From a virus, in IMG/VR virus record IMGVR_UViG_3300045796_000003, positions 1 through 34,622 of that record: DNA of 34,622 nt. The stretch is one strand, 5' to 3'. The notes under the pieces are model-generated. The model was given only the letters and a program-made list of their open reading frames with translations, did not search any database and had not been told where the DNA came from. Each line of letters begins with the position of its first letter. Within the stretch, counting starts at the first letter, position 1. Of this stretch, positions 1-34,622 are shown in pieces. Made by a program: the position numbers and the translations under genes.

Positions 1-170
1 GTTGCCAGACAAATCCAGAAACATCGGCGACACGTCTTTAAAGTGGGTCAGGTCGAACGTGGATGACGTGGCACCGTTGGCCGTGGTGGCGACGGCTTGC
101 AGGTCGGTCAGGGCGAGCTTGTTTCCGTGGGCGATCATGCGTTGATGGAGCTCGGGCAATTCATCCATGA
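1..170 (-). CDS. Partial hypothetical tail-region protein (5' end only)
   Basis: The reading frame enters from an ATG at 170 and runs off the left edge. About 56 residues are visible, beginning MDELPELHQRMIAHGNK and continuing without a stop to base 1. A GGAG lies three bases before the ATG, which is close for a ribosome site, and a frame stop sits about 20 codons further upstream, so the start cannot be much earlier. It overlaps the end of the Cys-rich gene before it and lies downstream of the tail genes, so it belongs to the same minus-strand operon. The visible part shows no recognisable domain. Function unknown. Confidence 0.55.
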
Positions 171-338
171 ACTCCGCCAGGGATTGGTAAATTTGAAAAA
201 CTCACATGTTTTCATACGCGTTTTTGTGCTCCAGATTATTCCGCCTGTGGCTTCTGTGGTTATCCCGCGGGCACTACATTTTCCGTGGCGCAATTGCTTG
301 TCCGATTCCGCCCAATTTTGGCAATTCTGACATCTCAT
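135..338 (-). CDS. Small Cys-rich (zinc-knuckle type) protein
   Basis: A 67-residue protein starting at ATG 338, which overlaps the stop of the preceding gene in an ATGA arrangement typical of coupled phage genes. It has RCQNCQNW at residues 2-9, then a KC and a TCEFFKF motif. This four-cysteine layout (CxxC, C, C) is common in very small phage proteins that probably bind zinc or iron. A TTG six bases further upstream would add two residues and is less likely. The C-terminal 12 codons overlap the next gene. A second protein of the same style lies at 9272-9484. Role unknown. Confidence 0.6.
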   Translation of the reverse strand: MRCQNCQNWAESDKQLRHGKCSARGITTEATGGIIWSTKTRMKTCEFFKFTNPWRSSWMNCPSSINA

Positions 339-1018
339 AACCAAGTTGCATAGCTGGAGAATTGCACCCAGCCGATGCCGCTGTCGGGGGTGTTGGTGTT
401 GTTATTGATGGTGGAGAGATAAAAGCCCGCCGACGTGCCGGAGCCCAGGGAAACCGCATCGCTGATGGAATAGGACGACGCACCCGACCAAACCCCGCGA
501 TAATTGACCATGCCCACCGATGCGCCTTGATGGAAAATCCAAAACACGTTAGCGCCGTCGAGGTCCCCCGCCAGCGGTGTGCCTGATGGGGTGCCCGTGG
601 CCCCCGGATAGGGGAATTGGGGCACATTATATTTCACCACCCCAGAAACGGTGATTTGCGCTGGCACGGTCTGCGCCGCCTCCCAGATACCGGCCGGCGA
701 GGTTGTGATAATGGCCGCAACCAAATCCGTCAGTCCCGTGGTGGCTAGCGAATTGCCTGGCGAGATGTAAACCAAGGTACCCTTGCTCACTGCCACCGTT
801 GGATCAAGCTCCTTGTTTGGTGTCTGCCATTGGTCATTTGCTTGTCCACCAGCTTGCGGATTAATCACATGCGCCGTTACCCCCCTATTCCGCTGGCTGA
901 ATTTAATCGTAGTCGAATCGAAAAATTGCAACTGGTTCAAACGACTAAGCAAACGATTTATGAAATCGCTTTCCGGTCCATTGCCAGAGCCATCTTTGCT
1001 TTGTCGGTAGGTTCGCAT
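335..1018 (-). CDS. Putative tail-tip/fibre protein with carbohydrate-binding-like C-terminus
   Basis: A 227-residue protein from ATG 1018, two bases after the end of the previous gene. The N-terminal part contains FINRLLSRLNQLQFFD and DSTTIKFS, a layout often seen in phage tail or baseplate-associated proteins. Residues about 174-222 have the form G.W....SYS..D.V...G..Y.......N..P....GW, similar to the type V/XII carbohydrate-binding fold on phage fibres and chitinases. The resemblance was judged by eye. Position at the distal end of the tail module fits a receptor-binding or glycan-binding role. Alternative: a generic structural protein. Confidence 0.55.
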   Translation of the reverse strand: MRTYRQSKDGSGNGPESDFINRLLSRLNQLQFFDSTTIKFSQRNRGVTAHVINPQAGGQANDQWQTPNKELDPTVAVSKGTLVYISPGNSLATTGLTDLVAAIITTSPAGIWEAAQTVPAQITVSGVVKYNVPQFPYPGATGTPSGTPLAGDLDGANVFWIFHQGASVGMVNYRGVWSGASSYSISDAVSLGSGTSAGFYLSTINNNTNTPDSGIGWVQFSSYATWL

Positions 1019-1966
1019 TTATCTCGGTAGATAGCGGAGCGTTGACCACAAAGCCAAAGCGTATTCTGTATGCACCTCAACCATAAAGTTGCTCAAAACT
1101 GTTTCTTGCGTAATCTTTTTAAGAAATCCCCATTGATAGAAGTTGGCTTCATCTGGTGCCGCATATTGCTGAGGTATACCTGCAATCTTGGAATAAAGCC
1201 TAGGCGGAAGATTGTATGTCCATCCGCTACCGACCTCGGAAAGCAATTGAGCAGTGGTGTAAATCTGCTGCGTGTAAGCTATGCTTGTATTATACAATGC
1301 TCCGGGGCTGCAATATGAAGTGTGCCTTAAAACATAACTTGGAGATTCATACTCAGTCTGTCCCTTAAGCACTTCGATCAATATCTGCTGAGACTTTCCG
1401 GTTGGCGATGTCACAGATGACAGTGGTCCGAACGCATACCCTGTCGGAGTAGTGGCATCAACAACGCCGCCTTGCCCTGCCGTTGGGTAATTCAATGAAA
1501 GAACCTTTGCAAGCGCATTGATGGCAGATACAGCAATGCCAATGTTTAGCTCATTTGTCCTAGCCATGTACGACAAGATTTGCTTGTCATTGTAATTCAT
1601 CCAGCCAAGGCTGCTTCCGACTATTAACGGATTGGCGAAAATCGTATTTGTCAATTCATCTGTGATAAGCTCCCATGAATCGAAATAGTATTCTGGAACA
1701 GAGTAGTTTCCAATATTAACGCTACCGGGAAACGAAACCTCCAATGTCCTTTCCTCCGCGCCAAGGCTCCCGTCGTTATTTTGGTCCAGTCCGCGCAATG
1801 TTCCGCTGGCTCCGAATCTGTTTATGTAATTGTAATACGCGACAAGCGAATCAACATTGGTGCACGAAACTATAAATTTCGTGGTGATTCCTTTTGGACC
1901 GTAGTCGGTCACGATTGGCCCAAACTTTAGCTGGCTATCGCCTAAAAATTGTAATGTGCCGGGCAT
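1019..1966 (-). CDS. Putative distal tail structural protein
   Basis: A 315-residue protein that directly abuts the next gene, with no gap between its stop and the following ATG. A GGAGG lies about ten bases before ATG 1966, one of the few clear Shine-Dalgarno sites in the window. The sequence is rich in Asn, Tyr, Ser and Gly with no membrane segment, as expected of beta-rich tail-tip proteins. Residues near 60-75 (LDQNNDGSLGAEER) resemble a calcium-binding DxNxDGx loop. Coming straight after the tape measure, it occupies the place of a distal tail or tail-tip protein. The family was not recognised. Confidence 0.55.
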   Translation of the reverse strand: MPGTLQFLGDSQLKFGPIVTDYGPKGITTKFIVSCTNVDSLVAYYNYINRFGASGTLRGLDQNNDGSLGAEERTLEVSFPGSVNIGNYSVPEYYFDSWELITDELTNTIFANPLIVGSSLGWMNYNDKQILSYMARTNELNIGIAVSAINALAKVLSLNYPTAGQGGVVDATTPTGYAFGPLSSVTSPTGKSQQILIEVLKGQTEYESPSYVLRHTSYCSPGALYNTSIAYTQQIYTTAQLLSEVGSGWTYNLPPRLYSKIAGIPQQYAAPDEANFYQWGFLKKITQETVLSNFMVEVHTEYALALWSTLRYLPR

Positions 1967-1971
1967 ATAAA

Positions 1972-3990
1972 TTATCCTCCATGCGCCATGACCGGCGGCT
2001 TAACCGGCGGCGCAGTTGGATTGCTTGGGATTCGGTCTGTATTTCTAGCTATTTGCATTTGCAGCTTAACCATTGCCTTCCACTCTGGTGGCGTTGAAGC
2101 ATACGCTCCGATGCGCTGTTGGTTGTTTAGTCCGTATCCCTTGTATTGAAATGACCCGAGAATTTCCTGTTGTCTACGAGATTCAATCGCAGCTTCTTGC
2201 TGTGCCTCAATTTCTCCTGATGTTTTCTTGAAAACGCTAAATGCGGTCTGTGCGCGAAGAGTAAGCTCAAGCATTGAATCGTACTCCGACTTCGTGCGGT
2301 CTGCTTTTTCTTTGGCACTTGACGCAGCGCGCTCGTCTGGAGTTAGGTCGTCTTCGGCGTTTCTAACGCTAGTTGCCTTGTATTCAACCATTGCCTGCAA
2401 ATCTTCAAGCGATGCTCGTATTTCTTGCCCATTTGAAAGCCTTATTGTTTGCCCCTCGTATGTGTTTATCCTAGTAAAAGGAGTAAGGTCGTTTTTATGC
2501 TTCTCATAATTAATTCTAGCTTGATTCTCGGCTTCCTCAAGCAGCCCAAGCTTTTCTTTTTCAGACTTTAATATGGCTTGTTTTTTGATGTATTCAGGGG
2601 ACGTTAAAACCGAGTTGTATTTCTCAAGCGATGATTTGGCATCGTCGTTTCTTACAGTCACATCAGCCAAGTCGGCAGCTCGTTTCTCCACTTCAGTAGT
2701 AAGCAGATTAAGCTTTTCCTTGGACTTTTCACGGAGGAAGTTTTTCTCTATTTCAGCTTTTCTATTTATGTGTTCCATTCCGGAAATTCTTCCAGACGAT
2801 TTGTCTAAATCCAATTGAGCCAATTGAGCATCTTTCTTTGCGTCATTAAGCTCGGACTGCGCGTCCGCCTCTTGATGCAGTTTGTCAATTGCATCGTCTG
2901 AAATCTTTAAGAAATCATGATGATTCTCGTAAAGTTTCGCCATTTCAAGGTTAAGTTCTCTTGAACGGTCTGCAGCTTCTCTTATGGCGTCAGCCTCTGC
3001 TCTGAAAGTTGTTACTGTGCTTGATGTGATTCTCGCAAGATTCATTGCGTGTTCTCTTGCCGCCTTCAAGCTTAAAGCCACGCCTCCTATTGCGGCAGCA
3101 AGAAGAACAAAAGCACCTATAAAAATCCCGACAGGGCTAATTGCCGTGCGAGCAACCTTTAGTGCGATTTGGGCCGCAGTGGCTTTTTGCGCAGCAGCGG
3201 CCTCGGCGGCTAGGGCCACAGTAGCCGCCCTTGAATAGTCCGCAGTACCCTTTGCTGCCAATGCCTCCATGGCCATGGCCTGAGCGTGTTTTGTTGCCGC
3301 AACTGACGCCTTTACCGATTCTGCTGCCGTGCTTTTAACGACCGTCCCAAGCAATCCAAGGTATTGGGCCAACAACGTAACAGAACCCGCAACGCGCCCT
3401 ATTCCGCGCCCCATGGAAATCTCGCGCACGATAACAAGCGATTCTCGGATTATGCCAGACAATCCAGTTTTGCCGTGATGATCGGCGGCAACGCCGGAGC
3501 CATATCCCCTTGCGATGTTTGTGATTGCGGAAATCTCTGCCGCAGCCTTTGCCTCACGTTCTGCCGCACGAACGCGCAAGAGATACCTTGCGCGATTCGA
3601 CCGCGTTGCCGCTTCGATTTGAGCCGCCGTTTCAAGTTCGGCCAATTCTTTGGCTTGCGTCAGTCCATCTGCCTTCCGCTGACGCCACAAACGCCGCGCC
3701 TGATTCGACCGAGTGACCGCTTCGACCTCGGCCAATCGAATGGCTTCTTCTTTTGCGGCGGACTCCTTTTCGCCCATCATTCCACGTCCAGCCGCACCGG
3801 CTATTGAAGTTTTAAACGCATCAAGATCGGCTATCTGCTTTTTGAGCGCCGACATTGACGCAATAGAGCTTGCCTGAAATGCCTTTTGCGTGGACTTTGA
3901 AAACCCCAAAGCAATAGCCTCTCCACGCGCAATCTCTTTTTGAAATTTAGAAATGTCTGCGGTGAATATTGCTGTGATGGCGCTAGGCAT
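1972..3990 (-). CDS. Tape-measure protein
   Basis: A 672-residue, strongly alpha-helical protein and the largest gene of the tail module. The N-terminus (ADISKFQKEIARGEAIALGF) is typical of phage tail length tape-measure proteins, and long Ala/Glu/Lys/Arg heptad stretches predict coiled coil. A hydrophobic segment around residues 287-310 (PVGIFIGAFVLLAAAIGG) matches the membrane-active helices usual in this family. Tape measures set tail length and are ejected ahead of the DNA. By the usual rule of roughly 0.15 nm per residue, 672 residues imply a tail near 100 nm. It lies between the chaperone-position gene and the tail-tip genes, as expected. Confidence 0.85.
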   Translation of the reverse strand: MPSAITAIFTADISKFQKEIARGEAIALGFSKSTQKAFQASSIASMSALKKQIADLDAFKTSIAGAAGRGMMGEKESAAKEEAIRLAEVEAVTRSNQARRLWRQRKADGLTQAKELAELETAAQIEAATRSNRARYLLRVRAAEREAKAAAEISAITNIARGYGSGVAADHHGKTGLSGIIRESLVIVREISMGRGIGRVAGSVTLLAQYLGLLGTVVKSTAAESVKASVAATKHAQAMAMEALAAKGTADYSRAATVALAAEAAAAQKATAAQIALKVARTAISPVGIFIGAFVLLAAAIGGVALSLKAAREHAMNLARITSSTVTTFRAEADAIREAADRSRELNLEMAKLYENHHDFLKISDDAIDKLHQEADAQSELNDAKKDAQLAQLDLDKSSGRISGMEHINRKAEIEKNFLREKSKEKLNLLTTEVEKRAADLADVTVRNDDAKSSLEKYNSVLTSPEYIKKQAILKSEKEKLGLLEEAENQARINYEKHKNDLTPFTRINTYEGQTIRLSNGQEIRASLEDLQAMVEYKATSVRNAEDDLTPDERAASSAKEKADRTKSEYDSMLELTLRAQTAFSVFKKTSGEIEAQQEAAIESRRQQEILGSFQYKGYGLNNQQRIGAYASTPPEWKAMVKLQMQIARNTDRIPSNPTAPPVKPPVMAHGG

Positions 3991-3992
3991 AT

Positions 3993-4682
3993 TTATTCAG
4001 GCACTTTCGCATCAGGATGTTCGATGTTCCATTTACGGATGGATTCTTTTACCGCAACTTCTCCAACTGAAACGCCGCTTTCGGGATGAAGCTTGTCGTA
4101 CAATTCGCGTCGCTCTTTTTCCTCCGCGTCTTTCCAGTTTTCAATCCAAACGTTTCCATCGCATTCAAGGCTGGTTAAGTTAAGCATGCGGGCCAATCCA
4201 AGCGGAAAGTTCAAAGGTGACCCTCCGAAGTGAGATTGAATCATTAGCGCATGGTTAACGCTGACGTAATTAATCAGCCTGGCCATTTCAGGCGCTCCGA
4301 AATAATGGAAAGGAGATCCTTGCGCCCTTGGCATGGTGACGGTCGGAAACGTCATCGAGCATGACAAACGATACGAAAAGAATTTGCCTATTTCGGCGTC
4401 AAGGTCGAGACTTGACGCCTCTTTAATCCATTTTGATTCGTTTGACGCCAGCTTTTCGGACTCTGCGTTTTTCTCGTTCCTACAAAGAAGAACAGCGGAA
4501 GCCAACATTTCACTCTTTTCGGCAATCGGAAGATTCTTAAACCCTGCCAAGTCCATCATCACAATCGGATTTCCACTTCGCCACAAAGCCAACTCATGGC
4601 CTATGGTAAACGAAAGCAATGGCATGTTAAGAACAACACACCCAACACTATTGAACGCATCAGCCAAAAGTTTTTCGTGCAT
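3993..4682 (-). CDS. Putative tail-assembly-region protein (chaperone position)
   Basis: A 229-residue protein starting MHEKLLADAFNSVGC at ATG 4682. An upstream ATG at 4709 would add nine residues, but that codon sits in the loop of an intrinsic terminator (4693-4719), so 4682 is preferred. The gene lies between the major tail protein candidate and the tape measure, where siphophages encode tail-assembly chaperones. No slippery sequence or frameshifted second product was recognised, and the protein is longer than typical chaperones. The C-terminal half contains charged helices (WKDAEEKERRELYDKLHPE). Functional assignment rests on position only. Confidence 0.5.
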   Translation of the reverse strand: MHEKLLADAFNSVGCVVLNMPLLSFTIGHELALWRSGNPIVMMDLAGFKNLPIAEKSEMLASAVLLCRNEKNAESEKLASNESKWIKEASSLDLDAEIGKFFSYRLSCSMTFPTVTMPRAQGSPFHYFGAPEMARLINYVSVNHALMIQSHFGGSPLNFPLGLARMLNLTSLECDGNVWIENWKDAEEKERRELYDKLHPESGVSVGEVAVKESIRKWNIEHPDAKVPE

Positions 4683-4692
4683 ACCATTAAAA

Positions 4693-4719
4693 AGGCGGCG
4701 GCTAAACATGCCGCCGCCT
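4693..4719 (-). terminator. Intrinsic terminator after the major tail gene
   Basis: On the minus strand the sequence forms a perfect 9-bp stem AGGCGGCGG / CCGCCGCCT with a 9-base loop, followed at once by TTTTTAAT. It begins 20 bases after the stop codon of the major tail protein candidate. The loop contains an ATG (4709) in frame with the next gene, which would be buried if the hairpin forms. Confidence 0.8.
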
Positions 4720-4738
4720 GATTCGTAACCGTAGGAAA

Positions 4739-5224
4739 TTAACCGGCAATCGGAGCCGCAACCAAAGCTGCATTTTGCGCGGCGTTGATGTACTTCTCGC
4801 AGGAAATATCAATCGAAGCAAAATCGTCCATCTTCAAATTGACTTTCGTGCCAGGCTTGATGCGCCATGTTCCGTTGAACGCCTGAACCTTGTATCCAGT
4901 GATGACAAGGTTAATCAAGTTAAGTACACCCGACCCTTGATTATCGGCAATTAATGCAGCCGCCGCACGGCTAGCGCCAGACGGATTGAACTTGATTGAC
5001 CGCTCGTACTTGAAATTGCACTGAGTGATATTCTGAGTGTTGCCGGTGGTATCAGTAAACTCCTTTTCTTTCCAAGTATAGGTCAGGTCATCGGAGTCCA
5101 ACTCAAACGAGGCAAGACCAGTGATGGAAATCGGAACACCAGCCCCGCCGGAAGTGGTGATACCGAACAACATGGCAATTGCGCCTACTTGCTGTTCTAA
5201 AATTGGTGCGAAATTTCCAGGCAT
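4739..5224 (-). CDS. Putative major tail (tube) protein
   Basis: A 161-residue protein beginning MPGNFAPILEQQVGAIAMLF, from ATG 5224 with an AT-rich leader (taatttATG). Size, Gly/Thr/Asn-rich beta-type composition and position (upstream of the tape measure and followed by a strong terminator) suit a tail-tube subunit made in high amounts. Segments such as LDSDDLTYTWKEKEFTDTTG and NGTWRIKPGTKVNL look like the beta-strands of tail-tube proteins, but no signature motif was seen. Alternative: another abundant structural protein. Assignment is by context. Confidence 0.6.
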   Translation of the reverse strand: MPGNFAPILEQQVGAIAMLFGITTSGGAGVPISITGLASFELDSDDLTYTWKEKEFTDTTGNTQNITQCNFKYERSIKFNPSGASRAAAALIADNQGSGVLNLINLVITGYKVQAFNGTWRIKPGTKVNLKMDDFASIDISCEKYINAAQNAALVAAPIAG

Positions 5225-5227
5225 AAA

Positions 5228-5392
5228 TTAAGCGGGTTTGGTTTCAGGTTTCGGAAAATGGATGACAGAAATCACCCGTTGAAGTTCGGCGTTTTCCTTC
5301 GCCCAAAGGAATTCGCATTTCTTTTCGTGCGATTCCAATGATTGGAATTCCTTCACAAGCCGGGCAAGCTCTTCGTTAGAAAGTGTGGCCAT
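5228..5392 (-). CDS. Small hypothetical protein (54 aa)
   Basis: A 54-residue frame beginning MATLSNEELARLVKEFQS and ending KPETKPA. It fills the gap between the secreted-type protein and the major tail gene, leaving three bases on each side, which supports a real gene in this tightly packed operon. The predicted product is a single charged helix (SLESHEKKCEFLWAKENAEL) and could be a coiled-coil accessory or assembly factor. The leader is ataatttATG, as for neighbouring genes. Confidence 0.6.
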   Translation of the reverse strand: MATLSNEELARLVKEFQSLESHEKKCEFLWAKENAELQRVISVIHFPKPETKPA

Positions 5393-5395
5393 AAA

Positions 5396-5791
5396 TTATT
5401 GTCCGTAGCTGATGTAAACACCCTGCGAATTGGTGGTGGTGATAGTCGCAAATGTGTAGTTGGTTGCAAAAAGAGAACCAGCGTAAATGACCTCAGTCGC
5501 CGCATTTGTGGTGGTCGGATACCAAGTACCAATCGCTACCGCTGGATTCGTGGAGTTTTGAATCGCGATGTTGAACACCAACTTGATATCCGTGGTTTGC
5601 TGCAACGAACTGTGAGTAATCGAATACTGCTGCAACGATGGATTGAACTGGAACGCCGATACAATCGCCGTGTTTGTGGCGAAGTTATTCACCGTCAATG
5701 GTGATCCGCCGATGATCGTAGGAGTGGCTCGAACCGCCAAGACAATCGCAAAGATTGCCAAGACTGCAAAAATGGAAGCGATTTTATTCAT
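5396..5791 (-). CDS. Secreted-type structural-module protein with N-terminal signal or anchor
   Basis: A 131-residue protein taken from ATG 5791 (MNKIASIFAVLAIFAIVLA), with leader gaatttATG. A frame start at 5809 adds six residues but interrupts the normal MNK signal-peptide start. The first 20 residues form a Lys-preceded hydrophobic helix like a Sec signal or membrane anchor, followed by a Thr/Asn/Ser-rich beta-type domain. There is no obvious Ala-X-Ala cleavage site, so an anchor is possible. It resembles the style of the protein at 12335-12985. Signal-bearing proteins inside a tail operon are uncommon. Function unknown. Confidence 0.6.
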   Translation of the reverse strand: MNKIASIFAVLAIFAIVLAVRATPTIIGGSPLTVNNFATNTAIVSAFQFNPSLQQYSITHSSLQQTTDIKLVFNIAIQNSTNPAVAIGTWYPTTTNAATEVIYAGSLFATNYTFATITTTNSQGVYISYGQ

Positions 5792-5812
5792 AAATTCAAA
5801 AACTGCCACAAG

Positions 5813-6106
5813 TCAACCAAGCTTAACCCACTTGATATGACCACAAAACGACGTGTCGCCGTTGCCATGGTCAATCACATGGAAATCAATCGTAGCCGCG
5901 TCTTGTTTCTTGGACAAAAGCTCCTTCATCAAAACGGCTTTCATCTCGTCCGAAATCTCATCATGGCCCTTAATCAGGTCATGCAGTTTATCAACCGTAT
6001 GGGTTAACCCCGTTATCGCGCACCGACACGGGTGTTTCATCTCCGGCATTACCGGCGCATTCGGCGGCAGATTGGCTGGCGGAGGCGTTGGCTTTGGAAT
6101 TGGCAT
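5813..6106 (-). CDS. Hypothetical protein with Pro-rich N-terminus
   Basis: A 97-residue protein starting MPIPKPTPPPANLPPNAP, then two cysteines (KHPCRCAITGLTH) and a helical segment (TVDKLHDLIKGHDEISDEM). It is one base from the preceding gene and belongs to the same tail operon. The Pro-rich N-terminus resembles a flexible linker. No known domain was recognised. The position between a connector-like gene and the tail tube suggests a minor tail or head-tail joining role, which is inference only. Confidence 0.5.
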   Translation of the reverse strand: MPIPKPTPPPANLPPNAPVMPEMKHPCRCAITGLTHTVDKLHDLIKGHDEISDEMKAVLMKELLSKKQDAATIDFHVIDHGNGDTSFCGHIKWVKLG

Positions 6107-6107
6107 A

Positions 6108-6683
6108 TCAGGTTGAAGCGTGGCTTACGTAGGCTTGAAGATGGATGACCTCCGCCCAATTAACGGACTCGCTGTCTGGCTTGCCACGCGTGATGGACGG
6201 GATTGAAAACTTCACCCAGTCGCACCGGAAATTAGCCATTTCGGCGTTATCAGATGCAAACTGGTCACCTGATGGCGTATTGTCTGTTTGAGCCATCCAG
6301 CGGCCCGCCGCCGTGATTGCTGACGCCAATGGCTGCATGTCCTGCTCATTGTCTCCCCCAAGGTTCAGCGTGTCCATGGTGTCGCCAAAAAACGAGTTTA
6401 GCGCATCCTGCTGGGCGTTGAAATTCTTCCTACCCTGATTGTCCGTCTGGTTGGGTTGGACCAGGGCTGGAAAGTGATGCTCAATATCGAGGATGCAAAC
6501 ACCCTCTGGGCGATACGGTTTGACTGGCGTAAAAGCAGTGACTACAAACGTGCGATTTGGCAGAACCCGGCAACGTGAATCATTTGAAATAAAGGAATTC
6601 GCCATCGAACCCTTGCCTTGCAAAATAATCAGCATGCGCACAGCCTGCTCAAGCTTGCTTGTCGGGTTGGTGAAAAATGCCAT
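6108..6683 (-). CDS. Putative head-tail connector / tail terminator
   Basis: A 191-residue protein beginning MAFFTNPTSKLEQAVRMLII. It is the first gene after a terminator and leads the tail operon, the place where siphophages carry tail-terminator or tail-completion proteins. The N-terminal helix followed by mixed beta regions and a C-terminal strand (VNWAEVIHLQAYVSHAST) would suit such a fold. No diagnostic motif was seen. The start ATG at 6683 follows the terminator at 6715-6740 by about 30 bases, so a promoter would need to overlap that hairpin or lie upstream with read-through. Confidence 0.45.
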   Translation of the reverse strand: MAFFTNPTSKLEQAVRMLIILQGKGSMANSFISNDSRCRVLPNRTFVVTAFTPVKPYRPEGVCILDIEHHFPALVQPNQTDNQGRKNFNAQQDALNSFFGDTMDTLNLGGDNEQDMQPLASAITAAGRWMAQTDNTPSGDQFASDNAEMANFRCDWVKFSIPSITRGKPDSESVNWAEVIHLQAYVSHAST

Positions 6684-6714
6684 TCACGAATGGCGAAAAG
6701 TCAAATAGAGAAAA

Positions 6715-6740
6715 CCCGCTAAACCTTTCGATTTAGCGGG
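6715..6740 (-). terminator. Intrinsic terminator before the tail operon
   Basis: A 9-bp stem CCCGCTAAA / TTTAGCGGG with an 8-base loop. On the minus strand it is followed by TTTTCTCTATTT, so it best serves transcripts from the RNA ligase gene. On the plus strand no T run follows. Confidence 0.65.
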
Positions 6741-6755
6741 CTGACAAACAACATT

Positions 6756-6815
6756 ATGACTTACAACAGACTGAACTATACGCCATTAGAGGTAGGTTTG
6801 TCAAACAAAATTTAG
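6756..6815 (+). CDS. Possible 19-residue minigene
   Basis: Just past the hairpin, the plus strand has acaacattATG, the same leader type seen at several real starts in this phage (for example 10458 and 29459). It opens a 19-codon frame, MTYNRLNYTPLEVGLSNKI, ending in TAG. It could be a leader peptide, a remnant of a plus-strand gene, or chance. No other plus-strand gene lies nearby. The remaining bases to 6945 show no feature. Confidence 0.2.
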   Translation: MTYNRLNYTPLEVGLSNKI

Positions 6816-6945
6816 ACCTTTCGGATATGTGTTCGTCCTCCGACTGACTAGTGCCGGACTGTTAATTGTGCTATCGCCGCAGTCACGCGGACTGACCCAA
6901 CTCTTAGCCGCAAGCGTCTTTGCATTCCGCCACGCGCTCGTTAAA

Positions 6946-7839
6946 TCATGAAACCAAATCAGATTGCAATTTGATCTTGTACCACTCCGGCAATCCAGAA
7001 ACTACTCCGCGTTTGATTTGGCCTATGAAATGGGTGTAAAGCTTTTCCTTGATGTAGTCGGATTCCTCTTTTTCCAAATCAGCCGGAACCTCCTTCATCA
7101 GCGCGCCGATGTCTTGTGGCGCATTGACCAGAACCCCATTGTCTCGCAAATGTTGCACGGCTTTATTCCACCGCGCATCGGTCTTCAGTTCGCCGATTAA
7201 ATGCTGAACGAAATCGGTTGGCGTCGGGTGTGGTTGTTTCCATTCGTGCCGATGCTTTTCTTGGAAATCAGGCGCAACAAATTTGGCAATGGCAATCTTT
7301 TTGTCTGCCGTAAACATGTTGTAGTTCTTGACCACAACTCCCTCAATCTTCGTTCCACCAAGCACTGAATCCTCGGCAATGAACATCGCCATATCAACCT
7401 TGCCTTGATCGCCCATGTAGAAGCACCGAACGCATTCAATGCCGATTCTAGACGCCTCACGCGCCTTTTCAGACGGCGAAAGGTAAACTTCCGGCCCTGT
7501 CATCACGTCGAACACCATCAAGTGATTCAACGGAATGCGCGAATACGCCAGCGTGTTATGCTTCGGAGATTTCAAATACTCACATCGGTAAACCCACCCG
7601 TCATGCAAGTCCAATGATTTAGCAGTCGCCACCGCAGCCTCAAACATTTTGTTCGGCGCGTCAACAATGACTTGCTGACCCTTTGACCGGCAGAGCAATT
7701 CGCCATTGACGCGAGCCATTGACCACTGCGACCCGTCAACCTTTTCTTCGATGACGACAGTGCCGGAGAAAATGTCTTGAATTGCGCGATGTCCAACAGC
7801 GTAAATTGACGGATAGGCCGATATTCTTTCGATGTCCAT
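6946..7839 (-). CDS. RNA ligase (Rnl2-like, covalent nucleotidyltransferase)
   Basis: A 297-residue ATP-dependent RNA ligase. Nucleotidyltransferase motifs are in order: motif I EEKVDGSQ at 31-38 with the predicted AMP-accepting Lys33; a motif III-type RCEYLK at 85-90; LMVFDV around 107-112; motif IV KIEGVVVKN at 164-172; and motif V KIAIAKFV at 181-188. This matches the RNA_ligase family (Rnl2/DRB0094-like) rather than DNA ligases. Such enzymes seal nicked RNA, classically undoing tRNA cleavage by host defence nucleases. The start ATG at 7839 has leader caacattATG. It sits between structural genes and is followed by a terminator, so it looks like an inserted accessory gene. Confidence 0.85.
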   Translation of the reverse strand: MDIERISAYPSIYAVGHRAIQDIFSGTVVIEEKVDGSQWSMARVNGELLCRSKGQQVIVDAPNKMFEAAVATAKSLDLHDGWVYRCEYLKSPKHNTLAYSRIPLNHLMVFDVMTGPEVYLSPSEKAREASRIGIECVRCFYMGDQGKVDMAMFIAEDSVLGGTKIEGVVVKNYNMFTADKKIAIAKFVAPDFQEKHRHEWKQPHPTPTDFVQHLIGELKTDARWNKAVQHLRDNGVLVNAPQDIGALMKEVPADLEKEESDYIKEKLYTHFIGQIKRGVVSGLPEWYKIKLQSDLVS

Positions 7840-7871
7840 AATGTTGTTTTAAATTGTGCTGACGGTTGCAA

Positions 7872-7982
7872 TTAGGCGACAACTATTAAATGTCCCACGC
7901 CATTCCATCGCATCCATTTATAATCCGCATTGTCAGCTATGCGGTAAGGTTGGGACTTAAATTGATACCGTTCGCAATTCAT
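7872..7982 (-). CDS. Small hypothetical protein (36 aa)
   Basis: A 36-residue frame, MNCERYQFKSQPYRIADNAD followed by YKWMRWNGVGHLIVVA. Its start lies inside the last codons of the small frame at 7957-8082, an overlap typical of coupled phage genes. The composition looks protein-like (aromatic and charged residues well mixed). It fills most of the gap before the RNA ligase gene. No homologue was recognised. Confidence 0.4.
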   Translation of the reverse strand: MNCERYQFKSQPYRIADNADYKWMRWNGVGHLIVVA

Positions 7983-8082
7983 ACTTTTTCGGACAATCGT
8001 CGGGAACTACATCCGATACTATTTGAATCACTACTTTCCCCCGACCAAGACCACGGCTAAATCTTGGAGTGAAAGAAACCAT
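7957..8082 (-). CDS. Small hypothetical protein (41 aa)
   Basis: A 41-residue frame beginning MVSFTPRFSRGLGRGKVVIQ and ending YELRTVSI. It lies 42 bases after the gene at 8125-8976 and overlaps the next small frame. With that frame it covers most of the 285-base gap between two longer genes. No ribosome site stands out before ATG 8082, so the call is tentative. Function unknown. Confidence 0.35.
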   Translation of the reverse strand: MVSFTPRFSRGLGRGKVVIQIVSDVVPDDCPKKYELRTVSI

Positions 8083-8124
8083 ACCAACAACGTCACAACA
8101 TGTCAACCGTTTTCGAAAACAAAA

Positions 8125-8976
8125 TCACGAAACATTTATGCCAAGGACTTTCAATGCCGCGCTTTCGTCAATCCAACCCTGTTTCGCCGCGTATTCCATC
8201 TTCGTTTGAAACTCGCGATCAATCGAAGATTGCAAAATCGGCTGCAAAATCGTGTGAATGGCTGCATTGTATTTGAACCCTAGCGCGGCGGTGGCCGGGG
8301 CCATGCCAAGGGTGTTCGACACCACGCACCGGCAGACCGAGATACCCGGCTGCGCTGGCACCACAGTGCCGGAGTTCAGTCCGGCATGCAAATCCCGCTC
8401 CGGCATCGTAAAGCCTGCCCTGAACCGCGTGGGGACGTGCGGCAATAGCTGGTCAAGGATTGATGTCCATGAATGCTTCAAGAACCCGGTTGACGAATGG
8501 CGCGAACGAACCATCCTTTCCGCCGCCTGCTTTACCCATGCCCAAAACAGGGTGCCGCTATCGGATGCGCGCTGGCGACCTCGCCCGACATCCGGAGGCG
8601 TCAGCGCCCACCGGCTACCCGTTTCGATATTGAACCGCGAGCCAGGATGCATACGCGCCAGCACGATTCTTTGCGCGGTGTTGATTGCGGAAACATCTTC
8701 TACGGTCGGGGTTCGGTTCAGGAATGTCACCACGTCGTTTTGCTTCTTCTTATCCTTGGAAAGCTTCCCACTATTCAACACCGCTGGCGACGTGACAACG
8801 TTCATATCGGTATTGATTCGACCCTGCGACACGACCGGCGTCCGCGCCTGCGCATCACGAATCACAAACAACGCAGTCTTGTTAATTGACTGCGCTGGAA
8901 CGTTTTTGGAATAACGCATCAAAATCGCCTGCGCCTGACTCAAGTTTCGCGTATCCAATGTGCATTTAAGGTCCAT
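8125..8976 (-). CDS. Putative neck / tail-completion or minor capsid protein
   Basis: A 283-residue protein taken from ATG 8976 (MDLKCTLDTRNLSQAQAILM). A longer frame from 9081 would run through the end of the upstream gene and gives an implausible N-terminus. The layout, with an N-terminal helix region (QAILMRYSKNVPAQSINKTA) and RDAQARTPVVSQGRINTDM, resembles the HK97 gp10-like group of tail-completion proteins that handle Ala/Arg-rich helices, although this protein is longer. The C-terminal region is helical. It sits in the structural half of the genome but on the other side of the accessory genes. Assignment is tentative. Confidence 0.5.
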   Translation of the reverse strand: MDLKCTLDTRNLSQAQAILMRYSKNVPAQSINKTALFVIRDAQARTPVVSQGRINTDMNVVTSPAVLNSGKLSKDKKKQNDVVTFLNRTPTVEDVSAINTAQRIVLARMHPGSRFNIETGSRWALTPPDVGRGRQRASDSGTLFWAWVKQAAERMVRSRHSSTGFLKHSWTSILDQLLPHVPTRFRAGFTMPERDLHAGLNSGTVVPAQPGISVCRCVVSNTLGMAPATAALGFKYNAAIHTILQPILQSSIDREFQTKMEYAAKQGWIDESAALKVLGINVS

Positions 8977-8992
8977 CACAAATGGACAACAG

Positions 8993-9262
8993 TCAAGGCT
9001 TTCCGTCGCAAACAACAAACCCGACACCCGAAACCGAAACGGGATGACCATCCGATGCCGCGCCATGAAGTGTAGCCTCATGCTGAGACTTTGATGTACT
9101 CACAACAACCCACCGCAACCATTGTGCTTGCGTTTGGAACGACGCCTTGATGGCTTTTGACACCGCCTTGTATTCACTTGAATCAAGACGGAATGCGAGT
9201 GTATGACTTCTCGCCTTACCTTTCGCCAGCTTAGGGCGACCGACTTTATTTTTTGTGGGCAT
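8993..9262 (-). CDS. Small DNA-binding protein, ribbon-helix-helix-like
   Basis: An 89-residue protein from ATG 9262 (leader actaattATG). The N-terminus has KVGRPKLAKGKAR, an AT-hook-like GRPK motif, followed by HTLAFRLDSSEYKAVSKAI and a second helix ending QWLRWVVV. A basic beta-strand followed by two helices is the pattern of ribbon-helix-helix regulators. It may regulate local promoters, including the divergent region near 9754-9817. The C-terminal third is Gly/Val-rich and unremarkable. The fold is judged by eye. Confidence 0.55.
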   Translation of the reverse strand: MPTKNKVGRPKLAKGKARSHTLAFRLDSSEYKAVSKAIKASFQTQAQWLRWVVVSTSKSQHEATLHGAASDGHPVSVSGVGFVVCDGKP

Positions 9263-9271
9263 AATTAGTTT

Positions 9272-9484
9272 TCAAATTTTAAAGTATTCAAGGATTCGCG
9301 CAAGAATTGATTTGGCTGGCTTGCCACGAAAGCAACCAGTGATTCCTTTGACATCCGGCCCTTCGACAACCGGCCACGATGTCATAAGCAAATCGCCGCT
9401 GCTATTCATCACAAGAAACGGAGGATTCAACATGCAAAGATTCTTCTTTCGGAACCTGCAATCGTAGCATCGAGTAAACTTCAC
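9272..9484 (-). CDS. Small Cys-rich protein
   Basis: A 70-residue protein beginning MKFTRCYDCRFRKKNLC, with further residues PPFLV, WPVVEGPDVKGITGCF and a helical C-terminus. CxxC, C and a late C suggest a small metal-binding domain, as in many phage microproteins. Its ATG at 9484 overlaps the stop of the preceding gene (9481-9753), indicating coupling. It resembles in layout the protein at 135-338. Function unknown. Confidence 0.6.
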   Translation of the reverse strand: MKFTRCYDCRFRKKNLCMLNPPFLVMNSSGDLLMTSWPVVEGPDVKGITGCFRGKPAKSILARILEYFKI

Positions 9485-9753
9485 GCCGCCTCCAATTGTG
9501 CAAGTTCAGCCCTGAGCGATGCGATCTTCGCCATCTTGGGATTGTGATTTCGCACCGCTTGAGGCAACCCTTCCAGCGTTTCAGCCGCGACCAAATCGCC
9601 CTTCACGTAGGCTGAAAAAGTCAATGCTCCGGACGTATTCAGGGTAATGTAAATGGAACTGAAATCGTAATCCGCCGATTTCGCGGCCTTGACGACCCCG
9701 TCAAGCACAGGTTGCAATATTTGTTTGAATTCTTCGTTTGTTGGTGTTTGCAT
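9481..9753 (-). CDS. Hypothetical protein (90 aa)
   Basis: A 90-residue protein from ATG 9753 (MQTPTNEEFKQILQPVLDGV), with leader acaacatttATG. A longer frame to 9843 would start inside the divergent ligase gene and read through the promoter-like region, so the shorter start is chosen. It has an N-terminal helix, a beta-hairpin region (SSIYITLNTSGALTFSAYVK) and a C-terminal helix (KMAKIASLRAELAQLEAA) that could be a short coiled coil. It is the first gene of the minus-strand block leaving the divergent region. No family recognised. Confidence 0.6.
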   Translation of the reverse strand: MQTPTNEEFKQILQPVLDGVVKAAKSADYDFSSIYITLNTSGALTFSAYVKGDLVAAETLEGLPQAVRNHNPKMAKIASLRAELAQLEAA

Positions 9754-9771
9754 AAATGTTGTAAATTGCTG

Positions 9772-9800
9772 TTGACATATATTTACCACTAGACTACATT
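9772..9800 (+). promoter_or_regulatory. Sigma70-type promoter for the ligase-queC-dpdA cassette
   Basis: A perfect TTGACA (9772-9777), a 17-base spacer, then TACATT (9795-9800; four of six matches to TATAAT). It points to the plus-strand cassette and ends 17 bases before the ligase ATG, giving a very short leader. It lies in the only divergent gap in this part of the window. Confidence 0.65.
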
Positions 9801-9817
9801 TTACGCAAGCACAATTT

Positions 9818-10444
9818 ATGAATATTTCTGAAATGAACATCAAACACCCTAAAAAGGTGGTCGTTCCGATTGAAGCCGGATTGGCATGGGGCGAGGATGG
9901 CGCGATTTATCAGCAGAAGTACGATGGCGAGTTCCGCGTAATGTCTTTGCCTGATTGCAGCATTCTGGTTGGCGAGCAAATCGGCACCCGGTTTATTGCC
10001 TTTGATTGCGTCTCGTTTGTCGGCCTGGATGTCCGTAACTGCCCGCTGACCCAACGCATTAAATACCGCGATGAACTTTGCTACCGGAACCACATTGATC
10101 ACGCTGTGGAATTCGCAAACGGCAGCGCATTGCTGGCCGAAGTCCTTTTAGCTGGCGGTGAAGGCGTGGTGCGGAAAACTAAGGATTCCACCTACTACGA
10201 AACGATGATTGCTTGCAAGCGTTCACAAATCTTCATCTGTCGCATTACAACCAGCAGCCCAAAGCAATCCGCTTCAATCACGGACGTTCAAACTGGCGTA
10301 TACCTTGGCCATGTCCCAATGCTCGGCGGAAAAGCCGATCAAGTCCGCGTGGGGTCCATTATCCGAGTCGAGGCCGAAACAGTTCACTCAAGCGGTAAAC
10401 TTCGCGGTGCCAAATTGTGCCGCGAGTGGTTGGTTAAATACTGA
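9818..10444 (+). CDS. Minimal ATP-dependent DNA ligase
   Basis: A 208-residue protein with the DNA ligase motifs in order: motif I QQKYDGEFR at 32-40 (predicted nucleophile Lys34), a reduced Ia-type GE at 52-53, motif III FIAFDCVSF at 59-67, motif IV GGEGVVRK at 113-120 and motif V MIACKR at 130-135. Residues 136-208 (QIFICRI to REWLVKY) fit an OB-fold. It would seal nicks in phage DNA. It is much shorter than usual minimal ligases (about 270-300 residues), because the spacing between motifs I and III is only about 25 residues. First gene of a plus-strand cassette and 13 bases before queC. Confidence 0.8.
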   Translation: MNISEMNIKHPKKVVVPIEAGLAWGEDGAIYQQKYDGEFRVMSLPDCSILVGEQIGTRFIAFDCVSFVGLDVRNCPLTQRIKYRDELCYRNHIDHAVEFANGSALLAEVLLAGGEGVVRKTKDSTYYETMIACKRSQIFICRITTSSPKQSASITDVQTGVYLGHVPMLGGKADQVRVGSIIRVEAETVHSSGKLRGAKLCREWLVKY

Positions 10445-10457
10445 AACAAAAAACATT

Positions 10458-11027
10458 ATGATTCCAAAAACAATCATTCACCTCCTTTCTGGCGGGCTGG
10501 ATTCCGTTACAATGCTTTACGATTTAAAAGCGCAAGGGCACTTCGTCCATTGCCTGCTTTTTGACTACAAGCAAAAGCACGTTCAGGAATTAACGTTTGC
10601 AAAGGCGCATTGTCATCGGCTTGGGGTTCTTTTCACAACGATGGAGCTTCCTGCCCTGAATGGGCTAACCGATGAAAATTGGGTTGTTCCAAATCGCAAC
10701 GCCATTATGCTTTCGCTGGCGGTCAATGTAGCCGTTCAGGCTGGCGCGGACACAATCACTTACGGATGCAATAAAGATGACGCGGACTATCCGTTTCCAG
10801 ATTGCACGCTTCCATTTATTCAGGCCATGAATAAGGCCGTGGAATCGGCTGGATACAAGATCGAGATTTGCGCTCCATATCTCAATAAATCAAAAGCATG
10901 GATTGGCGGATTTGCTCAAGAAATCGGAGTGCCAATCCATGAGATTTGGTCCTGCTATAGGGGTGGGCCTATCCCATGTGGAACGTGCCCTGCATGCATT
11001 AAGTTGCAATCCGCAATCGGAAAATGA
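10458..11027 (+). CDS. queC: 7-cyano-7-deazaguanine (preQ0) synthase QueC
   Basis: A 189-residue enzyme from ATG 10458 (leader aaaaacattATG). QueC converts 7-carboxy-7-deazaguanine and ammonia to preQ0 using ATP. Visible hallmarks are the PP-loop SGGLDSV at 11-17, FDYKQKH at 35-41, VVPNRNAIMLSLA at 76-88 (family PGRN-type segment), DDADYPFPDC at 107-116, and the zinc ligands Cys166, Cys174, Cys177 and Cys180 in CYRGGPIPCGTCPAC. It is slightly shorter than the E. coli enzyme. No folE, queD or queE is visible, so the precursor would come from the host or from genes outside the window. The stop overlaps the start of the DpdA-like gene. Confidence 0.9.
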   Translation: MIPKTIIHLLSGGLDSVTMLYDLKAQGHFVHCLLFDYKQKHVQELTFAKAHCHRLGVLFTTMELPALNGLTDENWVVPNRNAIMLSLAVNVAVQAGADTITYGCNKDDADYPFPDCTLPFIQAMNKAVESAGYKIEICAPYLNKSKAWIGGFAQEIGVPIHEIWSCYRGGPIPCGTCPACIKLQSAIGK

Positions 11028-11653
11028 GGCTGTACATGGGGCAATCCAACCGCATTTGGCATTACTGGTCTGGGAAATACCCCGGTTCAGTTGGTGTTTT
11101 GATCGGGCCAAGCTATGGCAAGAAAGTTCCGATTGACGAATGGATGCCGTTCGTTTTGGATAACGACGCATTTACTTGCTGGACCCAGAAAAAGCCGTGG
11201 CCAATTGCACCCTGGCAGGAAATGTTTTCTTGGGTTAAGATGCGAGGAATAAAGCCGGAATGGGCGGCGGTGCCAGACGTTGTCGCAGACCGCGAACGCA
11301 CGATTGAAAATTGGCCTATTTACTCTCCAATTGTAAAGCGAATGGGTTGGAGTACAGCTTTTTGCGTTCAAGACGGAATGACACCATCGGATGTTCCAAA
11401 AGATGCCGATGTTGTTTTTGTAGGTGGAACCGATGGGTGGAAGTTCCGCTATCTAAAAACTTGGACAGATAATTTCCAACGTGTTCACTGCGCCCGCGTC
11501 AACGCAATACGATCAATCGAAATGTGCGAGCAACTTGGATGTGAATCAGTTGACGGAACTGGATGGTTTCGCGATCCGTCACGAATAGACAAAATACCAG
11601 CAATTAAAGCATTTATTGAAGGCAAAAGATCAAGCCAATTAACGCTCATATGA
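11024..11653 (+). CDS. dpdA: DpdA-like DNA 7-deazaguanine transglycosylase
   Basis: A 209-residue protein coupled to queC by ATGA. It resembles phage DpdA enzymes, relatives of tRNA-guanine transglycosylase that exchange guanine in DNA for preQ0 or derivatives. Segments supporting this are VLDNDAFTCW (44-53), EWAAVPDVVAD (79-89), CVQDGM (114-119), VFVGGTDGWK (131-140), VHCARVN (154-160) and ESVDGTGWF (174-182). The PD, QDGM, GG.xxWK and R.N elements are what I recall of the phage DpdA group. Predicted effect: protection of phage DNA from restriction. It is short relative to tRNA enzymes. The exact modified base cannot be told from sequence. Confidence 0.75.
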   Translation: MRLYMGQSNRIWHYWSGKYPGSVGVLIGPSYGKKVPIDEWMPFVLDNDAFTCWTQKKPWPIAPWQEMFSWVKMRGIKPEWAAVPDVVADRERTIENWPIYSPIVKRMGWSTAFCVQDGMTPSDVPKDADVVFVGGTDGWKFRYLKTWTDNFQRVHCARVNAIRSIEMCEQLGCESVDGTGWFRDPSRIDKIPAIKAFIEGKRSSQLTLI

Positions 11654-11796
11654 ATGATTTCGAGAAATTCCCATCGGTTGCTTTGATGACTGGAACCGCA
11701 TCTATCGCAATTGCCTTCTGGCTGGCTGGTCTTTATCCGCTCGCCGCATTTGCTGCTGACCTGACCCTTTTGATGGTCATCTGCCACCTGAAATAA
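11650..11796 (+). CDS. Small membrane protein (48 aa)
   Basis: A 48-residue frame whose ATG (11650) overlaps the dpdA stop, so it is translationally coupled to the cassette. It starts MNDFEKFPSVALMTGTASIA and is hydrophobic through IAFWLAGLYPLAAFAADLTLLMV, enough for one or two membrane helices, ending ICHLK. A terminator hairpin follows after two bases. The role is unknown; possibilities include a small inner-membrane exclusion or regulatory peptide. Overlap and cassette position are the main evidence that it is real. Confidence 0.6.
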   Translation: MNDFEKFPSVALMTGTASIAIAFWLAGLYPLAAFAADLTLLMVICHLK

Positions 11797-11798
11797 AA

Positions 11799-11830
11799 AG
11801 CGCCTCCCGCAAACAACAACGGGAGGCGCT
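11799..11830 (-). terminator. Strong hairpin terminator between convergent genes
   Basis: A perfect 11-bp stem AGCGCCTCCCG / CGGGAGGCGCT with a 10-base loop. On the minus strand it is followed by TTTTATTTC, ending the capsid-module transcript. On the plus strand it follows the membrane-peptide stop directly but lacks a T run, so termination there would be weaker. Confidence 0.8.
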
Positions 11831-11851
11831 CGGAGGTGACGGACTGGGCGA

Positions 11852-12298
11852 CTAAGTATTCTTCTGGGACGCAAGAGCGGCCTGAACCGCCTGGCCAACC
11901 AGTTCCGGCAAAACCTTCAACACATCGGCCATGGACACTCCGCGAGCAGCTACGGCAGTCGCTTCGTCCCGGTCGGCGCGTTCCTTGTCGAACTTCACTT
12001 CGGCGTCGATCTTGGCGATGGTCTTGGGGCTGGCCTCGGCGATCTTCTTGGATACCATCAACTGGGAAACCAACGTCCGCTCTGCGGGCGACAATTCCTT
12101 GAATTCAGTGGCGGTGCCGATGCTGAACACAACGCCCTTGTGAATGTGCGCCTGAATGGTCTTGCCATCCTTGACAATGGTCCCGTTCTTAACCGGCTTC
12201 TGTTCGCGGATCACCTTGCCGTTGTCATCCTTCAAGTCGGCGATGACAATCGGATTACCCGGCGGATTGGCGAAGTCGTGTGTGGCAATGTATTGCAT
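11852..12298 (-). CDS. Hypothetical capsid-module protein
   Basis: A 148-residue protein beginning MQYIATHDFANPPGNPIVIA. The N-terminal half is beta-type with Gly/Asp turns (KNGTIVKDGKTIQAHIHKG), and the C-terminal half is a long charged helix (AKIDAEVKFDKERADRDEA) ending in an Ala/Val helix. It lies just after the secreted-type protein beside the capsid gene and is the last gene before a strong terminator. The position suggests a head-completion or decoration accessory. No family recognised. Confidence 0.55.
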   Translation of the reverse strand: MQYIATHDFANPPGNPIVIADLKDDNGKVIREQKPVKNGTIVKDGKTIQAHIHKGVVFSIGTATEFKELSPAERTLVSQLMVSKKIAEASPKTIAKIDAEVKFDKERADRDEATAVAARGVSMADVLKVLPELVGQAVQAALASQKNT

Positions 12299-12334
12299 AT
12301 GATTTACAGATTTTCAGAGTTGCGTGTTGTTGTT

Positions 12335-12985
12335 TTACGGCTGGATGTTCGAAACCGGCGTAGTGATGACCGAGAAACATGTCACGTTGGTCGTGCCAGT
12401 GCCAGACGCCGTCCAAATAATCTGGAGATAACGCGGCTGGTCAATCGTTCGGAATCCGACTTCCGTCATGCCGTTGCCGGTCAGCGTAAACGTTCCGCTA
12501 TTGGTAAACTGATTTTCAAGCGGATAGGGGGCGGCCCATCCAGAAACAAAAGCCTGAGGCGTGGTGATGGTAAACGGGTACAGATAATTGTCGGTTACAA
12601 TCGCGTTGGTGCCGAAATACCAAGTACCATTCTGGACAATGGCGGTATTCGTGATATTCAGCGTGCTGGCGGTGGCGAGCGAAAAGTTGGTCAGCGCAAC
12701 CCAGTTGGTTGAATCAGACGACCCCTGCACCGTGGCCACGACCGTATTGACTTGGGCGTTCGTCCAAGAAAAGAAGTCGATCTTGGCATCGCCAACCCAA
12801 TTGAACTTGTCGATAGGGCCGTTGGTTTTGACACCAGCACCAGCCGCCAAAACCGTTGGCGTAGTCGAGGGCAACACCGTGCGCATACCGGCGTAAGCGT
12901 CGATGCCATACTGGCCAGCCGTAGCACTGACCGCAGCGGCCAAAACCGCAAGAGCGAGGAGAATTTTATTCGTGATGAATTTCAT
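12335..12985 (-). CDS. Signal-peptide-bearing protein next to the capsid gene (decoration-protein position)
   Basis: A 216-residue protein taken from ATG 12985. The N-terminus MKFITNKILLALAVLAAAVS followed by ATAGQYG is a textbook Sec signal with a predicted cut after Ala-Thr-Ala. A longer frame to 13165 exists but reads out of the capsid gene's C-terminus and lacks this logic. The mature part is Thr/Asn/Gly/Ser-rich, beta-type, like virion surface domains. It follows the capsid gene directly, where head decoration proteins are found. Decoration proteins normally have no signal peptide, so export, anchoring or processing is a puzzle. Confidence 0.65.
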   Translation of the reverse strand: MKFITNKILLALAVLAAAVSATAGQYGIDAYAGMRTVLPSTTPTVLAAGAGVKTNGPIDKFNWVGDAKIDFFSWTNAQVNTVVATVQGSSDSTNWVALTNFSLATASTLNITNTAIVQNGTWYFGTNAIVTDNYLYPFTITTPQAFVSGWAAPYPLENQFTNSGTFTLTGNGMTEVGFRTIDQPRYLQIIWTASGTGTTNVTCFSVITTPVSNIQP

Positions 12986-13028
12986 ATTGTATTCGGTTAA
13001 TTTTGCGATTTGTGGTCGTCGTGTTTGT

Positions 13029-15683
13029 TTATTGATTGCACGAATCCAGCGATTTGCAGAACGCCTGGGCATGGCGAACGGCGATATCGAAATACGTGTT
13101 GAACGTGATGGCCACTTCATCATTCGCCGCACGGGTGTAGTTGTCCAAGATGGTGAAAATACCACCCCAAGAGGCGAGGATCAAATTCTCCCACACGCCA
13201 GCCAAGAGGATGTCGCCGGGAATCTGCTGGGTAGCGACCGCTTTGGAACCCAAGATTTGACCATCGATCTCGTCACCCGTCCAGATGGCGTCTTTTTCGC
13301 CTTGGGTGATGACCGTGGAACCATTCAACGCGGCGGGCAAGAACGCCAACCGGCCTTGACCGACGCTGGTCGTCGCAAACGCAAGCGGCCCATTGACATT
13401 GAACTTGCGAATGAACGTGCGGAAAGTGATGATCTGCGAATACGCGGGGGTGCCGCCGAAAATCAACTGAGCAATGCCCGGCTGATTCAGAATGCCCAAG
13501 GGCTGGTCTGCGGCACCGGTGCCGATGATACCCATTTCATCCTGATACAAGGCCAACACATTGGCGTGATCGTTCCAAACCATGGACTCGAAATCCGGCG
13601 GGGCTTGAATCAAGGCCAGACGGCTATAATACTGGCGAGAACCAACCCGGTGCGGGGACATTTTGATCTGACCCAAGGTCTGATCGTATGTAGCCAAAGC
13701 GCCACCTTCGGGCACGCTCTGGGCAACCGTAGCCGCTTCTTGGCGCGGGAAAACCTGCTCACCAGCACACCCGCCGATGTACGTACAGCCAAGCAAATTC
13801 AGCAAAATCTTGTTGCGAAGCAACTGGATGTAGGGCTGGAATTGCGGTGCACTCATCGCGCCAGCACTGGCCAAGTCGCCAGCCAAAGCATCGCGTTGCA
13901 ACCGGCTGCGACCCATGCGGTCGGACACTGCGCGGCCCTTATTGGGCGGTGTGAAGAACCCGCCAAAATCGGCGAGATGGCCAGAACCGGGCATATTGCG
14001 GTAAAACGACTTGCGCTCGTCGGTGTATTCCAGTTCGGCACCATCCGGCATGAGCGCCGTGGAGCGTTCGCCCTTGGCGTGGGCGCGGGCGAGAACCTTC
14101 TTGTTGACCTCGAACATGTCGCCGCACTTGCCGGAAAGACCATCTTCCGCCGAATCCATGGCGCGCTTGATGTTCTCCTCTTTCACCGCGTCCCGCTTCA
14201 GGTCGTCAACCTTGGAACGGAAAATCTGGCGGACTTCGCTATCCGGCTTGCCATCCGTTGCACACGCCTCCAATGCGGCCAACGCGATACCATCGCGGAC
14301 ATACAAGGCCTCTTTCTTGCCGCCATCCAGCTTGCGATACGTGATGAGCGCGCCGTGTTCCTTGGCGAAGTCAGCCGCGAGAGCGCGAATTTCAGTATTG
14401 CGCGCAGCGAGCTTGTCGTCGCGATCCTTGATCTGGGCTTCGGTTTCAAGTGATGCACGAAAACCTTTGTCCTTGATGGCGCGCTGAATACGAGGATCGT
14501 TCAGTCCATCAATGACGAGTTCCGGCGTCGCGGTGGGAGTAGTGGCTTCGGGCATAATTTTTGATCGTGTTAAAATTTGTGGCGCGTGAACGCTCGTTGC
14601 TAATTTTGTGGAGTCAACTGTTTTACGGAAAGTCTTTGCGTCGAACGGTAAAGACCGGTCAACTGCCTCAAATGTCAGCTTGGGTTCAACTTCGGTATGA
14701 TCGCCAAGCTGAACGGATGTTCCGTCGTAGGTGAAATCAATAGCGTAATGCTTTGCGTCCGATTTCCACGCAGGATGCTGAACGATGGCTTGAAAATTCT
14801 TCGCATCCGCACTGGTCTGGTGAATGTCGTGAATATAATAATCAGAGCGTTTATTTCCCTTGTCGTCCTCGATCTTGAGAACCTTGTCCCCATCAAGTTC
14901 CTGGCGAACCTTTTCGCGCATGGCGTTGTGTGAAATGCAAAACTCAGAATCCTTGCCATCCGCATCTTTCGATTTCATGCGGAACATGCGCTCGCCAGCG
15001 CCACGACTTGAATCGTCGCCAGAATCCTCGGCATCGGCACAATCGGAGCATACAAAATCCTCGTTTAGCGATTTGCGGGTGTAAGGATCACCGCATCGGA
15101 TGCAATGGCAATCAGATCCACCACTGCGACCCTTGCGCGCCGTTGGGTCCATCGGCACCGAAACATTTGAAAGTTCCAACCCCGCCCATGCGAACCGATG
15201 ACCGATTTTGCCGTCTCCCATGTCTTGGGGTCCGAGATATTTGGTGTGCTGATAACCGATGGAGAAATTGGGGCGACTTTCGGCGCGGACCTCTTTGCAT
15301 CGAGTCTTGGAAAGCTTTGAAATGTTGTCGAACACTACAACCCCGCGAGTGCATTTGTCCTCAGACAACGCGGCGGTTTTGATGTACCCAAGGTGCCGGT
15401 GGTCCATGTGTTCGTCCAGCAACGCGGCCCGGTTGTCGCCAACGAAACGGGATAGATCAACGTCCCCTTGTTCATGGCTCAAAATCTCAGTGTACTTTTC
15501 GCCTTCCTTGGCGATTCCGAGCTTTTCGTGTTCCTTTGTGGCCCGCTGTTCGCCCGGAAACTCAGACGACATTTTGACTTGAAACGTGTTGTCATCCTGA
15601 AAGTCCTCTTTTGCAACCCGGACTTGACGATAAATCTTTAGCGATTCATCGCGGGACATTTCAATCGGATCGTGCTTTGCCAT
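13029..15683 (-). CDS. Prohead protease / major capsid protein fusion (HK97 type)
   Basis: An 884-residue polyprotein from ATG 15683; a TTG at 15707 could add eight residues. Residues about 20-180 match the HK97 prohead protease family (S78): a His cluster EHMDHRHLGYI (His92/95/97) and NFSIGY with predicted catalytic Ser141. Residues 192-215 form a zinc knuckle (CHCIRCG ... CSDC). About 390-530 is a charged helical scaffold-like (delta) region (QIKDRDDKLAARNTEIRALA), and the rest is the HK97-fold major capsid protein. Protease-capsid fusions are known in other phages, but the zinc element between the domains is unusual. An internal ATG at 14555 could also give separate scaffold-capsid. Confidence 0.8.
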   Translation of the reverse strand: MAKHDPIEMSRDESLKIYRQVRVAKEDFQDDNTFQVKMSSEFPGEQRATKEHEKLGIAKEGEKYTEILSHEQGDVDLSRFVGDNRAALLDEHMDHRHLGYIKTAALSEDKCTRGVVVFDNISKLSKTRCKEVRAESRPNFSIGYQHTKYLGPQDMGDGKIGHRFAWAGLELSNVSVPMDPTARKGRSGGSDCHCIRCGDPYTRKSLNEDFVCSDCADAEDSGDDSSRGAGERMFRMKSKDADGKDSEFCISHNAMREKVRQELDGDKVLKIEDDKGNKRSDYYIHDIHQTSADAKNFQAIVQHPAWKSDAKHYAIDFTYDGTSVQLGDHTEVEPKLTFEAVDRSLPFDAKTFRKTVDSTKLATSVHAPQILTRSKIMPEATTPTATPELVIDGLNDPRIQRAIKDKGFRASLETEAQIKDRDDKLAARNTEIRALAADFAKEHGALITYRKLDGGKKEALYVRDGIALAALEACATDGKPDSEVRQIFRSKVDDLKRDAVKEENIKRAMDSAEDGLSGKCGDMFEVNKKVLARAHAKGERSTALMPDGAELEYTDERKSFYRNMPGSGHLADFGGFFTPPNKGRAVSDRMGRSRLQRDALAGDLASAGAMSAPQFQPYIQLLRNKILLNLLGCTYIGGCAGEQVFPRQEAATVAQSVPEGGALATYDQTLGQIKMSPHRVGSRQYYSRLALIQAPPDFESMVWNDHANVLALYQDEMGIIGTGAADQPLGILNQPGIAQLIFGGTPAYSQIITFRTFIRKFNVNGPLAFATTSVGQGRLAFLPAALNGSTVITQGEKDAIWTGDEIDGQILGSKAVATQQIPGDILLAGVWENLILASWGGIFTILDNYTRAANDEVAITFNTYFDIAVRHAQAFCKSLDSCNQ
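14553..14565 (-). promoter_or_regulatory. Possible internal translation start for scaffold-capsid
   Basis: Inside the fusion gene the sequence aaaaattATG (ATG at 14555, Met377) copies the AT-rich leader seen before many real starts in this phage. It would yield a product starting MPEATTPTATPELVIDG with scaffold and capsid domains but no protease, which would solve the stoichiometry problem of a one-to-one fusion. Confidence 0.35.
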
Positions 15684-15782
15684 TTGAAACACGACCGAGT
15701 CAAACAATGGCTAAAATCCGTCTTTTGTAATGCCCTGAAACGAAACGAATAAACAGATTGTGGTTTTCATATTTGATTAAAA

Positions 15783-16148
15783 TTATCCGTGGTAATCGGC
15801 TGAAACGAGCATGAACCGGAAAATATACGCGCCCGGCATGTACCCGCCTAACCAAAGTTGCATTTTGATTTTTGGCGATCGCGGGTTGATTTGAAGATCA
15901 ACTGGCAATCCCTTTTTAATCAGTTCTGGATGGCCAATTAACTCCGCCCTGAACTCGCATTTTTCGACAAAACTGGTGTTTGATTGGCCATTATCAAGCC
16001 GGAAATCGCTGACAAGTCGGCTATGGGTCAATGGCACCTGGGATTGACCTGGAATGGTCGGAAACGAAAGCGTGGCCATCCCATCCTTGCCGCCAATCAT
16101 TAGCTCAAGTTCCTTTTGGCCCTCAAGATGCTCTTCCCATGCGTTCAT
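15783..16148 (-). CDS. Hypothetical head-module protein
   Basis: A 121-residue protein starting MNAWEEHLEGQKELELMIGG. Its ATG (16148) overlaps the stop of the 56-residue gene before it. After an N-terminal helix it looks beta-rich with several Gly/Pro turns (LPVDLQINPRSPKIKMQLWL). It lies between the portal and the protease-capsid gene. No conserved motif recognised. It could be a head-tail connector or minor head protein. A 99-base gap to the fusion gene shows no hairpin. Confidence 0.55.
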   Translation of the reverse strand: MNAWEEHLEGQKELELMIGGKDGMATLSFPTIPGQSQVPLTHSRLVSDFRLDNGQSNTSFVEKCEFRAELIGHPELIKKGLPVDLQINPRSPKIKMQLWLGGYMPGAYIFRFMLVSADYHG

Positions 16149-16315
16149 TTTTTGATTTTTGACTCGGCAGTCTGTGCGTTTTTCAATTCACGCTTCCACG
16201 CCTTGACGAGATTCCTTTTCGATTTGGCTTCTGCCGCCATGAATCGCAAATCAATTTCCATGCCTCTGATGCTGGTTTGCATCATATCCTGCCAGATTGT
16301 AAATGATTTTCTCAT
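16145..16315 (-). CDS. Small hypothetical protein (56 aa)
   Basis: A 56-residue, strongly charged helical protein (MRKSFTIWQDMMQTSIRGME ... SKRNLVKAWKREL). Its ATG overlaps the portal stop in a TAATG arrangement, and its own stop overlaps the next ATG, so both ends are coupled. This makes it very likely real despite its size. The lysine/arginine-rich helix could bind nucleic acid or a partner in the portal complex. Function unknown. Confidence 0.65.
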   Translation of the reverse strand: MRKSFTIWQDMMQTSIRGMEIDLRFMAAEAKSKRNLVKAWKRELKNAQTAESKIKK

Positions 16316-18276
16316 TAATGTTGTCCGTTAACTGACATCGAAAGCAATGATGCGGGCGGAATCACCAGCCGCGTTTGACGCCGAACAGGGTTTGATGTCT
16401 TGGTTTTCGCTGGCGGTTGCACGGAATCTGCCGCACTTGGCTCGGGGTCCGCCTTTCCGGGGTCGCCATTCTGCATGGCCGGACGGGTGGCATCCGCGCC
16501 ATCCTCGCCGACAAGGCCAATCCCGTGCTTCTCGCCCTCCGCCTTGGCCTCTGCAATCCGCGTGTACAAATCCTCAATCGAGATGCCATCCTCAAGCTGG
16601 TCCTGAACCTGCTGCGGCGACATGATTTGCGCTTCCATGAGTAGGATAAGCGTTTGCGCTTGCACCAACGGGTTGACAAATGCCCAACGCTTGCCCTTGA
16701 AGTTTGCGGCCTCGCAATATTCATCCAAGCGCGAAAGCTTCAAGTCATACCCGCGCCGGTCAAACCAACCGCTCTTTATCGCCGCACGCAATGCCTCGCG
16801 AAACACCTTAGCAACCCATGTGCCAATATGATGCTTCTGGCGAATCTTGCACCAATCTTGAAATGGGATTTGACACATCAACCCGGCGATGAACCCAAGA
16901 TTTTGGTAATCGCCGCTCGCGTGCTGGTATGAAACTCCGGTAGCGATTGCGACCTCGCGATGGCAATCCAGACCGAATTCATGCGTGTGCTCTCCTGGAA
17001 ATGGCGGGGCGAGCATCTTGGCTTCGACGCCATACGGCAGTTCACGCTCTTGGCCGGGCCTCAGCGAATCAACCGGCGTACCGGATGACTGTTGGCCTTG
17101 AACTGGATTTGGCCCGCCAATTCCGCCAGCCGCCCCGTTGGATGCGAAATTGAGCATCGCATTTTCCAGCGTTTCCTGCATCTCATGCGGGATCGTTAAC
17201 CCGGTCGGGAATTTCTTCTCCAGAACGAAAGCGCGAATGTGCGAGGCGATGGCACACAGCGTCAGCGCCTTCGTGAATTGCGAGTTGCGCCAAATCGGCT
17301 GAACAGCGGCATCCATTTCGGTCTGCCCCCGGTCCTGTTCGGCGCGGTCCCGCAAGTTGTTGATAAAAATGATATCATTCGCGGGAACCTGCTCGCGGAA
17401 ATTGGTTTGGCCATTCGGATTTCCGCCCAACGGATAATCGCTTGCGCCATACAGCGAATCGCCGGGGTGCCGGATCAAAATCCAATACGCTAACGGAAAT
17501 CCCCACTTGGGGTGGTATTCAACGCTGCCACGAATCGGGTTTTCTTTGCCAAACCTGCCATCCTTGCCAGAAAATCCCTGATACGTTTCCTGCAAGCGGT
17601 CAGATTCAAGAAAATCAATGGCGAAACCAATCTCGTTTGTCTCGACATTTGGGTCAGTAAAATCGCGGTGGAGTCGGCAAATCAATGAACCATCACGGAA
17701 CACCGACGCCTCAACCATGCGCCCGGCCTCCATCCCTGACCACGACTTGCGGATGGTGAAGTTTTCCTGTTTGGTGTACCACTCCCAGAACTTTTCAATC
17801 GCCGTGTTTGTTTCCTCTTCTTCGATGAATGCGGTTTCCATCGCGCCCGTCGTCTTGTTCGCCTTTTGCTGGTATTCACCAACCCGCATATCCAGCTTGA
17901 ACAGTTTATCGCCGATGACATTGTTTTGCATCGTCCGCTGAACCGCTTTGCCCTGAGGGGTATCCTTAACCAGCGTGCGCGTACGTGCGCGCACCGTGTA
18001 CAGTCCCGGCATCACCTCGGAATTAGCAGAACCGAGCGTACCCTTGAAATCAGCGTTGTATTCGTCGAATTGGCCAGCGTTATACGACCGGAGCAACCGG
18101 GTGAACCCCATTATGTTTCGGCTCAATTCATCCTGCGACGGGGGATTAGAATTCCACCCTCGCACGCTGGTCAAAATGGCTTGTTCATCAAGAAGATGAG
18201 GCTCTGACTTGACTGGCGGGAGGGTGGCAAGATTGATCTTATCCGGTTCAACGGATTTGGATTTGAAAAATTTCAT
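16315..18276 (-). CDS. Portal protein (lambda gpB-like)
   Basis: A 653-residue portal protein of the phage lambda type. Typical features are YNADFKGTLGSANSEV and VRARTRTLVKDTPQGKAVQ near residues 70-115, followed by NNVIGDKLFKLDMR, WEWYTKQENFTIRKSW, and a central region with the EQDRGQTEMDAAVQPIW segment. The C-terminal 60 residues are Pro/Ala/Asp-rich and probably disordered. Portals form the dodecameric DNA entry channel and dock the terminase. The gene follows the terminase by three small genes and is coupled at both ends (ATGA upstream, TAATG downstream). Confidence 0.85.
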   Translation of the reverse strand: MKFFKSKSVEPDKINLATLPPVKSEPHLLDEQAILTSVRGWNSNPPSQDELSRNIMGFTRLLRSYNAGQFDEYNADFKGTLGSANSEVMPGLYTVRARTRTLVKDTPQGKAVQRTMQNNVIGDKLFKLDMRVGEYQQKANKTTGAMETAFIEEEETNTAIEKFWEWYTKQENFTIRKSWSGMEAGRMVEASVFRDGSLICRLHRDFTDPNVETNEIGFAIDFLESDRLQETYQGFSGKDGRFGKENPIRGSVEYHPKWGFPLAYWILIRHPGDSLYGASDYPLGGNPNGQTNFREQVPANDIIFINNLRDRAEQDRGQTEMDAAVQPIWRNSQFTKALTLCAIASHIRAFVLEKKFPTGLTIPHEMQETLENAMLNFASNGAAGGIGGPNPVQGQQSSGTPVDSLRPGQERELPYGVEAKMLAPPFPGEHTHEFGLDCHREVAIATGVSYQHASGDYQNLGFIAGLMCQIPFQDWCKIRQKHHIGTWVAKVFREALRAAIKSGWFDRRGYDLKLSRLDEYCEAANFKGKRWAFVNPLVQAQTLILLMEAQIMSPQQVQDQLEDGISIEDLYTRIAEAKAEGEKHGIGLVGEDGADATRPAMQNGDPGKADPEPSAADSVQPPAKTKTSNPVRRQTRLVIPPASLLSMSVNGQH

Positions 18277-18485
18277 GCCACTTCGATTTTGATTTCTTGC
18301 GGCAACTGAATCGCCGGGTTGTCAAGATTTGGGTCGTCGTATTCGACGCAGAATTCGCCAGTTCTTTCGTTGTGCCACGACTTCACAACCTTGGCCGATG
18401 ATGTCACCATCCCCATTTCCTTTACGGCCCGACCTTTAGCCAATTCCATCATGGTAAACGGGGTTATTGAAATGCACTTTTTCAT
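18273..18485 (-). CDS. Small hypothetical protein upstream of portal (70 aa)
   Basis: A 70-residue protein from ATG 18485 (MKKCISITPFTMMELAKGRA). A GTG at 18494 would add three residues and overlap the previous gene. In lambda this position holds the head-tail joining protein gpW, but the sequence here (beta-type, with KVVKSWHNERTGEFCVEYDD) does not look like gpW. Its stop overlaps the portal start by ATGA. No function assigned. Confidence 0.6.
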   Translation of the reverse strand: MKKCISITPFTMMELAKGRAVKEMGMVTSSAKVVKSWHNERTGEFCVEYDDPNLDNPAIQLPQEIKIEVA

Positions 18486-18487
18486 AA

Positions 18488-19111
18488 TCAACACCCGATC
18501 ATAAATAGCGGCCTAACGACGTTTCCTGGATTCTGACCGTTGCGGATTTTCTCAACCTGAATTTCGTGCTGCCGAACTTCTTTCCAGTATTTCATGGACT
18601 CCAAAACAGCTTCTTCGTCCGCAACCTTGAATCGGTTTCTGTCTGACTCGGTTTCTGAAAACTTTAACTCGTACAACCCCTCAAGGCGTTTGTTCAGAAG
18701 ATTCAAGAACTTTTGCGCCTGAGTCCAGTTTGATTTGACCGGATTTGCGGAGTCAACTGAATCCAAAAGCTGAAAATCCGGCACGTAATAAATTTGATGT
18801 TTCTCACCAGCGGCTACGTTTATGCCTGCATTTCCGGCGACGTTGATCACCTCCTCTACGAGTGTGTAGATTCCCCCTGAAGACTGCGCGAGGAATCCGG
18901 GTTGATTAAAAACGTGGTATTTGTTCGATGAATCCGGCGCGGAAACAATCTGCGCTACTGGGACATTTGCCTCCCCGCCGTTTTTGGCCACAGTCAAACG
19001 CACCGACCACCCATCAGACGGCAGATGGTTCGGCAGGTTTAACTGGAAAAGAAGCGTATCCCCGCACGTAAAGCGTTCGGGGGTCCGCCAAATGATCTTT
19101 TCGATAGCCAC
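18488..19111 (-). CDS. Hypothetical packaging/head-module protein
   Basis: A 207-residue protein beginning MAIEKIIWRTPERFTCGDTL. The first half is beta-type and ends near EKHQIYYVP; the second half is helical (KFLNLLNKRLEGLYELKF ... SMKYWKEVRQHEIQVEKI) and could form a coiled coil. It lies between large terminase and portal. The N-terminal pattern recalls small structural proteins found in phage head clusters, but no family can be named. Confidence 0.55.
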   Translation of the reverse strand: MAIEKIIWRTPERFTCGDTLLFQLNLPNHLPSDGWSVRLTVAKNGGEANVPVAQIVSAPDSSNKYHVFNQPGFLAQSSGGIYTLVEEVINVAGNAGINVAAGEKHQIYYVPDFQLLDSVDSANPVKSNWTQAQKFLNLLNKRLEGLYELKFSETESDRNRFKVADEEAVLESMKYWKEVRQHEIQVEKIRNGQNPGNVVRPLFMIGC

Positions 19112-19126
19112 ATAAACAAGTCAAAG

Positions 19127-19231
19127 TCAAAGATGCCTAGGCGGCACATGCCATTCAACAGCCCATTGATTACCCGGATTTGGTTCCGACTAAAAAGGCG
19201 CGGGAAGCTGGACCTTGTGACTGATAAGCAT
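19127..19231 (-). pseudogene. Short ORF interrupted by an in-frame TAG
   Basis: From ATG 19231 the frame reads MLISHKVQLPAPF, then TAG at 19190-19192, then SEPNPGNQWAVEWHVPPRHL and a TGA. Both halves look protein-like and stay in one frame, so this may be a small gene broken by a single change (for example CAG to TAG) or read through by a suppressor tRNA. No other gene in the window has an internal TAG, so general recoding is unlikely. It fills the gap between large terminase and the next gene. Confidence 0.3.
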
Positions 19232-19292
19232 ATTTTTTATTTGTCTCAAATCACAACCGCGCAAGCTGGTAGGTGGTCAAAAACCTTTTAGT

Positions 19293-21404
19293 TCACTTCA
19301 ACGCTCCAATAATATTATCATCCGCTATCCCGACAAGCTGTTCAAGTTCGCAATCCCTGAACTCTGTAGGGCGAGAGTGCTTGTCGTAATCCGCGTAACA
19401 GTTTTTCTCAGATGAATAATAACGCGAGTTCAATTGACTTGAGTAATCCCGGTTCTTTTCCGACATCCGAGCCAAGCTTTTTGCGGTCAATTCAGCCGAT
19501 GGTTTGCCATCAACGTCAACAATCACCGATTTGTCACGCGGCAGAACTTCCCACTTCACATTTATCCCGCCGCCAATGATGCCATCAAGTTGCTGCTCAA
19601 ACCAGAGATTTTGCCATGTGATTTTCTTGATATTGAACCGCCAGATCCGCCCATCCTTGTCCCTGGCTGACCGTGGCGCGCCCGGAAGGGAAGATTGGAT
19701 GGACGGCACCCCTTTGCCGCCAATGGACAGCCTGCGGTTCTGCCCGGCCCCAAGCAATAGGTGCCACGCCTTTGGCACCATGTATTTTGTCTGGCCTCCG
19801 GGGGCCTGAACTTCAACCAATTCAAAGTATTTAACCGCCGCCGCCTCAATTTGCGATGGCATCCAAGCCGAATCAATTAAAACACGAGGTGCAGGCACTT
19901 TCCAATAGCGCTGCTGTGCCGCCAGCAATTCCCATGAACTCACGTAGCCGATTGCGACTTGGCGAGAATCCCCGGTCTTTGACCAGTCCTTCACAATAAA
20001 CCAGAATGTACCAACAACATGATCTTTTAAATTGTCATCCTCGTCGCCACCGCAGTCCACGGTCATTTGACGGCAATGGAATTGATCGCCGAAACTGATT
20101 TTGCTGGGGTCAGTCTCGTACGTGCCCGGCGTGACATTCCATTTCTGAGACTTTTCCGCATATTCCTTATTCCATGTGCGGGCCGCTGTTTTCTGCCACC
20201 AGATTTTAATCGGCTCGAAGTTGCCCTGTTGCTCGGCCTGCTTTTGACATTTCAGCTTGTCGAGCATCATGTGACCCCAACCGCTTTGATTGTTGATGTT
20301 CAACCGGCGATTAATCCACTGAGGAAAGTTGAACCCGATCTTGCTAGCCAACGCATCGGGACGGGCAGAAACGTAATGCGAGCTTTCATCTAACGCAATT
20401 CGCGTTGAACCAAATTCACCATCATCTAACCATATCCCGTCACAGTGAAAGCAGCGAAAATGAGTCTCTTTAATTATCGCCTCTTCGATATATTCCTCGC
20501 CGTTTTTTATCTTTTCATCCGGCCCACGCTGAAACCCGGCAACCCGGTTGCCATCGGCCAACATCAAAGGCCGATAGTGTTCAATCCATGCGTTGTGGTC
20601 CAGCGATGGAACCGATAACGGCGGGCGCGGCATAAAGTCAGCGCCACGGGTCATAGACTTCTCATCAAATGCCTGCCAGTTGAAAATATGAGGCACGCCA
20701 CAAACCGGACATGCCACATATAATTCTCCTTGATTCGTATTCTGATAATGCCGGTCAAAATCAAAATCACTTTCGCCTCCCTGGCTTTCAAGAAACACAA
20801 TCGCATCCTCATATTGCGTTGTGCGCGCAATCATTTCCTCAATAACCCCTGTCTTTCCGGTAACGAAAGCGTCTTGCATCCCGGCGAATCCAAGGTTTTT
20901 CTGTTGAAGCGTGGAAATGTTAGCCGGCAAAAGGAAAAACGTCTTGTCGGGGAACTTGATCGCCCCCTTGGTCACACGATGGCGACCGCGCCCGAATTCA
21001 TTTGGTATTGTCGCCAGCTTTGAACGAAATCTACCATACCCCATGAAGTCGTCCATGATGCGCGTGGTCGAAACAGTGCCCGCAACCGCCTCGGTGCCAA
21101 AGAAGATCCCAGAATCACCGCTTCGATTGCAAATGTGGTCCGCCGCGCAAACCTCAAGCGTGAAACTCTTCAACGTCTTCACACCAGCCAGCAAGTTTAT
21201 TTCAGTCCTGCTGCTACGCCTAACCGCATCATCATACGCCGCATAAACCGGCTTCAAATAGCACGTCGTATTAATGTCATACGGCATCCCTCCATTCTTG
21301 TGCCCCTTGCCCATCGGCGCATCACCGCGATTATCCAACGCACCGCCCCGAAATCTTTCAGAGCAAGCGGCACGCCGATGAATGTTGATGAAGTCTGCAA
21401 TCAT
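19293..21404 (-). CDS. Terminase large subunit (lambda GpA-like)
   Basis: A 703-residue packaging ATPase/nuclease. The N-terminal ATPase part has a variant phosphate-binding segment LLAGVKTLKSF (71-81) after a helix preceded by RTEI. LESQGGESDFD lies near 205. Two cysteine pairs, ACPVCG (231-236) and RCFHC (317-321), form the zinc element known in GpA proteins. The nuclease domain shows MTVDCGGDED with Asp450 and VLIDSAWM with Asp511, the RNase H-like acidic residues. The ATG at 21404 overlaps the stop of the HAD gene. It cuts and pumps phage DNA into proheads. Confidence 0.88.
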   Translation of the reverse strand: MIADFINIHRRAACSERFRGGALDNRGDAPMGKGHKNGGMPYDINTTCYLKPVYAAYDDAVRRSSRTEINLLAGVKTLKSFTLEVCAADHICNRSGDSGIFFGTEAVAGTVSTTRIMDDFMGYGRFRSKLATIPNEFGRGRHRVTKGAIKFPDKTFFLLPANISTLQQKNLGFAGMQDAFVTGKTGVIEEMIARTTQYEDAIVFLESQGGESDFDFDRHYQNTNQGELYVACPVCGVPHIFNWQAFDEKSMTRGADFMPRPPLSVPSLDHNAWIEHYRPLMLADGNRVAGFQRGPDEKIKNGEEYIEEAIIKETHFRCFHCDGIWLDDGEFGSTRIALDESSHYVSARPDALASKIGFNFPQWINRRLNINNQSGWGHMMLDKLKCQKQAEQQGNFEPIKIWWQKTAARTWNKEYAEKSQKWNVTPGTYETDPSKISFGDQFHCRQMTVDCGGDEDDNLKDHVVGTFWFIVKDWSKTGDSRQVAIGYVSSWELLAAQQRYWKVPAPRVLIDSAWMPSQIEAAAVKYFELVEVQAPGGQTKYMVPKAWHLLLGAGQNRRLSIGGKGVPSIQSSLPGAPRSARDKDGRIWRFNIKKITWQNLWFEQQLDGIIGGGINVKWEVLPRDKSVIVDVDGKPSAELTAKSLARMSEKNRDYSSQLNSRYYSSEKNCYADYDKHSRPTEFRDCELEQLVGIADDNIIGALK

Positions 21405-21772
21405 TTACAATCGTCTTGATTTTCTGAAATCTTTCGGCCAGTGTTCATTTCGACTTGGATTGCGCGATCATCCCAAAGTTCAATCAGTCCGTAATCCTTT
21501 GAATTTGTGATTTCCAACTCAGTTCCGAACACGTCCCAGCACCACTTTTTAATAGGAGTCAATGCGTCATACGTTCCGCCACCAATTAACGGCGAGCCAT
21601 GGCCATGCAATCGCGCAGTGAATATCCGAACCTCTTGCCCATCAGCTATCCACTTCTTCACACGGTCAACCATTGGCTTAATCGGTTTTCCAATGTGGTC
21701 TGGACCATTCCAACCGTCGTAATGCGCCAATGTTCCATCTAGGTCAACTCCAATCCATCCTGATTTGCTCAT
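21401..21772 (-). CDS. HAD-superfamily phosphatase
   Basis: A 123-residue protein from ATG 21772 (MSKSGWIGVDLDGTLAHYDG). DLDGT is HAD motif I with nucleophile Asp10 and general acid Asp12. RIFTARLHGHG carries motif II (Thr), and ELWDDRAIQVE resembles the acidic motif IV. Small phage HAD proteins of this type may dephosphorylate nucleotides, sugar phosphates or nucleic acid ends; the substrate is not evident. A frame start at 21796 would add eight residues. It lies between the small terminase candidate and large terminase, an unusual place for an enzyme, and couples to large terminase by ATGA. Confidence 0.75.
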   Translation of the reverse strand: MSKSGWIGVDLDGTLAHYDGWNGPDHIGKPIKPMVDRVKKWIADGQEVRIFTARLHGHGSPLIGGGTYDALTPIKKWCWDVFGTELEITNSKDYGLIELWDDRAIQVEMNTGRKISENQDDCK

Positions 21773-21824
21773 ATTTTTGCGCCTGTTCTTCCGCATCTAG
21801 TTCTAAGTATGTTCTGGAGTCCAT
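21744..21824 (-). CDS. Possible 26-residue leader gene
   Basis: A 26-codon frame (MDSRTYLELDAEEQAQKYEQ and six more residues) begins one base after the stop of the upstream gene and ends inside the start of the HAD gene in another frame. The composition is protein-like and the spacing fits coupled translation. It could be a tiny gene or a leader that sets translation of the HAD gene. Evidence is limited to position and composition. Confidence 0.3.
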   Translation of the reverse strand: MDSRTYLELDAEEQAQKYEQIRMDWS

Positions 21825-21825
21825 A

Positions 21826-22686
21826 TTATTTTACCTTCATGTCGTTTTTCTTTTCGTCCGAAATCTGTTCGCACTTTTGTAACAAATCTTCCATCTTGTC
21901 CGCGTAATCTTTTTGCCACTGATCAAACGCATCCTTCGCAAGTTGGGTCATGGCTTCGATGAGTTCGACGCGAAATTTTGCACTCACTACAATTCCATCC
22001 GCCGCAAGTTGCCGGATTAAATTTGTGAACGACGCGACAGCCTTTTTCTCCATAGCATCGGAAACGGAGGACATCGTCATCGCTCCCGTGGCCTCAGCCG
22101 TGTATCTGACCGCGCTGGACAGCATCCATGCATCGTCAAACTTGCGGCGGGCGGTTTCCTCCAGCCGTTCCGCAGTCTTGGCAAGGGAGATAGCCCGGCG
22201 ACGTTCCGCATCCTCTTTGGTGGCAACCTCGGGATTTCCTTCCGCCGTTTCGTTCTCCTCGTATCTGCGCAAGAATTCGCGCACGCAAATTTTATCATCA
22301 CTCCGTATAACTTCTTTTATCCATTCCTGCTCAGAATCGCGCCACTTGTTAACCAACCGCGATACCCGCTTCTTTGACCATGTGCCAACACCAAACTTTT
22401 CGCAGAGAATTTCAGCAAGCTCCGTTTGATTAACCAAATCTTTACCACTATGCGCCATGCGGTCGTTAACCGTTTCCTTTTTGATAATTCCCATGCGCTC
22501 AAGCTCGGAGTTCTCAAACTTGTTCGACTTTCCGCCAAGGTATTTGACGCATAGGCTTTGCGCCCGCTGCCGTTCAGCCGGAGATTGCATGTACGATACC
22601 TTGCCCATCATCTCGGCCAATGCATCGCTCATCGCTTCACCGGCTGAATGCGAATTTCCGTCCTGATTGTCGGAGTCGTCGCTCAT
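21826..22686 (-). CDS. Putative terminase small subunit (helix-turn-helix)
   Basis: A 286-residue, mostly helical, charged protein. Residues about 85-120 (LVNQTELAEILCEKFGVGTW followed by SKKRVSRLVNKW) look like the winged helix-turn-helix of lambda Nu1-like small terminases, which bind the packaging site cos or pac. The rest is a long helical region suitable for oligomerisation. It lies two genes upstream of large terminase on the same strand, as expected. It is longer than lambda Nu1 (181 residues). Alternative: a DNA-binding regulator. Confidence 0.6.
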   Translation of the reverse strand: MSDDSDNQDGNSHSAGEAMSDALAEMMGKVSYMQSPAERQRAQSLCVKYLGGKSNKFENSELERMGIIKKETVNDRMAHSGKDLVNQTELAEILCEKFGVGTWSKKRVSRLVNKWRDSEQEWIKEVIRSDDKICVREFLRRYEENETAEGNPEVATKEDAERRRAISLAKTAERLEETARRKFDDAWMLSSAVRYTAEATGAMTMSSVSDAMEKKAVASFTNLIRQLAADGIVVSAKFRVELIEAMTQLAKDAFDQWQKDYADKMEDLLQKCEQISDEKKNDMKVK

Positions 22687-23303
22687 TTTACTTCAAGCTG
22701 TTCGTAAAGTTCATCCAGCTTTTTCTTGAACGGTTCGATTTGCAAACGTACACGCTCCTTGCGTTCGTCCGTCCAATCTAACAGCGGCCCAAACGCATCA
22801 TCGTTCATCAGTTCAGCCAGCGGCTTCTCCAATTTTCGAGGATCAAGGTTGGAAAGCAGCTTGTTGTAGTAATTCGTATGATGCGCGACCAGTCCAACCG
22901 TTCCGCCTTCAACCGACATGCCGCCAGCCTCAAACAACTCATTGCGCCATGCCAACGCCTCTTGAGGCTTCACCACGTCCGCCGCATTCTTCGCAATCCT
23001 CACAAAAAACCGCAACTGACGAAACGTTATTTCGTGGCCATTCGCATCCTTGAACAACTTGCCCATCTGCTGCCAGAAATCAACGGTCATCTCCTTTCCT
23101 GGCAACCGCTGGCACAAATCAATAATGTTCTGGCCAATCCGAACCGCGTCGCCAATCAACTTGACGCTTTTGCATCCGAAATCCTCAACCTCCCGCTTGA
23201 ACGCCGAAACATCGACTCCGATCAACGCCAATTTCTCGGCCTGATACTCGGCCTCTTTCGGGTTGGCGAGCAAAAACTTTTCGCGTGGATTTTCTTGATT
23301 CAT
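22683..23303 (-). CDS. Hypothetical helical protein
   Basis: A 206-residue protein beginning MNQENPREKFLLANPKEAEY, coupled to the next gene by ATGA at both ends. Its middle part (RIGQNIIDLCQRLPGKEMTV ... GHEITFRQLRFFVRIAK) recalls DUF3102-type phage proteins, in which a helical domain precedes a DNA-binding part. The C-terminus is a charged helix (RLQIEPFKKKLDELYEQLE). It leads into the packaging genes and may regulate or assist packaging. Function unknown. Confidence 0.55.
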   Translation of the reverse strand: MNQENPREKFLLANPKEAEYQAEKLALIGVDVSAFKREVEDFGCKSVKLIGDAVRIGQNIIDLCQRLPGKEMTVDFWQQMGKLFKDANGHEITFRQLRFFVRIAKNAADVVKPQEALAWRNELFEAGGMSVEGGTVGLVAHHTNYYNKLLSNLDPRKLEKPLAELMNDDAFGPLLDWTDERKERVRLQIEPFKKKLDELYEQLEVK

Positions 23304-23752
23304 TTGAGTTGTGACTTTCGTTTAGATGACATCCGATTTCTTGACTCCTCGTCCCGCTGACCGTGGCGCGGTTTAAGATTCAGCGCGCCCTGAATTTCGG
23401 TTAGCAACTTAGTCGCATCGTATTTGGTCAGCCCCACTTCGCGGGCGATCTCAGCCGGGCACCGATGGCCAAGGACATCGTCAAGGGCTGACGAATTCAA
23501 CGCATACAGAAGCATTCGAATGCCAAGCCATGGGTTTTTGAACCCCATCAACGTGCGACCTAGTTTCTCTAGACCAACTTGGTCCCTGATAATGATGCCA
23601 GAACCCGCTTCGTCAATCGAACCATTCCCCTCGTTGTCAATGTACCATGATACGACATCTTCGACCACCGGCTCGCTGACGCCGCAATCAGCCGCGCATC
23701 GCTGCGTCCATCCGCGACCATCGGTTTCTTGAGATTGAAAATCTTCTGTCAT
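23300..23752 (-). CDS. Hypothetical protein downstream of the hexanucleotide repeat
   Basis: A 150-residue protein from ATG 23752 (MTEDFQSQETDGRGWTQRCA). It contains a helix-turn-helix-like stretch (CPAEIAREVGLTKYDATKLL), so it may bind DNA. The frame stays open upstream through the repeat as about 37 Gly-Arg pairs and could begin at a GTG at 23986, giving an RGG-like N-terminal extension. The short form is preferred because another frame in the repeat has better coupling. The C-terminus is basic (RHGQRDEESRNRMSSKRKSQ). It overlaps the next gene by ATGA. Confidence 0.55.
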   Translation of the reverse strand: MTEDFQSQETDGRGWTQRCAADCGVSEPVVEDVVSWYIDNEGNGSIDEAGSGIIIRDQVGLEKLGRTLMGFKNPWLGIRMLLYALNSSALDDVLGHRCPAEIAREVGLTKYDATKLLTEIQGALNLKPRHGQRDEESRNRMSSKRKSQLK

Positions 23753-23765
23753 TGTATTTGATTTG

Positions 23766-24005
23766 TTACGACCGCGACCCCGACCGCGACCACGACCGCG
23801 ACCCCGACCGCGACCCCGACCGCGACCCCGACCACGACCCCGACCACGACCCCGACCCCAACCCCGACCGCGACCACGACCGCGACCGCGACCGCGACCC
23901 CGACCGCGGCCACGACCCCGACCGCGACCGCGACCACGACCCCGACCCCGACCCCGACCACGACCCCGACCATTCGAATCCAGCACGCAATATTGATGCG
24001 TTCAT
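23766..24005 (-). CDS. Possible low-complexity Ser-(Gly/Arg/Trp) repeat protein
   Basis: A 79-residue frame starting MNASILRAGFEW and continuing as Ser alternating with Gly, Arg or Trp to a stop at 23766. Its ATG overlaps the upstream stop as TAATG, the same coupling used by genes at 24544 and 24959, and it ends 13 bases before ATG 23752. This makes it the best-placed frame through the repeat. In this frame the variable base of each hexamer changes the amino acid. It could be a flexible linker-like protein, or the repeat may be untranslated. Confidence 0.35.
   Translation of the reverse strand: MNASILRAGFEWSGSWSGSGSGSWSRSRSGSWPRSGSRSRSRSWSRSGLGSGSWSGSWSGSRSGSRSGSRSWSRSGSRS
23769..23972. repeat. 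Hexanucleotide tandem repeat (CGACCN)34
   Basis: About 34 copies of a 6-bp unit CGACCN, where N is G, C or A but never T on the plus strand. Only two units depart elsewhere (CAACCC and CGGCCA). All three minus-strand frames and at least two plus-strand frames are free of stops. On the minus strand the unit reads as Gly-Arg, Ser-(G/R/W) or Val-(G/A/V). Nothing comparable occurs elsewhere in the window. Confidence 0.95.
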
Positions 24006-24346
24006 TATTTCTGCGAGTTAGGAGTTGATTTGATCTCGGCAGCGTCAATGATTGCGCCACGACCGATTATGACACGCGAATTTACCGGGAACATTTCAAC
24101 CTCGCTGAACTCCGATTTTTCGAGCGCCTGCTGAAACCGACCACTGTCCGCAATCCATGCGGCGTTCTCCAAGACAATCTCGGTATCGTACACGGCAACT
24201 AATTTGCCGGTTTGGCTATGGGTCACAGTGCGAATGAAGTAGTTCGATCCGATGACGAATGGGTGCGCCTTGGGTTGATTTTGTGCCACGCCAAACAGTG
24301 ATGCGATTTCGCGGGCCTCTTTGATGGTTAGATTTTCGATATTCAT
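24005..24346 (-). CDS. Conserved phage protein (DUF6948-like)
   Basis: A 113-residue protein from ATG 24346 (MNIENLTIKEAREIASLFG). The middle (YFIRTVTHSQTGKLVAVYDT) and EIVLENAAWIADSGRFQQAL ... VEMFPVNSRVIIGRGAIIDA match what I recall of a widespread phage family (DUF6948): a short beta domain of unknown function. A frame start at 24388 would add 14 residues over a non-coding gap. The stop is part of a TAATG that starts the Ser-X repeat frame. Role unknown. Confidence 0.65.
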   Translation of the reverse strand: MNIENLTIKEAREIASLFGVAQNQPKAHPFVIGSNYFIRTVTHSQTGKLVAVYDTEIVLENAAWIADSGRFQQALEKSEFSEVEMFPVNSRVIIGRGAIIDAAEIKSTPNSQK

Positions 24347-24415
24347 GTTATTTGTTTTCTGTTTTACTGGATGCGTTGAATATGCCACTGATGGTCTAAA
24401 TATGCAAGCGGAATC

Positions 24416-24544
24416 TCAAAATAGTTTGTCGTACGCCCACAATGCCGCTATGACAGAAATCCAGATCGGAGAAGTTGCCACGATTGCCGCCAAGAGCAAA
24501 GCGGTCAATATGTATGCGGCGATATTGATAATTATGGTTTTCAT
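24416..24544 (-). CDS. Small membrane protein (42 aa)
   Basis: A 42-residue frame (MKTIIINIAAYILTALLLAA, then IVATSPIWISVIAALWAYDKLF) whose ATG overlaps the stop of the zinc-ribbon gene as TAATG. It is almost entirely hydrophobic and could span the membrane once or twice. The coupling strongly suggests it is real. The plus-strand frame across the same region looks lipoprotein-like but conflicts with the genes on both sides. Confidence 0.6.
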   Translation of the reverse strand: MKTIIINIAAYILTALLLAAIVATSPIWISVIAALWAYDKLF

Positions 24545-24774
24545 TATTCATCCATTGAGTCACGGATTAATTCCTCCGCCTTTTCAAAAAGCTTCGCCTC
24601 GTCGAATTCAAATCCGCACTCTTCGCACACACCACCAGAATCAACCTCGGCAGGTTCTTCTGGATAACAACTTTCAGGTGGGCCGGAAATCTTGGCCGGT
24701 ATGCCAGGAATCACACCAACCTCCTGATCATGCTCGCAGTTCGGACATGTGTAAAAGAAATTAAATGCTCTCAT
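24544..24774 (-). CDS. Zinc-ribbon microprotein
   Basis: A 76-residue protein beginning MRAFNFFYTCPNCEHDQEVG and containing VCEECGFEF. Two CxxC pairs about 40 residues apart (TCPNC and CEEC) make a zinc ribbon, and an acidic helical tail follows (DEAKLFEKAEELIRD). Such small phage proteins can act as adaptors in transcription or DNA transactions. Leader caaattATG. It is coupled to the membrane peptide downstream. Specific role unknown. Confidence 0.65.
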   Translation of the reverse strand: MRAFNFFYTCPNCEHDQEVGVIPGIPAKISGPPESCYPEEPAEVDSGGVCEECGFEFDEAKLFEKAEELIRDSMDE

Positions 24775-24788
24775 AATTTGTTGTTTGG

Positions 24789-24959
24789 TTAATCTGCTAG
24801 TAAATCGTTTGTCCTGCCAACTTCATTTCTAAACCGAGCGACATCGGCTAATGCAATGGCTGATTCGTCCGCCGTTGCATCGCGACCAACCACACCCAAT
24901 AAAGCAAGCCGTTCCTCGTAAACGTATCGCTCATCTGAATTGAGTTGCGACTGGTCCAT
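24789..24959 (-). CDS. Small hypothetical protein (56 aa)
   Basis: A 56-residue frame, MDQSQLNSDERYVYEERLAL and onward, ending RTNDLLAD. Its ATG shares a base with the stop of the preceding gene (TAATG). Charged and helical, acidic overall. It fills the gap between two clear genes with 14 bases to spare. No known family. Confidence 0.6.
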   Translation of the reverse strand: MDQSQLNSDERYVYEERLALLGVVGRDATADESAIALADVARFRNEVGRTNDLLAD

Positions 24960-25150
24960 TATTTGTATGCGTATATGTCTCGGTTAAAATTTCCGCTTCG
25001 CCAAGTTCTCGTAACCTTGAACCTGCCCCATCGTGTTCGCACGACCGAATCGGCCAGCCGCAAACACTCGCGCCCGTTCTTCATCTCCAAGCATCCACCC
25101 ATGTCAAGCTTTGGACAATTCTTGAACGTCACGACGTTTACGTAGCTCAT
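24959..25150 (-). CDS. Small basic protein with cysteines (63 aa)
   Basis: A 63-residue protein beginning MSYVNVVTFKNCPKLDMGGC, preceded by a GGAGG ribosome site seven to ten bases upstream and coupled by ATGA to the gene before. The first half has three cysteines (NCPKLD, GGCLEM, ECLRLA), and the second half is basic and aromatic (RWGRFKVTRTWRSGNFNRD). It could be a small nucleic-acid-binding protein. Function unknown. Confidence 0.6.
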   Translation of the reverse strand: MSYVNVVTFKNCPKLDMGGCLEMKNGRECLRLADSVVRTRWGRFKVTRTWRSGNFNRDIYAYK

Positions 25151-25404
25151 GACCCCCTCCTTTGCATCATGGCGTCAGCGCACCGATACGCCCATGTCGC
25201 CATCTCGTCTGGGCGGGTAGGGCAATTCACAGATGACGCAAGCTTTCCTTGCAATGCCGCCGCAGCGAAATAATCGCGGACGGTAATGCCAGTTGTGCAA
25301 ACCGCCTGATTGACTGTGAAATCGCCAATACCGGCCTGATAGCATTTGACGGGTTGATGTCCAGATGGACAAGGAAACGCTGGTTCATTGTTTGTGTTAG
25401 TCAT
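25147..25404 (-). CDS. Conserved small phage protein
   Basis: An 85-residue protein starting MTNTNNEPAFPCPSGHQ, with GITVRDYFAAAALQG and ATWAYRCADAMMQRR. This MT..EPAFP ... GLTxRDYFAAxALQGxLA ... A..ADAMM pattern is very common in phage and prophage genomes, usually annotated as hypothetical, so the gene is almost certainly real. Its function is not established. Leader ataatttATG. It couples to the following gene by ATGA. Confidence 0.75.
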   Translation of the reverse strand: MTNTNNEPAFPCPSGHQPVKCYQAGIGDFTVNQAVCTTGITVRDYFAAAALQGKLASSVNCPTRPDEMATWAYRCADAMMQRRGS

Positions 25405-25454
25405 AAATTATTTCCATGAATCAATTATAATGGTTTAATGAGTTGTAACGGCTA

Positions 25455-25976
25455 TCAGTCATAAATCTCCACAAGTTCAACATTTTCCAAAAGCCGCTTG
25501 AGCGCAAACCATGTTGCTTCTGGGTTGCACTTCTCACATGGATAATCCGTCATCACGATCACAACTTCGTCGGGCTCCATGTTCTTCATGTTCTCAACAT
25601 CTGGCGCGGGCATCACGTATCCGGTGTAGAACATTTCCTTGCGAGGGTTAAACCCTTCTTCCTTCGCGAATTGCTGTTCGTCCTTGAAATACCAGTGAAC
25701 CATTTTGCCAGCATCAAGCTTGCATTTGATCTTATTGTAAGCGGACAAGTCCTCTGGAAGTGAATCATTGTCCAAGTCGCTAGCCAGCATTTCAAATTGG
25801 TTGCCCGACTCGGCTGCCCTTGAATTCCACGCCATAAACCGCAATGGAGACCCCGGCAGTTCACTCTCCATTAAAAGGAAATAGCAATCTTCTTTATGCT
25901 CAACTCCCATTTGCCCATCGCGCTCGGATTCTTCCGCGCCACAGAATGGACAGGGCTTCATTTTGTCTTGTGTCAT
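25455..25976 (-). CDS. Lar-like restriction-alleviation family protein (N-terminal zinc domain)
   Basis: A 173-residue protein. The N-terminus MTQDKMKPCPFCGAEESERD with a following HKEDCYF and MAWNSRA matches the Lar-like family (CPFCG ... C ... AWNxRA), named after the Rac prophage Lar protein that eases type I restriction. Most phage members have unproven function. The C-terminal 110 residues are acidic and include YPCEKCNPEATWFALKRL, a second CxxC. Since the window also holds a cytosine methyltransferase and a 7-deazaguanine pathway, an anti-restriction role would fit, but this is inference. Leader gagaataatttATG. Confidence 0.65.
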   Translation of the reverse strand: MTQDKMKPCPFCGAEESERDGQMGVEHKEDCYFLLMESELPGSPLRFMAWNSRAAESGNQFEMLASDLDNDSLPEDLSAYNKIKCKLDAGKMVHWYFKDEQQFAKEEGFNPRKEMFYTGYVMPAPDVENMKNMEPDEVVIVMTDYPCEKCNPEATWFALKRLLENVELVEIYD

Positions 25977-25979
25977 AAA

Positions 25980-26243
25980 TTATTCTCTCCACCAAACACA
26001 ATTGGTAGTGGTGCATTGTCCATGAACGTGGCCATTGTAAGCCGACCGCTGGTAGTGAAGTATTCCAGTCTTGCAGACCGGGCACGGCATGTTGCCAGCG
26101 CCGTAAACGTAATTCGTTTGCGGCAGGTGCCAGCGATCCAAGTCTTTCTTTTGGCTGGCAAACACATTTTTGTCGCCCGCCTTGAGCCGATTTCCGAGGT
26201 CCACGATAATGGACTCACGCGCAACTAGCATTTGATCAATCAT
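25980..26243 (-). CDS. Zinc-ribbon protein (87 aa)
   Basis: An 87-residue protein from ATG 26243 (MIDQMLVARESIIVDLGNRL), overlapping the preceding stop as ATGA. A frame start at 26270 would add nine residues inside the upstream gene. The C-terminal half has MPCPVCKTG and QCTTTNCVWW, two cysteine pairs giving a zinc ribbon, with HYQRSAYNGHVHG between them, typical of rubredoxin-like phage proteins. Function unknown. Confidence 0.65.
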   Translation of the reverse strand: MIDQMLVARESIIVDLGNRLKAGDKNVFASQKKDLDRWHLPQTNYVYGAGNMPCPVCKTGILHYQRSAYNGHVHGQCTTTNCVWWRE

Positions 26244-26755
26244 AACGGTTTTATGTTTACGCTTTTGCATTTGTCAGGCAGCGAACGCGTCACCGCCTCG
26301 TTGAATGTCTTATCATCTCCATTGGCGTGTGCCTCGTGGGCAATGCGCTCCTGCATCGTGGTGGTCGTCGGCGTCTCACGGCTGCGATACTCCCGCGCCT
26401 TCCGCGCCTTGTAAACCTTGCGCCCTAATTTCCTCATCATGTCCTCGTAATACTGCCCGTTCAAAATCTTGTACCCATCCTCAACCTTTTCCAACCGTCG
26501 CCCTTCGTAAAGCTGCGGCTCAAGCCGCTTCGTGTCCGGGGCCATCAAAATCTTCAACGCCTCAATCGCCCGTTGCTCCGCCACTTCCGGCTCCAGCGGC
26601 CAACACTTCCGGCCCAGCGTGAACGCATTAACCCGCGCCACATGATCTGAATCCTTTATCGCAAGCATCGTCACAAACGCCTTGCAAACAAAATCCGGCT
26701 CCATCCATAAAGATGATTCAACAATGCTCGAAAAAACCGGCGAGTAGGTATTCAT
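26240..26755 (-). CDS. Putative phage replication / regulator protein
   Basis: A 171-residue protein starting MNTYSPVFSSIVESSLWMEP. The N-terminal helix-rich domain (VCKAFVTMLAIKDSDHVARV) and the strand pattern RLEKVEDGYKILNGQYYEDM resemble the winged-helix module at the N-terminus of phage replisome-organiser proteins. The C-terminus is basic (RKVYKARKAREYRSRE), suiting DNA binding. It lies downstream of the methyltransferase and near the origin-like region at about 28 kb, which supports a replication role. No helicase or polymerase motif is present. Confidence 0.5.
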   Translation of the reverse strand: MNTYSPVFSSIVESSLWMEPDFVCKAFVTMLAIKDSDHVARVNAFTLGRKCWPLEPEVAEQRAIEALKILMAPDTKRLEPQLYEGRRLEKVEDGYKILNGQYYEDMMRKLGRKVYKARKAREYRSRETPTTTTMQERIAHEAHANGDDKTFNEAVTRSLPDKCKSVNIKPL

Positions 26756-26760
26756 TTCTG

Positions 26761-26850
26761 TTAAGCAAATAATTTCTTGGCGAAAAGACAGATTGCCAGC
26801 GGAAGCGTTTCGCTGCTTAGTGAAATACTAAAAGCAAATTGTTTTGGCAT
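26761..26850 (-). CDS. Possible 29-residue hydrophobic peptide
   Basis: A 29-codon frame (MPKQFAFSISLSSETLPLAI and nine more, ending KKLFA) fills the gap between the methyltransferase and the replication-type gene, ending five bases before the next ATG. The composition is protein-like and moderately hydrophobic. There is no clear ribosome site, so the call is weak. Confidence 0.3.
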   Translation of the reverse strand: MPKQFAFSISLSSETLPLAICLFAKKLFA

Positions 26851-26857
26851 AAAATAT

Positions 26858-27649
26858 TTAATGTTTATCAAAGCCATTGGCTTGCGAGTGTTTTCCATGC
26901 AAGTTCAACCACACTTGGAATTTGGCCGTCTCCAGCGGACGCAAGTCTGTCCACCCTATTGGCCATCCCATCAAGCTCTCCCAAAACTGCGGGACTGCCA
27001 CACAACGCTTCGTGTTTGCGTATGCGATCAAGCAAACTTGGTGAATTAATTGAAGTTGCCTTTTGGAATTCAAACTTCTCCTCTTTACACTTTCCGTTAA
27101 AACCGTGTACCACTTCTGGCCATCCGACATGCATGGCCTTCGCAAGTATCCACAATCTCTTTCCATCTGTGTCCATGTCGGCGGCGGCACCGCCCAAAAC
27201 TCCATACCGACAGTCATACCCCAGCAAGGCCAAGTCTCCAAGCACAACTCCGATTCCTCGAACAATGAGGCTTGATGAGTTCTCCACAAATACGTAGTCT
27301 GGCAAAACGTCGCCAATGATGCTGATTTGTTCCTTCCAAAGTCCGCTATGCTTTCCTGTGATTCCTGATTTGTCTCCAGCATTTGAGATGTTTTTGCAAG
27401 GGAATCCGCCACACACAATGTCAACTTTTCCGTGCCATGGTTTTCCGTCAAATGACCTGACATCGTCCCAGATTGGAAACTTCGGCAGGATTCCATCCCG
27501 TTGCCGCTGCAACAAAACACTTCGTCGGTAAGGTTCAATCTCGACAGCACAGACGCAGGCATGTCCGAGAAGGATGCCGCCAAGCACTCCACCTCCTGCC
27601 CCGGCGAATAAATGGAGTTCGCGCATGATTCAGACAGGTAGTGATACAT
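26858..27649 (-). CDS. Second long ORF enclosing the methyltransferase gene in another frame
   Basis: From ATG 27649 to 26858 a 263-codon frame stays open on the same strand, covering the whole methyltransferase gene. Stretches look protein-like and recall a recurring phage protein type I have seen annotated next to methyltransferases: LWRTHQASLFEESE, LETWPCWGMTVGMEFW and ESLMGWPIGWTDLRPLE. The first two arise from the DNA of methyltransferase motif VI and the last from the motif IX/X region, so the resemblance could simply mirror conserved methyltransferase DNA. Whether it is translated is open; the methyltransferase frame itself is certain. Confidence 0.3.
   Translation of the reverse strand: MYHYLSESCANSIYSPGQEVECLAASFSDMPASVLSRLNLTDEVFCCSGNGMESCRSFQSGTMSGHLTENHGTEKLTLCVADSLAKTSQMLETNQESQESIADFGRNKSASLATFCQTTYLWRTHQASLFEESELCLETWPCWGMTVGMEFWAVPPPTWTQMERDCGYLRRPCMSDGQKWYTVLTESVKRRSLNSKRQLQLIHQVCLIAYANTKRCVAVPQFWESLMGWPIGWTDLRPLETAKFQVWLNLHGKHSQANGFDKH
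26868..27626 (-). CDS. DNA (cytosine-5) methyltransferase
   Basis: A 252-residue enzyme that methylates cytosine at C5 in DNA using S-adenosylmethionine. Motif I LFAGAGGGVLGG (6-17), EIEPYRR (29-35), motif IV GGFPCKNIS (73-81) with catalytic Cys77, GLWKE (95-99), motif VI FVENSSS (113-119), and RLWILA (157-162) in the motif VIII region. The end is ANRVDRLASAGDGQIPSVVE, the usual C-terminal motif IX/X region. Motif VIII is less arginine-rich than normal. The target is unknown. It may protect phage DNA or regulate genes. It is followed by a dense operon and preceded by the control region. Confidence 0.88.
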   Translation of the reverse strand: MRELHLFAGAGGGVLGGILLGHACVCAVEIEPYRRSVLLQRQRDGILPKFPIWDDVRSFDGKPWHGKVDIVCGGFPCKNISNAGDKSGITGKHSGLWKEQISIIGDVLPDYVFVENSSSLIVRGIGVVLGDLALLGYDCRYGVLGGAAADMDTDGKRLWILAKAMHVGWPEVVHGFNGKCKEEKFEFQKATSINSPSLLDRIRKHEALCGSPAVLGELDGMANRVDRLASAGDGQIPSVVELAWKTLASQWL

Positions 27650-28363
27650 TCGCCGAAAGGGTTGGATTCATAATGTTGACCAACGATACCCCACCGCTAG
27701 ACACATTGCAAGTAAAATATCGACGAATTTGATTCATAGACAAGCGTGGACACAATTGGACAATCGTGCACCGAAATAGACATATATAAATAGAAATCTC
27801 CCAAGGGATTTTCCACGCCTCACCCCGCAAGGTCACTTCCGATTCAAAGGTCGAAGCCAGCCACTGAGGATTCGCTATCGCTCATTGCCAGGCTTGTTTC
27901 AACCTTTTCATCGGTACAAAACAAAATCACGAAATATGCAACAAAATGACGCAATCACACATACTTGGCACGAAACTTGGGACTTGTATTAAATTAGGGC
28001 ATTCATAGAGAAACAGAGCAGTTCCGTAACTAGGTTACAGATTTGTCAAGAAAAAAAGAATCCTTTCAACAACTTACTATATCGTCATTTACTTTACCGT
28101 TAACGCATCAAGCTTATCGTTAACTATGCGATTGTGCTGTCAGTTGGCACGATAGTTGCCGTATGTGTTTGGCACGCAAATAGCATAGCACGTTTGGCAT
28201 GAAACTATTTGGCGATTGTTCGCGTGGCTGGCATGTGGAATGATTCAACCATTGTGCGTGATGCTGGTACATTGGCATAGCAATAGCGTATCAGTTTGTT
28301 TATCAGTTTGGCATTGGCGATTTGGCGGGCTGGTGGTTTGACGGCTGGCCATGGAAAGCAAAA
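27650..28363. other. Gene-poor control region, possible origin
   Basis: About 700 bases without a convincing gene. From left to right: a minor minus-strand frame before the methyltransferase; an A/T-rich run at about 28047-28098; two GTTAAC sites 20 bases apart (about 28099 and 28119); and a set of TTGGCA-type repeats from 28144 to 28320 with one outlier at 27965. AT-rich DNA beside short direct repeats is the layout of iteron origins, and divergent genes flank the region, so promoters are also expected here. A minus-strand start caacattATG at 27671 opens only 13 codons. Confidence 0.4.
27965..28320 (+). repeat. TTGGCAcg repeats (iteron-like; one matches a sigma54 promoter)
   Basis: TTGGCA(C/T)(G/A) occurs at 27965, 28144, 28169, 28194, 28272 and 28309, with CTGGCATG at 28228. 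The 28144, 28169 and 28194 copies are exactly 25 bases apart. The copy at 28144-28159 reads TTGGCACGATAGTTGC, a full match to the sigma54 -24/-12 consensus (TGGCACG-N4-TTGC); others match only the first half. Helical phasing favours a protein-binding array such as replication iterons. Confidence 0.6.
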
Positions 28364-28387
28364 GGCACCGAACTTGCGTTCGGTGCC
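28364..28387 (-). terminator. Intrinsic terminator after the 65-residue gene
   Basis: A perfect 10-bp stem GGCACCGAAC / GTTCGGTGCC with a 4-base loop, followed on the minus strand by TTTTGCTTT. It lies 45 bases beyond the stop of the small gene at 28433-28630. Confidence 0.75.
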
Positions 28388-28432
28388 GATAAATAATCCG
28401 GTGTTTTTTGCTTTTGGCGGATTAATTCAGGG

Positions 28433-28630
28433 TTAAAACCAACGGCAGAGAATGAATTTGCGCCATCCGGTTGCCGACTTGGCAACCGATTCCAGAACGG
28501 CGGAATGATGATTTGAATCACGTTCAATCTTGTCCAGTTGCTTGCCAAGCGCGGCAAGGTTGGCTTCTGCTTTTTCAAATTGTGTCCAATCCACTTTTGC
28601 GGGATAGAAATTTCGATAGTCGTTTTTCAT
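28433..28630 (-). CDS. Small hypothetical protein with AACGACT leader (65 aa)
   Basis: A 65-residue protein starting MKNDYRNFYPAKVDWTQFEK, then a helical region (KAEANLAALGKQLDKIERDS) and an aromatic basic C-terminus (TGWRKFILCRWF). Its leader, ttaaacgactATG, is the same motif that precedes most plus-strand genes to the right, which argues that it is real and expressed together with the early genes. It is followed by a terminator. It diverges from the gene at 28942. Function unknown. Confidence 0.6.
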   Translation of the reverse strand: MKNDYRNFYPAKVDWTQFEKAEANLAALGKQLDKIERDSNHHSAVLESVAKSATGWRKFILCRWF

Positions 28631-28941
28631 AGTCGTTTAATTTGTTTGTATTCCAACAATAATCTATCTGGCAATAAATGCAAGCGTTAATTCAAAAATT
28701 CTTTTGCGTATATATATCCGGTCATTCTGTCTGCCTGTTTTCCGGCCCATCGCCCATTTTCCCGCTCAATTATTCGCTAACACAATTGTTTATTCAAATA
28801 TTGGGATGCTAATCTGTCCAATGTTTACGCTGGTTTTAATTGATTTGAATTTAAATTGAAATAATTGTTGCAAACTTTATTCAATCGCGTATATTGATTG
28901 TGTCCCGGCAGTCCCGGGGCGAAACGAAATAAACGACTATT
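28631..28941. other. Divergent intergenic region
   Basis: About 310 AT-rich bases between divergent genes. It holds the AACGACT leader of the left gene (minus strand, 28631-28638), a promoter-like TTGCAA-16-TATATT on the plus strand at 28868-28895, a short GC palindrome CCCGGCAGTCCCGGG, and the AACGACTA leader before ATG 28942. No ORF is convincing here. Confidence 0.5.
28868..28895 (+). promoter_or_regulatory. Possible promoter for the right-hand plus-strand genes
   Basis: TTGCAA (28868-28873), a 16-base spacer and TATATT (28890-28895), about 47 bases before the first plus-strand start codon. Four of six bases match the -35 consensus and five of six the -10 consensus. Confidence 0.4.
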
Positions 28942-28949
28942 ATGAAAAA
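28923..28949 (+). repeat. 27-bp leader repeat, copy 1
   Basis: Identical to 29860-29886. It spans the AACGACTA leader, the ATG and the first codons of the gene at 28942, so the same start region heads two different genes. Confidence 0.85.
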
Positions 28950-29439
28950 AGAAATGCAAGTGCTGGTGGAGGTTTGCGGGATTTTTTCCCGCAACCCCAC
29001 AGTGGACAACTGTGGAGCGGTGGAGCAGGCGCTGGCCAACTTGGCCGAGCTTAACAAATGCCACACGGCCGACGGCAAGCCGGCCCCGGCGTGGAGCCAG
29101 GCGGTTCATCCCCACATCTCCGCTTTTGCGGAGATGAGGACGGGATTCATTAACGAGTCCAATCAATTTCAAGCAACCGGCTCTGCAATGGGCCGGAAGT
29201 CTTGGCGCGGTCATGATGCAGAGACTCCAGTCAAATGCTACATCAAGCGGCTTAAATGGGTGGATGGTGACTACGACGAGCAAGGCGCGTATTGGGGCGG
29301 CGGCAATGGCGATTTCATTTACTGGGCAAATTTTGACATCGGTGAAACCAATGAGGATATTTTTGTCCGCGCGTACACCCGCGACGAAGCCAAGGAGGAA
29401 ATCCGCAAGCAACTGCCGATGGCCAAATTTTTCAACTAA
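28942..29439 (+). CDS. Conserved phage protein, hairpin-rich 5' part
   Basis: A 165-residue protein from ATG 28942 with leader aaacgactattATG. The C-terminal half (VKCYIKRLKWVDGDYDEQGA, then YWGGGNGDFIYWANFDIG and FVRAYTRDEAKEEIRKQLP) belongs to a small conserved family found in phages and plasmids with no known function. The first 70 codons look atypical and carry several strong hairpins in the DNA (28974-29136), so an internal start may also be used. First gene of the plus-strand right arm. Confidence 0.65.
   Translation: MKKEMQVLVEVCGIFSRNPTVDNCGAVEQALANLAELNKCHTADGKPAPAWSQAVHPHISAFAEMRTGFINESNQFQATGSAMGRKSWRGHDAETPVKCYIKRLKWVDGDYDEQGAYWGGGNGDFIYWANFDIGETNEDIFVRAYTRDEAKEEIRKQLPMAKFFN
28974..29136 (+). 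other. Cluster of strong hairpins inside a coding region
   Basis: Three perfect inverted repeats in 163 bases: TTGCGGG/CCCGCAA (28974-28980/28988-28994, A-T6 loop), CCACAGT/ACTGTGG (28997-29003/29009-29015) and CATCTCCGC/GCGGAGATG (29115-29123/29128-29136, TTTT loop). A weaker GGCCG/CGGCC pair lies at 29067-29085. Such density is unusual for coding DNA and suggests a structured mRNA. Confidence 0.7.
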
Positions 29440-29458
29440 CCTTTAACCTGACAACATT

Positions 29459-29770
29459 ATGAGCAAATTTGCTAAAACATTCACGGAACGGCGCAATCTG
29501 CTGGCTGACATAGTCAAAAATCCGCGCGTATGGCCGGGATGCTACGATAAATTAGCAATCACCAATGACGGCGAAATTTTGTGCGCCGATTGCTGCCGGA
29601 AAAACGGGGCACGCATCATGTCAGACATTCGCGACAATTGCGACACTGGCTGGCTTGTGGTTGCGCTGACGTATGAGGCTGTGTCTGCCGATGACTGCCG
29701 CGATGGACATGACGATTTGATTTCCAATTGCGCGCATTGCCATGCGGAGTTTGGGGAATTTGGCTGCTAA
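29459..29770 (+). CDS. Cys-rich conserved phage protein
   Basis: A 103-residue protein (MSKFAKTFTERRNLLADIVK) with leader ctgacaacattATG. It has NPRVWPGCYDKLAITNDGEI, then LCADCCRK, a DIRDNCDTGWLVVALTY segment and a C-terminal NCAHCHAEFG. The pattern VWPGCY..xAITxDGxxLCxDCC...IxxDIRDxxxxGW, ending in a zinc pair, belongs to a small phage/plasmid family of unknown function. The cysteine pairs probably hold zinc. It lies 19 bases after the previous gene. Confidence 0.7.
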   Translation: MSKFAKTFTERRNLLADIVKNPRVWPGCYDKLAITNDGEILCADCCRKNGARIMSDIRDNCDTGWLVVALTYEAVSADDCRDGHDDLISNCAHCHAEFGEFGC

Positions 29771-29836
29771 TCGGGTTTTACACTCTGGATTCATTCTTGA
29801 ATTCAGACTGTAGTATCTGACAAACAAAAAACGACT

Positions 29837-29869
29837 ATGAAAACAACTTTACCCGCAACAACGAAATAA
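29837..29869 (+). CDS. Ten-residue minigene with a full AACGACT leader
   Basis: aaacgactATG opens MKTTLPATTK followed by TAA. The stop lies inside the second copy of the 27-bp leader repeat. It may be a leader peptide, or the start of a gene whose body was lost when the repeat recombined. A gene this short cannot be proven from sequence. Confidence 0.25.
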   Translation: MKTTLPATTK

Positions 29870-29886
29870 ACGACTATTATGAAAAA
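29860..29886 (+). repeat. 27-bp leader repeat, copy 2
   Basis: Identical to 28923-28949; it heads the gene at 29879 and includes its ATG and next codons. Confidence 0.85.
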
Positions 29887-30259
29887 CTACAATTCCGCCG
29901 GGTTATCAAGTGAATCGTGCGCTTTTTTGGACAAGGCCAAATCGCTTGAGGATGCGTACAAATTGGACAGCGTGAAAGCGTGCCAAAAGGCGCTGCGCAT
30001 CACGCGGGGCATTGATGAACGCGAACGGCTAGAAGTTATCGACCGGCTTTTGGCGACATGCGGGACGGAAGCCATTGGAGGCGAATGGCAGAACGGTTTT
30101 TGGTGCGATATTGTCGCAGCCTATTGCAACACGGGGGACACATACGCCGTTACCGTTATGGCGATTCGGGGCGAATGCCGCTATGATTCAAGCCGGTTTA
30201 TCGTTTCATCCTTTGGTGATTGGATTGAACGGCATGGGGAAAAGATGGGTGTTCAATAA
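29879..30259 (+). CDS. Conserved small phage protein
   Basis: A 126-residue protein from ATG 29879 (MKNYNSAGLSSESCAFLDKA), leader aaacgactattATG. The C-terminal part, GFWCDIVAAYCNTGDTYAVT followed by RFIVSSFGDWIER, matches a small family seen in phages and plasmids (AYCNTGDTYAxT ... GDWIE), of unknown function. The N-terminal half is helical. It follows the ten-residue minigene and the repeat. Real because of leader, family resemblance and length. Confidence 0.65.
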   Translation: MKNYNSAGLSSESCAFLDKAKSLEDAYKLDSVKACQKALRITRGIDERERLEVIDRLLATCGTEAIGGEWQNGFWCDIVAAYCNTGDTYAVTVMAIRGECRYDSSRFIVSSFGDWIERHGEKMGVQ

Positions 30260-30298
30260 TCGGACGGCGATATTGTTGACACTGAGATTTGGTCAGTA

Positions 30299-30362
30299 GT
30301 TTGATTTCATCACCCTGCCATGGGGAAACGCATGGCAGGCTAATGCAATCGAAGATTGCAGA
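30299..30362 (+). repeat. 64-bp two-hairpin leader repeat, copy 1
   Basis: Identical to 31157-31220. It contains a 9-bp stem CCTGCCATG/CATGGCAGG (30314-30322/30331-30339, loop GGGAAACG) and a 7-bp stem TGCAATC/GATTGCA (30344-30350/30354-30360, GAA loop), followed after about ten bases by AAAACGACTAACATTA, upstream of the gene at 30395. Confidence 0.9.
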
Positions 30363-30394
30363 CAACAATTAAAACGACTAACATTACAAATTGT

Positions 30395-30976
30395 ATGATT
30401 GAATTATCAAAAAATGCGGGTATCAACTGGGCTGGGCGGTTGAATTCCAACCGCGATGAAAAGACTGGTTTCCGCTATGGGGTGATCAGCCAAAATGAAA
30501 TCTCCCAAGCGTGGTGCGACAGTGCAGAAGCGGACTACGGTGATCCTCATTGCCCCAAGTGCGGCCGCCAAGCGGACAAGCTGGAAGCGTTCGGTGAAAC
30601 GTTTGCCAACGGGATACCCAACGAATTCACCACGGAGCCCCACGAATGCGACGAATTTGCTTGCATGGATTGCAACCATGTTTTTGGTTCTGAGTCTGCC
30701 TTTGGGGACACGCCTAATGGCTTCTATTATGACGGTGACGGATACGCGGCCGCATGCGGGGAAGATGGTGATATTTTCGTTACTAAATCCCCCTATTTCA
30801 CGTACGCCCAGTTTTGCAGTCCGTGTGCCCCCGGTGCCTGCTATTTGATTCACCCGGTATCGGCCGAAAATGCGGACAATCGGTGCTACTGCTTTGGTCA
30901 CGACTGGTTTGAAGATGGCGCTGCCCCGTACCCGGTCTATTCTGTCGAGACTGGAGCCGAAATTTTACCCGCTTAA
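30395..30976 (+). CDS. Cys-rich conserved phage protein
   Basis: A 193-residue protein from ATG 30395 (MIELSKNAGINWAGRLNSNR). A TTG at 30356 would start inside the repeat and is rejected. It has FRYGVISQNEISQAW, then HCPKCGRQADKL and FACMDCNHVFGSES, forming a zinc ribbon, and YAQFCSPCAPGACYLIHPV near the end with CYCFGHDWF. This RTGxRYGVI ... QFCSPCAPGA layout recurs in phage genomes without known function. The AACGACTA leader lies 14 bases before the ATG rather than next to it; the usual ATG position reads ACA. Confidence 0.7.
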   Translation: MIELSKNAGINWAGRLNSNRDEKTGFRYGVISQNEISQAWCDSAEADYGDPHCPKCGRQADKLEAFGETFANGIPNEFTTEPHECDEFACMDCNHVFGSESAFGDTPNGFYYDGDGYAAACGEDGDIFVTKSPYFTYAQFCSPCAPGACYLIHPVSAENADNRCYCFGHDWFEDGAAPYPVYSVETGAEILPA

Positions 30977-30980
30977 GACT

Positions 30981-31034
30981 ATGGCCCACCAAGAGGGCAA
31001 TGAAAAGCTTGTCGTGAATGTTTTCCCGCTTTGA
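30981..31034 (+). CDS. Possible 17-residue minigene
   Basis: A frame MAHQEGNEKLVVNVFPL opens at gactATG, a shortened form of the AACGACT leader, five bases after the previous stop. A second gactATG at 31048 opens only nine codons. Both may be decayed genes or leaders in the space before repeat copy 2. Confidence 0.2.
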   Translation: MAHQEGNEKLVVNVFPL

Positions 31035-31156
31035 AATATATGAGACTATGCCTCATTTTTGGCCGGTGGCAAATTAGGGTTAATTGGCCGGATACTGGCT
31101 TTTTCAGGCTTAAGCAATTCCAGACGAAAAACGGCAAAATGCGGTGGAAAAATTGG

Positions 31157-31220
31157 GTTTGATTTCATCACCCTGCCATGGGGAAACGCATGGCAGGCTA
31201 ATGCAATCGAAGATTGCAGA
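31157..31220 (+). repeat. 64-bp two-hairpin leader repeat, copy 2
   Basis: Identical to 30299-30362. Hairpins lie at 31172-31197 and 31202-31218. AAAACGACTAACATTATG follows and starts the DUF932 gene at 31245. Here the leader motif adjoins the ATG, unlike copy 1. Confidence 0.9.
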
Positions 31221-31244
31221 GTAAACAATAAAACGACTAACATT

Positions 31245-32339
31245 ATGGCACACGAATTATCAATTCAAAACGGCATTGCGGAGGTGGTTTGCGGTTCAAA
31301 TCAAACTCCTTGGCACAATCTTGGCACGGTGGTTGCCGGCCTGATGACCGCGAAAGAAGCTTTGGAAAAAGCGCACTTGGCTTGGGAAGTCGCAGGCATG
31401 CCGGTTACCGTCAATGGCAATGTCCTGCCGTTTCCTAACGCTGACAAGCGTGGGGAAACATGGCAGGGTATCACGCGGCAAGACACTGGCGCGTGCTTGG
31501 GGATTATGAGGGGTCAATATGAATGCATTCAGAATGCTCAAGCATTCCAATTTTTTGACAACTTGATCGGGCAGGGGGAAGCGGTCTATGACACTGCCGG
31601 GGCACTTCGCGGGGGGAAACAAGTTTGGCTGCTGGCCAAAATTGACGGGATCAAGAAAATTAACGGCGATGACCATAAAACCTATGGCCTGATGATTACC
31701 TCCCATGACGGCAGCTATGCGTTGCAAGTCCAATATGTAGTCGAGCGTGTGGTTTGCGCTAATACGCTTTCCATCGCGCTGTCCGGCGCAACAAATACTT
31801 GCAAGGTCCGCCACACGCGCAACTGGAAGAATGGAGAAGCGGAAGCTGCCCGCGTGCTGAATTTGGGCGAGCATTATTTCAAGCAAGTCCAAATTTCGCT
31901 TGAGGGGATGAACGAGCAAATGCTCAATCCTGACCAAATGGCCGAATTCACAAACCTTTTGCTCCCGGCCCGCAACGGCGACGATGACAAGGCGAGCACG
32001 CGCACCAAAAATATCCGCTCGGAAATTGCAGGCTTGTTTGAACGCGGCGCGGGGAATTTGGGGAAATCGCGGTGGGATGCATTGCAAGCGGTGTCCGATT
32101 ATGCGGATCACAACATGACTATCCGGGGGGAAAATTCTACCCGGCTCGAATCATCGCTGCAAGGCGCGGCAGCAACGATGAAACAGAATGCCTATGACAT
32201 CCTGACGAATGAAGACATCATGGGGAATTTGATGGCGCGCAAGTTCCGGCCAATTCCGGTTGCCAAGATTGAACCGACTGCTGATTTTGGCATTGAACCG
32301 CATAACCCATTTTTGGCTTTGCTCAACAACAAGAATTAG
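31245..32339 (+). CDS. DUF932 phage/plasmid-like protein
   Basis: A 364-residue protein from ATG 31245 (MAHELSIQNGIAEVVCGSNQ), leader aaaacgactaacattATG. It matches the DUF932 (TIGR03299, phage/plasmid-like) family in length and layout: TPWHNLGTVV near the N-terminus, GACLGIMRGQYECIQNAQAF and FFDNLIGQG, YVVERVVCANTLSIAL near 170, and a helical C-terminal half. The biochemical role is unknown; members occur in phage early regions and on plasmids. An in-frame extension to 31059 runs through the repeat and is rejected because ATG 31245 has the motif. Longest plus-strand gene. Confidence 0.8.
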   Translation: MAHELSIQNGIAEVVCGSNQTPWHNLGTVVAGLMTAKEALEKAHLAWEVAGMPVTVNGNVLPFPNADKRGETWQGITRQDTGACLGIMRGQYECIQNAQAFQFFDNLIGQGEAVYDTAGALRGGKQVWLLAKIDGIKKINGDDHKTYGLMITSHDGSYALQVQYVVERVVCANTLSIALSGATNTCKVRHTRNWKNGEAEAARVLNLGEHYFKQVQISLEGMNEQMLNPDQMAEFTNLLLPARNGDDDKASTRTKNIRSEIAGLFERGAGNLGKSRWDALQAVSDYADHNMTIRGENSTRLESSLQGAAATMKQNAYDILTNEDIMGNLMARKFRPIPVAKIEPTADFGIEPHNPFLALLNNKN

Positions 32340-32362
32340 GCGGTTGCTTAGTCGTTTCCACC

Positions 32363-32428
32363 ATGCCGGAAGTTACTAACGGCAAAACTTTAAAACAAAT
32401 AATCAACCGTTTCGCGGCAAAAGCCTGA
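32363..32428 (+). CDS. Possible 21-residue peptide
   Basis: A frame MPEVTNGKTLKQIINRFAAK plus Ala opens at 32363 (tttccaccATG) and ends TGA, 23 bases after the DUF932 stop. Basic and helical. It lies in an otherwise empty 158-base gap, followed by another short frame. Weak evidence. Confidence 0.25.
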   Translation: MPEVTNGKTLKQIINRFAAKA

Positions 32429-32432
32429 ATCC

Positions 32433-32501
32433 ATGCTGGTTCAAATCCGGCGCAAATTTAAGCCATACCACCGCGAAACAAAACACCACAAAACAACATG
32501 A
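32433..32501 (+). CDS. Possible 22-residue peptide
   Basis: A frame MLVQIRRKFKPYHRETKHHK plus TT ends in a TGA that overlaps the ATG of the gene at 32498 (ATGA). The coupling suggests it may be translated as a leader, but the length and absence of a leader motif keep confidence low. Its DNA contains a tRNA T-arm-like sequence (32435-32451). Confidence 0.25.
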   Translation: MLVQIRRKFKPYHRETKHHKTT

Positions 32502-32704
32502 CACGACACGAAAGAAAACAAGCGCGCAACCAACGTTTCGCGCAACTGGAATCAATTAAACAAGCTGCCACGATTGCAGCCAAACAGCGTGAGGATGCGG
32601 AATTGCAACGGCTGGCTGAATATTTGGCTACGCATCCAGTTTCGACTGGCATCATCCCGCTGGTTGATTATGTTCCTCCCGTGGGGAATTATTGCCGAGC
32701 CTGA
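32498..32704 (+). CDS. Small helical basic protein (68 aa)
   Basis: A 68-residue protein (MTRHERKQARNQRFAQLESI), leader caaaacaacATG. It is a strongly charged helix to about residue 45 (KQAATIAAKQREDAELQRLA), then a Pro/Val-rich tail (GIIPLVDYVPPVGNYCRA). It could be a nucleic-acid- or protein-binding adaptor. No family recognised. The DNA contains one TGGGGAA motif (32681). Confidence 0.6.
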   Translation: MTRHERKQARNQRFAQLESIKQAATIAAKQREDAELQRLAEYLATHPVSTGIIPLVDYVPPVGNYCRA

Positions 32705-32766
32705 TTTTTACGCCCTGACTTCGCGCAAGTGAAGCCAGGTTGTAACAATCAACTAATAACGACTAT

Positions 32767-33045
32767 ATGAAAAAACGCATTCAAGATTTGATAACTAGCC
32801 ATTCATTTGACCAAGTAGAATCCATGTTGCATCGCGGGTTAATCGGGCAATCCACTTTCGAAGCCTATTGCGCCGTGTGGACATGGATTAATTTTCGCGC
32901 ATCAAATACGGTCATGGCATCCGACAAGCAAGACCGTTTTTGGGGAAAATATGGCAAGGATGCTTTTTACCGGCGCGTTAATAAGGTGCGTGCCGCCTTT
33001 GGATGCGAGCCGCTCGTTATCAATTTTCCGCGTGTAACCCGATGA
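32767..33045 (+). CDS. Hypothetical protein (92 aa)
   Basis: A 92-residue protein starting MKKRIQDLITSHSFDQVESM with leader taacgactatATG. Helical N-terminus, then a Trp-rich region (YCAVWTWINFRA) and DRFWGKYGKDAFYRRVNKVR, ending INFPRVTR. Basic overall, compatible with DNA or RNA binding. No known family. One of the group of small genes with AACGACTA leaders. Confidence 0.65.
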   Translation: MKKRIQDLITSHSFDQVESMLHRGLIGQSTFEAYCAVWTWINFRASNTVMASDKQDRFWGKYGKDAFYRRVNKVRAAFGCEPLVINFPRVTR

Positions 33046-33054
33046 TTTAAACAA

Positions 33055-33102
33055 TATGCCAACTACTCATATCCCGAAACATTTTAACGACTATGAAAAT
33101 TA
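33055..33102 (+). CDS. Possible 15-residue leader peptide
   Basis: A frame MPTTHIPKHFNDYEN overlaps the first ten bases of the next gene; the codons for NDYEN are spelled by the AACGACTATGAAAAT leader itself. It may be a coincidental frame or a leader that couples translation to the gene at 33093. Confidence 0.2.
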
Positions 33103-33383
33103 AACAATCCGATTATGACTCGCTTAAGCGCGAACTAGCTGCGATTCAGTTGGAAAAAATCGTTGCTCATCGCGCCTTTTTGCTTTCCGACAAGTGCGCC
33201 AACAAGCCGAAAGATTTAATGATGCGGCTCCGGTGGGATGCTTTGCATTCGCTTCGCATGGGGAATTGGATGTCTGAAAACTTGTATACCTATTTGAACG
33301 ATGAACACATTGACACGGCGTTGAAACAAATCGCTTGCGAACTTTGGCCGGATACTTTCAACGCGGCAACCATGGGGAAATGA
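33093..33383 (+). CDS. Hypothetical protein (96 aa)
   Basis: A 96-residue protein (MKIKQSDYDSLKRELAAIQL) with leader tttaacgactATG. Helical, with KLKRELAA-like N-terminal helix, DLMMRLRWDALHSLRM and a C-terminal helix ending AATMGK. The stop codon and last codons contain a TGGGGAA motif (33372). No family recognised. It is followed after three bases by another small gene. Confidence 0.65.
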   Translation: MKIKQSDYDSLKRELAAIQLEKIVAHRAFLLSDKCANKPKDLMMRLRWDALHSLRMGNWMSENLYTYLNDEHIDTALKQIACELWPDTFNAATMGK

Positions 33384-33386
33384 TCT

Positions 33387-33590
33387 ATGCACAATCATCC
33401 AACATTAACGCCTGACCAGCTTGGGGAAATGCAACGATTGAAACAGTATTTCCCGTTCCGAATTGTTTTTGGCGCAATACTGCCCGGTGGGGAATTTGCT
33501 TGCGGTGCCGTTCTTAATCGCAGAGAGCCGAACAAATTGGCCAGGAATGGCGCAAAGGTTTGGACGCTGGATTCACCAAAGAAACCTTGA
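33387..33590 (+). CDS. Hypothetical protein (67 aa)
   Basis: A 67-residue protein (MHNHPTLTPDQLGEMQRLKQ), with YFPFRIVFGAILPGGEFACG and a C-terminal KVWTLDSPKKP. Its ATG lies three bases after the previous stop (within tgatctATG). Contains two TGGGGAA motifs. It resembles small phage proteins of unknown role. Confidence 0.6.
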   Translation: MHNHPTLTPDQLGEMQRLKQYFPFRIVFGAILPGGEFACGAVLNRREPNKLARNGAKVWTLDSPKKP

Positions 33591-33609
33591 ACCGTGGGGA
33601 ATTTGAACC

Positions 33610-33873
33610 ATGAAAACAATACTCGAAACCGAAATTAACGGCCAAACTCTTTATCTGTCAAACGATGGACTTGCCACTGACAGAATAGAAAACGCGAAAG
33701 AATTCAGATGCCTTTCCGATGCGACGATTGAATCTGTCCACCTGCGGTCGGATGAGTCTTGGGGAAATTGGGGAATTCGGTTCACGCCAAAGCGTGTTCT
33801 GTTTTCCGAGCAGCAATCCATCGTGGCAGGCTATTTCTCCTTTGACCGCTCGCATTGCAAATCTCACCGTTAA
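33610..33873 (+). CDS. Hypothetical protein (87 aa)
   Basis: An 87-residue beta-type protein (MKTILETEINGQTLYLSNDG) with SVHLRSDESWGNWGIRFTPK in the middle. The segment ESWGNWGIRF is spelled by two adjacent TGGGGAA motifs. A third motif lies just upstream of its ATG and a fourth just after its stop. No known family. Confidence 0.55.
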   Translation: MKTILETEINGQTLYLSNDGLATDRIENAKEFRCLSDATIESVHLRSDESWGNWGIRFTPKRVLFSEQQSIVAGYFSFDRSHCKSHR

Positions 33874-33958
33874 ATCCGTGGGGAATTCGCAAAATAAAGC
33901 TTGCAATAATTAAACAATCAACGTATCATTCGATAAACCATTAACAAGACAAAACAAC

Positions 33959-34622
33959 ATGTGTGATTTTCACAGCATTTTAGGCGTTGCCATCGGCGAC
34001 ACGTACGAAATCCGGCATGACGCCAGCAACAGCCATTCCATCATGGCTGGCAGACTGGAGAACAAACCAAACCGCAAGCCAATCATCTTCGAGTCCGAAT
34101 GTTCGGCAGAAAAAATGATTGGCGGGGATTTGGACTACATTAAATCGTCCATCATCCGCAACTATGGCGAGTGCCCGGAGCCATTGGTTCGCAAGATTGT
34201 GGCTCATTACCAAAAGGTCAAAGAGGCGATTACCGATGGCCGACATCTATCATCCACCGGCTACTTTTCTGACACAGAGAAATATGCGGACGTGTGGCAG
34301 GAGGCAATGAGTCGTGGAATTATGCCAGACTTTTCTGGCATAACCAAGTTTCATGGCTCCGTGGATGTCCATCAGGGGGCCACGTTCACCGCGCCCGTGC
34401 TTAAGGAAATTTCCGGCTCCGTGTATGTCCATCAGGGTGCCACGTTCACCGCGCCCGGGCTCGCGAAGTGCGGATCCGTGGATGTCCATCAGGGAGCCAC
34501 GTTCACCGCGCCCGTGCTTAAGGAAATTTCCGGCTCCGTGGATGTCCATCAGGGGGCCACGTTCACCGCGCCCGGGCTCGCGAAGTGCGGCTACGTGTAT
34601 GTCCATCAGGGTGCCACGTTCA
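33959..34622 (+). CDS. Repeat protein, 3' end outside the window
   Basis: An open frame from ATG 33959 (MCDFHSILGVAIGDTYEIRH), leader aaaacaacATG, still open at the right edge (221 codons). The N-terminal domain (about 1-125) belongs to a phage protein type with ENKPNRKPIIFESE and NYGECPEPLVRKIVAHYQKV. From about residue 133 it becomes repeats of 20 and 19 residues, GSVDVHQGATFTAPVLKEIS alternating with a form ending APGLAKC. Such repeats in this protein type probably fold as a beta-solenoid. Function unknown; surface or adhesion roles are possible. Confidence 0.7.
   Translation, partial: MCDFHSILGVAIGDTYEIRHDASNSHSIMAGRLENKPNRKPIIFESECSAEKMIGGDLDYIKSSIIRNYGECPEPLVRKIVAHYQKVKEAITDGRHLSSTGYFSDTEKYADVWQEAMSRGIMPDFSGITKFHGSVDVHQGATFTAPVLKEISGSVYVHQGATFTAPGLAKCGSVDVHQGATFTAPVLKEISGSVDVHQGATFTAPGLAKCGYVYVHQGATF
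34355..34622 (+). repeat. Alternating 60/57-bp tandem repeats
   Basis: Units start at 34355, 34415, 34472, 34532 and 34589, alternating 60 and 57 bp, so the higher-order unit is 117 bp. The 117-bp units differ at very few bases, indicating recent duplication or homogenisation. The array runs off the window. Confidence 0.95.

Follow-up and report, generated by a model that had tools for sequence, protein, structure and literature searches.

A C5-cytosine methyltransferase gene lies inside a second, longer open reading frame on the same strand of the window, by which we mean the whole 34,622-nucleotide stretch of viral DNA that was analysed. Is the longer frame a gene, and if it is, what does its product do? 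The original prediction described a 263-codon frame containing the whole 252-codon methyltransferase gene, and both ORFs were confirmed at the positions given below. Each starts with an ATG. The longer frame, ORF2, is in the +1 frame relative to the methyltransferase and encloses it entirely; ORF2 codon positions 1, 2 and 3 are methyltransferase codon positions 2, 3 and 1. We refer to the methyltransferase as alpha and to the ORF2 product as beta. The features of the locus are as follows.

26868..27626, minus strand: alpha, the C5-cytosine methyltransferase catalytic chain, 252 aa, with motifs I-VIII and X (PF00145, AlphaFold, VIA-align)
26858..27649, minus strand: beta (ORF2), 263 aa, +1 frame, enclosing alpha; proposed recognition-domain/motif-IX subunit (frame open in relatives, synonymous constraint, conserved start architecture, phrog_1008/26627/35493)
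27647..27649, minus strand: ATG of ORF2, 23 nt upstream of the methyltransferase ATG at 27624-27626 (sequence)
27588..27608, minus strand: alpha motif I, FAGAGGG
27396..27410, minus strand: alpha motif IV, GGFPC, with the catalytic Cys
27276..27284, minus strand: alpha motif VI, ENS
27147..27179, minus strand: alpha motif VIII region, DMDTDGKRLWI; family form GAPHxRxRIWI
26961..27110, minus strand: alpha residues 173-222, a short low-confidence linker (pLDDT below 50 over most of it; spacing of motifs VIII and X)
26913..26942, minus strand: alpha motif X, ASAGDGQIPS; family form KAIGNGQVP
27191..27319, minus strand: beta conserved core, residues 111-153, around WRTHQASLFEESE and ETWPCWGMTV (W122, P141 and G144 fixed)
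26942..26992, minus strand: beta motif-IX-like segment PQFWESLMGWPIGWTDL, residues 220-236 (P220, P230 and W233 fixed)

Segments of ORF2 had been taken for a recurring phage protein type, rightly so: ORF2 matches three PHROG families, phrog_1008 (E 8.1e-12, ORF2 residues 69-156), phrog_26627 and phrog_35493. It has no match in Pfam or NCBIfam. The three PHROG families apparently correspond to ORF2 and not to the methyltransferase frame, and the label of phrog_1008, 'DNA methyltransferase', seems to have been borrowed from the overlapping gene. In tblastn searches of phage records ORF2 turns up within the methyltransferase genes of, among others, Vibrio, Pseudomonas, Klebsiella, Salmonella, Acinetobacter and Microcystis phages. 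Depositors have annotated one frame or the other; in Pseudomonas phage phPA-G and Vibrio phage 1.236.O the ORF2 frame is deposited as a 'hypothetical protein', and in other records the methyltransferase frame is annotated.

Elsewhere in the window, positions 10209-11027 on the plus strand encode QueC (PF06508, E 8e-42), a protein of 7-deazaguanine synthesis, hinting at a modified guanine in the phage. A 6-bp unit, CGACCC, is present in 34 copies at 23769-23971, so that a minus-strand ORF (23300-23986) begins with a long Gly-Arg repeat. An RNA ligase (PF09414, E 3e-13) is encoded near the structural genes, at 6946-7839 on the minus strand.

Alpha belongs to PF00145 (E 2.9e-20). Its AlphaFold model (pLDDT 79, pTM 0.73) aligns with M.HhaI over 200 of 327 residues (VIA-align Z 22), and with motif I, the PC of motif IV, the ENS of motif VI and the methyltransferase fold it meets the criteria for a C5 methyltransferase. 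It is not a complete monomer, being without a recognition domain and without motif IX. In M.HhaI about 130 residues separate motifs VIII and X; in alpha the distance is 61 aa, and the family median is 57. The linker at residues 173-222 lies where monomeric C5 methyltransferases hold the recognition domain and motif IX. Alphas of the nested type match PF00145 only over about positions 1-165/196 of 324, and monomeric enzymes from the same genomes match it over positions 1-322. The absence of a recognition domain from alpha is thus well established. M.EcoHK31I is a two-polypeptide C5 methyltransferase (YGGCCR) in which the large chain carries motifs I-VIII and X and the smaller chain carries motif IX alone (PMC3404938). 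Alpha, with motifs I-VIII and X and no IX, fits a large chain of this type. The window copy departs from its family at motifs VIII (DTDGKR) and X (GDGQIP), so it may be weak, inactive or decayed, though both frames are open.

IMG/VR was scanned with both proteins, giving 95 loci and a non-redundant set of 83 methyltransferases that includes the window gene; nearly all relatives are 42-62% identical to it. Stops in the +1 frame were counted leaving out the first codon and the last 12, with synonymous codon shuffling within each gene as the null. Over 21,618 codons the +1 frame contains 10 stops, where 349 are expected. It is free of stops in 76 of the 83 genes, and the stops in the remaining ones are mostly near the C-terminus. 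The +2 frame is at expectation (1117 stops against 1023), and none of 146 other ORFs of at least 200 aa in the same loci has a stop-free +1 frame. In monomeric methyltransferases of the same bacterial genomes this frame is interrupted by 8-33 stops. The window gene taken alone is only mildly unusual, with zero stops against 3.2 expected and 1.5% of shuffles as low, and is weak evidence on its own; the absence of stops becomes decisive once the 83 relatives are combined. The relatives share descent, so that neither these counts nor those of conservation below are independent events, but several controls agree.

The protein encoded by the open frame is also conserved. Four-fold sites evolve more slowly than those of flanking genes matched for protein identity (0.25, compared with 0.45, at 80-85%). 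A dual-frame substitution count gives an alternate-frame dN/dS of 0.51 (0.46-0.56), where control genes give 0.84 (0.78-0.90); no comparable reduction is seen in the +2 frame (1.43 in the methyltransferase gene, 1.21 in controls). Between methyltransferases 50-55% identical, alternate-frame identity is 0.33 against a shuffle null of 0.24, so the shadow of the methyltransferase accounts for some, but not all, of the similarity. At conserved four-fold codons third-base diversity falls below the shuffle null in 88 of 97 columns, and some third bases are invariant. Val114 is GTG in 63/63 relatives, giving ORF2 Trp122; Ala133 is GCC in 55/55, giving Pro141; Gly136 is GGG in 81/82, giving Gly144; and Val239 is GTG in 79/79, giving Trp247. 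Nearly invariant synonymous sites such as these fix beta residues W122, P141, G144, P220, P230, W233, P238, W247 and H251, and the window ORF2 carries the same residue at all nine. Alpha columns from about 71 to 105 are mostly at the null, and third-base sites are therefore otherwise saturated. The constrained sites are Trp, Pro, Gly and His codons of ORF2, its start, and positions at which stops are avoided, which fits protein coding; constraint at the RNA level has not been separated from it.

The original prediction had allowed two outcomes, a large overlapping gene pair or a spurious database family produced by methyltransferase DNA read out of frame, and it named no role for the ORF2 product. 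The frame stays open in relatives, it shows synonymous constraint, and the substitution pattern is not explained by the methyltransferase frame alone; each of the named tests that could be run thus went against a spurious family and supported the gene pair. Both frames are intact, and purifying selection acts on the ORF2 protein across hundreds of loci. We regard it as close to certain that ORF2 is a coding gene.

The start of ORF2 is conserved in relatives. A double start, [A/G/T]TGAATG, occurs in 182 of 209 distinct relatives; it consists of the methyltransferase start, a stop that closes the +1 frame, and the ORF2 ATG 4 nt downstream. The first triplet is a non-standard start in 22 of the 182, and in these the methyltransferase must start elsewhere. 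A Shine-Dalgarno-like stretch precedes the starts in 144 of the 209, and in most relatives a single ribosome-binding site would probably serve two starts 4 nt apart. The window has lost the inner ATG. No stop is present at the lost position and an ATG lies 23 nt upstream of that of the methyltransferase, so the frame can still be started; beta would here begin 23 nt before alpha.

Nested frames are also found in other methyltransferase subfamilies. With a phage methyltransferase of the C72C1 type as query we obtained 41 distinct genes, in which the +1 frame has zero stops in deciles 0.3-0.8, where about 170 are expected, and is at or above expectation at both gene ends. This nested ORF has an ATG behind AAAGGnG (AAGGnG), inside the methyltransferase gene. 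A third query, an Enterococcus-type methyltransferase with its own motif IX, gave 67 genes with 43 stops against 381 expected in deciles 0.1-0.4 and about the expected number from the middle of the gene on. In both of these subfamilies the nested ORFs have ribosome-binding sites and are sharply delimited; synonymous diversity is reduced within them and is back at or near the null beyond their ends. In Firmicute phage and plasmid loci (L303, L365-L444) the methyltransferase has its own motif IX, and yet a +1 ORF of about 150-190 aa is nested in its gene, lying over motifs II-VIII and ending in SLSDILEExVPEKYFLS; synonymous constraint is seen there only inside the ORF. Bacterial genomes and a marine archaeal metagenome bin (L259) have the nested arrangement as well, and the +1 relation holds in 269 of 270 loci. 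The odds are slightly better than even that this long overlapping pair is ancient and shared by several C5-methyltransferase subfamilies in phages, bacteria and the archaeal bin, the recognition part being read in the +1 frame from the DNA that encodes the catalytic domain; many phage methyltransferases regarded as monomeric may then have an overlooked second product.

What beta does is harder to read from the window itself. Near its C-terminal end ORF2 has a motif-IX-like LMGWPIGWTDL in the right place, and motif IX is clear only in one relative, L280. Profile-profile comparison of ORF2 with monomeric methyltransferases (hhalign) found nothing, and a search of solved structures with the ORF2 alignment gave nothing significant. 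AlphaFold modelled ORF2 alone with low confidence (pLDDT 59, pTM 0.30), which we read as uninformative, and Foldseek found no match in the PDB for the model. Without a Pfam, hhalign or fold match, assignment of the recognition region and motif IX to ORF2 rests on position, a short motif and the bridge through L280.

L280 is a Verrucomicrobiales genome in which the locus at 208-2778 encodes a type II restriction enzyme (E 6e-82), a nested alpha/beta methyltransferase and Vsr; the two neighbours fit a working modification enzyme. A search for a solved relative of the restriction enzyme found none. Alpha of this locus has motifs I-VIII and X, and in the other frame the nested sequence reads YVRRMLPSEYERLQGFPKNWT, a canonical motif IX; the nested-frame protein carries the canonical RRMLPSEYERLQGFP. 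This protein matches positions 175-297 of PF00145 (E 5.6e-5, above the curated cut-off), and the portion of the family matched is the recognition-domain/motif-IX part. It also matches positions 184-301 of TIGR00675 weakly (E 0.0047, far below the cut-off). The ORF2 profile finds the L280 nested protein at E 1e-9 over profile positions 72-212, compared with 1e-3 for the best of the monomer shadows, and this match places the EWLMGWPIGW of the family about over the L280 motif IX. The PQFWESLMGWPIGWTDL segment of the window beta is in the same place as the canonical motif IX, RRMLPSEYERLQGFPKNW, of the L280 nested frame.

Mycobacteriophage Eagle (L186) provides a second comparison. Its gp78 holds motifs I-VIII and ends just after VIII, and gp77, in the ORF2 frame, continues through EWMMGW to a motif X-like IIGNGVV. 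The Eagle arrangement is intermediate between split and nested genes; tblastn listed 198 Mycobacterium phage records. Taken together, L280 and Eagle make the recognition region plus motif IX the most likely content of beta, and the evidence points to ORF2 as the second, recognition subunit of the methyltransferase itself.

We therefore propose, with a probability of roughly 0.77, that the genes of this nested pair each encode one chain of a single, two-chain C5-cytosine DNA methyltransferase, of the type represented by M.EcoHK31I. The annotated frame would give alpha, with the SAM-binding motif I, the catalytic PC of motif IV and motifs VI, VIII and X. The +1 frame would give beta and with it the target-recognition region and motif IX that alpha is missing, and the two would assemble into one enzyme as in M.EcoHK31I. 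Translation of ORF2 in this phage, its binding to alpha, the presence of motif IX on it and methylation of DNA by the pair are all inferred, without data at the protein level.

ORF2 might instead be a real nested gene with a job of its own, for example in anti-restriction or in regulating the methyltransferase, and not a structural subunit. This would sit easily with the lack of any fold or Pfam match for the window ORF2 and with the nested ORFs of methyltransferases whose own frame includes motif IX, from which it follows that donation of motif IX is not the role everywhere. We think it unlikely, as the part missing from alpha is exactly what ORF2 would supply, the L280 nested frame matches that same part of the methyltransferase family, and M.EcoHK31I is a precedent.

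Programmed frameshifting into the ORF2 frame, which would join the catalytic N-terminal part and the C-terminus of ORF2 into a single chain, appears very improbable. Alpha and ORF2 segments do lie in one frame in 4 of 270 loci (L015, L118, L228 and L234), but these joined frames are either natural fusions or errors of assembly. In the 182 relatives with the double start ORF2 has a conserved start codon of its own with a stop before it, the second subfamily has internal ribosome-binding sites, and the N-terminal half of ORF2 is kept open too. That ORF2 is spurious, left open by the codon and residue bias of methyltransferase DNA, could draw on the shadow component of the alternate-frame similarity and on the modest p of about 0.015 for the window alone, but it is rejected, given that a null keeping both protein and codon usage leaves the stop deficit unexplained, that monomeric methyltransferases of the same genomes have stops in the frame, and that the synonymous sites are invariant and the double start conserved.

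The principle of two chains is already known from M.EcoHK31I. Lee, Kam and Shaw reportedly found in 1995 that its small chain is coded inside the gene of the large chain, in another frame; the window shares this second chain in another frame over the same DNA, a likeness that was tested here and holds. M.EcoHK31I differs in being a bacterial restriction-modification enzyme, whereas the present genes are mainly from phages and have no restriction enzyme. Its larger chain has been described as also holding a predicted recognition domain, for which the variable region of the window alpha is too short. Unlike in M.EcoHK31I, ORF2 of the window spans and exceeds the whole alpha gene, and in most relatives of the window pair the starts are 4 nt apart. 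The genes of M.AquI are sequential, and the Eagle genes gp78 and gp77 are intermediate relative to that arrangement. M.AquI (CYCGRG) is a split C5 methyltransferase with motifs I-VIII on one chain and IX on another (PMC3404938). The pair as proposed would resemble it in having catalytic motifs I-VIII and motif IX on separate chains; the beta chain of M.AquI also has motif X, whereas in the window alpha retains motif X and one gene lies wholly within the other. In Paenibacillus phage Diva (NC_028788) both frames are annotated, the inner one with the note 'g49 internal gene'; the Diva methyltransferase is of a different subfamily (EDDRHLWPE type), and the note proposes no function.

A literature search found no description of a nested gene in phage methyltransferases, and in the literature searched neither the breadth of phage occurrence nor the nested ORFs in methyltransferases bearing motif IX were found described. 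We regard the system as a new variant, its new aspects being wide occurrence in phages, full-length overlap, a double start with 4-nt spacing, and nested ORFs in motif-IX methyltransferases. Long, fully nested pairs with both frames under selection have rarely been demonstrated in tailed phages. The present pair turns up in hundreds of loci, spread over several methyltransferase subfamilies, and offers unusual depth of data on how two proteins share one sequence. With phrog_1008 apparently a nested-frame protein, annotation pipelines may be spreading a label from the wrong frame. A nested pair of this kind would explain why gene callers choose either frame, and why a recognition domain is missing from many of the short C5 methyltransferases of phages. 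Expressed alone, or recoded in a way that destroys ORF2, the annotated frame could yield an inactive enzyme.

Follow-up and report, generated by a model that had tools for sequence, protein, structure and literature searches.

To our knowledge, few dispersed nucleotide signals override the choice of codons, and even of amino acids, across a whole operon. The sites of T4 RegB consist of GGAG in the early messages and lie mainly in ribosome-binding sites. The start-associated sequences of the cluster K mycobacteriophages are repeated and asymmetric, occur in gene arrays, and precede start codons. Chi, KOPS, and DNA-uptake sequences are short, polar, and over-represented, are tolerated in genes, and keep their density despite the turnover of positions; being genome-wide and host-encoded, they predict a spread over the whole phage as well as a presence in the host. 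The stoperators of cluster A mycobacteriophages comprise 20–30 asymmetric sites of ~13 bp per genome, oriented with transcription and described mainly from short intergenic spaces and promoters (PMC6550527, PMC9283540).

The GGGGAA motif described here resembles stoperators (L5, Bxb1, TipsytheTRex) in site number, asymmetry, orientation, and the drift of the motif among related phages. It differs from them in that the sites are mostly intragenic, use all codon phases, are restricted to one block, and are absent from the presumed promoter; moreover, its core consists of six near-fixed bases, and no clear repressor was found among the scanned proteins. The motif shares the listed properties of Chi, KOPS, and uptake sequences, but it is limited to 4–8 kb, at 2–5 copies per kb. 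Like the RegB sites, it is a short, G-rich word of the sense strand that would characterise one class of phage messages, whereas its sites lie mainly in coding sequence and show no enrichment at gene starts. GGGGAA is repeated and asymmetric like the start-associated sequences, but it does not precede starts, and a separate AACGACTA leader in the window is their better analogue.

The GGGGAA cluster in the window

The window, which is the whole stretch of 34,622 nucleotides analysed here, is an IMG/VR virus contig (IMGVR_UViG_3300045796_000003). Its minus strand encodes a portal (E=7e-40) and a protease-capsid fusion, and the terminase was recognised via its relatives. The motif is located in a plus-strand gene block (28.9–33.9 kb), which, apart from a DUF932 gene, consists of small orphan genes. 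Here and in the related phages, the limits of the operons and whether they are early or late were inferred from gene orientation. The features are given below; GGGGAA sites derive from the motif count and the 64-bp repeats from the repeat and fold analysis.

28942..33913, plus strand: motif-bearing gene block, at least 10 small ORFs including DUF932, motif on the sense strand
29753..29758, plus strand: GGGGAA site 1 (TGGGGAATTTG)
30236..30241, plus strand: GGGGAA site 2
30299..30362, plus strand: 64-bp repeat copy 1, hairpin CCTGCCATG-GGGAAACG-CATGGCAGG
30322..30327, plus strand: GGGGAA site 3, loop of repeat copy 1
30758..30763, plus strand: GGGGAA site 4
31157..31220, plus strand: 64-bp repeat copy 2, 100% identical to copy 1
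31180..31185, plus strand: GGGGAA site 5, loop of repeat copy 2
31245-32339, in the plus-strand block: DUF932 gene (E=4.6e-47)
31452..31457, plus strand: GGGGAA site 6
31575..31580, plus strand: GGGGAA site 7
31613..31618, plus strand: GGGGAA site 8
32051..32056, plus strand: GGGGAA site 9
32060..32065, plus strand: GGGGAA site 10
32127..32132, plus strand: GGGGAA site 11
32222..32227, plus strand: GGGGAA site 12
32683..32688, plus strand: GGGGAA site 13
32942..32947, plus strand: GGGGAA site 14
33260..33265, plus strand: GGGGAA site 15
33374..33379, plus strand: GGGGAA site 16
33423..33428, plus strand: GGGGAA site 17
33489..33494, plus strand: GGGGAA site 18
33596..33601, plus strand: GGGGAA site 19, intergenic
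33761..33766, plus strand: GGGGAA site 20
33770..33775, plus strand: GGGGAA site 21
33880..33885, plus strand: GGGGAA site 22, intergenic

The initial annotation reported about 22 plus-strand copies of GGGGAA, mostly as TGGGGAA, and the exact count between 29,753 and 33,885 is 22 on the plus strand and 0 on the minus strand, 17 of them in the TGGGGAA form; its motif coordinates were correct to 1–2 bases. The complement was likewise rightly called rare in the cluster (TTCCCC is found 0 times in 29,750–33,890), as was the motif in the rest of the 34.6-kb window, where GGGGAA occurs twice on the plus and three times on the minus strand and TGGGGAA/TTCCCCA is found on neither. The two 64-bp repeats form a hairpin with a 9-bp stem and an 8-nt loop and do carry the motif in the loop, on its 5′ side in each copy. 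When all strand-specific hexamers were scanned without bias in 4.5-kb segments, GGGGAA took rank 1 in the window; the other high-scoring hexamers of the scanned genomes, among those inspected, are largely tandem or other short repeats, unlike GGGGAA.

Recurrence in related phages

Searches of IMG/VR with the DUF932 and the large protein gave no right-arm relative, and therefore the portal and capsid were used as queries, so that the relatives were selected by these proteins and not by the motif. In G001 (54.5 kb, portal about 50% identical), GGGGAA occurs 25 times on the plus strand and 0 times on the minus strand in 24.9–29.9 kb, and in G028 (61.3 kb) there are 28 sense and 0 antisense copies in 2.6–10.8 kb. 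The capsid gene of G028 is divided between both contig ends, which suggests a circular, near-complete record; no exact terminal repeat was found in it. Four relatives besides these two have smaller clusters: G019 (60.3 kb) holds about a dozen GGGGAA in one block only, with a sense to antisense ratio of about 11:1, and the clusters of G020, G005, and G031 lie near contig ends. G010, G014, and the MAG contig are without a cluster, and its status in G016 and G029 is ambiguous. G034, identical to G001 across their overlap, and G022, whose compared block genes are a 100% match to those of G019, were not counted as independent. The cluster is thus a property of part of the clade. Checked against the loss in relatives that the initial annotation named as refuting, the motif is found in several of them though not in every one.

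Close matches to the window itself are short contigs, none of which spans the right arm, and the conservation of the motif therefore rests on distant relatives. The DNA of the window block matched none of 50,697 phage records, and a portal search of GTDB genomes likewise gave nothing. The 18-base hairpin core had 3 matches in viral contigs, about the chance number. Viral contig loci with three close TGGGGAA copies (80 of at least 120 loci) were mostly tandem or protein repeats, and L107, the best dispersed case among the loci listed, was weak against its own composition.

In G001, G028, G019, G005, G020, and G031, the block adjoins the structural genes and is transcribed against them. The block genes of the relatives encode DnaN, DUF6573, WGR, MT-A70 and DUF4942 methyltransferase, AAA ATPase, and DUF2201 proteins, whereas those of the window encode DUF932 and orphans. 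The window cluster is located in a different block, whose transcription leads away from the structural genes, and the island at the place equivalent to that of the relatives (9.8–11.7 kb, with a ligase-like gene, QueC, and one more gene) has no GGGGAA. Because the block genes differ and this island is motif-free, the motif follows the transcription unit, not the gene family or the map position. Among the scanned proteins, one member matches a PHROG named transcriptional regulator.

Selection on the nucleotide sequence

The number of GGGGAA expected by chance was initially put at about one, which agrees with the 1.3 derived from the base composition of the cluster region; the local context gives higher values, 2.5 in dinucleotide shuffles of the region (maximum 9 in 1,000 shuffles, against 22 observed) and 5.9 ± 1.9 in synonymous-codon shuffles of the block CDSs (maximum 12 in 2,000 shuffles, against 18 observed). 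The counts exceed both the composition-matched and the codon-matched control. The codon-preserving shuffle is the right control within coding sequence, and an excess over it is present in the window, G001, G019, and G028. The 18 in-CDS sites of the window use all three codon phases (8/3/7), and intergenic sites account for 4/22 in the window, 1/25 in G001, 1/11 in G019, and 5/28 in G028; the use of all phases and the intergenic sites in the window had been noticed in the initial annotation.

The spelling of proteins points in the same direction. Within the blocks of these four genomes, 36 of the 64 Gly-Glu dipeptides are spelled GGGGAA (56%), versus 4 of the 204 outside (2%; Fisher P = 1e-22). 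Gly-Glu dipeptides are also 2–3 times commoner inside the blocks than outside, and therefore the motif also influences the protein sequence. Among the homologous WGR/ligase-like genes of five phages, it arose through substitutions, with no insertions, and the positions mostly differ; G001 and G028 have 1 of 8 sites in common. Across homologous genes, the density of sites is preserved although their positions turn over. The codon phases, intergenic sites, codon-shuffle excess in four genomes, and Gly-Glu spelling together support the first interpretation, in which selection operates at the DNA or RNA level rather than on a protein motif.

Outside the blocks, taking mechanical ORFs of at least 90–100 aa as the genes, GGGGAA is depleted in the rest of the window (2 versus 8 expected, P=0.0025) and in the rest of G019 (1 versus 12.4 expected); in the rest of G001 and G028 the depletion is not significant and the motif is neutral.

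That the cluster holds no functional signal and reflects local composition, codon usage, a protein repeat, or biased mutation is very improbable. The sense strand of the block has a slight G excess (skew about +0.1 at 30–32 kb) and GGG codons are common in the window block, as such an origin would suggest, but the dinucleotide and codon shuffles, the Gly-Glu spelling, and the recurrence in distant relatives speak against its composition, codon, and protein-repeat versions, and GGGG without AA is not enriched. One-mismatch variants show no enrichment beyond those overlapping the motif itself. A sequence-specific mutation process acting in one operon is a slight possibility, although we know of none. 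A tandem or mobile repeat was rejected as well, as the contexts are distinct save for the two 64-bp copies and the motif was gained without insertions in homologous genes. GGGGAA is a real, strongly selected signal, which affects both codon and amino-acid choice in the genes through which it runs. It is apparently undescribed; searches of the published literature for the motif found no description.

Consensus and position of the sites

The logo of 106 sites, in which the six-base core is fixed by construction, gives the fuller consensus GCG[T/G]GGGGAA[A/T]TT. This extended, asymmetric consensus is upheld when each phage in turn is left out: at thresholds with zero or almost zero antisense matches, matrices trained on the other phages find at least 20 block sense sites each in the window, G001, and G028, and 9–10 in G019. 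The consensus differs slightly between related phages.

Such slight differences, as in cluster A mycobacteriophages, and the 22, 25, and 28 sites per genome, with 0 antisense and oriented with transcription, are what a stoperator-like mechanism would show. In that mechanism, a phage repressor or similar protein bound to an asymmetric ~13-bp dsDNA site would halt RNA polymerase moving in one direction and thereby silence the block; consistent with it, G028 may be temperate, because it carries an integrase. This DNA-bound roadblock is the main rival, ranked next after a signal read in RNA, and is considered unlikely, since 18 of the 22 window sites are inside genes, no site is near the presumed promoter, the RecT/integrase region of G028, likely its lytic early region, is almost without sites, and no helix-turn-helix repressor was found in the proteins scanned.

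Regular or helical spacing was rejected, as the site spacing is random. A Shine-Dalgarno or start-associated role was rejected as well (6 sites upstream of starts versus 4.2 by shifting, P=0.25), and a weak gene-end tendency (13 sites versus 5.9, P=0.003) is absent in G028. The presumed first 0.7–3.7 kb of the transcription units, a promoter-proximal zone whose start was placed by gene orientation, is motif-free in four genomes (P = 0.02, 0.008, 3e-5, and 0.25). The 106 sites show no excess of RNA accessibility (mean percentile 0.47, SE 0.03), and therefore the 64-bp hairpins are exceptions; with no fold preference over these sites, presentation in a hairpin loop was rejected as a general feature. 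Rfam gave no accepted family at the block, only a sub-threshold chance match.

Probable host and candidate DNA-processing signals

The only QueC relative found in 84,980 scanned species genomes is on the contig of a Verrucomicrobiales MAG, which also carries a terminase and a DUF932 protein related to this phage group. From these we infer that the host is probably a member of Verrucomicrobiota, bearing in mind that contigs of phages may end up in the wrong bin. Across 96 Verrucomicrobiota genomes, the extended motif occurs about as often as chance predicts (11 matches), and TGGGGAAW, with 257 copies on both strands of the 5.4-Mb candidate host MAG, is not dense.

These counts bear on the idea of a polar DNA-processing signal (Chi-like, KOPS-like, a primase or recombination site) serving the replication or recombination of the region. 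The motif is G-rich, asymmetric, and of single orientation, with conserved density despite turnover, the blocks contain replication and modification genes such as DnaN, and G028 encodes RecT, all of which would suit this role. It is nevertheless quite improbable: the motif occupies one block and not a whole replichore, the rest of two phages is depleted, the map position of the block differs between the window and the relatives, and neither the 96 genomes nor the candidate host MAG are enriched. Chance-level counts in the likely hosts, together with neutrality or depletion over the remainder of each phage, disfavour Chi, KOPS, and uptake sequences, and with them the host Chi/KOPS-like or genome-wide replication candidate of the initial annotation; its two other candidates, a site bound by a phage protein and a signal at the mRNA level, still stand. 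GC-skew mapping yielded no origin position.

A probable signal read along transcription

The favoured explanation, with a probability of roughly 0.4, is that GCG[T/G]GGGGAA[A/T]TT serves a single phage transcription unit as a polar cis signal, most likely read in RNA. The signal is probably read during or after transcription of the block. The message is preferred as the thing read, because the sites occur throughout coding sequence and the late messages avoid the motif in two phages; the depletion elsewhere in the window and in G019 is what one would expect if late messages had to be free of the tag. The sense-only clusters, codon excess, Gly-Glu spelling, leave-one-out consensus, and promoter-proximal gap count for such a signal, and the lack of an accessibility excess and of an RNA family, together with the non-significant depletion in G001 and G028, counts against it.

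The signal read in RNA would act by number rather than by fixed position and would be read in the transcribed direction, most likely on the nascent or finished mRNA. Its reader could be a phage- or host-encoded RNA-binding protein, an endonuclease, or a base-pairing RNA, in the last case one with a UUCCCC seed. The tag would mark the message of the operon, above all the distal portion, for a control of elongation, stability, or decay of its own, so that the block message may be controlled separately from the late messages. A tag spread over the operon would let a factor tell the block RNA, or the polymerase transcribing it, from other phage messages. With 2–5 copies per kb in the coding sequence of one unit, it is tentatively regarded as a new kind of cis signal, at somewhat less than even odds.

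If the signal marks the messages of one operon, it would add a new layer of phage gene control. The 13-base bait (GCGTGGGGAATTT) is on offer for seeking the factor in this uncultured, probably Verrucomicrobiota-infecting phage group.

Putative start-associated leader and repeats of the window

A leader, AACGACTA, is found no more than about 25 bases 5′ of start codons on both flanks of the divergent region.

28623, 28636, minus strand: leader copies upstream of start codons
28933, 29831, 29870, 30374, 31233, 32759, 33087, plus strand: leader copies upstream of start codons

The right arm holds 7 of the 8 plus-strand copies, and the leader is rare among the relatives; it seems to be a start-associated sequence peculiar to this one phage. 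Other repeats are also present.

30299-30362 and 31157-31220: 64-bp repeat in two identical copies, 9-bp hairpin with GGGGAA
23781-23967, minus strand: intragenic array of the hexanucleotide GGNGTC
34354-34622: repeat array GGATGTCCATCAGGG..., 57/60-base spacing

A gene starts shortly 3′ of each 64-bp copy. Nine further genomes of the clade carry homologues of the gene bearing the GGNGTC array, and the GGATGTCCATCAGGG... array continues past the right end of the window.

Related phages

The GGGGAA block of the related phage G019 (stretches L050 and L049) contains three related small ORFs, which sit between cargo genes.

39.4-42.7 kb of the G019 record: three related small ORFs

Their products read MSPFT.ELE...GGPPHIIG, followed by Gly-Phe/Tyr/Asp-rich repeats; in G005, a G-rich repeat lies at a similar position. 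In G016, GGGGAA occurs nine times on the plus strand and never on the minus strand at ~9.2-14.2 kb (stretch L054), a set which is a candidate instance of the window's signal. This stretch spans genes 5′ of portal, including terminase, transcribed in the same direction as the structural genes.

Possible DNA modification

9818-11653, plus strand: ligase-like gene, QueC, 209-aa protein

The 209-aa protein, which had no Pfam match, may resemble tRNA-guanine transglycosylase-like enzymes. Together, these genes possibly direct 7-deazaguanine modification of DNA.
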